Shown here: positions 1-64,000 of the stretch, one piece after another
Layout: every line of letters starts with the position of its first letter
How positions within the stretch are numbered: the first letter of the stretch is position 1
From: Methylococcales bacterium
Lineage (GTDB): Bacteria > Pseudomonadota > Gammaproteobacteria > Methylococcales > Methylomonadaceae
Length of the DNA: 64,000 nt
Assembly (NCBI GenBank): GCA_030949405.1
Contig: JAUZSN010000002.1
Location: forward strand, 62,001-126,000
Direction: 5' to 3'
Notes under the pieces: generated by a model
What the model saw: only the letters and a program-made list of their open reading frames with translations
Database searches by the model: none
Told to the model about the DNA's origin: nothing
Position numbers and translations under genes: made by a program

Positions 1-1
1 T

Positions 2-358
2 ATTGATTTGCCCAATGAAGTCAGTAGTTCTGTTTACAGACGTATGGAAGCCGAACGTGAACGAGTTGCTCGTGAATTTCGCTCTCAAGGAGCCGAGGCT
101 GCTGAACGTATTCGCGCTAATGCCGATCGTCAACACACCGTTACCTTAGCGAATGCCTTTCGTGATGCTGAAAAATTACGGGGTGAAGGGGATGGAAAAT
201 CTGCCGAAATTTATGCAAATTCGTATAGTGAAGACATTGAATTTTTTAGTTTTTATCGTAGCTTAAATGCGTATAAAAAGACCTTTTCAAATGCAGGTGA
301 TATGATAGTCATGGAACCTGATTCAGATTTCTTCAAGTATTTTAAGAAACAAAAATAA
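2..358 (+). CDS. hflC: HflC, C-terminal part (partial at window start)
   Basis: This is the C-terminal part of HflC, the SPFH/band-7 membrane protein that with HflK forms the periplasm-facing cage around the FtsH protease. The frame is open to the first bases of the window, so the start and N-terminal membrane anchor lie upstream. Visible are the charged helical stretch MEAERERVAREFRSQG followed by AAERIRANADRQ, and the FFSFYRSLNAYKKTF segment with the conserved small C-terminal domain, both typical of HflC. hflK is expected just upstream. The stop is followed by a good intrinsic terminator, so this is probably the last gene of an hfl operon. The family call is secure; only length and start are unseen. 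Confidence 0.9.
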   Translation: MDLPNEVSSSVYRRMEAERERVAREFRSQGAEAAERIRANADRQHTVTLANAFRDAEKLRGEGDGKSAEIYANSYSEDIEFFSFYRSLNAYKKTFSNAGDMIVMEPDSDFFKYFKKQK

Positions 359-403
359 ATAACTCTTTGGAACATTAATGTTCTAAGGATTCATTATCAC
401 CAC

Positions 404-430
404 AAAAAACGCTCCTATGGGGCGTTTTCT
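404..430 (+). terminator. Intrinsic terminator after hflC
   Basis: A 10-bp stem (AAAACGCTCC pairing with GGGGCGTTTT, one G-T wobble) closes a 3-base loop, and the 3' arm ends in a T run. It lies between the hflC stop and the hisZ start, so it would separate hfl transcription from hisZ-purA. Confidence 0.75.
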
Positions 431-447
431 GCGAATGGACACATAAC

Positions 448-2942
<2,495 letters not shown>

Positions 2943-2961
2943 ATAATCGCTTACTAATAAA

Positions 2962-3657
2962 ATGAACCCAACAACGATGGCTAATGCTTTATTACTAGCC
3001 TTAGTTTTAATGATAACAGCGTGTGTACAAAAGGTTGAGCCGCCTCAATCCGTAAAGCTGGTCATCGTTGAACCTTGGCATTGGGACGATCAACAGCAGC
3101 ATTGGGTTGATAAAGGAACCGTATTTGATGCCGAAGCAAAAAACCTTGCCCAAATGTCTTGGGAGCATCAAAAAAAAGCAATTTTATTAGAAATAGATTC
3201 GGCAACATTACTAAATAATTTTGATAAAAAGCCCAATGCCTTATTAATGAAGGTCTTTCAATTTAGTGATTCACGCGCTTTTTTAATTGCTACAAAATCA
3301 ACGAGTGGACTTAAACGTTTATTAACGGCAGAACAAATTGACCCTGCTTGTATTGAGACCGAACATTTTATTGTTTTACCTGGACGTAAACAGACGTTAA
3401 TTTTAGATAGAGCTGAAGGGGCGCGTTATCTTGGCGTTGTTTTCGGTTACTCGAACTTCAAACAGTCTAAAATTTCACGTTTAATTCCCATTGTTACGTT
3501 GAAAAAAAATAAAAAGATAGATAGATCACCTTCTTCTATTTCTCAACTCGATACACTGAAAATAACGGATGACATTAATAATCGTCCTGCTTTATTAACA
3601 TTGAAATTATTTTTAGGGACTAACGGAATTAATAATCTTGATATAAATATTAAATAA
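2962..3657 (+). CDS. TssJ-like type VI secretion outer-membrane lipoprotein
   Basis: A 231-residue predicted lipoprotein. The N-terminus is a hydrophobic signal ending in MITAC, so Cys21 would be lipidated. The mature part resembles TssJ/VasD: KPNALLMKVFQFSDSRAF, then FIVLPGRKQTLILDRAEG and RYLGVVFGYSNF, the transthyretin-like sandwich that anchors the T6SS membrane complex. No other T6SS gene lies in the window, so it is either an orphan or part of a dispersed system. It lies 19 bases after purA, with no obvious ribosome site before the ATG. About 55 residues at the C-terminus extend beyond the family core and look poorly structured. The family call is from recognised motifs only. Confidence 0.6.
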   Translation: MNPTTMANALLLALVLMITACVQKVEPPQSVKLVIVEPWHWDDQQQHWVDKGTVFDAEAKNLAQMSWEHQKKAILLEIDSATLLNNFDKKPNALLMKVFQFSDSRAFLIATKSTSGLKRLLTAEQIDPACIETEHFIVLPGRKQTLILDRAEGARYLGVVFGYSNFKQSKISRLIPIVTLKKNKKIDRSPSSISQLDTLKITDDINNRPALLTLKLFLGTNGINNLDINIK

Positions 3658-3686
3658 TATTTTATCTTAAGTTGATACATTACTTA

Positions 3687-5360
3687 GGCTACCAATTTAA
3701 GACGGGACATCCAGCAATTTCAAAGGGTTAGAAAACACACGCTTTCGACTATTTCTAGGAAGCGGTAACTCGCCCATTTCATTCAGTAGCCATGAAAACA
3801 AGTCTGGAAACTCGGTATCAAATAAACGCATGGCGGCGGTTGTGCCATCCTCACGTTTGATTCCGTAGTTATGAATGACCGTCAACGCGTTTAATCGCTT
3901 TTTATTCAAACCTCGCCCATTGCGATACATTTGCGATAAACAGCCATTTCGCCCTTCCACCGCAGATGAACTGCGTTGAAACTGCCTTGCCATATGCTCC
4001 GCCAATGTTAGCCATCGCTGCATTTCACTGATTGATAACTTTGCACTAAATGGGTCTGATTTGAGCTTATCAGACGCGGTTTCCCAAGCTTTTCGATAGT
4101 TTTCCTTTGACCTGCGGCTTTTAGTTTGTTCCATTTTCTGATGCCAATAAACAACGGGTAATAATGTTGTGGTCAACCAATATTCGGTATCCGCATCAAG
4201 CCCCAAATTTTGCAAGGTTTCGCGTACCCAAAGCCACCAAAAACTGATGGATACCGCTAACGGTTTTATTTGATTACGAAACTTTTTCATCACGCCTTTA
4301 TGATCGTTAATCCCTTGTTTTTCCGCTATTTTTTCAAAGGCTCGCGCTCTTAACTCTAGCAACTTCTCAACCTGTTCCGCATCGTTTCTACGACTATCAT
4401 TGAGTGAAAAAGGATGAACTTCATCCGCAATCCCTTGTAAGTTTTCGTGATAATCTGTTTGTATTTTTTTGGCTTCTTCAAGCTCTTTTTCAGCCGTTAT
4501 CCGTGTTGTTTTAAGTCCAATAATTTTCTGCATCGTTGCCGTTTTAGAAACAGTAGACTCTGCGGTTTGCGCTGCTTGCCGCTGTTTTTCAGCCCTTGCT
4601 GCACGCCTGCCGATTTTCGCGCCTAACCAGCGACTCATATCTTGTTGAGCATGAAAAATATCTGCCCCCGATTCGCACTTAAACCCCGTCACTGCCATTT
4701 TTATCAACGCCTTAGCGCGATCACTAATCGCATGATTAACCTCAATGCCTAATGATTCTAATCGTGGCGAAACCTTTTTATACCAAGTATCGTAGCACCT
4801 ATCATCGCTAATATCTTCCAACAAAAGATAGCCAGAACGTAAGTCCATTAAAACTAAAATCATAAAGTTGCCGAAAAAAGTCTCATCCAGCCCAGCAACA
4901 ACTTTACGTGTTTGTTTTTTCACACTTTTTTCGCATTCTTGCTGAAACTGCGGCAATAAGACTTCCATTTTATTGATTTGAGTCCGCAGTGCGTCGGGTG
5001 ATACGCCCACATGGGTGTCAATCCGTATCATTTTAAAAAACAGCGATAAAGTCTCTGCACCTACGCCTGCCTTTAATCCAAAGACATACAAGGCGGAAAA
5101 CACCATTAATCTTTGCCAAGAACTACCTGCCTCGGTTTCCCATAATGATGATTCAGGATGTCGATTTCGCTTTGTTTGCGCTTGACGATGACGATGCACA
5201 CTGCTTTTTGAGCGACCAACAATTGAAGCTAAGTTACGAACAGTTTGCTTGCCTGTTGTTGTAATTTCAGCGATAATTGCGTGACTAGCTGCGCGTATTT
5301 TCTGTGTTGTTCTGTTTTTTTAGTCATTAACCTATGATACAAGAATATCGCAGTTAGTTC
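3687..5360 (-). mobile_element. DUF6399-type insertion sequence, copy 1 (right end truncated)
   Basis: This matches the element at 16401-18101 almost base for base. It starts with the terminal sequence GGCTACCAATTTAAGACGGG at 3687, but identity stops at 5360, about 30 bases before the other end, so the second inverted repeat is missing. Without both ends this copy should be immobile, although its transposase frame is intact. Confidence 0.8.
3697..5199 (-). CDS. DUF6399-type transposase
   Basis: A 500-residue frame belonging to a transposase-like family annotated in methanotroph genomes as DUF6399. Visible features are the acidic VVAGLDETFFGNF and LVLMDLRSGYLL segments (candidate RNase H-like catalytic aspartates), a basic Ala/Arg/Gln-rich helix in the middle, and SSAVEGRNGCLSQMYRNGRG near the C-terminus. 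The listed start is a GTG. The reading frame continues upstream with a helix-turn-helix-like stretch (QTVRNLASIVGRSKSSVHRH) that has no start codon of its own. An ATG at 5327 reaches it only by a -1 shift on a run of seven A. The other copy has the same arrangement. Family placement is by resemblance and the catalytic residues are inferred. Confidence 0.7.
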   Translation of the reverse strand: MHRHRQAQTKRNRHPESSLWETEAGSSWQRLMVFSALYVFGLKAGVGAETLSLFFKMIRIDTHVGVSPDALRTQINKMEVLLPQFQQECEKSVKKQTRKVVAGLDETFFGNFMILVLMDLRSGYLLLEDISDDRCYDTWYKKVSPRLESLGIEVNHAISDRAKALIKMAVTGFKCESGADIFHAQQDMSRWLGAKIGRRAARAEKQRQAAQTAESTVSKTATMQKIIGLKTTRITAEKELEEAKKIQTDYHENLQGIADEVHPFSLNDSRRNDAEQVEKLLELRARAFEKIAEKQGINDHKGVMKKFRNQIKPLAVSISFWWLWVRETLQNLGLDADTEYWLTTTLLPVVYWHQKMEQTKSRRSKENYRKAWETASDKLKSDPFSAKLSISEMQRWLTLAEHMARQFQRSSSAVEGRNGCLSQMYRNGRGLNKKRLNALTVIHNYGIKREDGTTAAMRLFDTEFPDLFSWLLNEMGELPLPRNSRKRVFSNPLKLLDVPS

Positions 5361-5447
5361 CTCATTAAAAATAGTTCAAGCACTTACTTCTGTGTTAAAT
5401 TTTCAATTATTTAACATCATTCTTTAAATGAAAAATTGGATAATTTT

Positions 5448-6845
5448 ATGCGGCAATATAGTTTATCTTTTATGAAACAATATAGTTTAGAAGATCGTCA
5501 TTTATTATTCTTCATATTAGATTTTTTTATTGTTATCTTTTCCTCTATTATTAGTTATTATATCGTACATAATAGTCTTTATATTGGTTTTAATTATAAA
5601 GTCGTTATTCTAATTAATACCTTAATAGTTTTGTTATCGACCTCAATTAATCATTTATATTGTTCTTGGCGTGGGCTTATATTTATTAAACAAATCTATA
5701 AAGTATTTACAATTTGGTTCTTCTCATTTATTTGTTTACTAGCCCTACTATTTTTTTCTAAACAACTTGCTATCTTTTCAATTACGTGGGTGCAGCTATG
5801 GTTTGTTATTGGCGTTAGTTTGACATGTTTATATCGTGTCATTGTTTCCTTTACTCTTAATAAGTGTCGCCAACAAGGAAAAAATAGTAGAGAAATTATG
5901 CTTGTTGGTAATGGAATAATGATTGATAATATTATTAAAACTAGTCAACAGCATTTAGAATATGGTTTTAATATTAATAAGACGATTAACTTATCAAAAA
6001 CTAATTGTACGAATGAAGAGGTTACTCATGAATTATTTGCCGAACTAGATACAAAAAAATATCATGAGCTATGGATCTGCTTACCGTTATCAGATGCTTA
6101 TATTATTAAAGGTATACTTCATGATTTGCGTCATTCTACGGTTGATATTCGGTTTTTTCCTGATTTAGAAGGCATTCCGTTATTAAACTATAATATAACT
6201 AATTTAATGGGGTTTTCTAGTTTAAATCTGAGTAGTTCTTCTTTAACTAAAAGAAACAGGGCTATAAAAAGATATGAGGATGTCATTTTATCCGTTATTA
6301 TCTTAATTATAATAACAGTCCCTTGTTTATTAATTATGGTTCTAATTAAGCTCACTTCACCGGGTCCTATTTTATTTAAACAAAAACGGCATGGCGTTGA
6401 TAAACAAATTTTTGAAGTTTATAAGTTTAGATCAATGACCATGCATAAAGAAACATCTGATCTTATTGTACAAGCGACTAAAAATGATGTGCGAATTACA
6501 AAGCTCGGGGCTTTTTTACGTAAAACGAGCTTGGATGAACTGCCTCAATTTGTGAATGTATTGCAGGGTAAAATGTCTGTTGTTGGGCCTCGACCTCATG
6601 CGTTATCACATAATGAATATTATAAAGATTTAGTTGATTCGTATATGTGGCGGCATAAAGTTAAACCAGGTATTACAGGATGGGCGCAAATTAACGGTTA
6701 CCGAGGCGAGACGGATACATTGTATAAAATGCAAAAGCGTGTTGAGTATGATCTTTGGTATATTGAAAATTGGTCGCTTTATTTAGACTTAAAGATTGTT
6801 TTTTTTACTATCTTTAAAGGGTTTATTAATAAAAATGCGTACTAA
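5448..6845 (+). CDS. Undecaprenyl-phosphate glucose phosphotransferase (WcaJ-like sugar transferase)
   Basis: This enzyme starts exopolysaccharide repeat assembly by moving a sugar-1-phosphate from a UDP-sugar to undecaprenyl phosphate at the inner membrane. The N-terminal third is very hydrophobic with about four membrane segments, followed by a soluble domain around residues 130-240. One more membrane segment precedes the catalytic bacterial sugar transferase domain. Diagnostic motifs are VYKFRSMTMHK, LDELPQFVNVLQGKMSVVGP, RPH, and GITGWAQINGYRGETDT; the last is typical of the WcaJ branch. The ATG at 5448 is preferred over a TTG four codons earlier. It stands alone between a truncated IS and mutL but fits functionally with the exosortase and Ugd genes near 60 kb. 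Confidence 0.87.
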   Translation: MRQYSLSFMKQYSLEDRHLLFFILDFFIVIFSSIISYYIVHNSLYIGFNYKVVILINTLIVLLSTSINHLYCSWRGLIFIKQIYKVFTIWFFSFICLLALLFFSKQLAIFSITWVQLWFVIGVSLTCLYRVIVSFTLNKCRQQGKNSREIMLVGNGIMIDNIIKTSQQHLEYGFNINKTINLSKTNCTNEEVTHELFAELDTKKYHELWICLPLSDAYIIKGILHDLRHSTVDIRFFPDLEGIPLLNYNITNLMGFSSLNLSSSSLTKRNRAIKRYEDVILSVIILIIITVPCLLIMVLIKLTSPGPILFKQKRHGVDKQIFEVYKFRSMTMHKETSDLIVQATKNDVRITKLGAFLRKTSLDELPQFVNVLQGKMSVVGPRPHALSHNEYYKDLVDSYMWRHKVKPGITGWAQINGYRGETDTLYKMQKRVEYDLWYIENWSLYLDLKIVFFTIFKGFINKNAY

Positions 6846-6878
6846 TAAATAACTTACTGATTTTCTAAACGTACACTG

Positions 6879-6905
6879 CGTAGAGAGAGCTAGCTCGACT
6901 CTACG
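6879..6905. terminator. Hairpin between convergent genes
   Basis: CGTAGAG at 6879 pairs with CTCTACG ending at 6905 around a loop that itself contains AGCTAGCT. It lies between the convergent sugar transferase and mutL genes and may terminate transcription, but no T run follows, so support is weak. Confidence 0.35.
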
Positions 6906-6951
6906 TAGTCATCTTATAAATTCGTATTTCTACATGTTTAGAGTAGGGGGA

Positions 6952-8751
6952 TTATTGACCGCGTAAGAAAAACTTATCTAATTCGGTATGACTTAAATTT
7001 ATCCAAGTAGGTCGCCCATGATTACACTGGCCAATACGCTCAGTCTGTTCCATTTCGCGTAAAAGCGCATTCATCTCATCAACGGTTAAACGGCGTTTTG
7101 CTCTAACTGAACTATGACAGGCCATTGTGGCTAAAATTTCATTACAACGTTCTTCAATTCGTTCACTACGGCCATATTCAATAATATCGGCTAAAACATC
7201 ACGAATTAATTTTTCAGTATCCGCTTTTGCCAATAAAATAGGAATAGAACGCAATAATAAGGTTTCAGGGGTGATACGATTAATTTCAAAACCTAAACTG
7301 TCAAATATAAGATGCTGTTGTTCAGCTAAATCCGCTTCTTTTAGGGTGACTAAGATTTTGATCGGTAATAATAAAGGCTGGCTAATAATATTACTTTGGG
7401 CGTACTGTGTTTTTAAACGCTCATAAGTGATCCGTTCGTGAGCAGCATGGGCATCGACTAAAATAATCCCCTCCTGCGTTTCCGATACGATATAAATACT
7501 ATGAAGATGCGCAACAGCATACCCTAGAGGGGGAAGGGTATTATTGTCGCTAGGTTTATTGTCATATCTATTTGTTTGTGAACTAATCTCATACGTTTGA
7601 CGGCCTTCTTTAATTGTTAATGGCACTAAAGATTGAGCTGTCGATGAATAAGACTGAGGCTTAACTGAAGATAGTTGAGGTTGATGGGAAGGGGCTGTTT
7701 GTTGATAGTTTAAAGGTAAATTAGCCTCTGAACTAGTTTCAGTTGTAGTCGGCCTTTGTTCTGCAATACTTCGATACAAAGCTCGAAATAAAAAATCATG
7801 CACCAAACGGCCTTCTCTAAATCGAACTTCAAGTTTAGCGGGGTGGGCATTGACATCAACTAAAGTAGACTCCAACGTTAAATATAAGATAAAGACAGGA
7901 TGGCGGCCCTGAAACATGACATCTTGATAGGCTTTTTTAACCGCATGAGAAATTAAACGGTCTTTAATTAAACGTTGATTAACATAAAAATACTGCATAT
8001 CTTGTTGACTACGCGAAAAGGTAGGTAAGCCGACCCAGCCTGATAAGTGCAAACCTGATGCCGAAAAATCTATTTTTAACGCATTTTTCATAAATTCTTT
8101 TCCGCAAATACTCGCAATACGTTGTTGCTGGTATTCATCGGTATCTGCAACGTTTAAGTTTATGATTTCACGTTGGTTATGAGTCAATTTAAACGCAATA
8201 TCAAAACGACTTAAGGCCATTTTTTTAATTAAATTTTCAATATGTGAAAATTCTGTTTTTTCAGTTTTTAAAAATTTGCGTCTTGCGGGGGTATTATAAA
8301 ATAAATCATTAACCTCAACGGTTGTTCCTTGGGGATGAGCTGCGGGTTGAATCTCAAAAACAGTTTCTGAGCCATCACTGAAAATACACCATGCCTCGTT
8401 AGCATCAATGGCTTTTGAGGTTAAAGAAAGTCTGGCAACGGAACTAATGCTTGATAAGGCTTCGCCTCGAAACCCCATACTGGTTACTCGCTCTAATTCA
8501 TCAAGTGAACGAATTTTACTGGTTGCATAGCGAGATAAAGCCAGTGTTAAGTCATTATGTTCAATGCCACAGCCATTGTCATGAATTTTAATTAAGCGTG
8601 TTCCCCCTTGTTCAATGGCTATTGAAATTTGGCTTGCGCCTGCATCAAAACAATTTTCAATAAGCTCTTTAACAATGGAAGCGGGACGTTCGACCACTTC
8701 ACCTGCGGCAATTTGATTAATAAGTTGAGGCGGGAGTGAGTAAATACGCAT
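6952..8751 (-). CDS. mutL: DNA mismatch repair protein MutL
   Basis: MutL is the ATP-dependent matchmaker that links MutS mismatch recognition to strand incision. The 599-residue product starts MRIYSLPPQLINQIAAGEVV, has the GHKL ATPase motifs KELIENCFDAGA, IHDNGCGI and MGFRGEALSSI, and the family signature FYNTPARRKFLK. A Gln/Ser-rich linker follows. The C-terminal domain has DAHAAHERITYE and GQCNHGRPTW, resembling the endonuclease motifs of nicking MutL proteins, so it may have its own nuclease activity (inference). An in-frame extension upstream to 8967 runs into IS66-like sequence, so I place the start at 8751 to match the conserved N-terminus. Confidence 0.95.
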   Translation of the reverse strand: MRIYSLPPQLINQIAAGEVVERPASIVKELIENCFDAGASQISIAIEQGGTRLIKIHDNGCGIEHNDLTLALSRYATSKIRSLDELERVTSMGFRGEALSSISSVARLSLTSKAIDANEAWCIFSDGSETVFEIQPAAHPQGTTVEVNDLFYNTPARRKFLKTEKTEFSHIENLIKKMALSRFDIAFKLTHNQREIINLNVADTDEYQQQRIASICGKEFMKNALKIDFSASGLHLSGWVGLPTFSRSQQDMQYFYVNQRLIKDRLISHAVKKAYQDVMFQGRHPVFILYLTLESTLVDVNAHPAKLEVRFREGRLVHDFLFRALYRSIAEQRPTTTETSSEANLPLNYQQTAPSHQPQLSSVKPQSYSSTAQSLVPLTIKEGRQTYEISSQTNRYDNKPSDNNTLPPLGYAVAHLHSIYIVSETQEGIILVDAHAAHERITYERLKTQYAQSNIISQPLLLPIKILVTLKEADLAEQQHLIFDSLGFEINRITPETLLLRSIPILLAKADTEKLIRDVLADIIEYGRSERIEERCNEILATMACHSSVRAKRRLTVDEMNALLREMEQTERIGQCNHGRPTWINLSHTELDKFFLRGQ

Positions 8752-8841
8752 GAGGGGTGAATGATAATAATAAAACTGTATTTTAACTGAAATTATAAAA
8801 ATAAAATTATAAAAAGAGGTCTTATTTATACAGGCTATAAT

Positions 8842-9936
8842 GGTATCTACTTTAAATTTCAGGGTAAAACAAATATCAGACCTGCAAACTTTGCGCTTTT
8901 TGAGCGATAAGATTCGCCATAGACGGCATTTTGAATTCACCACTAACTCGGTCATAAACATAATCATAAAAACTCACGGCTAGTTTTTTAGCCGTTTCAG
9001 CAAGACTCATAAAACTGTCTTTGATTTTCGTGCCTTTCTCATTTCGAGTCTGGAAGCTTATGTCTCGCGCACGCGCTTGTCTTCTTGATTCATCACTGTA
9101 TTAACAGGTATTTGAGCATCAACTTTTACCCGCGCTTTATCAGCTAACTTGAACTCGTCAAGCAAGGATTGAGCTTGTTGATTGTAGATATAATGGCGTG
9201 GCGCATAATCGGTCAGCACGTCCAGAACCGATAAACGGTTTTTGTGTTTGGTGGTGAAATAAGCGGTAAACAAGTCATTGCAGACCACCTGACAATAGTG
9301 GTTATCACCGTGGACTCGCGCACTGGTATCATCAATATGACCGTATCACTGTTGAGAATACCGCTGCGATAAAGCTCGCTTTTTTCCTGAGACTTAAGCA
9401 TGGGAATTAAGCTACGAAAAAGCCTTTAGATACTAAGTCGCTAGGCAAGCCAGTTTTGTCGAGTAGGCATTTTAGCGTTTGGTCGATTTTAACTCGTGGG
9501 ATCTTGGGTTTACGGCGGCGTTTTTTCTTATCCGAGTCCGTATTTTCAGTGTCGTTATTAGTTTCTTTTTGCGCGTCAACTTGTGCTTTTTTACGTTCGT
9601 CTTCGGATGAAATATCATCACCCTTATTATTTTTATTGGGTTTGATATCAGGCTTTCCCTGCTCACCTTTCAAGCGATTAACCTCGTCACGAAGTTGCTG
9701 TAATTCAGTTTCTAAAGACAATTTATCACTGGCTAAGCGTTCAATAAGATTGAATATTTTTTTGACAATATCCTGCGCTTCGCTACTTTCCATTTGAGCG
9801 ATTGCTTGATAAATGGCGTTAGTTTCAGCCTGTCGGTCGTGGATATTCAAAGTATGTAAATGTTCGTTCTTTTATGATATGTTGTCAAATCTATTTTAGA
9901 AATTTTATCTTTACCCTGAGATTTAAAGTAGATACC
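8842..9936 (-). mobile_element. IS66-like element, internally deleted copy
   Basis: Both ends match the element at 19809-21646: GGTATCTACTTTAAATTTCA at 8842 and its inverted counterpart ending GATACC at 9936. The copy is about 1.1 kb against about 1.8 kb for the other, because the middle and much of the transposase are deleted. It sits just upstream of mutL, so the mutL promoter may lie within or next to its end. No convincing 8-bp target duplication is visible. Confidence 0.75.
8876..9850 (-). pseudogene. IS66-like transposase remnant
   Basis: Pieces of one transposase occur in different frames. The first is an N-terminal coiled-coil segment (about 147 residues, 9407-9850) with the basic stretch KKKRRRKPKIPRVKIDQ. 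The second is a middle segment at 9058-9288 containing VCNDLFTAYFTTKHKNRLSV. The last is a C-terminal tail with SLAETAKKLAVSFYDYVYDR. The region holding DDAPQF and CWVHDARHYKKL in the longer copy is deleted here, so the protein cannot be functional. Confidence 0.8.
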
Positions 9937-10318
9937 ATTGTTCGTACTTCAAGGGTTAAATCGTGACGGCGAATAAATTTAGGAGCTACAGGGGGGGAAA
10001 AATTCGTTAATCTGGTTTTCTGTTATCATGATGCTGTGCCTTCATAGAGAGTTATGTGAGATATGTAAGATATTTGTCGTTTACACTATAACGCTTTTGT
10101 TCTATGGAGGCACTCTCTACAATTGAAGTTTTTTATGTAAAGTGTCAACTGGGAAATGAAAGATGCCGAAAAGAGCTATTATTTTCCTGCTTATGGAGGA
10201 AAAAATAGCAGTACATTTCTTTCTTTATGCCATAATATTTGTTTTTATCACAAATTTTCATTGCCTCATTTTACTGTCTTTTAATCTGGACTTGCCTAAG
10301 TTAATTCATGCCCGTTCC
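9937..10318. other. Intergenic stretch, no gene seen
   Basis: A 382-base AT-rich stretch between the IS66-like copy and the oxidase operon. I see no coding frame. The only structure found is the hairpin at 10175-10209, listed separately. Confidence 0.5.
10175..10209 (-). terminator. Candidate terminator of the oxidase operon
   Basis: Read on the reverse strand, GCTATTTTTTCCT and AGGAAAATAATAGC form an imperfect stem around an 8-base loop and are followed by TCTTTT. It lies 110 bases beyond the stop of the cytochrome c gene, so it plausibly ends the ba3 oxidase transcript. Confidence 0.4.
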
Positions 10319-10963
10319 TTATCTTAATTGTTGATAATACTCAGCCAACTGTTTGATTTCAACATCACTTAACTGTTTAGAAATCACTCGCATACGACTA
10401 TACAGATCATTATGACGTGTGCCATTTTTATACGCTAATAGTGTCGCTTCAGTGTAATCAGCTTGCTGACCTGCAAGAGCAGGGGTGTCCATTTTTTGAC
10501 CTTCACCCTCAGAACCATGACAGACAAAACAAGGCGGTAATATTTTTTTACCATTCCCTTTCTTTACTAAACTAATTGCTTTGCTAATATCAACTTGTGA
10601 GGGTTGGTTTTGTGCAGCAGGTAAAGATTGAAACCAAGCCGCTAAATCCGCGCTGTCTTTTTCACTAAGACCAGCAGCAATAGAAGACATCATCGAGTTT
10701 TCACGTTTTCCCTCTGCATAATCACGCAATTGCTTATAAGTATAATTAGCTGTTTGCCCTGCCAAAGAAGGAAACATACCCATTGGACTAATGCCTTTTT
10801 CACCATGACACCCTATACAAGATTCAGCGAGTTGCTCGCCTTTTTTCACATCTCCGTCTTTAACGAAATTAAGTGTTTCTGGCATCCAAACCATATTAGA
10901 AGCAGGTTCCGCTAAAACAAAAGCAGGTGCTATAAATAAAATTAAAGATAGTATACGTTTCAT
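10319..10963 (-). CDS. Dihaem cytochrome c (c4/c553 type), oxidase operon
   Basis: A 214-residue periplasmic cytochrome with a signal peptide (MKRILSLILFIAPAFVLAEP) and two class I c-type domains. Each has a CxxCH haem site: CIGCH at residues 49-53 and CFVCH in the second half. Downstream Met residues (MFPSLAGQ, MDTPALAGQ) are candidate axial ligands. The layout matches cytochrome c4, a membrane-associated electron carrier. As the last gene of the ba3 oxidase operon it is likely the direct electron donor to the CuA subunit (inference). The ATG at 10963 lies 3 bases after the subunit I stop and uses a GGGG ribosome site inside that gene; a GTG five codons earlier is possible. Confidence 0.85.
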   Translation of the reverse strand: MKRILSLILFIAPAFVLAEPASNMVWMPETLNFVKDGDVKKGEQLAESCIGCHGEKGISPMGMFPSLAGQTANYTYKQLRDYAEGKRENSMMSSIAAGLSEKDSADLAAWFQSLPAAQNQPSQVDISKAISLVKKGNGKKILPPCFVCHGSEGEGQKMDTPALAGQQADYTEATLLAYKNGTRHNDLYSRMRVISKQLSDVEIKQLAEYYQQLR

Positions 10964-10965
10964 AT

Positions 10966-12591
10966 TTAATATCCCCACGTGCTTGAACCGTAAGTGTCCA
11001 TAAAAAAGAATTGTAAAATGGGTACACCAAAGCTAATGAACATTAAGACGGCAATCACTTTATTCCACAATCTAAAGTCATTCAAATACTCAGGCAGCTC
11101 TTTTACTTCATGTAAAGGTTCTGCATATTCCACTTCGCCAACAAAAACTTCTGTCGTTGCGCCAAATTGGGTTTTTACTAAGATGTAAAAAAACAAACAA
11201 GCTGAACTTAATAAAACTAAGCCGCCTAAAATCATCAATATCTCGTATGGTTCCCACGTCATTGTGAGTACATTATTGTATTGCACACTAGAAATACGTC
11301 TAGGCTGACCTAATAAACCGAGAACATGCCAAGGTGTCGTCATAATACTCATACCAATAAACCAAGTCCAAAGCTGTACTAAAGCTAATGAATTAGAGAC
11401 TAACGGTTTCTTGCATAAAAATGGCCATAAATAATAGGCAATTGTAAAATACATAATAACAGTAGTACCTGCAAAGATCAGATGAAAATGTCCTGGTACC
11501 CATGCAGTATTATGGATCATCGCATTCATCGCATAGCTAGCATTTACAATCCCACCAAAACCACCCAATATCAGCATCAATAACGACAGGATAACCCCTA
11601 ATGTCATCGGATTGCTCCACGGTAAACTTCCAATCCAGCCAAATAAGCCTTTACCGCCGCGTAAACGCCCAGCAATTTCTAAAGAAGCAATGACAGTGAA
11701 GCCTGTGACTAAAGTAGGTAAGGCAACAATAAAAGTACCGACACCGTGTAATAGTTTCCAGCCTGACGCATGTTCAGGATCCATATATAAATGATGCATT
11801 CCAATCGGTAACGAAAACACCACTAAGACAATTAATGCCATCCGTGCCGCTTCATCACTGAATAAATATCCGCCCGCTTGTTTAGGAACAAACACATAAA
11901 AAGCAGTATAAGCAGGAATTAACCAAAAATAAACAATGGGATGTAAAGTCCAAGCAAATAAGGTTCTCGCTAAACCCGGATCAAGCGTATCCATTAATCC
12001 TAAAGCAACTGGAATTAACTGAAATAAAACTTCTGCAGCAACGCCAACACTTGTCCATAACCATAAAAGCGCATTGGCAGTAGTCGCAAACATGGCTAAA
12101 GGAACGACTTTACCTGGATTAGATTTTTTCCACTGGTAAAACATCACAATCATGATGCCACACCAAACCCATGAGCCAACCACTAATAAAGTTACCCCTA
12201 TATAAAAAGCAACATGTGCGGTAACAGGGGGATAAAAAGTATAAAGTACAGAAGCTAATCCACTGAGCAGCGGAACGGCTGCAATAACAACACCTAATAT
12301 TGCGATAACGAAACCAGACCAAGCTAATTTAGGGTTCCAAATCGGTATTTTTAAGGAATCACTGGCAGTGTAGTAACCAAACCCCATAATAAAAAAGGTG
12401 GTTAATACATAAGCCATCAATACGCCATGCGTACTAACAGAAGTAAAATACAAACTAATAGAAGTCAGCGATTCAAACAGCCCACTACGTTCTAAAACTT
12501 GAAATTGCCCCATGAAACAGGCAACAATAAAGGCTGTAAAAGCTACCCACATATGGCTAAGGGCTAGATTTTTTGCTGTGGTATTATTCAT
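10966..12591 (-). CDS. ba3-type cytochrome c oxidase subunit I
   Basis: Haem-copper oxygen reductase catalytic subunit, 541 residues with about 13 membrane helices. Recognisable sites include STHGVLMAYVLTTFF (low-spin haem histidine), TLHPIVYFWLIPAYTAFY (CuB histidine and the His-Tyr crosslink pair spaced as in B-type oxidases), IGMHHLYMDPE (two CuB histidines) and WVPGHFHLIFAG (haem ligands). The HPIVYFW context and the lack of the A-type D-channel motif place it in the ba3/B family, which usually has high oxygen affinity. It overlaps the subunit II gene by 8 bases and ends 2 bases before the cytochrome c start, so the operon is translationally coupled. Confidence 0.92.
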   Translation of the reverse strand: MNNTTAKNLALSHMWVAFTAFIVACFMGQFQVLERSGLFESLTSISLYFTSVSTHGVLMAYVLTTFFIMGFGYYTASDSLKIPIWNPKLAWSGFVIAILGVVIAAVPLLSGLASVLYTFYPPVTAHVAFYIGVTLLVVGSWVWCGIMIVMFYQWKKSNPGKVVPLAMFATTANALLWLWTSVGVAAEVLFQLIPVALGLMDTLDPGLARTLFAWTLHPIVYFWLIPAYTAFYVFVPKQAGGYLFSDEAARMALIVLVVFSLPIGMHHLYMDPEHASGWKLLHGVGTFIVALPTLVTGFTVIASLEIAGRLRGGKGLFGWIGSLPWSNPMTLGVILSLLMLILGGFGGIVNASYAMNAMIHNTAWVPGHFHLIFAGTTVIMYFTIAYYLWPFLCKKPLVSNSLALVQLWTWFIGMSIMTTPWHVLGLLGQPRRISSVQYNNVLTMTWEPYEILMILGGLVLLSSACLFFYILVKTQFGATTEVFVGEVEYAEPLHEVKELPEYLNDFRLWNKVIAVLMFISFGVPILQFFFMDTYGSSTWGY

Positions 12592-13144
12592 TATTACTTT
12601 CCTCTTTTGCTATCGCTGTGGTGTTTAGCGCAGCACTTTCTTTAGCTCTCTTTGCTTCCCACTCTTCTTTATCAATCACAAAAGCTTTACTCCACATGTG
12701 GTCATGCCCCAATCCACAATATTCATTACATAGCATTGGGTATTCGCCGGGGCGAGGGAAAGAGCTTTCTACTTGTGCGACATAGCCAGGAACAATCATG
12801 GTGCTCATATTAGTCATCGGCATATGCACGCCATGTAAAACATCCATACTCACCCAGCGAAAGGTTATTTTCGTTTCTGCGGGTAAGATAATTTTTTTAG
12901 GAAAGAAAGCATAGCGACCGGCCACCATTCGCACGGTAATATCCCCATTATCAGCCACTTGTACCCCTAAATTATCTTCAGCAAACTCTTTACTTAAATG
13001 AATTTTACGAGAATCAATCGTTTCTACATTACTGGGAGCATTCACGCTATGAAATAAAGCATCTATTATAATAATAGAAACAAATAAAGCCGACATACCG
13101 AGGGAAATCAAGACCCATTTTTTTTCTAAAGGATCAATATGCAT
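12584..13144 (-). CDS. ba3-type cytochrome c oxidase subunit II (CuA)
   Basis: The CuA-bearing subunit that takes electrons from cytochrome c. There is one N-terminal membrane helix (residues 10-32), then a cupredoxin domain. CuA ligands are all present: His104 in DVLHGVHMP, then Cys139, Cys143, His147 and Met150 in CNEYCGLGHDHM, with Glu141 in the backbone-ligand position. The single anchor and short length (186 residues) match ba3-type subunit II rather than the two-helix aa3 form. It lies 8 bases downstream of the small IIa-like gene and overlaps subunit I by 8 bases. Confidence 0.93.
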   Translation of the reverse strand: MHIDPLEKKWVLISLGMSALFVSIIIIDALFHSVNAPSNVETIDSRKIHLSKEFAEDNLGVQVADNGDITVRMVAGRYAFFPKKIILPAETKITFRWVSMDVLHGVHMPMTNMSTMIVPGYVAQVESSFPRPGEYPMLCNEYCGLGHDHMWSKAFVIDKEEWEAKRAKESAALNTTAIAKEESNNE

Positions 13145-13152
13145 AGCTCACC

Positions 13153-13305
13153 TTAATTAATCATGCCACGAGATAGAAATACCCCGTAATAAAGAAATAA
13201 CCAAGTGACAACCATGCCACCGCCAACGCTTAACATTAGTATCCAAGTACCTGCAGGGGGACTTTCAAGGATTTTTTTTCGTTCTTCATCGCTCATTTTG
13301 TTCAT
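13153..13305 (-). CDS. Small ba3 oxidase subunit IIa-like protein (50 aa)
   Basis: A short frame of 50 codons at the head of the oxidase operon. The product begins MNKMSDEERKKILESPPAGT and continues into one membrane helix (WILMLSVGGGMVVTWLFLYYG), ending GVFLSRGMIN. Thermus ba3 oxidase has a comparable single-helix subunit IIa that supplies the helix missing from its one-anchor subunit II; position and topology suggest the same role here. The ATG at 13305 follows an AGAGG ribosome site, and the stop is 8 bases before the subunit II start. Assignment rests on topology and context, since such proteins are too short for motifs. Confidence 0.7.
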   Translation of the reverse strand: MNKMSDEERKKILESPPAGTWILMLSVGGGMVVTWLFLYYGVFLSRGMIN

Positions 13306-13359
13306 ATTAAACCTCTTTGATTATTAAAAATAAGGGTATTTTTCACTAAAATACTTACC

Positions 13360-15112
13360 CTACATTCCGCACCCCAAATTAGCCGCTTCCTGAATATAAT
13401 TTCTCATATTTTTCACCCAACAGGCTTAACAACAAAATATGGTAAGAATTCATATTTAAAACAAGGGCTTGAGAGTCTGGAAATAACAAGACATGAATAC
13501 CTCTAAAAAACTGAAATACCCAGCGGGCAGTTGGCTTACTGATTTCATGCCCTTTTTGATTCGGAAACGTTTTTTTCGCTTGCTGGAGAGATTGACGAAT
13601 TCGGTACTCCAATGCCGCGTATAGCAACAGGCAGAGAGTCATGAGTATCATTAAAACCATCATTCGCTTGGGTGATTTCAAGAATAAACTTGATGCCATA
13701 AATAACGGGTCTTTCATAAACCTGAAACCGCGCTCTACTTTTTGCTGGCTTTTATACAAATCAATAACTTCGGCATCGGATAATTGCTCGCTATCTAGCT
13801 GGTTGGTCGCTAAAATATAGCAACTTTTACGTTGAATCCGCTTTTGGCGCGGCTCTAGCAAGGTCATGATTGAACCGCGAATTTGATAATCATAATAGTC
13901 TGGTTGCTGGTCTTTTTTGGGACGACCTGAACTTTTATAACGAGCGATTTTGGCAACAGGTTCAGAAATAACCTCGATAAGTGTTTCTTTTTCTTTGAAT
14001 TTTTCTAAAGCTTTTGTCGCATCTTCTAGGCAACTAAAATTTTGAGTACATAGTTTTTGATAGCTTTTGTTTAACGCAGTGGTTTGTTTGAGCCATTGCT
14101 TGTTGATAGTTTTGGTCGCACGGTTTCTTGATTCGGGCGAATAGATCACAATCCAGCGTTGATTTACCTCCGCATAGCGACAGCAAAGGCTTCTAACGCC
14201 TTTTTCATCGGGAGTTTGCATTAATTCAGGAATGATAGCGTCAATAATCTCATTGCTTAAATTGATAGTCCCAGGAACGCGACTAATCCATAAGCAATCA
14301 ATCATTTCCTTTAGGTTTTTCGCGGTATATAGCGCACTGTCAGCAATCAGATATTCAAGCCCGACATCTGTTTTTAATTGCCCGATATGATTTTTGATGA
14401 GTTCATGAAAACTGTCTTTATCAATTGTATTACCGTTGAGAGGCTCCATCAGCAGCGGGATGCCTGCTTGATGTTCACAAATCAATTGCAATCCAATCTG
14501 GTTTAAATCAGGACGATGATCGCGGCTATAGCCTTTGGTAATATGAACCACGCCGTCTTTGGGTTCATCGTTGCTATTGTGAACGCCATCGGTATGAAAA
14601 CTAGTGGTATCGACGTGAGTTATACGGCATTCCAAATCCAATATTTTTACGGTTTTCATCGAGATTTGAGCAAAGAGTTCACTCACGCCGTGTTTAAAAA
14701 TAGCATCCATTGCTCGACCGAGCGTTGTATCATTGAGCTGTTCGGCTTGAATATTGGATGCAATCAACCGTTCAACAGGTTTATCGTCAAAAAAATTCGG
14801 GGTTAGATACAACGGGCTTTGGGTAAAGCCTAAGCCATTAATCACCATAGCCTTCACCGCCTGCCCGACTGAAACGTGGCGTTGTTCAAGGTCTTGAGGG
14901 ATCAGGGTATCAATGAGCGTACCAATACCTAACTCATCATAAAGCGCGGCGACCAAGCCAAGATGGTCTAAGTTCTGACTTCTGTAAAATGCTGGTGCTT
15001 GCATTGAACCCGTTTCGATATGGACAGCGATGGTATTTTCCTTGAAATGTTAGCTTTGTGTGGTCTGTATTATAAAATACCTAATTTTAAAATTATAGAT
15101 GCGGAATGTAGG
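13360..15112 (-). mobile_element. IS1634-type insertion sequence, apparently complete
   Basis: Terminal inverted repeats CCTACATTCCGCA (13360) and TGCGGAATGTAGG (ending 15112) bracket one intact transposase gene. No clear target duplication is seen: the flanks share only a 4-base TTAC. The element lies 55 bases upstream of the first oxidase gene and points the same way, so it separates the operon from any older upstream promoter region. Confidence 0.85.
13379..15004 (-). CDS. IS1634-family transposase
   Basis: A 541-residue DDE transposase. Candidate catalytic residues are Asp in THVDTTSFHTDG, Asp in YLIADSALYT, and Glu in QKVERGFRFMKDPLF, the last being highly typical of the IS1634/IS4 group. 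A hydrophobic stretch (MMVLMILMTLCLLLYAALEY) follows the glutamate, as in relatives. The frame is unbroken and both terminal repeats are present, so this copy may be active. Confidence 0.88.
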   Translation of the reverse strand: MQAPAFYRSQNLDHLGLVAALYDELGIGTLIDTLIPQDLEQRHVSVGQAVKAMVINGLGFTQSPLYLTPNFFDDKPVERLIASNIQAEQLNDTTLGRAMDAIFKHGVSELFAQISMKTVKILDLECRITHVDTTSFHTDGVHNSNDEPKDGVVHITKGYSRDHRPDLNQIGLQLICEHQAGIPLLMEPLNGNTIDKDSFHELIKNHIGQLKTDVGLEYLIADSALYTAKNLKEMIDCLWISRVPGTINLSNEIIDAIIPELMQTPDEKGVRSLCCRYAEVNQRWIVIYSPESRNRATKTINKQWLKQTTALNKSYQKLCTQNFSCLEDATKALEKFKEKETLIEVISEPVAKIARYKSSGRPKKDQQPDYYDYQIRGSIMTLLEPRQKRIQRKSCYILATNQLDSEQLSDAEVIDLYKSQQKVERGFRFMKDPLFMASSLFLKSPKRMMVLMILMTLCLLLYAALEYRIRQSLQQAKKTFPNQKGHEISKPTARWVFQFFRGIHVLLFPDSQALVLNMNSYHILLLSLLGEKYEKLYSGSG

Positions 15113-15135
15113 TTTACAATAAGAATACACTAATA

Positions 15136-16252
15136 GACTTGTTCTTCTAAATAAAATATATTAAAATCAATTGCTTATATATACTTGATAACATTCACAA
15201 TCAGTTGATACAGCCTAATAAATAAACTTTAAATTAAATTATTAAAAATAATAAATAAGCTTTATAATAAATTTCTATAAAAAATAAAAATCAAAGTATA
15301 ACATGAAAATAAAAGAAATTTTACCAAGAATTTATGATGATAGACAGTTAAGAGCTTTAACAGGATTAAAAACAGAACATTTTATTTTACTATTATCTCT
15401 ATTTGAAAAGACCCTTATTGAAGATCAAAAAGAAAAACATGAAAATAAAGAAAGAAAATACGGTAGTGGTTTAGATAGCACATTAAAAACACCCGCAGAC
15501 AAATTATTATTTATATTAAATTATATGAAGTGTTATTCTACTTTCGATCACTTAGGGTTTTCTTTTAATATGAATAAATCATGCGCTCATACTCATGTAT
15601 ACAAATTATTTCCAATTTTAATAAAGACGTTAGATATATTTAATGTTTTACCTGCAACAAGTTTTTCAACCCCTGAAGAAATGCAGCAGGCTTTTGGCGG
15701 AGTTCAAACATTGATAATAGATGCTACAGAGCGTGCTGTACAACGCCATAGTGACTATGAAGAACAAAATGAATTTTACAGTGGTAAAAAAAACAGCATA
15801 CAATTAAAAATACCACTATAGCTTCTTTAGGTCATTTAATTTTATATATTGGGGTTAGTTTTCCAGGTAAAAATCATGATTATGGAATGTTTAAAAAAGA
15901 ATTTAATCCAGAATTAAATTGGTTTAGTAATTTTAATATATTTATTGATTTAGGTTATTTGGGGTTTAATAATGAATATAAAACTAATTCGGTAAATATT
16001 CCTCATAAAAAACCAAATAAATCTAAGCATAATCCAAACCCAACATTAACTGAAAAACAAAAAAAAGAAAACAAAGAGATGAGTCGTGAAAGAGTCATTG
16101 TTGAGCATGTAATCGGTGGAATGAAAAGATATAGATGTCTAGTTGACAAGTTTAGAAATAAAAAAGAAGGTGTAAAAGATTTATTTTCTTTTTTAGCGGC
16201 TATCCTATGGAATTTTAACATGATATATTAACTTCTTCTTAAAGAACAAGTC
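15136..16252 (+). mobile_element. IS5-type (IS427-like) insertion sequence, copy 1
   Basis: An 1117-bp element with ends GACTTGTTCTT and AAGAACAAGTC. Both copies in the window have the same length. TA flanks each end, and in this copy the shared flank extends to TAATA, consistent with a short TA-type target duplication. The 5' 165 bases before the transposase are very AT-rich. Confidence 0.82.
15303..16231 (+). CDS. IS5-family transposase made by -1 frameshift
   Basis: Two overlapping frames together encode one transposase. The first (15303-15821) has the N-terminal helix-turn-helix region and the first catalytic Asp in TLIIDATERAVQR. The second supplies the SLGHLILYIGVSFPGKNHDYG segment, the second Asp in FIDLGYLGF and the Glu-bearing RERVIVEHVIGGMKRYRCL. 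They meet at A AAA AAC, a canonical -1 slippery heptamer placed in the correct phase: after a one-base slip the message reads QHTIKNTTIASLGHL, the expected family sequence. IS427-like elements are known to use frameshifting. The start at 15303 matches the second copy. The shift itself is inferred from sequence. Confidence 0.78.
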
Positions 16253-16400
16253 TAATATACCAACTGAGCAATACCTTTGCCAATTTATATTTTAGCCTTA
16301 TTTTGAATGTAGGTAAGAATTAGGCGAATTTCCCGATAATATTCAGGGAAGCGGTTTTGGTAAAACCTTGTCATCTTTATTCTTTATCAATACCATCATC

Positions 16401-18101
16401 GGCTACCAATTTAAGACGGGACATCCAGCAATTTCAAAGGGTTAGAAAACACACGCTTTCGACTATTTCTAGGAAGCGGTAACTCGCCCATTTCATTCAG
16501 TAGCCATGAAAACAAGTCTGGAAACTCGGTATCAAATAAACGCATGGCGGCGGTTGTGCCATCCTCACGTTTGATTCCGTAGTTATGAATGACCGTCAAC
16601 GCGTTTAATCGCTTTTTATTCAAACCTCGCCCATTGCGATACATTTGCGATAAACAGCCATTTCGCCCTTCCACCGCAGATGAACTGCGTTGAAACTGCC
16701 TTGCCATATGCTCCGCCAATGTTAGCCATCGCTGCATTTCACTGATTGATAACTTTGCACTAAATGGGTCTGATTTGAGCTTATCAGACGCGGTTTCCCA
16801 AGCTTTTCGATAGTTTTCCTTTGACCTGCGGCTTTTAGTTTGTTCCATTTTCTGATGCCAATAAACAACGGGTAATAATGTTGTGGTCAACCAATATTCG
16901 GTATCCGCATCAAGCCCCAAATTTTGCAAGGTTTCGCGTACCCAAAGCCACCAAAAACTGATGGATACCGCTAACGGTTTTATTTGATTACGAAACTTTT
17001 TCATCACGCCTTTATGATCGTTAATCCCTTGTTTTTCCGCTATTTTTCAAAGGCTCGCGCTCTTAACTCTAGCAACTTCTCAACCTGTTCCGCATCGTTT
17101 CTACGACTATCATTGAGTGAAAAAGGATGAACTTCATCCGCAATCCCTTGTAAGTTTTCGTGATAATCTGTTTGTATTTTTTTGGCTTCTTCAAGCTCTT
17201 TTTCAGCCGTTATCCGTGTTGTTTTAAGTCCAATAATTTTCTGCATCGTTGCCGTTTTAGAAACAGTAGACTCTGCGGTTTGCGCTGCTTGCCGCTGTTT
17301 TTCAGCCCTTGCTGCACGCCTGCCGATTTTCGCGCCTAACCAGCGACTCATATCTTGTTGAGCATGAAAAATATCTGCCCCCGATTCGCACTTAAACCCC
17401 GTCACTGCCATTTTTATCAACGCCTTAGCGCGATCACTAATCGCATGATTAACCTCAATGCCTAATGATTCTAATCGTGGCGAAACCTTTTTATACCAAG
17501 TATCGTAGCACCTATCATCGCTAATATCTTCCAACAAAAGATAGCCAGAACGTAAGTCCATTAAAACTAAAATCATAAAGTTGCCGAAAAAGTCTCATCC
17601 AGCCCAGCAACAACTTTACGTGTTTGTTTTTTCACACTTTTTCGCATTCTTGCTGAAACTGCGGCAATAAGACTTCCATTTTATTGATTTGAGTCCGCAG
17701 TGCGTCGGGTGATACGCCCACATGGGTGTCAATCCGTATCATTTTAAAAAACAGCGATAAAGTCTCTGCACCTACGCCTGCCTTTAATCCAAAGACATAC
17801 AAGGCGGAAAACACCATTAATCTTTGCCAAGAACTACCTGCCTCGGTTTCCCATAATGATGATTCAGGATGTCGATTTCGCTTTGTTTGCGCTTGACGAT
17901 GACGATGCACACTGCTTTTTGAGCGACCAACAATTGAAGCTAAGTTACGAACAGTTTGCTTGCCTGTTGTTGTAATTTCAGCGATAATTGCGTGACTAGC
18001 TGCGCGTATTTTCTGTGTTGTTCTGTTTTTTTAGTCATTAACCTATGATACAAGAATATCGCAGTTAGTTCTTTATTTTGTCCCGTCTTAAGTTGGTAGC
18101 C
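16401..18101 (-). mobile_element. DUF6399-type insertion sequence, copy 2, with 8-bp target duplication
   Basis: A complete 1701-bp element. Its ends are GGCTACCAATTTAAGACGGG and the inverse CCCGTCTTAAGTTGGTAGCC. CCATCATC occurs immediately outside both ends (16393-16400 and 18102-18109), an 8-bp target duplication showing insertion as a unit. This copy defines the boundaries used for the truncated copy and the derived MITEs elsewhere in the window. Confidence 0.9.
16411..17910 (-). pseudogene. DUF6399-type transposase, broken by three one-base deletions
   Basis: The sequence is otherwise identical to the intact copy at 3697-5199, but the frame is split into pieces 16411-17007, 17040-17576 and 17632-17910. 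Each break is the loss of one base from a six-base homopolymer: T6 to T5 near 17043, A6 to A5 near 17587, and T6 to T5 near 17638. Since the copies are otherwise so similar, these are either very recent mutations or sequencing errors. Confidence 0.85.
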
Positions 18102-18142
18102 CCATCATCAACATGTTATACAGCCTCTATTATTGGAATAAA

Positions 18143-18334
18143 TCAATAATTTATCATATACATAGGTAATGAGTTTTTGCGTGGAAACCCAGATTTTTGC
18201 GAATATCTGCTGGGTTTCACTATCGATCTACCCAGCCTGCGATGATTAAAGCTTTGGTAGTCACTTCCAATAACGGCTATTTTATTCGGGGTATTTTCAG
18301 CCCATTGAGTAATTTTTGTCAGTAAGGCATTCAT
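18143..18334 (-). pseudogene. Possible N-terminal fragment of an AMP-binding enzyme
   Basis: A 63-codon frame. Its first 28 residues (LTKITQWAENTPNKIAVIGS and neighbours) resemble the start of acyl-adenylating or nonribosomal-peptide adenylation proteins, while the rest does not. A perfect 9-bp inverted repeat (GAAACCCAG / CTGGGTTTC) lies within the divergent part, so a repeat may have interrupted the gene. The function is lost if the reading is right; the family guess is weak. Confidence 0.3.
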
Positions 18335-18647
18335 AAAATAATTTTTCTAATCAAGTTACTTTAAAACTTAATTAGCATAAGCCATGTCAATACAGTAATA
18401 TTAATTTAACCAATTGATAAATAATTAAATAATAATATTTTGTAGTTAAAAACAAATAAAGCAATAAAGGGGTCAGATACTGTTCGCATTTGAAGGCGTT
18501 ATTAAAGAGAGGTAGGCACTAATCTGACCCACGATTTTCTAATCAAGAATAATTACAGTGTCTCTACTTCTCATCCAACCGTCATTGGATAGTGCCATTT
18601 TTTTAACTAAATTGACACTGGAATCTAAGATACAAGTGTTAATTAAA
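18335..18647. other. Intergenic stretch with one small inverted repeat element
   Basis: No coding frame is supported. AT-rich sequence surrounds a short element (18470-18530) with perfect 9-bp inverted ends GGGTCAGAT / ATCTGACCC. Its GGGTCA ends resemble those of the repeats at 31.1 and 36.4 kb. Confidence 0.5.
18470..18530. repeat. REP/MITE-like element with GGGTCAGAT ends
   Basis: A 61-base unit bounded by GGGTCAGAT and its exact inverse. Similar GGGGTCAG-ended repeats in gammaproteobacteria are often REP sequences mobilised by RAYT (IS200-like) transposases. No RAYT gene is present in this window. Confidence 0.45.
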
Positions 18648-18833
18648 TTACACACCTGTGGTTTTCTTGCCTAGATTTTCTGTCACTCGCCTGACAGCAA
18701 GCAGGCGACCACTTACAGAGTGACTGAGCAAGCGTTGCAAGTTTTTCACCCGCCGTCACTTACCCTGTTTAACGGTCTTCACAATACGCGCTTGAAGTTT
18801 ACGCACATAACGATTCGCCCGCGTCCAATTGAA
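18648..18833 (-). pseudogene. N-terminal fragment of a group II intron reverse transcriptase
   Basis: Read on the reverse strand the segment gives FNWTRANRYVRKLQARIVK, then VKNLQRLLSHSVSGRLLAVR and RVTENLGKKTTGV. This is the characteristic start of bacterial LtrA-type intron-encoded proteins (InWkkv...LQrRI...VknLqrLL...AVrrVTeN.GKkTpGVDG). One codon that is normally Trp is TGA, and the sequence stops at the GVD position. The remainder of the reverse transcriptase and the intron RNA are absent here. It abuts an IS1182 fragment, so this is a patchwork of dead elements. Confidence 0.65.
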
Positions 18834-18852
18834 CCCGCAAATAAAGGAGTCA

Positions 18853-19446
18853 GAACGGTCTTCACGACGGGAAATTTCAGCTGGAATATCAAAATTTTCT
18901 ATTTTCAGTTTCAGCCCGTTTAAGCAAAGTTTTTACTTCTTCTTTTAATTGTGTTTCCAGTTTGCAGGCATATTTCCAGCTCATTGCCTTATGTTTACTG
19001 GCATTGGCTTTAATTTTAGTCCCATCAATTATAAATATCGCCCAATTTAAAAATCTTCATGTTATGAGCAATTTGCAACAGCATTACAAACAATTCGCCC
19101 AGCTCAGATAAAAACCGCTTCCGAAAAGTATTGATGCTATCGTGGTCAGGATGCAAGCCAGAAGCAATATACAATACGGGAATTAACTCATAGATTGCTC
19201 TTTCTATTTTACGACTGGAAAATATGCCCTTGGCATAGCAATAAAAGAGTAAAGCTAACATCATTTTCGGCGGATACCCCCCTTACTTCCTCCACGTTTA
19301 TAAGCATTTTCGATCACACGGGTATCCAATTGCTCAACGACATCAACTATAAAAATAGCTAAATCGTCATCCTTTAACCATTCCACTAAATTATCAGGTA
19401 AGACAATTGGCTCGCCTCTATCTATTTTTATGAATTTGTGACTCAT
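18853..19446 (-). pseudogene. IS1182-family transposase remnant
   Basis: The N-terminal half of an IS1182-type transposase lies in several frames. The frame at 19261-19446 has FIVDVVEQLDTRVIENAYKR. The frame at 19025-19264 has MMLALLFYCYAKGIFSSRKI followed by GLHPDHDSINTFRKRF. Further frames give IDGTKIKANASKHKAMSW and DIPAEISRRED. At least two frameshifts separate them, and everything after DIPAEISRRED is missing where the group II fragment begins. Confidence 0.75.
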
Positions 19447-19808
19447 TTTAAGGCAATCTTAATTTTAAGTATATTAGCTATAAATTGTAGCAGAAAGACT
19501 AAAAGTCCGACAAACGCCCAGGATAGGGTGATAAGATGAATCTAAGTGAATCGTTGTAATCACCGTCATCAAAATGAGGCGGTACGTTTGAACTAAATGG
19601 GAAAGGTTAAAAAATGAATAGTCTATCTGCGAAACAAAGTAAGTCTGATTATCTCTTTATGGTGTGAAGTAAATTTTCCACAAGACTTTATTGATGGCTA
19701 AGCGGATAGGAATATTGGTAATGTTAGATTATTAAATAGGAACGGGGGGTTGAAGGCAGGTTCTATTTATTTTTTAATAATGAATTTATCGGGCTTATAT
19801 GAAAACTT
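19447..19808. other. Intergenic stretch between two dead elements
   Basis: 362 bases between the IS1182 remnant and the IS66-like copy. I find no coding frame longer than about 17 codons after a start with a ribosome site, and no clear repeat. It is probably older, degraded mobile DNA. Confidence 0.45.
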
Positions 19809-21646
19809 GGTATCTACTTTAAATCTCAGGGTAAAGATAAAATTTCTAAAATAGATTTGACAACATATCATAAAAGAACGAACATTTACATACTTTGAAT
19901 ATCCACGACCTACAGGCTGAAACTAACGCCATTTATCAAGAAATCGCTCAAATTGAAAGTAGCGAAGCGCAGGATATTGTCAAAAAAATATTCAATCTTA
20001 TTGAACGCTTAGCCAGTGATAAATTGTCTTTAGAAACTGAATTACAGCAACTTCGTGACGAGGTTAATCGCTTGAAAGGTGAGCAGGGAAAGCCTGATAT
20101 CAAACCCAATAAAAATAATAAGAGTGATGATATTTCATCCGAAGACGAACGTAAAAAAGCACAAGTTGACGCGCAAAAAGAAACTAATAACGACACTGAA
20201 AATACGGACTCGGATAAGAAAAAACGCCGCCGTAAACCCAAGATCCCACGAGTTAAAATCGACCAAACGCTAAAATGCCTACTCGACAAAACTGGCTTGC
20301 CTAGCGACTTAGTATCTAAAGGCTTTGCGGAAGTGGTGATTCAAGACATTGTCATCAAAACCAATAATATTAAGTATCTCCGTGAGATTTTTTATTCACC
20401 TTCTGAAAATAAGTATTACCGCGCCCAATTGCCTGAAGGCGTTCGAGGTCAGGGCGAATTTGGTATTGGAATTCGTAGCTTGATTCCCATGCTTAAGATG
20501 ATGGGCGTGACCGAAAAACCCATGGTCGGTTTTTTGAAAATATTGGCATTGTGGTGTCGCCGACTTATGTTTCTCAGCAATGGACAGGCGGTTATGACTG
20601 GGCGCATCAGGAAAAAAGCGAGCTTTATCGCAGCGGCATTCTCAACAGTGATTATGGACAGATTGATGATACCAGTGCGCGAGTCAATGGTGATAACCAC
20701 TATTGTCAGGTGGTCTGCAACGACTTGTTTACCGCTTATTTCACCACTAAAAACAAAGACCGTTTATCGGTTCTGGACGTGCTGACCGACTATGCGCCAC
20801 GCCATTATATCTACAATCAACAAGCTCAATCCTTGCTTGACGAGTTCAAGTTAGCTGATAAAGCGCGGGCAAAAGTTGATGCTCAAATACCTGTCAATAC
20901 AGTGATGAATGAAGCGCAATTTAAGTTGCACTTAGCGATCTTAAATACGCTTAGGCGTAAGACAGGCAACGCATGTCACCGAAGCTTGCGCCATTGTCTA
21001 TTATCAGCAACAAACGGATTTTCCTGTTATTGAAACCTTGCTTGCAGACGATGCGCCGCAATTCAAATTACTGACGGAACATTTGGGGTTATGCTGGGTT
21101 CACGATGCTCGCCACTACAAAAAACTCCGTCCAATTCTGGAAATACATCAGCAAGCATTAGCCGATTTTCGAGGGGCACTATTGGGAGTATTATAAGGAG
21201 TTGCTTAACTATCAAAAAAAATCCCTGCCCCGATAAAAAGGCATGGTTGTTAACGCGATTTGATGAATTGTTTGCAACCACAAGCGATTATGAAGACCTC
21301 AATGATCGCATCGCCAAAACACTGGCGAAAAAGACCGAATTATTGCGAGTTTTGGAACTTCCGAAATTACCATTACATAACAATGCAGCCGAACTCGGCG
21401 CAAGAAGACAAGCGCGTGCGCGAGACATAAGCTTCCAGACTCGAAATGAGAAAGGCACGAAAATCAAAGACAGTTTTATGAGTCTTGCTGAAACGGCTAA
21501 AAAACTAGCCGTGAGTTTTTATGATTATGTTTATGACCGAGTTAGTGGTGAATTCAAAATGCCGTCTATGGCGAATCTTATCGCTCAAAAAGCGCAAAGT
21601 TTGCAGGTCTGATATTTGTTTTACCCTGAAATTTAAAGTGGATACT
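19809..21646 (+). mobile_element. IS66-like element, full-length copy
   Basis: About 1.84 kb with ends GGTATCTACTTTAAATCTCA and the inverse, ending GATAC at 21645. The same ends define the deleted copy at 8842-9936. No target duplication is obvious (flanks AAAACTTG and TAAATAAC). It lies directly beyond the 3' end of cusA. Confidence 0.78.
19895..21612 (+). pseudogene. IS66-like transposase, frameshifted
   Basis: The transposase runs across three frames. Order: a coiled-coil Gln/Glu-rich N-terminus with a Lys/Arg patch (KKKRRRKPKIPR); VVIQDIVIKTNNIKYLREIF; then, after a shift near 20530, YGQIDDTSARVNGDNHYCQV and VCNDLFTAYFTTKNKDRL. After another shift near 20940 come DDAPQFKLLTEHLGLCWVHD and ARHYKKLRP, then, beyond a disrupted stretch near 21200, LPLHNNAAELGARRQARARD and SLAETAKKLAVSFYDYVYDR. 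The DDAPQF / CWVHDARHYKKL / LHNNAAE order fits an IS66-like DDE domain. With several shifts it is unlikely to be active. Confidence 0.75.
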
Positions 21647-21668
21647 AAATAACTATATAACTATATAG

Positions 21669-24600
21669 TTACTTCTGTAAACCATTTTCCTGTTGTTGCA
21701 AAACAAAGCTATAAATAACAGGAAACACCAATAAGCTCAATAATAACACCGTAACCATTCCGCCTAGAACAGGGGCAGCAATACGTTGTGCCACATCTGC
21801 TCCTGTGCCTGTACTCCACATAATAGGAATTAACCCTGCCATGGTTGAAACAGCAGTAATGACTACGGGACGCACTCTTAACGCGGTTGCTGTTTCCACA
21901 GCTTGACTAATTTCATCGGCTGATAAACTCCGTTGTTTTTGTCGGCGTAAGGCAGCAATTTCTATATCTATAAAATTTAGTACCATCACTCCCGTTTCTG
22001 CTGCTGTCCCTGCTAAGGCAATAAAACCGACATAAACCGCAACGGATAAATTGAAATCGTAAGCATAAGTAATCCAAATGCCACCAATAAGTCCAAATGG
22101 CACGGTCAGCATCACAATCAAAGGCTCAGTTACATTGTGAAAGGTAAAATAAAGTAATAAAAAAATCGCTAATAAAGTGATTGGCACGACTATTTTTAAA
22201 CGTGCCGCTGCACGTTCCATATATTCAAATTGTCCTGACCAATTAATCGTATAACCTGCGGGCAGTTTGATTTTTTCTTTGACTAATTGTCTGGCTTTTT
22301 TTACAAAACCTCCTATGTCCGAGGTGGTAATATCCACATAAATCCACGCATTGGGTCTGGAATCTTCACTTTTTATTGAGGGTGCGCCGCGTGTGAGTTT
22401 TAATTCAGCGACTAATGCCATTGGAATTTGACTGCCATTTGGCGTAGAAATTAATACACGTTTCAACTGTTCAAGATTATCACGTAATTCTCGTGGATAA
22501 CGCAGATTAACAGGATAACGCTCTAAGCCTTCTACGGTTTCTGTGATATTCATTCCCCCAATAGCAGTTTGAATCACATCTTGAATATCGCCGACGGTCA
22601 ATCCATAACGAGATGCTTTTTCACGATCTATATCAAAATCTAAAAAATACCCCCCCATTGCTCTATCCGCAAAAGCTGATAAGGTTTCTGGCATGGTTTT
22701 CATCACCTGTTCAATTTCTTTAGCCAGTGATTCTAAAACCTTTAAATCCGCGCCACCAACCTTGATACCCACGGGCGTTTTAATCCCTGTTGATAACATA
22801 TCCAAGCGGTTTTTAATCGGCATCGTCCACGCATTAGTCAACCCAGGTAATTGAGTTGCCTTATCCATTTCATTCATTAATTCTTTCATGGTTTTTTTAG
22901 GATTAGGCCATAAATCCCGTGACTTTAATGAGAGTGTGGTTTCCATCATCGCTAAGGGAGCTGGATCAGTCGCGGTTTCTGCACGTCCTATTTTACCAAA
23001 CACGCGCTCAACTTCAGGAAAGGTTTTTAAAATTTTATCGGTTTGTTGTAATAATTCTTTTGCTTTAGTAATTGAAATTCCTGGAAACGAACTCGGCATG
23101 TATAAAATATCGCCTTCGTCTAAGGGCGGCATAAACTCACTACCGACTTTAGATAAAGGATAATAGCTTGAGGCTAATAATAAAAGTGCAAGCAATAAAG
23201 TCACGCTACGAAAACGCATCGCTACTTTTAAAATTGGCGTGTGTAAAAAATGTAACAACCGATTAGCAGGGTTTTTATGTTCTGGAATAATTTTACCGCG
23301 TATAAAATAGCCCATTAATACAGGAACTAAGGTCACGGTTAAAATAGCTGCCGCGCCCATCGCATACGATTTTGTAAACGCAAGCGGACTAAATAACCGC
23401 CCTTCTTGTGCCTGCATGGTAAAAATAGGCACAAAAGAAACGGTAATAATTAATAAGGAGAAAAATAACGCAGGTCCAACTTCTTGTGAGGATTTACGAA
23501 TGACTTCCCAGCGTTCATCTGAAGTTAATTCTGCTTTTTTCTTTTCAACTGCGTCGGCTAAATGTTTATGGGCATTTTCAACCATTACAATTGCCCCATC
23601 GACCATATCGCCAATCGCAATCGCAATCCCCCCTAAGGACATGATATTGGCATTTAAACCTTGCCAACGCATTAAGATAAAGGCGATTAAAATCCCCAAA
23701 GGTAGGCTAATAACAATCACTAAGGATGAGCGGATATGTAATAAAAACAACGCGACAATAATACTAACAATAACTAGTTCTTGTACTAAAGCGGTATTCA
23801 AGGTATCGACTGCGCGGGTAATTAAATTACCTCGATCATAAACAGGAATAATTTCTACGCCTTTAGGCAAGCCCCGTTTTAATTCTTCTAGTTTTTCTTT
23901 AACGGCATTAATCGTTGCTTGGGCGTTTTCACCAAAACGCATAATAATAACCCCTCCTACGACTTCACCTATCCCGTCTAATTCAGCGACTCCTCGACGT
24001 AATTCTGCGCCTAAATGGACATGAGCAACATCTTGCAACCGTATCGGTGTGCCATTTTCATTCACGCCTAAAGGGATCTGATTCAAATCATCTAACGATT
24101 TAATATAACCCAGTCCACGCACCATGTATTCGGTTTCTGCCATTTCAATTAAACGTCCACCAACATCATTATTTGAGCGTTGAATAGCGCGTTTAACTTT
24201 AGATAACGGAATGTTAAAGGCTAATAAGGCGTTAGGGTCAACTTCGACTTGATATTGTTTGACATAACCGCCAATTGAAGCCACTTCTGCGACTCCGTTG
24301 ACGGTTTGCAAGGGATAACGCAAATACCAATCTTGTAAAGAGCGTAATTGGGCTAAATCATGTTGTCCCGTTTTATCAACTAGAGCATACTCATACACCC
24401 AACCCACCCCTGTGGCATCTGGACCTAACGTGGGGGTAATCCCCTCTGGCAGTCGGTCACTGACATAATTCAAAGATTCCAAAACCCGCGAACGCGCCCA
24501 ATACATATCGGTATCATCTTCAAAAATAATATAGACAAAGGAGAAGCCAAAAAAGGAATAACCCCGTACTGTTTTAGATTTCGGAACAGATAACATTGCG

Positions 24601-24812
24601 GTGGTTAAAGGGTAAGTAATTTGGTCTTCAATTACTTGCGGAGATTGCCCCGCATATTTGGTAAAGACAATCACTTGCACATCGGATAAATCGGGGATGG
24701 CATCTAAAGGCATATTTTTAAAAGACCATAAGCCGCCTAATCCGAATAATAAGGCGGCAAGTAAGACAATAAAACGGTTTTTAATGGCGTTATTGATAAG
24801 AGAGTTAATCAT
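21669..24812 (-). CDS. cusA: CusA-like Cu(I)/Ag(I) efflux RND permease
   Basis: The inner-membrane proton-driven pump of a heavy-metal efflux RND system, 1047 residues, with the usual two sets of membrane helices around large periplasmic loops. The metal-binding methionines described for E. coli CusA have counterparts: ILYMPSSFPG, PLAMMETTLSL and NRLDMLSTGIK correspond to the Met573/623/672 triad, so Cu(I)/Ag(I) is the likely substrate rather than Co/Zn/Cd. Other family motifs: NNDVGGRLIEM, GGIAIAIGDMVDGAIVMVEN and IALAGTAAETGVMVLNFI. Its partners cusB and cusC lie 2.7-5.7 kb upstream on the same strand, separated by toxin-antitoxin genes and remnants. The 3' end is only 23 bases from an IS66-like copy. 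Confidence 0.93.
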   Translation of the reverse strand: MINSLINNAIKNRFIVLLAALLFGLGGLWSFKNMPLDAIPDLSDVQVIVFTKYAGQSPQVIEDQITYPLTTAMLSVPKSKTVRGYSFFGFSFVYIIFEDDTDMYWARSRVLESLNYVSDRLPEGITPTLGPDATGVGWVYEYALVDKTGQHDLAQLRSLQDWYLRYPLQTVNGVAEVASIGGYVKQYQVEVDPNALLAFNIPLSKVKRAIQRSNNDVGGRLIEMAETEYMVRGLGYIKSLDDLNQIPLGVNENGTPIRLQDVAHVHLGAELRRGVAELDGIGEVVGGVIIMRFGENAQATINAVKEKLEELKRGLPKGVEIIPVYDRGNLITRAVDTLNTALVQELVIVSIIVALFLLHIRSSLVIVISLPLGILIAFILMRWQGLNANIMSLGGIAIAIGDMVDGAIVMVENAHKHLADAVEKKKAELTSDERWEVIRKSSQEVGPALFFSLLIITVSFVPIFTMQAQEGRLFSPLAFTKSYAMGAAAILTVTLVPVLMGYFIRGKIIPEHKNPANRLLHFLHTPILKVAMRFRSVTLLLALLLLASSYYPLSKVGSEFMPPLDEGDILYMPSSFPGISITKAKELLQQTDKILKTFPEVERVFGKIGRAETATDPAPLAMMETTLSLKSRDLWPNPKKTMKELMNEMDKATQLPGLTNAWTMPIKNRLDMLSTGIKTPVGIKVGGADLKVLESLAKEIEQVMKTMPETLSAFADRAMGGYFLDFDIDREKASRYGLTVGDIQDVIQTAIGGMNITETVEGLERYPVNLRYPRELRDNLEQLKRVLISTPNGSQIPMALVAELKLTRGAPSIKSEDSRPNAWIYVDITTSDIGGFVKKARQLVKEKIKLPAGYTINWSGQFEYMERAAARLKIVVPITLLAIFLLLYFTFHNVTEPLIVMLTVPFGLIGGIWITYAYDFNLSVAVYVGFIALAGTAAETGVMVLNFIDIEIAALRRQKQRSLSADEISQAVETATALRVRPVVITAVSTMAGLIPIMWSTGTGADVAQRIAAPVLGGMVTVLLLSLLVFPVIYSFVLQQQENGLQK

Positions 24813-24867
24813 GTTTATCCTATTTTTATCTTGCTACATAGTGGTAACTTAACTAAAATTTATCAGT

Positions 24868-25146
24868 ATGATAAAAAGTTTTCTACATAAAGGGTTAGAA
24901 CGGTTTTACCAATCTGGTAATTCATCGGGCATTCAAAATCAGCATAGTAAAAGATTACAGCTGATTCTTTCTAACTTAGACCAAGCAGAAACCCCAGAGG
25001 ACATGAATCTACCAGGACTTGGGCTACATAAATTAAAAGGGAATCGGCAAAATATTTGGTCTATCAAAGTCAGTGGAAATTGGCGTGTCACTTTTCGTCA
25101 TGTTAATCAAGATGTTGAAATTGTAAATTATGAGGACTATCACTAA
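24868..25146 (+). CDS. higB: HigB/RelE-type toxin
   Basis: A 92-residue RelE/ParE-superfamily toxin of the HigB type, expected to cleave mRNA at the ribosome. Motifs: [13 protein letters not shown] at the N-terminus, the [20 protein letters not shown] segment and the NWRVTFRH...NYEDYH C-terminus, which carry the usual basic and aromatic active-site residues. The toxin gene precedes its antitoxin, as in higBA systems, and the TAATG junction overlaps by one base. It is transcribed away from cusA. Confidence 0.9.
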
Positions 25147-25400
25147 TGGTTATGTATAATCCAGCCCATCCAGGTGAAATTTTAAAAGAGCTTGTTATTG
25201 AATCGTTAGCGTTATCAATCACAGATGCCGCAGAACATTTAGACGTTAGCCCTAAAGTGTTAACAAAAATCTTAAATGGAAAAATCAATATAAGTCCTGA
25301 AATGGCTTTACGATTAGAGCTGGTTTTTCATAAACCCTCGGCTAATCATTGGTTACGACTGCAAACGGCTTATGATTTATGGCACGCTCGTCAACATTAA
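25146..25400 (+). CDS. higA: HigA-type antitoxin
   Basis: An 84-residue Xre-family helix-turn-helix protein of the VapI/HigA type. It begins with the signature [15 protein letters not shown] and has the [23 protein letters not shown], followed by [20 protein letters not shown] and the [11 protein letters not shown] tail. It would neutralise the toxin encoded immediately upstream and repress the pair. The start overlaps the toxin stop by one base. Confidence 0.92.
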
Positions 25401-25429
25401 GAAAATTTACACGTTATGCCTTATCAAGC

Positions 25430-25460
25430 GGCTTAAATCTTAGCTAATCTGTAATCATTT
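25430..25460. repeat. Copy of a mazF 3'-end sequence
   Basis: CGGCTTAAATCTTAGCTAAT and the next ten bases nearly repeat 26024-26053, which covers the end of the MazF-like gene. The pair flanks the Fic pseudogene as direct repeats and probably marks a lost second mazF copy or an excision/duplication joint. Confidence 0.5.
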
Positions 25461-25470
25461 ATTAATCCAT

Positions 25471-25954
25471 TTACTGTCTATTTAAAATACTAATCACGAC
25501 TTGCTTAATGGTTTCTTTTTCTTCAGGTTTACTTTCTGCAATTAACAATGTCAGTGAAGCAAGCGTGTGACCACTTACTATTGACTGATGATTTGGGTTG
25601 TACAATAATTTATTTTTTTCTAAAAAATATAAAAAACAAGCGGCTGCAATACGTTTATTGCCATCAACAAAAGAATGATTTTTAACAATAAGATAAAGTA
25701 ACATCGCCGCCTTTTCTTCTATCGACTTGATAACTTTTATTATCCGCCGCAGTTGTCGCAAATTTTGCGACAACTGCGGTTTTTTCAAGCTCACTTTCTT
25801 TAAAAATGTTGTTAATATGCTTACCAATTGTTTTTATATCTCTATCAAATAAAGCAGCAAGTTGTTGACGATTAAGCCATACCGTTTCTTTTTCAAACGC
25901 TACTTCAACTTCTACTTGATTATCAACTGTTTGATAAATAATTATTTTTTCCAT
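25471..25954 (-). pseudogene. RhuM-Fic type protein, internally deleted
   Basis: Two overlapping frames correspond to the two ends of one larger protein. The N-terminal piece (25682-25954) has the RhuM/Fic-associated domain ETVWLNRQQLAALFDRDIKT with IGKHINNIFKE. The C-terminal piece (25471-25827) has the Fic motif NHSFVDGNKRIAAACFLYFL. Full-length relatives are about 330 residues. Here the middle is gone and the join near 25730 is out of frame, so no AMP-transferring enzyme is made. Confidence 0.75.
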
Positions 25955-26037
25955 TTTAAAAATTCCTAATTTTTGATTATGGGCATTGTACGTTCTTTGT
26001 GATTCATCATTTCTATATCAAACGGCTTAAATCTTAG

Positions 26038-26304
26038 CTAATTTGTAATCACTTTAATCAAGGCTTTTACTTTATCAATACTGGCTTGTGAAACGCGCTC
26101 AATAAATTCGGCTTCATGTTCTGAAAAATCTAATGATTTAAGTTGATGGATTAAAATGGCACCTTTAGTCTCAAGTTTTTCTTCTAAAACAATCTCCAGC
26201 ATAATGCCACGAACCCGACTACTGATTGGCGCAACTAAAGCTAAACCTGTATGTTCATTGAATATTTTTCTGGAAATAACATAAGCAGGACGGCGTTTAA
26301 TCAT
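26038..26304 (-). CDS. MazF/PemK-type toxin, N-terminally shortened
   Basis: An 88-residue PemK/MazF-family protein. It begins at RRPAYVISRKIFNEHTGLAL and has VAPISSRVRG and ILIHQLKSLDF, the conserved core of the RNase. Intact relatives carry about 20 more residues at the start, including the RGDIVW strand and a GHEQ segment. Here an in-frame stop lies three codons upstream of the ATG, so that part is lost and activity is doubtful. No MazE antitoxin gene is visible on either side. Confidence 0.65.
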   Translation of the reverse strand: MIKRRPAYVISRKIFNEHTGLALVAPISSRVRGIMLEIVLEEKLETKGAILIHQLKSLDFSEHEAEFIERVSQASIDKVKALIKVITN

Positions 26305-26332
26305 TTTTATTCAATGTCATTTAGTTCAAACG

Positions 26333-26611
26333 TTAATGGCTATGTCCCTTTGAAGGCTTAGGTGTTTTAAGGTTATTTACTTTGCCATCGCGTCGAATAT
26401 AAATAAAATTTCCATTAACTAATTCCAACATAACGCCTTTTTCTATGCTTACAATTTTTCCTGTTTTATCAATAATTTTTATTACTTGCTCATTTTCTAT
26501 AAAAACACTTGAGCCATCTTTTAATTTTAAAGGTTTATTTTCCCTTGTAATCGTTGCACAGGATGTCATAACAAAGAGTAAAAATATTAATGAGATTAAT
26601 TTTATTTTCAT
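26333..26611 (-). CDS. CopK-like copper-binding lipoprotein
   Basis: A 92-residue predicted lipoprotein: signal MKIKLISLIFLLFVMTSC with a lipobox Cys18. The mature part (LKLKDGSSVFIENEQVIKII, KTGKIVSIEKGVMLELVNGN and IYIRRDGKV) has the repeated strand pattern of CopK, a periplasmic Cu(I)/Cu(II)-binding protein. It ends in a His-containing tail (SKGHSH). The internal ATG at 26611 is chosen over an upstream one because it starts the signal peptide cleanly. It follows the DUF2231 gene by 37 bases and is probably in the cus operon. Similarity to CopK is moderate, and the usual Met-rich sites are mostly absent. Confidence 0.5.
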   Translation of the reverse strand: MKIKLISLIFLLFVMTSCATITRENKPLKLKDGSSVFIENEQVIKIIDKTGKIVSIEKGVMLELVNGNFIYIRRDGKVNNLKTPKPSKGHSH

Positions 26612-26648
26612 AGGGTTCGCCAGATTAAATTTAGAATTAAAGAGAGTC

Positions 26649-27536
26649 TTAATGTTGATGGTCATGAGTTTTTTCACTAGAATTATCAGCTTTAGAAACA
26701 GCGTCTATATTTTGAGAATCATGTTCGTGAGCATCATTTTTTATGGGTTGCTCTTTAGTCTTCTCCTCAACGGCTTCATGACTATGATTATGCTTTTCAA
26801 TATTTTTTTCACTATCAGAAGAGACTGATTCGGTTTTAGGTGCTATTTCTGTTTTTTGAGGGTCATTCTCTTTTATTAGTTGACTTTCAGCCGATTTATT
26901 AGGGTTTCCTTCATGGCTATGATTATGTCCGTCAATGTTTTCTTCATCACCATGAGAAGAGACTGATTCTGTTTCAGGCGCTATTTCTTCTTTTTGAGGG
27001 TCATGCTGATGGGCATTCTCTTCTGCCGATTCATTAGGACTTCCTTCATGACTATGATTATGTCCATCTGCCCCTTCTTCAACCTTGGGTAAAGAGATAA
27101 CGCCTAAGCCATAACGATAAACAGCTTCCGCGCCTAACCATGCCGTGGTCATGAGCATAAGTCCTGCAATCATTGAGAAGGTTAAAAACAAAAAGCTAGG
27201 CTGGCGTTCTTTTTTTGCCAATAGTATTGCCCAAACGCCCAACAGTAAGAAAACAGTAGCTGTGGGTAACGCCCAATTTCTATGCAATGTCATTGCCGCA
27301 TGAGAAGCACTATCATGAGCAACACTATTATAGGAAAACCAACCTGCTATCGCCGTCCCTATGGTCAATAAACAGCCACTCCATAACGACCAATTTGCCA
27401 TGTTCAACCATTGCTGTTGCCAGTGATATTTGTTCGATAATAATTTGGCTGCAAAATAAAATAGGATAGAAATACTTAATAAAGCCACCGTGAAGTGAAC
27501 AAAAATAGGATGCCAATTAGGGATGATTTCAATCAT
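26649..27536 (-). CDS. DUF2231 membrane protein with long His-rich repeat tail
   Basis: A 295-residue protein. Residues 1-150 form a DUF2231-type domain with four membrane helices, beginning IIPNWHPIFVHFTVALLSIS, the typical P.HPxxVHF motif. The remaining half is a hydrophilic tail with repeats of the form DGHNHSHEGxPNxSAE, plus EHDSQN and a final HDHQH; it contains many His and acidic residues and no Cys. DUF2231 proteins often accompany metal efflux genes. The tail probably binds Cu or another metal (inference). The ATG follows a GGAG ribosome site and overlaps the cusB stop by 8 bases. Confidence 0.75.
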   Translation of the reverse strand: MIEIIPNWHPIFVHFTVALLSISILFYFAAKLLSNKYHWQQQWLNMANWSLWSGCLLTIGTAIAGWFSYNSVAHDSASHAAMTLHRNWALPTATVFLLLGVWAILLAKKERQPSFLFLTFSMIAGLMLMTTAWLGAEAVYRYGLGVISLPKVEEGADGHNHSHEGSPNESAEENAHQHDPQKEEIAPETESVSSHGDEENIDGHNHSHEGNPNKSAESQLIKENDPQKTEIAPKTESVSSDSEKNIEKHNHSHEAVEEKTKEQPIKNDAHEHDSQNIDAVSKADNSSEKTHDHQH

Positions 27537-29232
27537 GAGTATTCTCCATATTGTGTTGGTTGTTTTGGTTGTGTTGGTTGTTTTGTTTATTAGTGGGCAT
27601 TGTATGCTTTTCGTGATTCATCATATCCATGTCCATTTTATGCTCAGGTTTTTTAGACTTCATATCCATATCCATATCCATATCCATATCCATATCCATT
27701 TTATGCTCAGGTTTTTTAGACTTCATATCCATATCCATATCCATATCCATATCCATTTTATGCTCAGGTTTTTTAGACTTCATATCCATGTCCATGTCCA
27801 TTTTATGCTCAGGTTTTTTAGACTTCATATCCATATCCATGTCCATTTTATGCTCAGGTTTTTCAGACTTCATATCCATATCCATGTCCATTTTATGCTC
27901 AGGTTTTTCAGACTTCATATCCATATCCATGTCCATGTCCATGTCCATGTCCATTTTATGCTCAGGTTTTTTAGTTTTCATTTTCAGCATTTTAGCGGTG
28001 GCTTCGCGTAATTTAGACTCAGAATCAATGAGAAATTGTGCTGAAGTCACTACTTTTTCTCCCAGTTCTAAACCTTCTAACACTTCAACCTTATCACCTG
28101 AAGTCAAACCTAACACCACTAGACGTGGCTCAAATTTACCTTTAGCTCTGACCACAAAAACTTGATTGCGCGTTCCCGAACGAATCACCGCTTCGGCTGG
28201 AATCACTAGACTATTTAAGCGTTTGTCGGCTTTAATAGTTAATTCAGCAAACATATTCGGCTTTAACAATAAATCAGGATTATCAAAAGCCAAACGAACT
28301 TTAATGGTGCGGGTTTTTGCATTCGCATACGGATAAATATAAGTCAGCTTCCCTGTAAATATTCGTCCTGGAATACCTACGAGTTGCATTTCTACTAAAT
28401 CCCCTTGTTTAACCCACGGCAATTCATATTCATAAATATCGGCATAAACCCAAACCGTACTTAAATCGGCAATCATATAAATTTCAGTAGCAGGGGTGAC
28501 ATATTGTCCTTCTCTTGCGCCAATTTTCATCACAATCCCTTTTTCTGGACTATGAATATGCAAGCTTTTTTTAATTTTTTGACTGTGTTCAAGTTGACGT
28601 AATTGATGCGGTGGCACATCCAATAACTTTAAACGCTGTTTAGAACTCTCGACTAAAGCCTCTGCACCCTGACGAATTTCAGCAATAGGGCTATTTTGCA
28701 AAATTTTTAAATTATTGAGGGCTAAAATATATTCTTGCTGACTGGTGACTAATTGCGGTGAATAAATACTAAGGAGGCGTGAATTTTTTGCAACCTGTTG
28801 TCCTGTTTTATCCACATACATTTTCTCTATCCAGCCTTCAGTTTTTGGATGTAAATGCACCATCTGTTCTTCGTTATAATCAATGCGCCCAACCGCTCGT
28901 ACATGACGGGTTAAATTTTCGCGGGTAACTTTCCCAGTACGTACACCGATATTTTGTTCAACCACTGCATCTATAGTGACTGTTCCCATTTTTTCTTGGG
29001 GTTTATCCGCTTCGGCATAAACAGGAACATAAGCCATTCCCATTGAATCTTTAGCAGGGACAGGGGAGGTGACATCTGGGTTCATAGGGTGGCGATAAAA
29101 TAACGGTTTTTTAACCACTTCGGAGGGGGGTTGATTTAAAACCATTTTTGCTTGCCAAAAATATGACAATCCAAAACCTGCATTCAAACCGATAAAGAGC
29201 GTTATTACACTGATAAAAATTAACTTATTCAT
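27529..29232 (-). CDS. cusB: CusB-like periplasmic adaptor with Met-Asp repeat tail
   Basis: The membrane-fusion subunit linking the CusA pump to the CusC channel, 567 residues. A membrane anchor (MNKLIFISVITLFIGLNAGF) is followed by a heavy-metal-binding motif (LFYRHPMNPDVTSPVPAKDS then MGMAYVPVY), then hairpin, lipoyl and beta-barrel domains (GRIDYNEEQMVHLHPKTEGW; GAREGQYVTPATEIYMIADL). The last 115 residues are unusual: seven units KPEHK(MD)nMKSxK with n of about 3 to 6, ending in an Asn/Gln/His-rich stretch. Such a Met/His tail could gather Cu(I) for the pump (inference). The ATG at 29232 has a GGAG site and overlaps the cusC stop by 8 bases; a further upstream start is unlikely. Confidence 0.9.
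   Translation of the reverse strand: MNKLIFISVITLFIGLNAGFGLSYFWQAKMVLNQPPSEVVKKPLFYRHPMNPDVTSPVPAKDSMGMAYVPVYAEADKPQEKMGTVTIDAVVEQNIGVRTGKVTRENLTRHVRAVGRIDYNEEQMVHLHPKTEGWIEKMYVDKTGQQVAKNSRLLSIYSPQLVTSQQEYILALNNLKILQNSPIAEIRQGAEALVESSKQRLKLLDVPPHQLRQLEHSQKIKKSLHIHSPEKGIVMKIGAREGQYVTPATEIYMIADLSTVWVYADIYEYELPWVKQGDLVEMQLVGIPGRIFTGKLTYIYPYANAKTRTIKVRLAFDNPDLLLKPNMFAELTIKADKRLNSLVIPAEAVIRSGTRNQVFVVRAKGKFEPRLVVLGLTSGDKVEVLEGLELGEKVVTSAQFLIDSESKLREATAKMLKMKTKKPEHKMDMDMDMDMDMDMKSEKPEHKMDMDMDMKSEKPEHKMDMDMDMKSKKPEHKMDMDMDMKSKKPEHKMDMDMDMDMDMKSKKPEHKMDMDMDMDMDMDMKSKKPEHKMDMDMMNHEKHTMPTNKQNNQHNQNNQHNMENTHD
27626..27980. repeat. Coding VNTR: hexanucleotide runs in the cusB tail
   Basis: Seven tandem units share a 27-30 base constant block (encoding KSxKPEHK) joined by variable runs of the hexamer encoding Met-Asp (ATGGAT/ATGGAC on the coding strand). 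Unit lengths differ only by whole hexamers, so length changes keep the reading frame. The opposite strand has long apparent frames of Ile/Ser or His/Ile repeats, which are shadows. Confidence 0.9.
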
Positions 29233-30499
29233 AAAAATTCTCCTTCCCAACGACGGCATTTAATCGTGCTAAAGCTTGATGAGCTTCCATAAAACTATGC
29301 CAATATTCCATTTCATAATTAAATAAAGTGATTTCACTGCGAATTAAGTTTAAAAAATCGACTTTATTTACCTGATAACCTGAGAGCATTGAAGCCACCG
29401 TTTGCCGTGCTTGCGGAATAATCCCTGTTTCAAACAAGCTGATTTGCTGAGTGCTACGTTGATAATCACTATAAGCGATTGAAATTTGTTTGCGGACTTG
29501 ATTCCATAAATCTTGCAACGCATATACGCTCTGCCTCACCTCAGCTTTACGTTGTTGTATTGCCTTGTTTTGTTTTCTTTCTGCAAAAATAGGGACAGTG
29601 ACACTGAGTTTCATACTAAAAAAATCATCTCGTCTATTACCTGCCAAAGTATCATCACGCCCCCCATAGAAAGCTCCAATTTTAAAGTCAGGATAAATAT
29701 CTTCTTCAGCTAAGTCTAAACGCGATTTTGCTACTTTAATCTGTTGCTGACCTGCGGCTAATGCGGCTCGAAACTTTTGGGCTTGTTGATAAAGGTTATC
29801 TTCAGGTAAGAGTTTTTTAAATTCAGCAACTACCGTATTAGGTAAGGTTATTTCTTGATTTGCCGCTTGATTTAATAAGGCATTTAACCCAGCTACGGCA
29901 TTTTTACGTTGACCTTGCCATGTTAGTTTCTGGTCTAACAATTTAGATAATTCCAATTGTGCCAACAAGACATCTTGCTGCAGACCTTGACCGACTTCAT
30001 ATTTAGTTCTAGCAACTTCAACAAACTGCCGCAAAAGTGCTTGAGTGCTATCAATAATAGTGAGTACACGGTCAACATAAAAAATTAACCACCATTGCTG
30101 TTTAACATCGCTGACTAATTGCAAACGCGCTTCCTGTAAATTTTCCACAACCACTTTTCTTTCATCCGTCGCCACTTGTTCTCGTAAGGCTAACTTAGTG
30201 GGAAAAGGAATTTTTTGACTAAACCCAAACTGCATTTGTGTCATATTTTCTTGACCTAAATCAAAACTATCGACAGGTAAATTTAAAGCATTAAAACTGA
30301 TTTCAGGGTCAGGCAAAGCCCCGCGTTGCGGAATAATCGCTTGCATCGCCTGTAAACGAGCGTTGATTTGAGCTAAATTGGGATTATCACTTAATGCGAT
30401 TTGGGGTGCTGATTCTAAAGTCAGCAAAGTTTCTGCTTTAAGCGGGTGCATAAAACAAAAACAGACTATCAATAAAGAGTGTCTATAAAGAACTAACAT
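29225..30499 (-). CDS. cusC: CusC-like outer-membrane efflux channel (TolC family)
   Basis: A 424-residue TolC-family protein that forms the outer-membrane exit duct of the efflux complex. It has a signal peptide (cleavage near PLKAE) and two OEP repeats rich in Ala, Gln and Leu, predicted to form the alpha barrel. Motifs include ALSDNPNLAQINARLQAMQA, GALPDPEISFNALNLPV and FFSMKLSVTVPIFAERKQN. It is the first large gene of the cus cluster and overlaps cusB by 8 bases (ATGAATAA), implying coupled translation. The specific cusC name rests on context. Confidence 0.85.
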   Translation of the reverse strand: MLVLYRHSLLIVCFCFMHPLKAETLLTLESAPQIALSDNPNLAQINARLQAMQAIIPQRGALPDPEISFNALNLPVDSFDLGQENMTQMQFGFSQKIPFPTKLALREQVATDERKVVVENLQEARLQLVSDVKQQWWLIFYVDRVLTIIDSTQALLRQFVEVARTKYEVGQGLQQDVLLAQLELSKLLDQKLTWQGQRKNAVAGLNALLNQAANQEITLPNTVVAEFKKLLPEDNLYQQAQKFRAALAAGQQQIKVAKSRLDLAEEDIYPDFKIGAFYGGRDDTLAGNRRDDFFSMKLSVTVPIFAERKQNKAIQQRKAEVRQSVYALQDLWNQVRKQISIAYSDYQRSTQQISLFETGIIPQARQTVASMLSGYQVNKVDFLNLIRSEITLFNYEMEYWHSFMEAHQALARLNAVVGKENFYE

Positions 30500-30652
30500 A
30501 ATGTTTCATATATTTACCAGAAATAAGTCATTTCTAGTATTTTAAAATGAAAGGTAGGCACGTTTAGAGGCGGCATGACATAGCTCACAGCCATTTTGAA
30601 CGTACTTTTCCTATGGAAATGACGTTTAAGTTAAGCCAGTTTAAACAGGATG

Positions 30653-31012
30653 TTAGCTAATGGGGGGTCTAAGCTCAGGTGAGTGAGAAAAAGAGTTTAG
30701 TAAAGCATTCTCAGAATGAGAATAAACAGAAGCCACCGTTATCGAATAAAGGCGGTAATAATTAGGATAATAATGGACACTACATAAATGAAAACTGCAA
30801 TGTGTCATGGAATGACAGTGTTGCATTTTGCTCTTTGAGTGTTTTTGCAAGGGTGAATGAATCGCTTGCTGATTTGACTCAAAAGAAGTAGTCATTGTCA
30901 TTAATGGCTTTTCAGTGTTTAAATTTTTATTTGTACACGGATTAAACGTTGCCATAACAGGCATCGTTACCATGATAAAAATAAGAATAAAACAGCCGAA
31001 AAATTTAAACAT
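30653..31012 (-). CDS. Small exported Cys/His-containing protein upstream of cusCBA
   Basis: A 119-residue protein with an N-terminal signal or anchor (MFKFFGCFILIFIMVTMPVM). After it come HSKSKMQHCHSMTHCSFHLC and HYYPNYYRLY. The clustered Cys, His and Met suggest metal binding, and short proteins of this kind often precede metal efflux operons. It is 154 bases upstream of cusC on the same strand. I do not recognise the family, and the function is unknown. A signal-anchored metal chaperone or sensor accessory is one possibility. Confidence 0.55.
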   Translation of the reverse strand: MFKFFGCFILIFIMVTMPVMATFNPCTNKNLNTEKPLMTMTTSFESNQQAIHSPLQKHSKSKMQHCHSMTHCSFHLCSVHYYPNYYRLYSITVASVYSHSENALLNSFSHSPELRPPIS

Positions 31013-31100
31013 TAAATATTTTTAAAAGTTAGTGAACAGTTTTAATTATTTCATAAACAAAATTTTATAGCAATAGTTAACTGCAAGAAAGGGTCACAAG

Positions 31101-31201
31101 AAAGGGTCAAGTCTTGCATTTTGCATACTTGAAAATTTAGTTTATACTGAATTAAAGGTGTCTGACTCCTTAATTTTGCAAAATGCAAGACTTGACCCTT
31201 T
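31101..31201. repeat. Element with perfect 25-bp inverted repeats
   Basis: The arm at 31101-31125 (starting AAAGGGTCAAGTCTTGCATT) is exactly inverted at 31177-31201, around a 51-base centre containing GTGTCTGACTCC. The outer GGGTCA recalls the other REP/MITE-like units in this window. A further copy of GACCCTTTCTTTTGT lies at 31246-31260. Confidence 0.7.
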
Positions 31202-31329
31202 CTTTTGTTCTTGTTTGCTTTCTTTGTTTCTTTCTTTCTTTGTGTTGACCCTTTCTTTTGTAAATGTTCAACAATACTTTATCCAATGATTTCACTAGGC
31301 TTTGGATGTACTGCATTACCAATGTGTCT

Positions 31330-32336
31330 GCAATACTTCGGACAGTTTTAAAAGTAGAGGAAATCTTCAATTCATAGGAAAATGTAGTTTCTAAAGCAAC
31401 AATTTCCTGAAAAGAAGATTTCCATGCAACTAATAGAAACGATTTTAGAAAAAATGTCTAGTGGTTCTAAACCACCGTTACAATGAGTTATCAGAAAAAA
31501 CCTATCGTCGATGGTTTAATAAAAAGTTAGATTTTCTTAAATTTAATCAGGTAGGTAATAATGAAATTCTTTCAACGTCGGGACAAAAAATAGCGGCTTT
31601 AGAGTGTAGCTTTGTTAACAAAAGTGGTGAAAAAACTTACGGTTTAGCTAAGTTTTGGGATTCTAAACAAAAGTTTACTCATGGCGTGATCGCTAAAGGT
31701 TACCATCAAATTGGAAAATTACGTTGTGATGCTAATTTACGTTTACTCTACGAAGGCGTGCAAAAAGAAAAAGGTCGCCATAAATGTTATGACAGTAAGT
31801 GGATTGTGGGTGAGACGAGAAAATTAGAATTAGCAGGTAAACAGGGTGGTGTTAAGATTTATACAGCAATCGTTAATTCTGTCTCATTGAAATGTAATAT
31901 TCGCATCGCTTATTTAGTTAAAACAACGTCACAAGGTACACGTTATGCCTTGTTGTTTTCAACAGATACAGAGATTGATGCAATGACACTTTATAATTAT
32001 TACAAGGCACGGTTTCAGATTGAATTTCTATTTCGTGATGCTAAACAATTTACAGGACTTTGTGATTGCCAAGCACGTTCTGAACCTGCTTTACACAGCC
32101 ATTTTAAGGCACGTTTTACTACGCTAAATTTGATCAAATGGCATGACCGACTTTTAAGTCCTAAACGAAAACCAATTTCAATCGGTAGCTGGAAGACTAG
32201 ATTTTTCAATGAGTTATCGATTGAACGTATTTTATTAAACTCTGGGGTAGACCTGAGTTTAATAAAATGCTCTTCTCAATACGAGGAGCTTTGTAGCTTC
32301 GGGGTTATCTCGCATTAAAACTGTCCGAAGTGTTGC
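31330..32336 (+). mobile_element. IS4-like insertion sequence, degenerate
   Basis: Bounded by 22-bp inverted ends, GCAATACTTCGGACAGTTTT at 31330 and its inverse ending at 32336, differing at one base. The transposase between them is internally deleted. The same ends flank the 139-bp MITE at 52226-52364. Confidence 0.75.
31424..32318 (+). pseudogene. IS4-like transposase, frameshifted and internally deleted
   Basis: A start-like MQLIETILEKMSS leads into a frame break, then NELSEKTYRRWFNKKLDFLK and AALECSFVNKSGEKTYGLAK. Relatives have DxSF where this has ECSF, so the first catalytic Asp is lost, and the segment that normally follows FW is deleted. The C-terminal half is better preserved: GYHQIGKLRCDANLRLLYEG, YNYYKARFQIEFLFRDAKQF (catalytic Glu) and LHSHFKARFTTLNL. 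It is not expected to be active. Confidence 0.72.
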
Positions 32337-32418
32337 CATCTCTAACTATTCCTGTACTACTTGTATAGGCTGGTAAGATTATTGATAAAAAAATTACAAT
32401 TCTTATTTTATTTTCCAT

Positions 32419-32700
32419 TTAATTTAATTCGTAGCTTGCGTAACTATTCCACTCACTTGCTGCTTCTTCTGCTGCATTTAAATGTTCTTGAGCCTCATCA
32501 TTTTGTTCTTCAATAAAATCTTCAATACATTGTTTGTATTGTTCGACGTTGCTTTTAAAACTTTCTAGTTCATATTCGTCCTCAAATTCATAAGGTTTAG
32601 ATGGTTTTGAGCAAGAATGGGAGGGAGAGTAACTATCCGCAAATCCTAAAGAATTAAAACCAAGACTATATACAAGTACGATAAATATTATTTTCCTCAT
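32419..32700 (-). CDS. Small exported acidic protein, unknown function
   Basis: A 93-residue protein with a signal peptide (MRKIIFIVLVYSLGFNSLGF, cleavage near FADS). The mature part is acidic and helical (FEDEYELESFKSNVEQYKQC, EEQNDEAQEHLNAAEEAASE), with two Cys residues that could pair in the periplasm. I do not recognise a family. It lies between the IS4-like remnant and the hairpin and group II intron, and could be a gene cassette-like passenger. Confidence 0.55.
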   Translation of the reverse strand: MRKIIFIVLVYSLGFNSLGFADSYSPSHSCSKPSKPYEFEDEYELESFKSNVEQYKQCIEDFIEEQNDEAQEHLNAAEEAASEWNSYASYELN

Positions 32701-32728
32701 TACTTTTTTCCCTTATTCTTCTAACGCC

Positions 32729-32808
32729 CAAATCACTTGACCGTAAAAAGGGGCGGAAATTTTGCGATAGCAAAAATTTGTGACGCTTTTTACGGTCAAG
32801 TGGATTTG
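32729..32808. repeat. Long hairpin before the group II intron (attC-like or terminator)
   Basis: CACTTGACCGTAAAAAG (32734-32750) is exactly inverted at 32786-32802. The pairing extends outward through CAAAT/ATTTG with one unpaired G, and an inner hairpin (AAATTTTGC, GATA, GCAAAAATTT) fills the loop. The intron starts 4 bases further on. TTCTAACGCCC just outside recalls the RYYYAAC box of integron attC sites, and the extrahelical G fits that idea, but no matching GTTRRRY box is visible. A large terminator-like hairpin is the alternative. Confidence 0.6.
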
Positions 32809-32811
32809 ATT

Positions 32812-33557
32812 GTGTACGCCCAGCATGGGCATGAACTAATGAGGTGCAAGTCCTCTGTAGGAAAACCAACTTAGCATCCATTTGTAGGCTAAGTATAACT
32901 ACTAGCCGAGGGTAATTGCAACATTGCGAAGTGTTGTGAGAAGGAAACCTAAGTGCAAAACGACAAGCCTACGAACAGAAATATCATATTAGGCGTAGTC
33001 TCTGAGGTGAGTTGGCACAAGACAACGAAACCCAAGGTTTGTGAGATAACGTAAATGATGAGGTTGTGGCGTGACAGTTCATGTTCTTATCTGGGGAGGT
33101 CTGCTTAACAGGCAGTCGATAAGAAACCTGTAAAAGGCGCAGGGTTAGAAAATGTCTTGGCTTTTTGGAATCCATCAACCAAAGAGAGCGAATGTGATGG
33201 AAAATCGACGGCGGTCAATTCAGTAATGGATTGATTGTTTAAGCAGAAGTCAGCAGAAGCCATAGTAATCAAACGCCCATCGTAATGGTTGGGACACGGT
33301 GAAGGGCTGAATATTAACCAAAAGGTAAGAGGAATGTTTAACTTGAAGAAGCCCTATTTTCCGACAGGAAAAGGTCATCGTCAGCGTGAAAACATAACCC
33401 CAACCTTTGATGAAAACTTGTCTAAACGACAAGGGCTATTCTATGTAAGTAATAGCTGGATTAAGTGTTAGTAACACTGGGTTAATGAACCGCCCTGTGC
33501 GGATCCGCACGCAGGATGGTGTGGGGGCTGAGGGTGAGATACCCTTGGCTACCCGAT
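32812..33557 (+). ncRNA. Group II intron without an encoded reverse transcriptase
   Basis: The 5' end GTGTACGCCCAGCATGGGC and following GGTGCAAGTCCTCTGTAGG match the start of bacterial group II introns. The 3' end has a domain V-like sequence, GAACCGCCCTGTGCGGATCC then GCACGCAGGATGGTGTGGG, followed by a domain VI-like hairpin and a CTACCCGAT terminus. The whole is only about 746 bases, and no reverse-transcriptase frame lies inside: domain IV holds at most a 60-codon frame with no RT motif. It is therefore ORF-less or deleted, and any splicing or mobility would need a protein encoded elsewhere. Exact boundaries are estimated by resemblance. Confidence 0.7.
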
Positions 33558-33592
33558 TAGCATGCTTTTAGCTTTAAAATTATAATTACTTA

Positions 33593-35311
33593 TTATGCTT
33601 TCCTTTTAATCATCAAATTAAACTTTTTACGGAGAGCCTCAACTTCTATTGGCATTTCAACTATTTGAAACCCTCTTACAGGACGACCAGTCCTCTCATT
33701 GGTCATTTTATTATTTACATTAACAAAATTAGATTCTTCCAATATTTCAGAAACATAGTGTGCTACTTGTGTGGGGAAAGAGCCAAATTTTCGTAAATGA
33801 TAATCTAACCCATTGTCATAGCCTTTTTTTGACAACGAATCAAACCCGTCTTTACTTATTAAAAAAGGAATACTACCCTTGTGAGATGCATAAGGTATCT
33901 TTTTAGAATCACATAACTCACATTCCTCACTACTTGCTATTATGAGAGCTAATGGGAAGTATGCGAGTGGAATATTAACCCCTTTATATTCATGGTATTT
34001 ATTTCTAGGGTCGAGTTCTATCAAATTCGCACCTACTTTATTAAAAAATGAAATGTCTGCCAACGCATATTGTTTCTGATACTCAAAGCTCTCCTCATTT
34101 CCATTAACTACAGGTGTTACTCTTTTTACAACTGTAGGGTATTTAAATTTACTTCTGTCAATATCAGAAAGAGATTTTACACAAGATTTCCCAAGTTCCT
34201 TAGCTAATAAGGGACATATTGCATTTCCAATTTGATTGTATTGAGATAAGTTTTTCTCCCAACTCATGCATGTTCTTTTACCTTTAAATATGTAACTATC
34301 TGGAAAAGACATGAGTCTAGCAGCCTCCCTAGCAGTCAAGTTTCTATTTTTATATGGGTGTAAAAAAGTAGATTGAAAACTTGCTGGTATAGCAAGACAT
34401 ACTTTGTTTGGATCGAGTCTTTGGTTGTTGCTTTTATATGGTTTTAAACTTGTTTCCCCCGTATACTTTACCTTTTGTCCATTTTCATTAGGAACATCTT
34501 TTAACGATTGACCCGGTTTGATTTTTGAGAATCGCTCAATTAACCTCTTCGTATGCTTCATTGCAACATGATTTGTTATTCCATTTGATTGTTCTCGCAT
34601 TTCATGCTGATATTGGTTTTGAGCTTCAAATTCATATGATACTAAAGAATCTTTACCTTCAGATGCTTCAATCTGAGGTAAATCAGAGATAGCCTCCCAG
34701 ACAGTTATTTTATTTTTATGCTCATCAGGAAATAATGATGACTGTCTTAGTTCCGAGGTATGAGTAGGGCTTGGAAATTTAAACTTAATGCCTTCAAAAT
34801 ATGCAACTATAAAAGCTCTTTTTCTTGATTGTGGCACTCCATAATTAGAACTATCCAACAGTGTAGATTCTACACAATACCCTAATTCTTCAAATTTTAG
34901 GCGGATTATATCAAGCGCAGTTACACCAAATGAAAGTTTCTTAGTAAAAAGTTGAGGAACATTTTCTATTATACAAATGTACGGTTTTTTAAGTTCTGCA
35001 ACTCTCAAAAAATGAAGAAATAAATTATTTCGCGGATCATCAATACCATACTGTGATGGCCCCGCTACAGAAAAACCTTGGCAGGGGGGGCCGCCAACTA
35101 AAACATCTATTTCTGGAAGCGCCAGAATTTCATTATCTGAAATCTTGGTTATATCTCTATTTACAACAGTACATGTCAAATTATTTGCTAGTGTTTCACA
35201 AGCCCACTCATCTATTTCTATTGCGAATGACTCCTTTAGACCTGCAGCTCTCAACCCAACTGAATAACCTCCAGCTCCTGCAAAAACATCACCAAATCTT
35301 ACTGTTTTCAT
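33593..35311 (-). CDS. DNA cytosine-5 methyltransferase of a type II R-M system
   Basis: A 572-residue m5C methyltransferase. Conserved motifs in order are I (DVFAGAGGYSVGL), IV with catalytic Cys77 (GGPPCQGFSVAG), VI (IENVPQLF), VIII (SRKRAFIVAYF), IX (LTAREAARLMSFPDSY) and X (QYNQIGNAICPLLAKELG). The target-recognition region lies between VIII and IX. About 190 extra residues after motif X, containing CELCDSKK and KFGSFPTQVAHYVSE, may add specificity. The start is one base after the stop of the restriction gene, so the two are co-translated. By pairing with a Bpu10I-type endonuclease it should protect a CCTNAGC-like site (inference). Confidence 0.92.
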   Translation of the reverse strand: MKTVRFGDVFAGAGGYSVGLRAAGLKESFAIEIDEWACETLANNLTCTVVNRDITKISDNEILALPEIDVLVGGPPCQGFSVAGPSQYGIDDPRNNLFLHFLRVAELKKPYICIIENVPQLFTKKLSFGVTALDIIRLKFEELGYCVESTLLDSSNYGVPQSRKRAFIVAYFEGIKFKFPSPTHTSELRQSSLFPDEHKNKITVWEAISDLPQIEASEGKDSLVSYEFEAQNQYQHEMREQSNGITNHVAMKHTKRLIERFSKIKPGQSLKDVPNENGQKVKYTGETSLKPYKSNNQRLDPNKVCLAIPASFQSTFLHPYKNRNLTAREAARLMSFPDSYIFKGKRTCMSWEKNLSQYNQIGNAICPLLAKELGKSCVKSLSDIDRSKFKYPTVVKRVTPVVNGNEESFEYQKQYALADISFFNKVGANLIELDPRNKYHEYKGVNIPLAYFPLALIIASSEECELCDSKKIPYASHKGSIPFLISKDGFDSLSKKGYDNGLDYHLRKFGSFPTQVAHYVSEILEESNFVNVNNKMTNERTGRPVRGFQIVEMPIEVEALRKKFNLMIKRKA

Positions 35312-35312
35312 A

Positions 35313-36221
35313 TCAGAAATAACCTCTATCTAGAACTTCTTGCACATCAAGTTCTGTGGTTTCTGGAAAACATGCCTGAATATGGTTAACAATTCTCATA
35401 AATGAATCAACTCTATACGGATGTTCTTCTAGATATTTTTTATACTCACTAGCTACTTGTATCCTAGATGTTGAATTTGAAAATTTTGATCTAATATTTG
35501 AATTTAACCTTTTAGCTTTGCGTAATAATATGACCTCATCAATATGGGTTCTTTTTGAATCAATTGGTGGCATATCTAACCATTCTACGAGTAAAAGATA
35601 AACTGCACCTGAGACATTATTTTTAAGCTCTCTAGAAGTTGCTGAAGCTTCTTGAAACATTGTTTTATCTAGGTTTGTTTTTATCTCACCAACTATAAAC
35701 CCAACATTAATATCACTTTCGAAAACATTATTTGAATATGTGGGAGATGTCGATGCTTTGATATGTACTTTTTTTGAGATAGAAAAATCTTGATCCTTTC
35801 CTTTAAGAAAAACTCCCCCAGAATTTAAAAGCAAATGACTTTCTCCAAATGAAAGTCCAGCAAAACATTTCCTTGGCCCAACATCCAAGCCTTCATAATT
35901 TTTTAATGATGGGACTAGCCTTGAATCAGCTAATCTAGGTAAAAACTCCTCTAATATTGTATTATCTAGCTTTAATTGACCCTTTTGGCGATATAGAAAA
36001 TCTTGTTTGCTGCAAAAAATCAGTTTGAATTCTATAAAAAATTTATATTCATTTAATAGCTCAATCATTCTTTCAAGAAGTTCATTACCTTCTAGGTCAA
36101 TAGCATCTAGTTTTTTAATCCACTCGTCATATTCCTCAATAGCTTTATGTACCATCGGTAAGTCTTCAGGTGGTAGCTTTGGGTTATCTAATAAGGCGTT
36201 AAGTTTATATTTATGAATCAT
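35313..36221 (-). CDS. Bpu10I-family type II restriction endonuclease
   Basis: A 302-residue protein with the Bpu10I-type signature GEIKTNLDKTMFQEASATSR followed by VYLLLVEWLDMPPID; Glu179 and Lys181 would be the ExK part of a PD-(D/E)xK nuclease. Bpu10I and BbvCI are heterodimeric enzymes cutting near CCTNAGC/CCTCAGC, but only one subunit gene is present here, so this may be a homodimer or a single-chain relative. I start at ATG 36221; the 24 extra upstream codons (from a TTG) are strongly hydrophobic and unlike a nuclease. It precedes the methyltransferase by one base. Confidence 0.82.
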   Translation of the reverse strand: MIHKYKLNALLDNPKLPPEDLPMVHKAIEEYDEWIKKLDAIDLEGNELLERMIELLNEYKFFIEFKLIFCSKQDFLYRQKGQLKLDNTILEEFLPRLADSRLVPSLKNYEGLDVGPRKCFAGLSFGESHLLLNSGGVFLKGKDQDFSISKKVHIKASTSPTYSNNVFESDINVGFIVGEIKTNLDKTMFQEASATSRELKNNVSGAVYLLLVEWLDMPPIDSKRTHIDEVILLRKAKRLNSNIRSKFSNSTSRIQVASEYKKYLEEHPYRVDSFMRIVNHIQACFPETTELDVQEVLDRGYF

Positions 36222-36400
36222 ACCTATTCTCGATTGGTTTCGTGATATTAAAATGAGTCCAACTATAATTATTACAAGAAAGACTCTTAACAATACAATT
36301 TTAACATAGGCTGCCTTTAGAAGGATTTACCAACTATTTTTATTGAATTTTCTCTGATAAATTAATGTTTTTCGGTAGCTAAAAAAAGCAGGAATCATGA

Positions 36401-36650
36401 TTAAAAAAACAAGGGGTCAGCCAGCTAAAAACAAAAAACAAGCAAAAAACAAGGGGTCAGCCAGCTCAAAAAACAAGGGGTCCAAAAAACAACAAAAAAC
36501 AAGGGGTCCAAAAAACAACAAAAAACAAGGGGTCAGCCAAAACAAGGGGTCAGCCAGCTTGATTTTTCGGCCTTCACAAAAAACAAGGGGTCAGCCAGCT
36601 TTGGAAACAAGGGGTCAGCCAGCTTGATTTTAGCCAGCTTGATTTTGTGT
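36401..36650. repeat. Tandem array of AACAAGGGGTC-type repeats
   Basis: Eight irregular copies of AACAAGGGGTC, most followed by AGCCAGCT, separated by A-rich or GATTTT spacers of varying length. The spacing is irregular and the spacers are not unique sequences, so it is not a CRISPR array. The core resembles GGGGTCAG-ended REP/RAYT repeats. A frame through it (36397-36627) is low-complexity Lys/Gly/Ser and probably not a gene. Confidence 0.75.
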
Positions 36651-36737
36651 TGTTGTGTTTTTTTTAGTCATTAACCCATGATACTAAAATATGGCAGCTA
36701 GCCTCGCTCCATAGTGTCCCGTTTTAAGTTGGTAGCC
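36645..36737 (-). mobile_element. Right-end remnant of a DUF6399-type IS
   Basis: About 90 bases align with the right end of the element at 16401-18101, including TTTTAGTCATTAACC and the terminal TCCCGTTTTAAGTTGGTAGCC-like repeat, with scattered differences. Only the end and the transposase start region remain. Confidence 0.65.
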
Positions 36738-36969
36738 AATGAATCAATAATTCAGTCGTTAGAGTCACTTTATTTTTCTAGTTTCTTGTCTATTTAATGC
36801 CACTAACTGTGATTCATTCAGTTCTTCAATGCTCATACTCCAATCCTTGAGTTATAAAGATTCTTTCCAGTTCAGTGACTTTATTATGACGACTCTCTTT
36901 TTAATAAGCCCGTAGGTTTTATCTATTTCTTATTCATTATCGTCTAAAACCTGAATAAAGCATTCATTA
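36738..36969. other. Short intergenic stretch between IS remnants
   Basis: A 23-codon reverse-strand frame (36765-36836, MSIEELNESQLVALNRQETR) has a good AAGGA ribosome site, but it stops early and looks like a truncated start of a lost gene. Nothing else is recognisable. Confidence 0.35.
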
Positions 36970-38086
36970 GACTTGTTCTTTAAGAAGAAGTTAATATATC
37001 ATGTTAAAATTCCATAGGATAGCCGCTAAAAAAGAAAATAAATCTTTTACACCTTCTTTTTTATTTCTAAACTTGTCAACTAGGCATCTATATCTTTTCA
37101 TTCCACCGATTACATGCTCAACAATGACTCTTTCACGACTCATCTCTTTGTTTTCTTTTTTTTGATTTTCAGTTAATGTTGGGTTTGGATTATGCTTAGA
37201 TTTATTTGGTTTTTTATGAGGAATATTTACCGAATTAGTTTTATATTCATTATTAAACCCCAAATAACCTAAATCAATAAATATATTAAAATTACTAAAC
37301 CAATTTAATTCTGGATTAAATTCTTTTTTAAACATTCCATAATCATGATTTTTACCTGGAAAACTAACCCCAATATATAAAATTAAATGACCTAAAGAAG
37401 CTATAGTGGTATTTTTAATTGTATGCTGTTTTTTTTACCACTGTAAAATTAATTTTGTTCTTCATAGTCACTAGGGCGTTGTACAGCACGCTCTGTAGCA
37501 TCTATTATCAATGTTTGAACTCCGCCAAAAGCCTGCTGCATTTCTTCAGGGGTTGAAAAACTTGTTGCAGGTAAAACATTAAATATATCTAACGTCTTTA
37601 TTAAAATTGGAAATAATTTGTATACATGAGTATGGGCGCATGATTTATTCATATTAAAAGAAAACCCTAAGTGATCGAAAGTAGAATAACACTTCATATA
37701 ATTTAATATAAATAATAATTTGTCTGCGGGTGTTTTTAATGTGCTATCTAAACCACTACCGTATTTTCTTTCTTTATTTTCATGTTTTTCTTTTTGATCT
37801 TCAATAAGGGTCTTTTCAAATAGAGATAATAGTAAAATAAAATGTTCTGTTTTTAATCCTGTTAAAGCTCTTAACTGTCTATCATCATAAATTCTTGGTA
37901 AAATTTCTTTTATTTTCATGTTATACTTTGATTTTTATTTTTTATAGAAATTTATTATAAAGCTTATTTATTATTTTTAATAATTTAATTTAAAGTTTAT
38001 TTATTAGGCTGTATCAACTGATTGTGAGTGTTATCAAGTATATATAAGCAATTGATTTTAATATATTTTATTTAGAAGAACAAGTC
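36970..38086 (-). mobile_element. IS5-type (IS427-like) insertion sequence, copy 2
   Basis: Also 1117 bp, with ends GACTTGTTCTT and AAGAACAAGTC flanked by TA. It is nearly identical to the copy at 15136-16252 but inverted, so the two could recombine and invert the 20 kb between them. Confidence 0.85.
36991..37919 (-). pseudogene. IS5-family transposase with a premature stop
   Basis: Same two-frame layout as copy 1, with the A AAA AAC slip site preserved. The codon after EEQN is TAA instead of GAA (near 37449), so translation ends before the slip site and no full transposase can be made. A second difference changes His to Pro nearby (AVQRHSD to AVQRPSD). Confidence 0.82.
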
Positions 38087-38188
38087 TATTATGATAAAGT
38101 AGAGCATAAACAAGCGGGCCTATTGGCGAAGCTAATCATTCGCTCATGAAGTCACACGTATTTATTTGTTTAATCAAAAGGACTCAAC

Positions 38189-39359
38189 ATCAATAAATTT
38201 AAAATAGGAGTCATTGGGACTTCAAAAAAAAGTAGATGAACGTAGGTTTCCAATACACCCAGAACATTTACAGCGCATTCCTGAAGCACTTCGTCGTCAG
38301 ATGATATTTGAAGTGGGTTATGGAACACCCTTCGGTATTTCTGACTCTGAAATTGCGGCTCAGACAGGTGGCATAGCCACACGCCATGAATTATTGGCCG
38401 ATATTGGCACGGTTATTATTAACAAGCCCGTATTAGCTGATTTACAGGAACTTCGCGAAGGAGGCACACTTTGGGGCTATGTCCATTGTGTGCAGCAATG
38501 GGATATTACTCAAGCAGCCATTGATCGCAAATTAACACTTATTGCCTTTGAGGATATGAATGTTTGGTCTCCTGATGGTCGTATTCGTCGTCACACATTC
38601 TCTAAGAATAATGAAATGGCTGGCTATTGCGCTGTAATACATGCCTTGCAACTTAAAGGTATTGATGGATATTATGGTAATCAACGCAAAATAATCCTAT
38701 TTGGTTTTGGTGCCGTCAGTCGTGGTGCAATATACGCTCTTAAGGCACATGGGTTTAGAGATATTACAATCTGCATTCAACGCCCCAATCATACAGTGAA
38801 CAAAGAGATACTTGATTGTAACTATGTCAGAATTAGGGCGGGTAATGAAGGAGAGGCTCGTATGCTGGTGGTGGAACAGGATGGAACGGTGCATCCACTG
38901 ACTGACCTGATTAGTGAAGCAGATATCATCGTAAACGGAACCTTTCAAAATACAGAAAACCCTACCGACTTTGTTACCGAGGCGGAAAGCTCATACCTTA
39001 AGCCCAATGGCCTGATTATTGATGTCAGTTGTGATGAGGGAATGGGATTCTTTTTTGCCAAGCCAACTACATTTAAGCATCCAATGTTTAAATATGAAAC
39101 CACAGATTACTACGCTGTGGATCACACGCCTAGCTATTTATGGGAAAGTGCAACACGATCAATCTCTGCGGCTCTCATTGTTTATTTACCGACGGTGTTT
39201 GCAGGCCCTGATGGTTGGCAAAAAAATCAGACTATTCAAAAGGCTATCAATATTAATGGTGGCGTGATTCAGACCCCCTCTATTCTATCGTTTCAGAAGC
39301 GTGAGTTGAACTATCCCCACGCCCCCCATCAATGCAATCGAAAATACTGTCTCGAATAA
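38189..39359 (+). CDS. N5-(carboxyethyl)ornithine synthase / alanine dehydrogenase-like enzyme, lesion near start
   Basis: An AlaDH/PNT-fold, NAD(P)-dependent enzyme closest in pattern to N5-(carboxyethyl)ornithine synthase, which condenses pyruvate with the ornithine side chain. Visible are ERRFPIHPEHLQRIP, FEVGYGTPFGI, HTFSKNNEMAGYCAVIHALQ and the Rossmann motif ILFGFGAVSRGAIYAL, then IIDVSCDEGMGF. The family start (KFKIGVIGTSKK) is present but in another frame: an A8 run at 38224-38231 needs to be A7 to join them. The apparent start codon, 6 bases after an AAAGGA site, is ATC rather than ATG. The long frame itself begins at TTG 38214. Either the gene is damaged or the run is miscalled. Confidence 0.7.
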
Positions 39360-40215
39360 AGTTGATGTCTAATAACCTGTAAACCCAGATGTATTTTTCT
39401 TTCGCTACGCTCTTTATAAATCCGCTAGTTACGGCCGCGTTACATTTTAAAATATAATTATTGAAATAAATCAAGTTGGTCAGAATTGTTGAAATTAAGA
39501 CGCTATAAACCAAAAATAAATAAAGTCAATAACTTCAATCCTTAATTCCAACAATACTAGCCCGTTGATTTAAGAGATAATGGGACTTAGGAATAAGCAC
39601 GAATTAAATCATGCAACTTAAATTTATAAGCCTTGAGTTATCAACGTGTTTGAATGAAGTTACCGAGGTTATTTGATCCACGTTTCTTAGGTAACTCGAC
39701 ATAAAATGATAGCCCAGTAAGTTGAGAATTTTTCTGTTCGTCCTGAGCGTGTCGAAGGATGAACGGAAAAACTTGATGATGAGAATAACGTATTAAGGTA
39801 AGTTATTTTTTGCGAGCTACCTTACACTATTTCATACGCAAACCAATATAAATGACTTAAATACCATCTAGCCAGCGATCGTACGAGTTCATTTTCGACC
39901 ACCCTAAACTATTTTAGCTCACACTTACCGTCTCTTTAATTTGTTCTTGATGACGGTGGTTACGGGGCTATCAGAACTAAGACACTCCCTGCGGATTGAT
40001 TCTTTTGACTGTTCATATTACCAACCACAGGTTACCTATTTACACAAAAAAATTATTCTTAAGACACATTATGGTAGGATTGTATCGCGAAATATAAACT
40101 ATTAACACGTTGATTATAAATGGTTAATAGATCTCTAACTCGTAACATCAGACCGCCGAAAAATCACGCGAATGGCTGCACGTTATTTTCATGGTTAGGT
40201 CAATAAGGAATCAAA
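39360..40215. other. 856-base intergenic region, no gene seen
   Basis: Neither strand shows a convincing gene. It contains a palindromic repeat (39735-39776) and an inverted AAGGTA/TACCTT near 39796-39825; the rest is AT-rich without recognisable motifs. A promoter for the diguanylate cyclase probably lies at its right end, where GGAATCAAA precedes the ATG. Confidence 0.5.
39735..39776. repeat. REP-like palindrome (GTTCGTCCTGAG...)
   Basis: TTTTTCTGTTCGTCCTGAG and the inverse-related TCGAAGGATGAACGGAAAAA form an imperfect palindrome. The same core (GTTCGTCCTGAGCC, AGTCGAAG) occurs inside the MITEs at 41.4 and 52.4 kb. Confidence 0.55.
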
Positions 40216-41288
40216 ATGAAACGCACTGAAAAAACACTGCTAGAGCAAATGAAAATTAGTGATGTTGAGATTTCTCGACGCATGGAGTTGCTTGGACTTA
40301 AAAAAGAATTACTAAATCAATTAGCTAACCATAAACTGTTTATTGAAGACAATATTGATGCCATTGTAGATGAATTTTATGAAAAGCAAACTGAGATAGA
40401 AGAAATATCCTTACTGATTGGAGATGCGGATACCTTATTTCGTTTACGCACTGCACAGCACATCATTATATCCTTGATCTATTCTCTGGAAATTATGATG
40501 CTGAATATGTGAACAATAGATTAAGAATTGGTATGGTACATAAACGAATTGGAGTAGAACCCAAACTTTATTTATCCGCTGTAAGCACGCTAAAAGACCT
40601 GCTCGTCAAGGTACTAAAAACAAAAACCAATAACCATGAAACGTTAGAAGTAACATTAAGCGCCTTAGACAAACTTCTCTATTTTGACACGACCCTTGTA
40701 TTTGATACCTACATTGGTAGTTTAGTGGGTGAAATAGAATCCGCTAAAAATAGAACCGAAGTTTATGCGACAAGTTTAGAAGAAAAAGTCGCCGAAAGAA
40801 CAGTCCAACTAGAAGAGCTGGCTAAACTTGACCCGCTTACAAACATATACAATCAGCGAGCCATGCAGGATTTTCTTAGAAAGGAATTAGTTGCTGCAAA
40901 AAGGCGGCAAACAAAACTATGCTTAGTTTATTTTGATGTCGATAATTTTAAAAAAATCAATGATGATTTTGGACATATAAAAGGAGATGAAGTACTTCAG
41001 TTTATAGGAAAATCTCTAGGTGAAAGTATTAGAGAGGGGGATACACCGTGTCGATATGGAGGCGATGAATTCTGTGTCATACTTCCAGAATGTAATCTTG
41101 AAAATGCTAATGCGGTATGTAAAAAAATAATTAATAAATTTACCGATAGATACCCTGATTTATCGATTAGCATAGGGATAGCAGAAACAGGAACTAAAAA
41201 TTATGTAGACAGTAAAGCCCTTATTAAAAGTGCAGATGAAAAAATGTATATTGCAAAAAAAGAAAGAGGTTCTCAAATAAGCATTTAA
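40216..41288 (+). pseudogene. Globin-coupled diguanylate cyclase, split by a frameshift
   Basis: Two frames form one protein. The first (40216-40512) is the start of a globin-coupled sensor: MKISDVEISRRMELLGLKKE, then IVDEFYEKQTEIEEISLLIG. The second continues the globin as LDLFSGNYDAEYVNNRLRIG, VHKRIGVEPKLYLSAV, then a coiled coil and a GGDEF domain with PLTNIYNQRAM and CRYGGDEFCVILPE. An REGD sits in the inhibitory RxxD position five residues before the GGDEF motif. The intact protein would sense oxygen through haem and make cyclic di-GMP. The break is one base near 40455-40470. Without repair only a sensor stub and a cyclase lacking its sensor start could be made. Confidence 0.8.
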
Positions 41289-41300
41289 GCATGAAAAGCA

Positions 41301-41479
41301 GTTACCAACTAAAGACAAGCCACTATGGAGCAAGGCTTAACCTCAACTTATCCCCGTCTTAAGCTGGTAGCCCGATAGAGCGACCCCTTTTTAAGATGGG
41401 ACACTAATGAAGCGAGACTTAACCGTTCGTCCTGAGCCCAGTCGAAGGGCGGACAGTTAAGCCGTCTTAAGTTGGTATC
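41301..41479. repeat. Two adjacent MITE-like units with DUF6399-IS ends
   Basis: Unit one (41301-41372) has degenerate ends GTTACCAACTAAAGAC and GTCTTAAGCTGGTAGCC. Unit two (about 41382-41479) has TTTTTAAGATGGGACAC and GTCTTAAGTTGGTATCC, with GTTCGTCCTGAGCCCAGTCG in the middle. Both lack coding capacity. Confidence 0.6.
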
Positions 41480-41570
41480 CCTCATGAGTTAAGGCTAACC
41501 AATTGACTCTATCAAAATAAAAAGCACGTATGGAATAAACAGTTTTCCTTTAGAAATAAATATCGTCTCT

Positions 41571-41594
41571 AAAAAAATGGCTTGTATTCAAGCC
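41571..41594 (-). terminator. Intrinsic terminator after rnhB
   Basis: On the reverse strand GGCTTG, a 4-base loop and CAAGCC are followed by A and seven T. It lies 25 bases beyond the rnhB stop and should end the fabZ-lpxA-rnhB transcript. Confidence 0.75.
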
Positions 41595-41618
41595 AGAAAA
41601 CAACCTTAAATAACCACG

Positions 41619-42176
41619 TTATAACAGTTTTTTAACGGGTGAAAAGGATTTTCGATGTAAATCGGTTACCCCAAGCTCTTGTAATTTTTGCTGATGTAAT
41701 TGAGTCGAATAACCTTTATGTTGGACAAAGGCATAACCTGGATAAAGCTGTTCTAATACCTGCATTTCACTATCACGATGAACTTTAGCAATAATGGAGG
41801 CCGCAGATATTTCAGCTTCGGTTAAATCGCCTTTAACAATCGTCTCGCCTGCACACGCGATGGGCGGATATTGATTACCATCTACTTTTACCCAGTCAGG
41901 ATTAATACTCAGTGCATTAAACGCCCGCTGCATGGCTAATAAGGAAGCCTGTAAAATATTAATATTATCAATTTCACACGGTTCAGCCCGTCCAATTGAC
42001 CACGCCAACGCATCCCGCTTAATGAGTTTAGCTAAAGCCTGACGACGTTTTTCCGTTAATTTTTTAGAGTCCGTTAAGCCTGCAATAGGTTTATCGGGGT
42101 CTAAAATAACGGCGGCGGCCACCACAGCACCGACTAAACACCCGCGCCCGACTTCATCAATTCCCGCTATAATCAT
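41619..42176 (-). CDS. rnhB: Ribonuclease HII
   Basis: Removes RNA from RNA-DNA hybrids, including single misincorporated ribonucleotides. The 185-residue protein begins with the type 2 RNase H signature [20 protein letters not shown], which holds the first Asp and Glu of the active site, and has [17 protein letters not shown] and [16 protein letters not shown]. It follows lpxA after 2 bases; in most relatives lpxB lies between them. It is the last gene of the cluster and is followed by a terminator. Confidence 0.95.
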
Positions 42177-42178
42177 CG

Positions 42179-42949
42179 TTACCTAAGCAACCCACGCGTT
42201 ACATTGCGTAAAAAACTAACCATCATTGAAATTTCATCACTTTCGCCTGCTAAGTCTTCAATTTCTTCAATCGCATCTTCTAAACGAAAATTACTTTTAT
42301 ACAAAATTTTATAGGCTTTACGAATTTTTCTAATCACTTCAGGTGAAACACCATTTCGCTCCATTCCTACCGAGTTAATTCCATGGGGACGGGTAGGTCG
42401 GCCTCCCACCATCACAAAGGGGGGAATGTCTTGCGTAACTGCACTTCCCATGGCGGAAAAGCTGTATTCACCAATTTGTGTAAACTGATGAACCAAGGTA
42501 AAGCCGCCGAGTATCGCATGATTACCCAAGCGCACATGGCCTGCTAACGATGCGCCATTCGCCATGATGACATGATTATCTACAATACAGTCATGCGCAA
42601 CATGCGTATAAGCCATCAGTAAATTATCATTGCCAATTTTCGTCAGGCTATGATCTTGTACCGTTCCTCTGTGAAGGGTACTAAATTCACGGATAATATT
42701 TCGGTCACCAATTTGAAGCTGTGTAACCTCGTTAGCATATTTCCTATCTTGCGGGTCTTCACCGATAGAAGAAAATTGATAAATTTTATTATCTTTACCA
42801 ATTTTTGTAGGCCCTTTAATGACTACGTGTGAACCAATAACGGTGCCTGTTTCTATTTGCACATCCCCTGCAATTACTGAAAAAGGACCGATCTGTACGT
42901 TATCGGCTATTTCAGCCTTAACATCAATAACTGCTTTAGAATCAATCAA
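42179..42949 (-). CDS. lpxA: UDP-N-acetylglucosamine acyltransferase
   Basis: First enzyme of lipid A synthesis: transfers a 3-hydroxyacyl chain from ACP to UDP-GlcNAc in the cytoplasm. The left-handed beta-helix hexapeptide repeats are clear ([20 protein letters not shown]), and the active site TYAHVAHDC-type region appears as [20 protein letters not shown], with [16 protein letters not shown] after it. I start at TTG 42949 because LIDSKAVI aligns with the E. coli MIDKSAFV start; this gives 256 residues and places it 2 bases after fabZ. A GTG eight codons earlier would overlap fabZ. Confidence 0.93.
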
Positions 42950-42951
42950 AA

Positions 42952-43398
42952 CTAATCGACCGCTGCCGCACACATAATGTTCGCACTGGCAACAAACTCA
43001 CCGTCTACTTCGGCACGACATGCAAATGACCAAATATTACGTTTTCGACGAAGATAAGTAATTTCTAACATTAATTGATCCCCTGGTGAAACACGTCGTT
43101 TAAAACGCGCTTTATCAATGCCTGCTAAATAATAGGTCATCCCTTTACCCAATTTTTCAGGTTCGGTCGCTGAGGCTAATAACCCCGTCCCTTGTGCTAG
43201 TGCTTCTAAAATTAAAACACCGGGCATAATAGGTTCTTTTGGAAAATGACCTTGAAAGAAAGGTTCATTATACGTTACATTTTTTAACCCTAATAACCTT
43301 ACATTAGGTTCACATTCTAAAACACGGTCTACCAATAAAAAAGGGTATCTATGGGGTAAAAATTCTTGAATTTGTAAATTATCTAGCTGTCCAGCCAT
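42952..43398 (-). CDS. fabZ: 3-hydroxyacyl-ACP dehydratase FabZ
   Basis: Dehydrates 3-hydroxyacyl-ACP in fatty acid elongation and competes with LpxA for the same substrate. The 148-residue hotdog-fold protein has [15 protein letters not shown], the active-site histidine in [20 protein letters not shown] with the catalytic Glu in LEALAQ, and [11 protein letters not shown]. It stands at the head of fabZ-lpxA-rnhB. The 295 bases upstream replace the usual lpxD gene and presumably hold a promoter. Confidence 0.95.
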
Positions 43399-43693
43399 AG
43401 TGTGATCTACTTATAGTATTAGGAATGAAAATTATTCAATAACTTTTTAAACGATAAAAGCGTGAAGTTAAGTACTTAGAAATGAAAAGTTAATAAAAAC
43501 CGAATCTTTGTTATAAAATTTATAGGGCTACCTGCCTAGGGTGGGCTAAACCCACTCTACGCACTATAAGTTTTTAAAATCAGTAAAATTTCATCCTTAA
43601 ACCTACCTTAAGTATGATAATAGCATCAGCTATTTCAGATAAAAATTAACCCGCTTATCGCTCAATATACGTTTAAATTTAATGTTCGGCTAT
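43399..43693. other. Intergenic gap where lpxD is usually found
   Basis: 295 AT-rich bases between skp and fabZ. A small hairpin (GTGGG, CTAAA, CCCAC; 43541-43555) is the only structure. No trace of an lpxD coding sequence is visible on either strand. Confidence 0.55.
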
Positions 43694-44188
43694 TTAAAAC
43701 TTTGAAAGTTTTTCTTGTACACGTGCAGTCACATCAATTTCAGGTTTGGCATGAATTACGCCATCGGTAAGTAACAAATCATAATCATCTTCGCGTGCAA
43801 TTTCTTTAATGGCTTCAACAATCCGTTTTTGTAATTTACCTAACTCTTCATTACGACGTAAACTAAAATCTTCCCCAAACTCCTGCTGAGCGCGTTTTGC
43901 TTCACGTTTCTTAGAAATAATTTCTTTTTCAAGATTTTTTTTCTTAGACGCATTCATGACACTGCTATCTTTCGCCAGTTTTTCTTCTAAACGTTTAATA
44001 TCATTAATTTGTGAGGCTAACTGTTTATCTCTAGGAGAAAATTCTGTTTCTAAGCGTTTTTTAGCTTCTTCTGCCTGAGGAACTTTTTTTAAAACCTCTG
44101 CTATGTTAACGAAGCCTACTTTTAATTCTGCATAGCTGACATTTAGGGTAAACATCAACGCTAAAAACAATACTATTTTATTTTTCAT
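43694..44188 (-). CDS. skp: Periplasmic chaperone Skp/OmpH
   Basis: A 164-residue periplasmic holdase that carries unfolded outer-membrane proteins to BamA. Signal peptide MKNKIVLFLALMFTLNVSYA, then the family start LKVGFVNIAEVLKKVPQAEE. The middle is a long charged coiled coil (SPRDKQLASQINDIKRLEEK, KKREAKRAQQEFGEDFSLRR), forming the tentacles, and the end has YDLLLTDGVIHAKPEIDVT. It follows bamA by 110 bases, the standard order. Confidence 0.92.
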   Translation of the reverse strand: MKNKIVLFLALMFTLNVSYAELKVGFVNIAEVLKKVPQAEEAKKRLETEFSPRDKQLASQINDIKRLEEKLAKDSSVMNASKKKNLEKEIISKKREAKRAQQEFGEDFSLRRNEELGKLQKRIVEAIKEIAREDDYDLLLTDGVIHAKPEIDVTARVQEKLSKF

Positions 44189-44298
44189 AATTAAATTTAT
44201 CTCCAGTATTTCTGATTTTTACAATTATTATAAAGTTGTAAACGGTTTAATTTAGGGTAATTATAGGGGAAAAAGTAAGGGAACTAAAAGCGATTATT

Positions 44299-46575
44299 TT
44301 AAAATCCTGAACCAAATGAAAATTGAAACATTTGTTCTTCATCCCTGTCGCCTGAGTTTAACGGTTTAGCAACACTCACAGATAAAGCACCAAAAGGAGA
44401 CAACCATTCGCCTGATAAGCCCACAGAATAGCGCATATCTCCGACATCAAAACCATTGGTTACGGTACCTGCATCAAAGAAAGCACCTAACCTAACAGAA
44501 CGAAGGTCGTCGAAAAAGGGAACAGGGAATAACAGTTCAGCATTACCAATAATTTTACCTGATCCTCCAAAAGGATCATTTCTTGAATCCCGAGGTCCAA
44601 GTGTATTGTCATTAAAGCCGCGTATAGAACGGACCCCGCCAGCAAAGAAATGTTCAAAAAAGGGTAAACTATCCGTATCGCCATAACCATCACCATAGGC
44701 TAAATCCGCATTAACCCGAAAGGTAAAGTCTTTTGACAAGGGGAAAAAGTGCTGATGCTTATAACTCAGTTTGTAATACTCTAAATCACTTCCTGGAACG
44801 GTGGCTAACGCCGACAAACGTTGCTGACCGCCTTCCGTTGGAAAAACAGCTCGATTCAAGGTATCGTGTGTCCAGCCCACTGAAAGGGATAAGGTGAGGT
44901 ATTTATTACCATTTTTATTAATAAAATCTAAAATTTCAGTCGATGAAAATGATGACACCTTCAATTTTGTATGACGCAAATCAATATTAAAACGTAAGCG
45001 ATCATTTTCATTAAGAGGTAAACCAAAATTTAAACTGCTATTAATCACATCGGTTGAATAACGGGAAATATTAGCCTTTTCCGCATCGCGTGCGCGATAG
45101 CCAATGTCATAGCCTAAACTGACACCGTCTAAGGTAAAATAAGGATCATAATAGCCAAAGCGGTATTGGGTACTAATGTCACTGTTATTAAAGGCTAAAT
45201 TAATACGCTTACCCGACCCAAAAATATTATCTTGTGAAACATTGGCATTAAAAATAAGCCCACTGGTTTGTGAAAAACCCACCCCTGCCGATAAATTACC
45301 CGACGCTTTTTCAACCACACTGTAATTGACATCAATTTGATCTGCCGCACCCACGACGGGGGGCGTTTCAACATCCACTGTTTCAAAATAGCCTAAACGA
45401 TTTAAGCGGGCTTTAGAGCGTTCTATTTGCTTTGTTGATGCCCATGACGATTCCATTTGTCGCATTTCTCGCCGAACCACTTCATCACGAGTTTTATCAT
45501 TTCCCGTAATATTGACATGGCGAACATAAATTCGTTTACCAGGATCAATAAAAAAAGTCATTTCAACGGTTTTTAAGCTTTCATCAATTTCAGGGACCAT
45601 ATTAACATTGGCAAAAACATAGCCCTCATCCCCTAGCCTATCTGAAATATTTTTAGAGGTTAGGGTTGCATTTTTTCGTGAAAAAATTTCACCCGGTCCC
45701 AGTTTAACTAATTCAATTAATTCTTCAGGCGGCACAATTAGATTACCCGCTAGTTTAACTTTACTTAAGGTAAAAACATCGCCTTCTTTAACGTTGACCG
45801 TGACATACATTTCTTTTTTATCAGGTGTCATCGAAATTTGTGATGATTCAATCGTAAAATTAATATAGCCCCGATCAAGATAATATGAGGTTAAGCGTTC
45901 TAAATCAGCCGAAAGTTTTTGCTTTCCATATTGATCATCTTTTGTATAAAAAGACAATAAATTAGTGGTACTCAGTTCAAAACTTTTTAACAAGATTTCA
46001 CTGTCAAAACTATGATTACCGACAATATTAATTTGTTTTATTTTTGCCGCTTGTCCTTCCGAAATTTCAATATGAACGCCGATACGGTTACGGGTTAATT
46101 TAGACACACTGGTCTTAATTTTAACCCCATATTTACCTTGGCTAAAGTATTGACGACGTAATTCTTGTTCTATTTTATCTAATATCTGAGGGCTAAAAAC
46201 TTTTCCTTCCGCAAATCCTTGGGAAGACAGGGCTTTGGTTAACTCTTCTGATTTTAAATCTTCATTACCTTCAAAAATAATTTTAGCAATCGTTGGATGC
46301 TCTTTTACCCTAACAATTAAGGCATTTCCTTCTCTTTCCAACAACACATCTTTAAAAAAACCCGTCTTAAATAAAGCCCGAATCGCCAAACCGACATCAT
46401 CTAAAGAGAACGTTTCACCCACTTTAACAGGGAGATAACTATAAACCGTCCCGACAGGGGTTCTTTGCAAGCCTTTGACTTGAATATCATCAACAATAAA
46501 GCTTTCTGCCGCATAAGTCACGGGAGAGACCATTAGCGTGGTCAATAATAAGGGGGAAATAAGAGAATGTTTCAC
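44299..46575 (-). CDS. bamA: Outer-membrane assembly factor BamA
   Basis: Core of the BAM complex, which folds beta-barrel proteins into the outer membrane. 758 residues: signal peptide ending PVTYAAE, five POTRA domains (IVDDIQVKGLQRTPVGTVYS for the first; GNHSFDSEILLKSFELS in the third), then a 16-stranded barrel. Barrel landmarks are GGVRSIRGFNDNTLGPRDSR, containing the conserved VRGF-like motif, and a C-terminal FQFSFGSGF ending in Phe. It heads the bamA-skp group, but the usual upstream rseP is not here; epmA lies upstream in the same orientation. Confidence 0.96.
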   Translation of the reverse strand: MKHSLISPLLLTTLMVSPVTYAAESFIVDDIQVKGLQRTPVGTVYSYLPVKVGETFSLDDVGLAIRALFKTGFFKDVLLEREGNALIVRVKEHPTIAKIIFEGNEDLKSEELTKALSSQGFAEGKVFSPQILDKIEQELRRQYFSQGKYGVKIKTSVSKLTRNRIGVHIEISEGQAAKIKQINIVGNHSFDSEILLKSFELSTTNLLSFYTKDDQYGKQKLSADLERLTSYYLDRGYINFTIESSQISMTPDKKEMYVTVNVKEGDVFTLSKVKLAGNLIVPPEELIELVKLGPGEIFSRKNATLTSKNISDRLGDEGYVFANVNMVPEIDESLKTVEMTFFIDPGKRIYVRHVNITGNDKTRDEVVRREMRQMESSWASTKQIERSKARLNRLGYFETVDVETPPVVGAADQIDVNYSVVEKASGNLSAGVGFSQTSGLIFNANVSQDNIFGSGKRINLAFNNSDISTQYRFGYYDPYFTLDGVSLGYDIGYRARDAEKANISRYSTDVINSSLNFGLPLNENDRLRFNIDLRHTKLKVSSFSSTEILDFINKNGNKYLTLSLSVGWTHDTLNRAVFPTEGGQQRLSALATVPGSDLEYYKLSYKHQHFFPLSKDFTFRVNADLAYGDGYGDTDSLPFFEHFFAGGVRSIRGFNDNTLGPRDSRNDPFGGSGKIIGNAELLFPVPFFDDLRSVRLGAFFDAGTVTNGFDVGDMRYSVGLSGEWLSPFGALSVSVAKPLNSGDRDEEQMFQFSFGSGF

Positions 46576-46647
46576 AAAATTACCAAAGTGGAAAGAACAA
46601 GCACAGCATAGATTATAGCATGGTCTTTATCTTATCAAAGACCCCCC

Positions 46648-47631
46648 TTAAGCTCGGTTAATCGGAAACGTTAATACATCGTCAATCGTTGTTACCTCGG
46701 TTAATAACATTAATAGACGATCAACGCCTATGGCCACACCACAACAATCAGGAAGTCCTTCCTCTAAGGCGGCCAAAAAATTTAAATCTTTAGTGACTGA
46801 GGGGCGGTTATTTTTCGCTCTCACGCTAATTTCATGTTCAAAGCGGGAATTTTGTTCAGCCGCATCCGCTAACTCAAAAAAACCATTACCGAGTTCAAGT
46901 CCCTTAATAAAAACCTCAAATCGATCGGCAATTTTAGAATCTATCTCATTAATACGAGCTAATGACGCTTGAGAGGCTGGATAACTATGAACTAAATAAA
47001 GATTATTACCAAGTAACGTGGGTTGAATTTTATGGCTAAAAATAAAATCTAACCATAAATCAAGATCATCCCCACAAAGAGCAATCGCCTCTGGAATAGC
47101 CTGATTATGGGCATAATTTTGATAGTGTTCGGGACTATAGGTGAGCGCGTCCAACCCTGTTTTTTGTAAAAATAAATCCTTATATGCGATTTTTATCACA
47201 TTTTTTAAGTTTAAAGTAGGCTCTAAAAGCGTTTTCATTAATAACGCAACCTCATCCATGAGTTCCGATAAATTAAACCCCACGCGATACCATTCCAAAA
47301 GCGTAAATTCAGGGTTATGAAATCGCCCTGATTCCCCATTTCTAAAGGCTTTACACAATTGATAAATGGAGCCACTGCCCGCAGCCAATAAACGTTTCAT
47401 TGCAAACTCAGGTGAGGTTTGTAAATAAAGCGTTTGTTGACAAGGCGAGTGATGATAGCTACTTTTAAAAAAATCGAGTTGGGGATCGGTCCCTGTCGCC
47501 TGCGATAATAACGGCGTTTCAACTTCTAATACCGCTCTTTGTGCAAAAAATTGACGAATAGAGGCAAACACTTGCGCCCGTTGTCGCACTTGCTTTAACT
47601 GACAACTCGGTTGCCATAACGTATTGGACAC
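46648..47631 (-). CDS. epmA: EF-P beta-lysyltransferase EpmA
   Basis: A class II lysyl-tRNA-synthetase paralogue (327 residues) that attaches (R)-beta-lysine to elongation factor P instead of tRNA. It has the synthetase core LEVETPLLSQATGTDPQLDF, LQTSPEFAMKRLLAAGSGSI, CKAFRNGESGRFHNPEFTLL and GVAIGVDRLLMLL, and lacks the N-terminal tRNA-binding domain. Its target gene efp lies immediately upstream: the GTG start shares one base with the efp TAG stop. EpmB, which makes the beta-lysine, is not in this window. Confidence 0.94.
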   Translation of the reverse strand: MSNTLWQPSCQLKQVRQRAQVFASIRQFFAQRAVLEVETPLLSQATGTDPQLDFFKSSYHHSPCQQTLYLQTSPEFAMKRLLAAGSGSIYQLCKAFRNGESGRFHNPEFTLLEWYRVGFNLSELMDEVALLMKTLLEPTLNLKNVIKIAYKDLFLQKTGLDALTYSPEHYQNYAHNQAIPEAIALCGDDLDLWLDFIFSHKIQPTLLGNNLYLVHSYPASQASLARINEIDSKIADRFEVFIKGLELGNGFFELADAAEQNSRFEHEISVRAKNNRPSVTKDLNFLAALEEGLPDCCGVAIGVDRLLMLLTEVTTIDDVLTFPINRA

Positions 47632-48200
47632 TAGTTTTTTACACGCCCAACATAGTCGCCATTGCGGGTATCCACTTTAATCGTTTCACCAATTTGAACA
47701 AATAAAGGGACACGTACCACCGCGCCTGTTTCTAACGTTGCAGGTTTTCCACCCCCGCCTGACGTATCACCTTTTAAGCCAGGGTCGGTATCCGTAATGG
47801 ATAATTCAACAAAATTTGGCGGTACAATAGACAGCGGCAGATCATTCCACAGCGTCATCGTACAAATATCTTGGTCTTTTAACCATTTCATCGCATCTTC
47901 AACGGCCGTTTTATCGGCTTGATATTGCTCGTAAGTCTCTGGCACCATAAAATGCCAAAATTCGCCATCTGAATATAAATACTGCATATCTAACTCAACC
48001 ACATCCGCGCCTTCAACCGACTCACCTGATTTAAACGTTCGTTCAATAACGCGACCTGTTTTCAAATTTCTAATTTTAACGCGGCTAAATGCCTGACCCT
48101 TTCCAGGTTTTACAAATTCATTTTCTATAATTGCGCAAGGATCTGTATCAATCATAATTTTTAAACCTGATTTAAATTCATTGGTACTATAAGTCGCCAT
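47631..48200 (-). CDS. efp: Elongation factor P
   Basis: EF-P relieves ribosome stalling at polyproline stretches. The 189-residue protein has three beta domains; the modification loop [20 protein letters not shown] carries the lysine that EpmA modifies. The C-terminal signature appears as [20 protein letters not shown] then [11 protein letters not shown]. Coupling with epmA by a one-base overlap ties the factor to its modifying enzyme. The divergent gspJ gene starts 121 bases away. Confidence 0.96.
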
Positions 48201-48321
48201 TTCTTTCTCGTAAAATCAAACAAAATTTTCAACCAACTATTATAATAGAGCGGGCTAATGATATAAACTAAAACAATATATTTCGCTTGATTTTTCTAAC
48301 TACCCCCACAATCACTCATAA

Positions 48322-49101
48322 ATGCAGGCTGTTCACATAAAATCGAGTCAAGGCTTTACTTTAATCGAAGTCCTCATCGCTTTATCCCTTCTAAGTGTGA
48401 TGATGCTTATGTTATTTGCGGGCTTAAGAATCAGTGCAAAAAGCTGGGATAAAGGGGAAAACAAACTCACCGAGGTCGCTGAAATGTCCTCTACCGCTCA
48501 TTTTTTTCATAATCAATTAGCGGCCTCGTTACCTTTATGGGATGATTTCACAACCAAAATAAAAGAATTTTCGTTTCAGGGAACTCAAAATACCCTGCAA
48601 TTTGTCTCAAGCTTACCTGCAAGTTCAAGACGACTCGGATTGCAACGGTTTAATGTTCGCTTAAAAAACACTAAAATTGAGGTTTCGATTCAACCTTTTT
48701 ACCCTACGTTAGCCGATGACGCATGGAAAATAGAGACGGTCACGTTAGTCGATAATATCGGCTCCTTAACCTTGCGCTATTTTGGAAGTAAAGAACCCAA
48801 AGAGCTGCCCGTATGGCAAACAAACTGGCACTACGATCATTTACCTAAATTAATTGCCATTACGATTCAACCGCTTAATGAACATTATTGGCCTCAAACC
48901 CTCTTAAAACTTAATAATGAAGAAGCCCCTAAAAAAGCCTTAAATGTGTTTGAAAAAGCCCTTAAAAGGTCAAAACAGAATGGAAATTCACCGAGTGAAA
49001 AAAACACCCCCTTCACAAAAAGGCGTGGCCTTAATACTGGTTTTATGGGTCTTGACCCTCTTAATTATTATGGCGGGCAGCTTTACTTTAGGGATGCGTA
49101 G
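48322..49101 (+). CDS. gspJ: Type II secretion pseudopilin GspJ
   Basis: Minor pseudopilin of the type II secretion tip complex. The prepilin peptidase site is SSQGFTLIEVLIALSLLSVM, with cleavage before Phe, followed by one hydrophobic helix. GspJ-like features are LRISAKSWDKGE and LTEVAEMSSTAHFFHNQLAA. At 259 residues it is longer than usual, because its last 40 codons overlap the start of gspK by 122 bases; those residues are probably an unimportant tail or the result of a lost stop. GspG, GspH and GspI are not upstream, so the operon is divided. Confidence 0.82.
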   Translation: MQAVHIKSSQGFTLIEVLIALSLLSVMMLMLFAGLRISAKSWDKGENKLTEVAEMSSTAHFFHNQLAASLPLWDDFTTKIKEFSFQGTQNTLQFVSSLPASSRRLGLQRFNVRLKNTKIEVSIQPFYPTLADDAWKIETVTLVDNIGSLTLRYFGSKEPKELPVWQTNWHYDHLPKLIAITIQPLNEHYWPQTLLKLNNEEAPKKALNVFEKALKRSKQNGNSPSEKNTPFTKRRGLNTGFMGLDPLNYYGGQLYFRDA

Positions 49102-49951
49102 AGAAACGCGTATTATCGCTAATTTACGCGATAAAGCTCAAGCTATTGCCCTTGCCGAGGCGGGAATCACCTTTGCTCAACTTAATTTATCCACCCTTGA
49201 TAAAGCACAACGCTGGCGGGCTAGCGGGCATATTTACCCTGTTCAATTTAATCAGGCCACTATTCGGGTTAAAATTCAATCCGAATTCGGGAAAATAGAT
49301 ATTAATAAAGCCAATGAGAAATTATTAACGGGAATGCTCTTGCAAACCGATATTGCCCCCGAAAAACACCCCGCTATTGTCAATGCTATTATAGATTGGC
49401 GTGATAAAGATGATTTAATTAGAATTGATGGTGCGGAAAAAGCGACCTATCAATCCGAGGGGTTAGCCTACGCACCCCGAAATAAACCATTTCAAACCAT
49501 TGAGGAACTTCGACTCGTATTAGGGGTAACACCTGAACTTTTTGAGCAACTTAAAACAATGATAACGGTGTATTCACGCCAACTAACGGTGGATTTAAAA
49601 ACGGCAAGCCGTGCGGTCTTGTTAGCCGCAACGGGGTTAGAGGCTGAGCGGATTGATTCCTATATCGCTGAGCGGGTTGAAAGTGATATTAACCATTTAC
49701 CGACCCCTGCTTTAATAACAACAGGTACTCAATCTAAAAAAAATGCACAAGAAATTTATACAGTGATTGCTGAAACGCAACTTAATAACGGAGCAAAGGC
49801 GCGCATCCAAGTGGTGATGAAAAAAAAATCAGACCCATCTAAACCGTTTATTATTCTTGATTGGAAACGCTATGCAGCCTTAAAAACTTCTCTTTTTTCA
49901 AAAACGATGTCCCTCTTACTGATACCTGAAGATGCTGAACTCAACCCTTGA
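48980..49951 (+). CDS. gspK: Type II secretion pseudopilin GspK
   Basis: The large minor pseudopilin that caps the pseudopilus. The N-terminus KGVALILVLWVLTLLIIMAG is the GspK form of the prepilin motif (no Phe at +1). The globular domain shows GKIDINKANEKLLTGMLLQT, AIVNAIIDWRDKDDLIR and NKPFQTIEELRLVLGVTPEL, the SAM-like repeats of this family. ATG 48980 is chosen because it gives a short leader before the membrane helix. It overlaps gspJ by 122 bases and gspL by 20. Confidence 0.9.
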   Translation: MEIHRVKKTPPSQKGVALILVLWVLTLLIIMAGSFTLGMRRETRIIANLRDKAQAIALAEAGITFAQLNLSTLDKAQRWRASGHIYPVQFNQATIRVKIQSEFGKIDINKANEKLLTGMLLQTDIAPEKHPAIVNAIIDWRDKDDLIRIDGAEKATYQSEGLAYAPRNKPFQTIEELRLVLGVTPELFEQLKTMITVYSRQLTVDLKTASRAVLLAATGLEAERIDSYIAERVESDINHLPTPALITTGTQSKKNAQEIYTVIAETQLNNGAKARIQVVMKKKSDPSKPFIILDWKRYAALKTSLFSKTMSLLLIPEDAELNP

Positions 49952-51032
49952 TAGTCTCGTTATTAAAAAATTTTTTCATTGGTGGAAAAAAGAGCTCGCT
50001 TTTTTAATCCCTAGTGCGATTAGTCGCCTTTTTAACGACACCGCTGGGATCGTCATTATTCAAATCAAAGATGATGAACTCTATTTTAATTTTACCGATC
50101 ATAAAAAACAATCGAAACACATTCACTTACCCCTTAATGAACAAGGTTTAATTGATTATCAGCAATTAAAATTGGATAACCCCCTGTTAGAAAAAGCGAG
50201 GGTTATTTTTAGGCTCAATAAAAATGAGGGTATTTTAAAAAAATTAACCTTACCTAAAGCCGTTGAAGAGAATTTAACGCAAGTCATTGCGTATGAACTC
50301 GATCGCTATACGCCTTTTAATCAACAGCAGGTTTATTACACGATAAAAAAAATAGCCGCCGAAACTGATAAAATTAATCTTCAACTTATTTTAACCCCTA
50401 AAAATAATTTAGATCGGGGCTATGATAGCCTAAAATCATGGGGGATTAACCCTTGGCTGGTTGACTATGAAGGGATGCCAAATAATTTACAAGACGACTA
50501 TGAATACTATAATTTATTACCTGAAAGTAAACGCTACAAAGCAAACAAAAAAGCCTTAATTTTTCAATCCGCCTTAATAGGGGGAATTTTTATTTTACTC
50601 AGCAGTATTCTTGTTTTACCCGTGTGGTTTCAATACCAATCAGGACAAACCTTAGATCGTAAAATTTATAAAATTAAACGACACGCGATGGAAGTACAAG
50701 AGTTACAAAATAAAATCGCGGTCTTATCCGAAAAAACAGATTGGCTCATTGCTCAAAAACAAAACTACCCACCTTTAATTGAGATATTAGAAACCATCAG
50801 CCAATTACTTAAAGATGATACCTCGTTAACGATGATTGTTTATAAAAATAAAAAACTACATTTAACAGGTGAGTCACCCGCAGCGTCCACACTGATTAAA
50901 ATACTTGAATCTTCCCCCTTGTTTTCAAATGCTGATTTTGAATCGACGGTGACTAAAAATAAAACCACGGGATTAGAGCGATTTAGAATTGTTGTTAGTG
51001 TCAATGCAAGAGAGAGCGATGAAAGCGAGTAG
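49932..51032 (+). CDS. gspL: Type II secretion inner-membrane protein GspL
   Basis: A 366-residue assembly-platform protein linking the GspE ATPase to GspM. The cytoplasmic part has an actin-like fold with ENLTQVIAYELDRYTPFNQQ, the signature of GspL/PilM-type domains. One membrane helix follows (ALIGGIFILLSSILVLPVWF), then a PilN-like periplasmic domain with WLIAQKQNYPPLIEILETIS and LHLTGESPAASTLIKILESS. The start overlaps gspK by 20 bases and the end overlaps the gspM start by 14 bases. Confidence 0.85.
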   Translation: MLNSTLDSLVIKKFFHWWKKELAFLIPSAISRLFNDTAGIVIIQIKDDELYFNFTDHKKQSKHIHLPLNEQGLIDYQQLKLDNPLLEKARVIFRLNKNEGILKKLTLPKAVEENLTQVIAYELDRYTPFNQQQVYYTIKKIAAETDKINLQLILTPKNNLDRGYDSLKSWGINPWLVDYEGMPNNLQDDYEYYNLLPESKRYKANKKALIFQSALIGGIFILLSSILVLPVWFQYQSGQTLDRKIYKIKRHAMEVQELQNKIAVLSEKTDWLIAQKQNYPPLIEILETISQLLKDDTSLTMIVYKNKKLHLTGESPAASTLIKILESSPLFSNADFESTVTKNKTTGLERFRIVVSVNARESDESE

Positions 51033-51601
51033 TCTTGAACAAAAACAAAAATGGTTAGCGGTTGGTTTGTTAATGAGCGTTATTGCCTTAGTGTCCGCGC
51101 TTATTATTTATCCTATTTTATCATTAGGGCTGGAGTATAGGGAAATAAGACGCGATCATATTTTTAATTTTAGGCGTTACCAAAAAACCTTAAAGAAAAA
51201 AGCCGCGTTGACGAAAAACTTTGAAATTGTGACTAAAAAATACAGTGAACAAAATTATTTTTACACCAATGAAACCATTGCATTAGCCTCTGCTGAGTTA
51301 CAGTTATTAATAACCACAACCATTGCGGATGCGGGGGGGGCAAATTATTCGAAAAAGTTCATCTTCAAAAAAATTAGAAGATAATTTCACCCGAATTATT
51401 ATTGATGTGAACATGACGGTCACAATGGATGCGTTAAGAACGATACTCTATGACATTGAAACCATGACGCCCTTTGTTATTATTAATCATATTCGGATAA
51501 AATCAGGGCCCAAGAAAAGAAACATTAAAACGCGAAAATTAGAATCGACCCAGCAATTGACGGTCAACTTTAAAGCCTCTAGTTTTGTGGGAACCCACTA
51601 A
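51019..51601 (+). pseudogene. gspM: GspM, frameshifted at a run of eight G
   Basis: The first frame (51019-51384) gives the GspM layout: a short cytoplasmic start, a membrane helix (WLAVGLLMSVIALVSALIIY) and a coiled coil. The second (to 51601) gives the ferredoxin-like C-terminal domain (DNFTRIIIDVNMTVTMDALR, TILYDIETMTPFVIINHIRI). They meet at G8 (51333-51340). Seven G would restore one protein reading ADAGGQIIRKSSSSKKLE. Subtype b GspM is the likely family. As printed, the C-terminal domain is lost, so this is either a real null, slippage-controlled expression or a miscalled base. Confidence 0.75.
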
Positions 51602-51602
51602 A

Positions 51603-52247
51603 ATGAATGTTCAATTAGTTAAAACCCTTGCTTTTATCGCCCTTATCTTAAGTGTGATTATTATTGCTGAATTTTCTTATGCCAATTATTCCCGTTCTAA
51701 ATTAAAGCGTGAATTAGCAGGTATTGTTGCAGGCCACGTAGAAATGGAATCCTTACCTTCGATTAATTTAAAGGAAAAACCCGTAGATCATTATTCGGAT
51801 CTGATTAAGCGTCCTTTGTTTAATCATAATAGGCAACCCTTTGAAGAAATTATTGAGGTAAGTACCACTAAGCCCTCCGTTAAAAAAACCACGAAATTTA
51901 AACATGAGCTTATTGGTATTTTTGGTCACCACGGGCAAACTAGCGCGTTATTCCGTAATAAAAAGGCTCGAAATATAAAAACTAAGAATGATCGCTTTTA
52001 TACGGTTCAAGTTGGACAACGTATTGAGGGTTGGTTAATAAAAAAAATAAATATAAATAACGTGGTGATTGAAAGTAACGGTAAATTAGAAACGGTTGAA
52101 TGGTCTAAAACAAAACCGAAAGTATTTAAACCCTTTAAAAAGGCGATTTCAAAAAAATCAACGGCTAAAAAGAAAGTTCCTGTTAAAGACAATCCTTTTA
52201 TGAGGAAAAATAAAAAGGTTAAAAAGCAATACTTCGGACAGTTTTAA
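51603..52247 (+). CDS. GspC/GspN-like type II secretion protein, 3' end formed by a MITE
   Basis: A 214-residue bitopic protein: short start, one helix (FIALILSVIIIAEFSYANYS), then DLIKRPLFNHNRQPF, the PLF-R-P pattern typical of GspC homology-region proteins. A small beta domain follows (LIGIFGHHGQTSALFRN, VQVGQRIEGWLIKKININNV) and a Lys-rich tail. It would connect the inner platform to the GspD secretin. The last codons (QYFGQF and stop) are made by the inverted end of the MITE beginning at 52226, so the natural C-terminus is lost or altered. No gspD follows. The start is 2 bases after the gspM stop. Confidence 0.7.
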   Translation: MNVQLVKTLAFIALILSVIIIAEFSYANYSRSKLKRELAGIVAGHVEMESLPSINLKEKPVDHYSDLIKRPLFNHNRQPFEEIIEVSTTKPSVKKTTKFKHELIGIFGHHGQTSALFRNKKARNIKTKNDRFYTVQVGQRIEGWLIKKININNVVIESNGKLETVEWSKTKPKVFKPFKKAISKKSTAKKKVPVKDNPFMRKNKKVKKQYFGQF

Positions 52248-52364
52248 AAAAGATAGCGGTCTTAATTCTATAAGACATTGATTTTAAAGGGTTTTATATT
52301 TACGAGGCGTGTTGGTAAATTCTTTTTTAAATCAATGGGTTACAAAAACTGTCCGAACTATTGA
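52226..52364. mobile_element. MITE with IS4-like ends
   Basis: 139 bases without a gene. The left end GCAATACTTCGGACAGTTTT equals the left end of the element at 31330; the right end (near 52343-52364) is the inverse with a few changes. It overlaps the end of the GspC/N-like gene. Confidence 0.72.
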
Positions 52365-52393
52365 AAAAGAAAACGATTAGATAGGCTGTTAAC

Positions 52394-52502
52394 GCTACCA
52401 ACTTAAGACGGGGCAAGTTGAGATTAAGCCGTTCGTACTGAGCCTAGTCGAAGTATGAACGGTTAAGCCTTGCTCCATAGTATCCCGTCCTAAGTTGGTA
52501 GC
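52394..52502. mobile_element. MITE with DUF6399-IS ends
   Basis: A 109-base unit bounded by GCTACCAACTTAAGACGGGG and the inverse ending GTTGGTAGC. The centre contains a palindrome, GTTCGTACTGAGCCTAGTCG with AAGTATGAAC. It is small enough to be a non-autonomous derivative moved by the DUF6399 transposase. Confidence 0.72.
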
Positions 52503-52599
52503 CGATTAGGTTACATACTTTTTGTAACCCAACATGTTATAAAATGATAGCGTACACGGGTTTATTGCATTAAAGAGACGCAAGACCTTTTAAAGCTAA

Positions 52600-53727
52600 T
52601 TAAAAATTATCACCATCAAGAAGATTCCCTAATCCGCCAAGTACAGACCCCTCACCCTGTGATCCATTATTTTGTGGTGCGGCGGCCAACATACGTCCCG
52701 CAAGACGTGAAAAAGGTAAACTTTGTAACCATACCGTCCCCGGCCCCGTTAATTTTGCAAAAAAGAGTCCCTCACCACCAAATAACATCGTTTTAACCCC
52801 ACCTACTTTTTCTATTTCATAATTAACAGTTTGTGTAAGTGCGGCTAAACATCCTGTATCAACATGAAGCATTTCACCCACCGCTAAATCAATTTTACGC
52901 AATGTCCCACCCATGTGAACAAAGACCCAGCCCGTTCCTTCAAGCTTTTGCATAATAAAACCTTCACCGCCAAATAACCCCGTTAATATTTTACGTTGAA
53001 ATTGAATACCAATTTGTACCCCCTTTGCAGCCGCTAAAAAACTATCTTTTTGACAAATTATTTTCCCCTCATAATCACTTAAATTAAGCGCGATAATAGT
53101 CCCTGAATAGGGCGCGGCAAAAGCAACTCGCCCCTTCCCTTTCGCTTTTTGAGTGAAAACGGTGATAAATAAACTCTCATTCGTTAATAATCGCTGCCCC
53201 GCGCCTAATAAACGACTCATAAATCCTTGTTTATTGCTACCTGACCCATCGCCAAAAATAGTTTCCATCGCTATATCCGCCGTTTTATACATCATCGCCC
53301 CAGCTTCTGAAACCACACTTTCATCAGGGTCTAATTCAATTTCAATAAACTGGGTTTCTGCACCATAAATTTTATAATCTATCCCCTCAGTATAATCCCC
53401 ACACCCAAACCCAATTGAAACCGCATCAGACGAGGTTTCAGATCGATTAATTGATGAGGGGACAGGCATTGAGGTTATAGGCGCGGATTCAATAATGGGT
53501 AACGTGGTTGGTTTTGAGGTAATCATCGTGGCAGGTGGCGGAGGAAATGGCGTAATCCCATCTTTTTTCATCCGCCGAATTTCAGAAACCTCAAAAACGA
53601 GCTGCCAATCCGCCCATCCTTGCTTCCAACAATAAGCCCCAGGGTTCTCTCTAACAAAGGCTTTAGCATAATCCCTATTATGGGGGCCTGTTATTGTCTC
53701 TTTTTGTGAAAAAAACCATTCATTCAT
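52600..53727 (-). CDS. AIM24/TIGR00266-family protein with N-terminal GYF_2-like domain
   Basis: A 375-residue protein. Residues 1-55 resemble a GYF_2/DUF4339 domain (NEWFFSQKETITGPHNRDYA then WKQGWADWQLV), followed by a Pro-rich linker. The rest is the AIM24 double beta-prism fold: FIEIELDPDESVVSEAGAMM, LLGAGQRLLTNESLFITVFT, IGIQFQRKILTGLFGGEGFI and LLFGGEGLFFAKLTGPGTVW are hallmark blocks. The biochemical role of bacterial members is unknown; many sit near stress or membrane genes. It has a single-gene unit here with its own upstream region. Confidence 0.85.
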   Translation of the reverse strand: MNEWFFSQKETITGPHNRDYAKAFVRENPGAYCWKQGWADWQLVFEVSEIRRMKKDGITPFPPPPATMITSKPTTLPIIESAPITSMPVPSSINRSETSSDAVSIGFGCGDYTEGIDYKIYGAETQFIEIELDPDESVVSEAGAMMYKTADIAMETIFGDGSGSNKQGFMSRLLGAGQRLLTNESLFITVFTQKAKGKGRVAFAAPYSGTIIALNLSDYEGKIICQKDSFLAAAKGVQIGIQFQRKILTGLFGGEGFIMQKLEGTGWVFVHMGGTLRKIDLAVGEMLHVDTGCLAALTQTVNYEIEKVGGVKTMLFGGEGLFFAKLTGPGTVWLQSLPFSRLAGRMLAAAPQNNGSQGEGSVLGGLGNLLDGDNF

Positions 53728-54133
53728 TGTTTGACTCCTTATCGTTATTTAATTTAATTTAAGGATAAGAATTTAATAACATCCAAACGCTCTTAATTTC
53801 TTATTCCCTAATGATAGCTAACTATTTGTTTATTTAATTGCAAAAATTTCTTGGAATTGTGAGTTTCGTCACTAAATAGCCTGTAAAATATAACGATTCA
53901 GTGTATAAAAAGTTGTTGTTCTCAATAGATGAAAATTTAAGTTTAGATCCTTACCAATTTAAGACGGGACACTATGGTCGGAGTCCAATAGCTTTAGCGG
54001 TTGGCGAGTCACGAAAATAGCTAAAGCTATTTTACTCCCCACTATTTTTTAAGAATAAAGTGTAAACTACTTTTAAGCTAAATGAAGGATGCCGAATCAT
54101 TGAATAATATTTTTAATAGTCAGGTTTAAAATT
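53728..54133. other. Divergent intergenic region with an IS-end fragment and a hairpin
   Basis: 406 bases between divergent genes, presumably with both promoters. It holds a lone DUF6399-IS end (TTACCAATTTAAGACGGGAC at 53951-53970). Next to it AATAGCTTTAGC (53987-53998) is exactly inverted at 54020-54031, a 12-bp stem. No coding frame is supported. Confidence 0.55.
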
Positions 54134-54697
54134 ATGCAAAATAAAAAGTTTTTAATGCTAAGTTTATTAGCATCGCTTCAAATAAGTTGTACGGGACGCT
54201 CACAACCCCTTCCCATTTTTCCCTCGCGTCTCCCCTCGGTTCCAGCCCCTATAAAACAGCCACCTATCGTCAGTAATCGACCGCAACCTAACAATAACCC
54301 CCTCCCACCTGTTATTATTGAAAAGAAAATTCCCCTTAGAAAAACCATTATCAACCGACCTCAACCAAAACCTTTATCCCCTGCTGTGATTGCTTTGGTC
54401 TCAAAAGCGGATAAAAATATAAGCACAGGGCAGTTAGAATCTGCTGTGGTCAATATAGAACGCGCCTTAAGAATTGAACCTAGAAATGCTCACTTAACCT
54501 ATAAATTAGCAGATTTACGACTTAAACAGCAACAACCTCAATTAGCTGAAAATATTGCTAGAAAATCCGCGTTATTAGCTGCGGGTGATAAAGTGTTAAA
54601 AAAACAAAGTTGGCTCTTAATTGCCAAAGCAAGACGCTTACAACAAAATTATGAAGGTGCAAAAGAAGCGCAATTAAAAGCCCAAAATATAGATTAA
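54134..54697 (+). CDS. TPR-containing lipoprotein, Pro-rich
   Basis: A 187-residue predicted lipoprotein. The signal ends in LQISC (Cys19), followed by about 70 Pro-rich residues (FPSRLPSVPAPIKQPPIVSN) that probably span the periplasm. A C-terminal TPR pair follows (ADKNISTGQLESAVVNIERA, RIEPRNAHLTYKLADLRLKQ). Such proteins usually act as scaffolds in envelope processes. No specific partner is clear. prmB follows after 60 bases on the same strand. Confidence 0.65.
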   Translation: MQNKKFLMLSLLASLQISCTGRSQPLPIFPSRLPSVPAPIKQPPIVSNRPQPNNNPLPPVIIEKKIPLRKTIINRPQPKPLSPAVIALVSKADKNISTGQLESAVVNIERALRIEPRNAHLTYKLADLRLKQQQPQLAENIARKSALLAAGDKVLKKQSWLLIAKARRLQQNYEGAKEAQLKAQNID

Positions 54698-54757
54698 TTA
54701 ATAATTTTTGATTAATTTAGTTTAAAATAAATCTCTTTTTATCTTACTCTTTAAACT

Positions 54758-55687
54758 ATGAACAGTACCCATACGGATGTCAGTGAAACCCTAACCACGA
54801 TAAAGGATTATATCCGCTGGGCATCGAGCCGTTTTGCGAATACAAATATTTTTTTAGGTCATGGAACCGAAAGCCCTTTAGATGAGGCGGCGGCCATTGT
54901 ATTGCATACCCTACATCAGCCTTATAATTTAGCCGACCACTATTTAGATGCCGTTCTTACCTTAGATGAGCGTCAACAGATTATTAGCTTGATTGAAAAA
55001 CGCATCGTTGATAGAAAACCTTCCGCCTATTTAACCTATGAAGCTATTTTTGCAGGGCTTTCTTTTTATGTTGATGAACGGGTTTTAATTCCACGTTCAC
55101 CCATTGCTGAATTAATTGAAGATTTTTTTCAACCGTGGGTTAATGAGTCTGAGGTTTTTACTCTTTTAGATTTATGCACAGGGAGTGCCTGTATTGCGAT
55201 TGCCTGTGCGTATGCCTTCCCTGAAGCTCATGTTGATGCGGTTGATTTATCGACCGATGCACTGGAAGTTGCAGAAATGAACCGTAAAAAGCACCAGTTA
55301 GAAGATCGGTTAACCCTTTATCATTCGGATTTATTCACTGAATTAGACAAGAAACCTTACGATATTATTGTGAGTAACCCGCCTTATGTTAGCATTAGCG
55401 AATGGCAACAGCTTCCTACCGAATTTCATGCGGAACCTGAAATGGGCTTTACAGGCGGCGAATCAGGGCTTGATTTGGTTTTAAAAATTTTAGCTCATGC
55501 CCCTGAATATTTATCTGAACAAGGTATTTTGGTGGTTGAAGTCGGCAGCAGTTCCGAAACTTTACAGAATAAATTCCCACAAATTCCTTTTTATTGGTTA
55601 AATTTTGAACGAGGAGGCGATGGCGTATTTTTATTGACCGCTAACCAACTCAAAACTTATCATTCAGAATTTAAGCCCTTTCTTTAA
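54758..55687 (+). CDS. prmB: 50S ribosomal protein L3 glutamine methyltransferase
   Basis: PrmB methylates a glutamine of ribosomal protein L3 using S-adenosylmethionine. The 309-residue protein has an N-terminal helical domain ([20 protein letters not shown], characteristic of PrmB rather than PrmC), [19 protein letters not shown], the SAM-binding [20 protein letters not shown] and the catalytic IVSNPPYVS. aroC follows after 29 bases, the same prmB-aroC order as in E. coli. Confidence 0.93.
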
Positions 55688-55716
55688 TCTCCCTTAATTG
55701 GTTACAACTACATATT

Positions 55717-56805
55717 ATGTCTGGAAATACCCTAGGAAAATTATTTACTGTGACGACGTTTGGCGAAAGTCATGGCGTTGCTTTAGGCTGTATTGTTGAT
55801 GGGTGTCCTCCTGGAATGTCATTGTCCGAAGCGGATATTCAAGCCGATTTAGACAGACGAAAACCTGGTACATCAAGACATACGACTCAACGCCGTGAAG
55901 CGGATGAGGTCGAAATTTTATCAGGGGTTTTTGAGGGTAAGACGACAGGAACGCCCATTGGCTTATTAATTAAAAATACCGATCAACGTTCTAAAGACTA
56001 TTCAGAGATTGCAAAAACATTTCGCCCCGGTCATGCAGATTTTACTTATCAAGCTAAATATGGTTTTCGAGATTACCGTGGCGGGGGACGTTCTTCTGCC
56101 AGAGAAACTGCTATGCGAGTTGCAGCGGGGGCCATTGCTAAAAAATATTTAAAAGAACACGCCGAAATAGAAATAAAAGGCTACTTATCTCAATTAGGCC
56201 CGATTAAAATAGACTTAATTGACTGGGCTGATCGAGAAACCAGTTCATTTTTTGCCCCTGATGCCAGTAAAGAGCAGCAACTGGCGGATTATATGGATAC
56301 GTTACGCAAAGAAGGCAATTCTGTTGGCGCGAAAGTTAATGTGATTGCAAATAATGTTCCAGCGGGGTTAGGTGAGCCTATTTTTGATCGGTTAGATGCT
56401 GACTTAGCTCATGCATTAATGAGCATTAATGCGGTTAAAGGCGTTGAGATTGGCGATGGATTTGACTGTGTTCCTGCAAAAGGAACCGAGTTTCGTGATG
56501 AAATCACCCCAGATGAGTTTTTAAGTAACCATGCGGGCGGAATCTTAGGCGGTATTTCTAGTGGTCAAAATATCGTTGCGAGTATCGCGTTAAAACCAAC
56601 CTCAAGTTTACGATTAGTAGGACGGAGTATTAATACCGAAGGTGAGGCCATTGAAGTGGTCACTCAAGGTCGTCATGATCCTTGTGTGGGTATTCGAGCC
56701 ACGCCGATTGCAGAAGCGATGATGGCCCTTGTTATTATGGATCATTTTTTGCGTCACAGAGGACAAAATAATGACGTTAAATCAGGATTACCTGCGTTAA
56801 AATAA
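55717..56805 (+). CDS. aroC: Chorismate synthase
   Basis: Last step of the shikimate pathway: converts EPSP to chorismate using reduced FMN. The 362-residue protein shows the three signatures: [20 protein letters not shown] at the start, [20 protein letters not shown] in the middle and [20 protein letters not shown] near the end, with [14 protein letters not shown] between. Normal family length and a clean ATG start. A hairpin separates it from the convergent prsT gene. Confidence 0.97.
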
Positions 56806-56858
56806 CGTAAAGGCGCGTCGATTGAGGGATGCGAATTAAAAACAAATGCGCCAGAGTA

Positions 56859-56885
56859 TGATAGCCGACACCCTGTCAGCTATCA
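56859..56885. terminator. Hairpin between aroC and prsT
   Basis: TGATAGC pairs with GCTATCA, with an inner GACA/TGTC stem. It lies between convergent genes and may serve both, although neither side has a long T run. Confidence 0.4.
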
Positions 56886-56898
56886 CGCTCCTTTAATT

Positions 56899-59280
56899 TT
56901 AGTTCGTTGTATTTTTAAGTTCTTTCATAAAAGCAATCGCTTGTTCTTTTTCAGCAAAATTATTGGTTTTCTCACCAATTAATAACGCCTTTTCAAGTTG
57001 AGAAATGGCTCCTGATAAATTATTCATTTTATAATTTATTTTTGCTAAATGGTATCTAAAAACAGCGATTTTACGCTCTTTAGCAATCACCTCGGTAAGA
57101 ATTTCTAAGGCTTCTTTATCACGATTGTTCTTAAATAATACCCAAGCATAGGTATCAAGCGCGTAAACATTTTCTAAATTTTTAATATCCTGAGTTAACA
57201 CTAAGGCGCGCGCTAAATTTGCCTTCGTAGGGAAATAATCAACTAACAAGGAAGCTAAATTATTTGTTACGCGTTCATTTTTAGGGGATATTATTAAAAA
57301 ATCATCATAAACCTTCACAGCCTCTTTATACTTATGATTATTATAATAAACCGTGGCTAAATTCACGACAAATGAAGTTTCCTGTGGAAGATTTTTCATT
57401 CCTCTTCGATAGGTAGCCATCATCTTTTCTGGCTCTTTTTTTGTTCTAAAATATTTAGCTAAATCCTCATAGAATTCGGGTATTTTTGGCCACTTATTAT
57501 TCGCCTTCGTTAGCGTCGAAAAAATGCTATCAAAATTTTTGTCTTTTGCAAATAAATGGACTTGTAAAGCAATGGCATAAGGATTTTCTGGATGTAATTT
57601 TATATATTCAACCAAATAACTATGCATTAAAGGCCGTTGCTTCAAAGCTTCATAACACAACAACATACTTTTCAGCGCATCGGATAAATTAGGGAACTTA
57701 ATTAAAACTTCTTTATAGGTATCAGCAGCCTGCTTATATTTTTTTTGTCCTTGTAAAATCTTTGCCTCAACATACTTAGAATAATAAATCCCTTCTGATT
57801 TTGTATTCATAAATTTAGCAACCTCCTGTGTTCCCTTCCAATCTCCTTGTCTAAGTCTAATATCAGCAAGTTCTAATAATATTTGTGGACTGTCCTCATT
57901 TTTTGATAAATACCCTATTAATATATTTTCAGCTCGCACAAGTTCTCCTTTCTTTTTTAACGCTGAAAGAACAGGTATAATTGCCATTTTGTTACCAGGG
58001 TTTGTTTCAAGGGCTTTACGAAAATAATCGTTGGCTAATTCGGGGGAACTTCTTTTTAAATAAGCCTGTGCTAATAAGACCATAGCATCATCAGAATTGG
58101 GGTTATTTTTTAAAATATCCAGTAAATCAGCAATAGCCTCATCATATAAGCCATCTTTTAATTTCAATACACTTTTTAACAAAAGCCCAGTAAGATGTTG
58201 ATTATTTTCGGCTAGAACCTCTTCAATAAGGGCAGAGGCAAGCGTTACATCCGTTTCAAGTGCCGCTAGTTTGATTTTTGCATTTAAAACTGCCCCTTTA
58301 TCCTCTGTATTTTTAATCAGTAAATTAAGTTGCGTTTTAGCTTTTTCAGGTTGTTTCTGAGCAAAATAAAAACGTGCTAATTTAAAATAAAATTTAGCTT
58401 CTTTTGGCATTTGCAGTAAATAGTCTTTTATGGTTTGTTCAACTAATTGCGGTTTTTTAATGGTTAAAAATTCAATAAAAGCTAACTTCGGCTCGATATG
58501 CTCAGGGTTTTTATTGACTACATTTTCAAAAATAGCGAACGCTTTATTATCTTCTTTATGTTGTATATAATATTTCCCGAGCTTAAAACTAAATTCAAAA
58601 TTCGTTGGGAAACGATCAATTAAAGTTACATAATACTTTTTAATGGCTTCGTTATCTCCCATTTTGTTAAGAATATCTAACTTACGCAAATTTAATAAAA
58701 TTTCAGTCGGGTTAGCTTTAAGTGAATTTTCAATGATTTCTAATGATTCAGCATATTTTTCTTGCTCTAAATAAATACCTACCTTTAAAGAAGTTGCATT
58801 AAAATTACCTGGGTTTTTTGATAAAATAGTCTCCGAAATAATTAAAGCCTCATCGACTTTATTTTGCTTTAATAAAATACTACCTCTTATTATCTGAGCC
58901 TCAAGGTTATTTTCATCAAAAGCCAGTAGCGTGTTAATTCTCTTTAACGCCTCCTCATAATCTTTATTAATAAAAAATAAGGTTGCTAACTGTAAATGTG
59001 AGTTAACATGCTTTGGATTTACTTGAAGTGCCAGCAACAACTGCATCCTCGCAGAGTCCCATTTTTTTTCATTTAGGTAAATAAGGGCTAAATAATAAAA
59101 AGCATCCGCCTGTTGATCATCAAGTTGAAGGGCATTTTTAAATTCTAATTGGGCTTTGTCATAGTCTTTTTGTTCATACAGTGTTTTTCCACTTTCGATA
59201 TACGATTGAGGCGTATTAGAATCCCCGCAACCTACTAATAAAGAAGCTATAAAAAAAATAAGTATTTTTATAAAGTGCAT
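56899..59280 (-). CDS. prsT: XrtA/PEP-CTERM system TPR lipoprotein PrsT
   Basis: A 793-residue protein almost entirely made of tetratricopeptide repeats. The signal ends in LLVGC (Cys18 lipidated), and the first repeat reads SYIESGKTLYEQKDYDKAQL then EFKNALQLDDQQADAFYYLA. Repeats continue to the C-terminus (ISQLEKALLIGEKTNNFAEK). Length, lipobox and repeat type match PrsT, the lipoprotein of exosortase A loci thought to support export of exopolysaccharide or PEP-CTERM proteins. The exosortase gene lies upstream on the same strand, 246 bases away. Confidence 0.85.
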   Translation of the reverse strand: MHFIKILIFFIASLLVGCGDSNTPQSYIESGKTLYEQKDYDKAQLEFKNALQLDDQQADAFYYLALIYLNEKKWDSARMQLLLALQVNPKHVNSHLQLATLFFINKDYEEALKRINTLLAFDENNLEAQIIRGSILLKQNKVDEALIISETILSKNPGNFNATSLKVGIYLEQEKYAESLEIIENSLKANPTEILLNLRKLDILNKMGDNEAIKKYYVTLIDRFPTNFEFSFKLGKYYIQHKEDNKAFAIFENVVNKNPEHIEPKLAFIEFLTIKKPQLVEQTIKDYLLQMPKEAKFYFKLARFYFAQKQPEKAKTQLNLLIKNTEDKGAVLNAKIKLAALETDVTLASALIEEVLAENNQHLTGLLLKSVLKLKDGLYDEAIADLLDILKNNPNSDDAMVLLAQAYLKRSSPELANDYFRKALETNPGNKMAIIPVLSALKKKGELVRAENILIGYLSKNEDSPQILLELADIRLRQGDWKGTQEVAKFMNTKSEGIYYSKYVEAKILQGQKKYKQAADTYKEVLIKFPNLSDALKSMLLCYEALKQRPLMHSYLVEYIKLHPENPYAIALQVHLFAKDKNFDSIFSTLTKANNKWPKIPEFYEDLAKYFRTKKEPEKMMATYRRGMKNLPQETSFVVNLATVYYNNHKYKEAVKVYDDFLIISPKNERVTNNLASLLVDYFPTKANLARALVLTQDIKNLENVYALDTYAWVLFKNNRDKEALEILTEVIAKERKIAVFRYHLAKINYKMNNLSGAISQLEKALLIGEKTNNFAEKEQAIAFMKELKNTTN

Positions 59281-59526
59281 TATTTAACCTTGTCTATTTT
59301 TTAATTTTATCATTAATTATTTAATTACCCACTGAAAATATGCTTTAGTTTATTTTTTAAACCAATAACTTATCTTTCGTTGATAGCTGATTATGTCGCA
59401 ATTAAATTTTTCTCTGAACGCAAATCAAATAAAAGGGTTCATTTTTAAAAAAATTTAATCACGTTTAACTTAGAGGAATGCAGTGCGTTAGACTCACCTT
59501 GTCCTGTTTAAACCTGAGTATTTCCA

Positions 59527-61089
59527 TTAATTAGGAATATAAGGGGCTAATTGATTATTAATGAGCAACATGAATTGTTGTAAACGATTATCTGCCGCTG
59601 CAATATCTTCACCAAGTTGAATTCTCGTTGTTAAACGAATCAAGGCTCCATCCGTGCGTTGATGATTAAGCGCCCCTAAAAAAGTATGCCATTTCAATGC
59701 ATATTCACTCGCAATACTTTGACCTCGTTGCTGATACCAATAATAAACGAGCTGTTCATTTTTTCCCATTTTAATCACGACCCTATTAAAGATTGTTTGG
59801 TCAAATTCTGTCTCCGATAAATCCATAATTTGCCATCCGCCACCAGGTATACATAGTTTAGGTGAATGAGGAACCGCCCCATCTTTTTGAGTTTGATAAT
59901 AAGCCACATAAAAATTGACGTGTTTATTCTGCTTATTCCTAAAATCAATCAGAAGATAATCCGTTAACCCTAAAAAATCCGTTGTTTTTGTTTCTAAGGA
60001 GGCCGTTTTTCCTGTGAACTCTGCTAATTGTAATGGAAATGTCTTAAATGTTTGTCTAGGTGGAATAATATCGACGCGTTTCGTTAACGGGTTAATAAAA
60101 ATAGTGGCGACTAACATTAATACAGTAACGGAAACCAAGGGGAAGGTATTTGAAAATTGAGCTTTATACGACGGCGCGAGTGATTGCTCTGAATTTAAAT
60201 TAAAGATAACATCCCATCCGTGTTTTTTTCTGTCGTACCATGACAATAACCACATTTCAAATATTAAAATAATTAAGCAACCCATAAAAATAATCCAGCC
60301 TTCAAAATCATGAATGAAGCCTTCTGCCATCTCAATGCCCCAGTATTCGATGAGAATACCTACAACCCCAATTCTAAAACTATTCATCAATATGGTTAAA
60401 GGAATTGAGCTTAAAAAGAGGAGGGTTCGTTTCCAAAAAACGACTTGAAACATATAGGCACAAATAAAAGCTAAACTCATCAACGGAAATAAATAGTTTA
60501 AACCGCTACAGGCTTCGACCACTTGTAATTGATAATTACCTAAATCAATAATATTGCCTTCCAAATAAACAGGAATATCACAAAATCGAATAACGGCGAC
60601 CCCAAGTTTTGAGGAGATAAGCTGGAGTTCTGAGGTTAATTCTGCCTGTAAAACCGGTGGAAGTGGAAAAGAAAAGATTAAGATTAGAATGGGAATTAAG
60701 ATAATTTGGGTGACTTTGTAACCTGCTATTGCCAGTGACAACCCTAATAACGTAAAAATAAATGAAAATCGTAATAAAAAATCAACATCCCCAACCGTAC
60801 CAATAAAATACCCTGACATTGCAAAAATAATAATCGCAACCCCTGCCCATGAGCCTGCCAGCTTTTCTTTCTGGATAATTTGTTTCTTTTGCCAAATAAA
60901 ATAAAGTGCAATGACAGGGATCATAAACCCATGCCCATATTCTTCTTTAACACTCCAGATTTGTATTAATGTATCGAAGACATCCCAATACATAAGGATC
61001 ACGAGTCCAACGGCTAAAGCCATTAGAACACTATTTTTAATAGAAAATAGATCCCTGTTCGTTGATCTATTATTAGTTAAGTGGATCAT
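59527..61089 (-). CDS. xrtA: Exosortase A with fused EpsI domain
   Basis: Exosortases are membrane-embedded cysteine proteases thought to process PEP-CTERM proteins in EPS-producing Gram-negatives. The 520-residue protein has about eight membrane helices and the catalytic triad candidates Cys194 (VEACSGLNYLFPL), Arg239 (MNSFRIGVVGIL) and His260 (EGFIHDFEGW). After the last helix an EpsI/DUF3485 domain follows (KDGAVPHSPKLCIPGGGWQI, LVYYWYQQRGQSIASEYALK). The fused form is typical of the XrtA subtype. PrsT lies downstream and a UDP-sugar dehydrogenase is divergent. No PEP-CTERM substrate gene is visible in this window. Confidence 0.92.
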   Translation of the reverse strand: MIHLTNNRSTNRDLFSIKNSVLMALAVGLVILMYWDVFDTLIQIWSVKEEYGHGFMIPVIALYFIWQKKQIIQKEKLAGSWAGVAIIIFAMSGYFIGTVGDVDFLLRFSFIFTLLGLSLAIAGYKVTQIILIPILILIFSFPLPPVLQAELTSELQLISSKLGVAVIRFCDIPVYLEGNIIDLGNYQLQVVEACSGLNYLFPLMSLAFICAYMFQVVFWKRTLLFLSSIPLTILMNSFRIGVVGILIEYWGIEMAEGFIHDFEGWIIFMGCLIILIFEMWLLSWYDRKKHGWDVIFNLNSEQSLAPSYKAQFSNTFPLVSVTVLMLVATIFINPLTKRVDIIPPRQTFKTFPLQLAEFTGKTASLETKTTDFLGLTDYLLIDFRNKQNKHVNFYVAYYQTQKDGAVPHSPKLCIPGGGWQIMDLSETEFDQTIFNRVVIKMGKNEQLVYYWYQQRGQSIASEYALKWHTFLGALNHQRTDGALIRLTTRIQLGEDIAAADNRLQQFMLLINNQLAPYIPN

Positions 61090-61386
61090 AGTCTTAGGAG
61101 AAAATTAATTTAGGTGGCTAGTACTTTAAACGATAGAAATGCACTATGTCATAAAGTAAGTTTAGTCTATGAATGCCAAAGATACGAGGCGTTATTTCTT
61201 TAAAATTTTGCAGTCATTAAAAAAGAGTCCATTTATGCCGCTCTACCTTGTGTAAGTAGTCACTTATAATGAGCTATTTAGTAAACAACCGTCTTGTTTA
61301 ATAGCTATTCTAGTATTTGAGGATGATCCAAATTCGGCGTATAGTATAGCATGATATTGTTTATAATGAATAAGGTCTAAACACAA

Positions 61387-62571
61387 GTGAAAACAACGAG
61401 TAAGAAAAAAATAGCGGTTGTCGGGACAGGGTATGTCGGACTTTCTAATGCCATGCTTTTAGCCCAAAATAATGAAGTTATTGCCATTGATATTATTAAG
61501 GAAAAAGTTGAGTTACTTAATCTAAAAAAATCACCCATTATTGACAACGAAATCACCGATTTTTTAAACAATAAAGTCCTTGATTTCAGAGCAACGCTTG
61601 ATAAGAAAGACGCGTATAAAAATGCTGATTTGATTATTATAGCCACGCCAACTGACTATAATGTTGAAAATAATTATTTTGATACCCAGTCTATTGAAGC
61701 CGTTATTAAGGATGTTATTCGTATTAATCCAAATGCGCTAATGATAATCAAATCAACGGTTCCTGTGGGTTATACCGCTAAAATAAAACAGCAATTTGGC
61801 TGTGATAATATTATATTTTCCCCTGAATTTTTAAGAGAGGGTAAAGCCTTATATGATAATCTTTATCCGTCACGAATTGTCATTGGGGAACGCTCTCAAC
61901 GGGCAGAAGAGTATGTCGGTCTATTAATCAACGGGGCCTTAAAAAAAGATATTTCAGTTTTATATACGGATGCAACCGAAGCTGAAGCCATTAAGTTATT
62001 TTCTAATACTTATTTAGCGATGCGAATTGCTTATTTTAATGAGTTAGATAGTTATGCCGAAGTTCATGGGCTTAATACCAAGCAAATTATTGATGGGGTG
62101 GGTTTAGATCCCCGCATTGGCGATCATTATAACAACCCTTCTTTTGGTTATGGGGGGTACTGTTTACCTAAAGATACCAAGCAATTAAGAGCCAATTACG
62201 AAAAAATTCCAAATTCACTAATCAGTGCGATTGTGGAAGCCAATGCAACGCGTAAGGATTTTATTGCCAATTCTATTCTTAAAATGAAACCCAAGGTGGT
62301 TGGAATTTTTCGCCTTATCATGAAAAGCAATTCCGATAACTTTCGCGCCTCCTCTATTCAAGGCATTATTAAACGGATTAAAGATCAAGGCGTTCCTATT
62401 ATTATCTATGAACCTTTGTTAAAAGAAGCGTGTTATGACGAGCTAACCGTTGTTAAAAGTTTAAGTGAATTTAAGGCTTCGGCGGATATTATTGTCGCAA
62501 ATCGTTTATCAGAAGAAATAAGCGATGTTCAAGACAAAGTTTACACCCGTGATTTATTTGGAAATAACTAA
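61387..62571 (+). CDS. ugd: UDP-glucose 6-dehydrogenase
   Basis: Oxidises UDP-glucose to UDP-glucuronate with two NAD, supplying an acidic sugar for polysaccharide. 394 residues: Rossmann start [20 protein letters not shown], then [31 protein letters not shown], and the catalytic Cys259 in [19 protein letters not shown]. The 394-residue length and FLREG motif fit the short bacterial Ugd. Start is GTG. It is divergent from xrtA across a 297-base promoter region and likely belongs to the same exopolysaccharide programme. A strong hairpin follows. Confidence 0.92.
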
Positions 62572-62625
62572 CGTCTTTTTATTCAAGGACTCCGAAACAT
62601 CGCCCCCCCCCTTAAAACGGGACAA

Positions 62626-62655
62626 ATCACCGAGGTTTTTTAAAACCTCGGTGAT
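62626..62655. terminator. Bidirectional terminator between ugd and the kinase gene
   Basis: ATCACCGAGGTTTT and AAAACCTCGGTGAT form a 14-bp perfect stem with a 2-base loop. A/T runs flank the loop on both arms. It lies between convergent genes. A nine-C run lies just before it (62603-62611). Confidence 0.75.
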
Positions 62656-62709
62656 CTAAATTCAGGCAACCAATCCATAATTTTTTATAAGAAATCACTC
62701 GCGCCACGA

Positions 62710-64000
62710 TTAAACACTAATTAACTGTACTACCGCTAAACGTGAATTTTCCTCACCTTTGGAAAATAAAAGTTGCAAGCCTTCCTCAAGGATCACACTT
62801 TGTTTTTTTTCAATCTGCACGGCTTTTTTTTTGCCTGTTTCAACTTTAAAAAGATTAACCATTTTTTCATTGACTAATAACCAGTGATTCTCATGGAATA
62901 TAAAATACCCCATGCGTTGACGATTTTCATCGCTTAAGCGTTCATTGGGAATAATTTTTCTATCAATATGCCACTTATAAAGTGATTGCCCGTTATAAAT
63001 CATCAAACGATGATTATCAGGCTTATATTTTCCGTGATGTAAATTAGAATACAAATTCAAAATAGGTAGTTTTCCCTGAAATTTAGTGCCACAAAAAGGA
63101 CATTGAGGGAATTGGGTATTATCAAAAACATACCACTTTTGTTCACATGCTGTATTTTGACAGGGTTGAATAAGATCAACAGTCTTGACTAAGGCATGTT
63201 CCCATTCATCCGCTGTTGGTCTTAGGGTTGGACTATGAAGCCCTGTGATAAATGCCCGTTCAAAAAGCGAGGCTAAATACGGCCCTGCAATTTGATAGGG
63301 GAGTGCGTCGGTATCTTTCCACGGTAATTCTGCGGCCTGTACAAAGGCTTTATTGATACGATTAGAACGGTTTTCTTTATGTTCAATAAAAAGAGCATTA
63401 TGTCCCATGGATAAATCCTCATCACGCTGTGGGTCATTCATATCATGAACTTTATCGCCTCGCAAAGGATGGCGTAAAAATAAATACATATAAATAAGCA
63501 CCGCTAAGGCATGACGATCGGTGTTGATACTGGGGAGAACGCGATCAGGATCAGATTTATGTCGATGCGCGCTTTTAACTACTTCAGGCGCAAAAAAATC
63601 AGGCGTTCCTGCGACATCAGGGGGAAATTTTCCAGGAACAACCAAGCCATCAATATCGACAAGACACGCATGTCCGCCTTTGGGATCAATTAATACATTT
63701 TTATACGATAAATCAGAATGCGCTAAACCCGCCGCATGTAACCGTCTAACAGCACGACTAATTAAAAGAGAAACTCGAATATAATTAAGCCAATCGCCCC
63801 GTTCTTTTGGGTCTAAATATTTATAACGATTTGTAGGCGATGAAAACCATTTTCCTTCTTTTTCACAACCTTTAATATCTAAAAAATCATTATTTATTGA
63901 GCCGTGTTCAAAAAAGAAATGCGGTTGATAAATCGGTTCAATAATACCCACCTGCCCTGCATCATTTTCAACCACCTCGACAGGCCACCGAAACAATGAT
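62710..64000 (-). CDS. Hanks-type Ser/Thr protein kinase with C-terminal zinc ribbon (partial)
   Basis: A eukaryotic-like kinase whose N-terminus runs off the window (frame open to the edge). Visible are the catalytic loop AGLAHSDLSYKNVLID (residues 90-105 of the part seen), the metal site as VDIDG rather than DFG, and AGTPDFFAPEVV (APE motif), followed by the helical lobe. Residues 279-303 contain CQNTACEQKW and PQCPFCG, a four-Cys zinc ribbon. The end has a possible FHA- or beta-rich domain (LMIYNGQSLYKWHIDRKIIP). The layout resembles YegI-like kinases found next to VWA and PP2C phosphatase genes; those would lie beyond this window (inference). Confidence 0.78.
   Translation of the reverse strand, partial: SLFRWPVEVVENDAGQVGIIEPIYQPHFFFEHGSINNDFLDIKGCEKEGKWFSSPTNRYKYLDPKERGDWLNYIRVSLLISRAVRRLHAAGLAHSDLSYKNVLIDPKGGHACLVDIDGLVVPGKFPPDVAGTPDFFAPEVVKSAHRHKSDPDRVLPSINTDRHALAVLIYMYLFLRHPLRGDKVHDMNDPQRDEDLSMGHNALFIEHKENRSNRINKAFVQAAELPWKDTDALPYQIAGPYLASLFERAFITGLHSPTLRPTADEWEHALVKTVDLIQPCQNTACEQKWYVFDNTQFPQCPFCGTKFQGKLPILNLYSNLHHGKYKPDNHRLMIYNGQSLYKWHIDRKIIPNERLSDENRQRMGYFIFHENHWLLVNEKMVNLFKVETGKKKAVQIEKKQSVILEEGLQLLFSKGEENSRLAVVQLISV

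Follow-up and report, generated by a model that had tools for sequence, protein, structure and literature searches.

Tandem-repeat growth of a Met-Asp tail on the CusB adaptor of a CusCBA-type locus in a Methylococcales bacterium

The cus locus and its neighbouring genes

The window, i.e. the whole stretch of DNA that was analysed, spans 64,000 nucleotides of a Methylococcales genome (GenBank assembly GCA_030949405.1, contig JAUZSN010000002.1, positions 62,001 to 126,000) and contains a gene for a CusB periplasmic adaptor of an HME-RND pump at 27529..29232 (-). The product is 567 aa long from the ATG at 29232 and 576 aa long from the ATG at 29259, of which the former is the likelier start because it is preceded, at a distance of 7 nt, by AAGGAG, read directly from the sequence as the likely ribosome-binding site (29240..29245 (-)); CusB residue numbers (M59, M424 etc.) are counted from the ATG at 29259. 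The protein has an HlyD_D23 core (PF16576, E 5.9e-81), passes the RND adaptor model RND_mfp (TIGR01730, 135.8 bits against a cut-off of 94.9) and matches the Escherichia coli CusB chains with E 1.5e-44. The curated CusB-specific NCBIfam model PRK09783 was not reached (196.3 bits, cut-off 390), and since this is a subfamily-type model, the miss excludes its subfamily rather than the wider CusB kind.

Both pump partners are encoded on the same strand. A CusC/TolC-type outer-membrane channel (29225..30499 (-), OEP PF02321, E 1.3e-34) overlaps cusB by 8 bp if cusB starts at 29232, and a CusA permease (21669..24812 (-)) scores 1245 bits with TIGR00914 (cut-off 701), matching the E. coli CusA chains with E 0 and 1253 bits versus 542 bits for ZneA. 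This CusA has Met at what we take to be the three positions of the CusA triad (numbering M573, M623, M672). That numbering was not found in the available portion of PMC7558416. Within the window, cusB has cusC on one side and a DUF2231/CopK-like pair on the other, and cusA follows farther downstream, past these and other small genes. The genome also encodes a methane/ammonia monooxygenase subunit A (PF02461, E 1e-127), and the nearest named relatives of the window CusB, among the matches listed, come for the most part from methanotroph records and include Nitrosomonas.

The gene directly after cusB, whose own ATG overlaps the cusB end, encodes a DUF2231 membrane protein with a His-rich repeated C-terminus (26649..27536 (-), PF09990, E 6.5e-16; 135/138-bp repeats within 26774-27081) and is thus a second operon gene with a repeat-grown metal-ligand tail. 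It is followed by a CopK-like small protein with a lipoprotein-like start (26333..26677 (-)), for which the NCBIfam CopK match (E 3e-6, 27.2 bits) falls far under the 123-bit cut-off and a comparison with PDB sequences gave no significant match. Relatives of the latter lie next to cusA in genome G007 and near it in G011; the window version is Met-poor, the versions of G007 (locus L038) and G011 (L039) retain several Met, and a closer low-Met relative occurs at locus L183. The cusC, cusB and cusA frames of genome G020 (L182) look broken or incomplete, and a piece of a DUF2231-His gene lies close by. Between the CopK-like gene and cusA, pairs resembling toxin-antitoxin genes were recognised by eye (24868-26304), and a similar short gene pair separates cusB and cusA in genome G005.

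Upstream of cusC, a small exported-looking Cys/His protein ending in ELRPPIS (30653..31012 (-)) has no Pfam or NCBIfam match; 5 of the 11 operons retrieved have a homologue of it upstream of cusC, and its ending is the same in two of three congeners, the third having EFRPPII. Its layout resembles that of the copper-sensing nascent protein CutF as described in the accessible part of PMC9973294, and it is a candidate leader regulator of cusCBA. Further out lie two group II intron matches (RF02001 and RF01998; 32920-33307), near ORFs that by eye are transposase-like, and a DNA cytosine methyltransferase-like gene, also recognised by eye (33593-35311).

At its N-terminus the window CusB has a Cu(I)-site motif (29035..29085 (-)) in which M59, M73 and M75 align to three Met of E. 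coli CusB, given as the triad M21/M36/M38 in the available text of PMC6235853. All three residues are invariant in two alignments, of 11 and of 35 proteins, and the N-terminal Cu(I)-binding Met that an earlier, sequence-only reading had mentioned for CusB proteins are thus kept in this one, as aligned with the E. coli protein. In the relatives at loci L009, L015, L163 and L182 the Met-triad motif is tandemly duplicated. An AlphaFold2 model built on 35 sequences (mean pLDDT 74.1, pTM 0.51) is confident in the core and also in the N-terminal motif (pLDDT 85-88 for the blocks covering residues 51-80), and its top Foldseek match is CusB of the CusBA complex (3ne5_C, E 1.7e-26, TM by target 0.73). 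The sequence-only reading had named the protein a CusB adaptor; this, and its place in a pump of the Cu(I) type, is upheld by the family models, the fold, the operon, the Met triad and the CusA partner. As judged from sequence, the core, the gene order, the N-terminal Met triad and the CusA partner mark the system as a predicted CusCBA-type Cu(I)/Ag(I) exporter.

Anatomy and origin of the CusB tail

Beyond the core, residues 430-576 (27532..27972 (-)) form a C-terminal tail that is predicted to be disordered, with block means of pLDDT of 37-50 from residue 431 to the C-terminus. The 152 residues past M424 include 39 Met, 12 His, 29 Asp, 11 Glu and 29 Lys, such that the tail is both Met/His-rich by composition and disordered by pLDDT. 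It is built largely of seven KPEHK(MD)n units (27625..27969 (-)) with n = 6,3,3,3,5,6,2, the full unit, from residue 428, being K(S/T)(K/E)KPEHK(MD)nM with 28 MD in total, and the seventh unit is followed by an Asn/Gln/His-rich end, MNHEKHTMPTNKQNNQHNQNNQHNMENTHD, with a 9/18-bp repeat. The seven units and this ending are as the sequence-only reading had described them, and its further statement that the units differ by whole Met-Asp hexamers with the frame kept holds on the unit sequences. Tandem Repeats Finder reports periods of 45 bp, 57 bp and 6 bp in the tail DNA, and the longest perfect hexamer (ATGGAY) tracts measure 39, 33 and 27 bp, i.e. a short perfect tandem repeat within a coding region of the kind that characterises contingency genes.

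All 14 occurrences of (ATGGAY)3 in the 2.98-Mb genome fall within cusB, with none for a reversed-pattern control, and (ATGGAY)4 was found in only 2 of 369 genomes of the class, namely the window's own and G375, in which it lies in a doubtful 48-aa ORF. The confinement to cusB, the empty control and the near-uniqueness among the 369 genomes indicate that the hexamer array is not due to chance. A genome-wide hexamer element was considered and rejected, as (ATGGAY)3 is restricted to cusB, and the presence of the same DNA array in other class members was likewise rejected, since the 369 genomes yielded just the window gene and the doubtful ORF.

Five congeners were compared. Orthologues of cusB are present in G005, G004 and G003, their cores being 95, 90 and 80% identical to that of the window CusB, for which no close match was found in G001 and G002. 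Past M424 the three orthologues have 17, 30 and 6 residues, respectively, with 1, 4 and 0 Met. The long tail is, on this sequence comparison, new in the window lineage, as the congener orthologues have just 6-30 residues at this place. The G004 tail, with EMNHQGHDMEMM and a terminal HD, is similar to the last part of the window tail, so a tail of the G004 kind was probably the origin of the array. All 35 KPEHK codons are identical across the units, which was matched by none of 100000 draws from core codon usage; units 2 and 3 are identical across 45 bp, and GAC and GAT are clustered in blocks along the array. The codon-identical units and the GAC/GAT blocks show that the tail grew by copying of DNA, both in 45-bp and in 6-bp steps. 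The single tail Met of G005, the closest congener, implies that the array is not needed for the pump.

Tails of CusB relatives, paralogues and the distribution of CusF

The wider survey comprised 95 CusB proteins, namely the window protein, 21 near relatives and the best 80 of 574 confirmed matches, minus 5 duplicates and 2 rows cut by contig ends, and the sample thereby leans to close relatives. The near set (21) and a distant set (8) were limited to matches assigned to a locus, with some further close matches having no locus, and locus L110, whose frame ends early in the core, was retained with a tail of 0. In this sample, with its best 80 of 574 matches, the median tail has 31 residues and 4 Met, and at least 3 tail Met occur in 56 proteins, at least 5 in 40 and at least 8 in 23, leaving 39 of the 95 with fewer than 3; short tails with 0-2 Met are common in methanotroph and Nitrosomonas relatives among the matches listed. 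For the other 94 proteins, again including the best 80 of 574, Met makes up 12.4% of the tails versus 2.4% of the cores, and 108 MD pairs were observed in the tails versus 48 expected. The window tail is the longest and Met-richest of the 95 sampled proteins, drawn in part from the best 80 of 574. A search for similar tails in CusB homologues, which the sequence-only reading had proposed as a check, was thus successful, with 40 of the 95 (best 80 of 574 included) having at least 5 tail Met, and the Met-Asp tail is, as far as sequences tell, recurrent in this CusB clade and extends beyond one protein. Among more distant CusB (40-43% identity), Met-rich tails were found in 0 of 8, the tails there having 5-43 residues and 0-2 Met past M424.

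Tandem arrays were also found in the tails of other lineages: a Zetaproteobacteria MAG with an MKGMD unit (10.4 copies of 15 bp), an Acidiferrobacteraceae MAG (3.4 copies of a 51 bp unit), a Bathymodiolus endosymbiont with an NHENM-like unit (15 bp), and three further MAGs with units of 15, 15 and 30 bp. In a Chromatiaceae MAG the repeated element is GATATG (4.5 copies), the hexamer that also makes up the window array. The array label follows the repeat finder, which flagged 8 rows, of which L020 (9 residues) was excluded; L117 and L009, with hexamer or 45-bp DNA repeats, were not counted as array rows. On a quick tree with SH-aLRT support only, where the array rows L070 and L081 sit on an open fork, seven changes are required for the seven labelled rows, and every unit contains Met among the rows sampled.

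Tail length is identical in 7 of the 26 sister pairs of this tree and within 5 residues in 16; 5 pairs differ by at least 20, one of the five owing to the early frame end of L110 in the core. The largest difference, 152 versus 17 residues, is that between the window protein and its nearest congener, at the second-shortest distance of all pairs. In some lineages, then, tail length changes abruptly, and in many it stays stable; species often resemble one another in it, but it is not fixed.

As a control, 18 loci were found with a CzcB-like paralogue. At 17 of these there are 0-5 residues and no Met past the M424 position (7-17 residues and 0-1 Met if counted from D412), with one (L150) running off its contig; the 18th, L160, turned out to be a CusB. 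A Met tail as a general adaptor trait was rejected, as it was not seen in this control. The CzcB-like paralogue in the window genome (L143, C2:409913-411178) has a His/Asp/Glu-rich region at its other end, the N-terminus.

A profile search found the CusF family (PF11604) neither in the window CusB nor in its genome, and it gave no match in any of 61 genomes, i.e. the window's own and those of its genus, family and order, of which 53 are 90% complete or better; the positive controls, E. coli and Caulobacter, were both detected. Of the 80 named loci (the best 80 of 574), 44 were traced to their 44 genomes, among which 8 have a CusF match, 7 of them above the cut-off, and CusF occurs in 3 of 23 genomes with Met-rich versus 4 of 21 with Met-poor tails (Fisher p 0.69; loci among the best 80 of 574). 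The tail as an all-or-none substitute for CusF was rejected, since tail Met and CusF are unassociated at these 44 of the best 80 of 574 loci. At the Gallionella locus L163 a CusF match adjoins the cusC gene and a Met-tailed cusB gene, and at L161 (4770-6371) and L162 (2942-4597) a CusF domain forms the C-terminus of CusB-like adaptors, preceded at L162 by a Met-rich linker. The position of these fusions suggests that the adaptor C-terminus is a place where metal modules get added.

Possible roles of the tail

E. coli CusB, of the CusCFBA system, shares with the window protein the fold, the CusA and CusC operon partners and the N-terminal Met triad, but its chain has just 13 residues past the matched stretch and it partners a free CusF, whereas the window genome has no CusF family match. 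SilB of Cupriavidus metallidurans and the CusB-CusF fusions have in common with the window CusB a metal-handling module at the adaptor C-terminus, putative in the window protein; in the former it is a folded CusF beta-barrel, in the latter a predicted-disordered repeat with no CusF match. The metal buffers SilE and PcoE contain Met/His motifs and are separate soluble proteins, untethered to an adaptor. To our knowledge, no Cu(I) site made of alternating Met and Asp has been characterised. The accessible text of PMC4446572 ascribes a metal-chaperoning function to the C-terminal CusF-like domain of SilB, and that of PMC8686694 suggests that SilE may store silver ions ahead of delivery and proposes an interplay with SilB. 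The disordered N-terminal region of PcoB, a copper-efflux protein, is like the window tail poorly conserved and Met/His-rich; mutation of its Met or His leads to Cu accumulation, a change in its size is tolerated, and the Met and His mutants accumulate copper yet grow like the control in copper (PMC12509749, available part). PcoB differs in being an outer-membrane beta-barrel with the region at the other terminus, and the same part of that paper describes no tandem Met-Asp array. In the accessible portions of the open-licence literature searched, no description of a Met-rich C-terminal tail on CusB was found.

The reading that we favour, and hold to be reasonably probable, is that the predicted-disordered tail of the window CusCBA adaptor would serve as a tethered collector from which Cu(I) is passed to the Met triad, its array having arisen by DNA tandem duplication in this lineage. 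The adaptor membrane-proximal domain is described, in the part of the review seen (PMC4446572), as consisting mainly of C-terminal elements and an N-terminal strand linking to the inner membrane; from this description and the fold match, the tail should exit near CusA and the N-terminal metal site. With both ends of the adaptor at the membrane-proximal side, the tail would be held near the Met triad and the CusA metal entrance, where, as a low-affinity, many-site collector, it would raise the local Cu(I) concentration and hand Cu(I) to the N-terminal triad and then to CusA, a role that would be that of free CusF in E. coli and of the fused CusF domain in SilB. The unit would have been seeded from an older short Met/His tail and copied as 45-bp blocks, with whole ATGGAY hexamers gained or lost within units. 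We infer Cu(I) binding by the tail, the hand-over and a fitness benefit. Points in favour are the family, fold and operon, the conserved Met triad, the Cu/Ag-type CusA, the predicted disorder, the Met enrichment and recurrent arrays of the sampled tails, the missing CusF matches, the CusF fusions and the SilB and PcoB parallels; the lack of a trade-off between tail Met and CusF, the many relatives with short, Met-poor tails, the single tail Met of G005, the unimpaired growth of the PcoB mutants in copper and the unreached CusB-specific model count against it.

Neutral repeat growth, in which hexamer and 45-bp duplications persist because they keep the frame and do no harm at a disordered protein end, the tail having no function, is rather unlikely in our estimation. 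The codon-identical units, which point to recent DNA copying, and the absence of the array from the closest congener, at 95% core identity, speak for it; however, clade tails are Met/Asp-rich even without tandem arrays among the relatives sampled, the sampled paralogous adaptors have no such tails, and all seven array units contain Met, although their seeds were probably Met-rich already. The sequence-only reading had proposed a possible copper sponge tunable by slipped-strand mutation. The analysis supports a tail that is Met/Asp/His-rich, disordered (as predicted by AlphaFold2) and grown by DNA duplication (from codon identity), but variation was seen between species only, with one genome for the window's own species. 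A contingency tail whose repeat number shifts within populations, putatively setting the copper capacity of the pump, seems improbable to us: the tracts of 39, 33 and 27 bp are perfect, the frame is kept, units differ by whole hexamers and 5 of 26 sister pairs differ by at least 20 residues (one of them through L110), against which 16 of the 26 differ by at most 5. A broader version of the favoured reading, that this CusB clade, mostly in genomes with no CusF match, has evolved a tethered disordered Met-Asp metallochaperone by repeated tandem duplication of DNA, and that hexamer slippage in the window's methanotroph lineage provides a heritable, quickly adjustable copper dial on the number of Cu(I) sites per pump, is doubtful and put forward only tentatively.

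The tail could instead be a docking, spacing or stabilising segment for partners such as the CopK-like and DUF2231-His proteins rather than a metal store. Of 61 genomes, 3 yielded a CopK-like protein (G000, G007 and G011), and close DUF2231-His relatives occur in the same three of 41, with a shorter piece in G020; no other CusB tails among 22 near relatives are as Met-rich as those of the three, an association with n=3 that was noticed after looking. The co-occurrence suggests a shared copper-buffering set, but it also fits docking, as does the stabilisation of PcoA by the disordered region of PcoB reported in the available part of PMC12509749. With three genomes only and an association spotted afterwards, with the G038 and G052 tails having 6 Met and no CopK-like match, and with a tail composed of known thioether and imidazole metal ligands, we regard a docking role as improbable too. 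Least credible of all is an array length produced by the assembly, in which the size of long tandem repeats can come out wrong: the frame is intact across seven unequal units to the final HD, an ending common to many relatives, and the cusB end overlaps the start of the next gene.

What is new here is the Met-Asp tail that grew by repeat copying on a CusB adaptor, whether it replaces a CusF-type module or adds to one; the adaptor kind itself is known. The family presents a clear case in which a putative number of metal sites evolves by repeat copying, several times and at one place in one protein. The natural tail series, from 0 to 39 Met on similar cores, makes the delivery idea testable by tail swaps on one pump. 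A tethered, length-variable, unstructured collector on the adaptor, if true, would be a simple answer to how Cu(I) is delivered to CusA without CusF.
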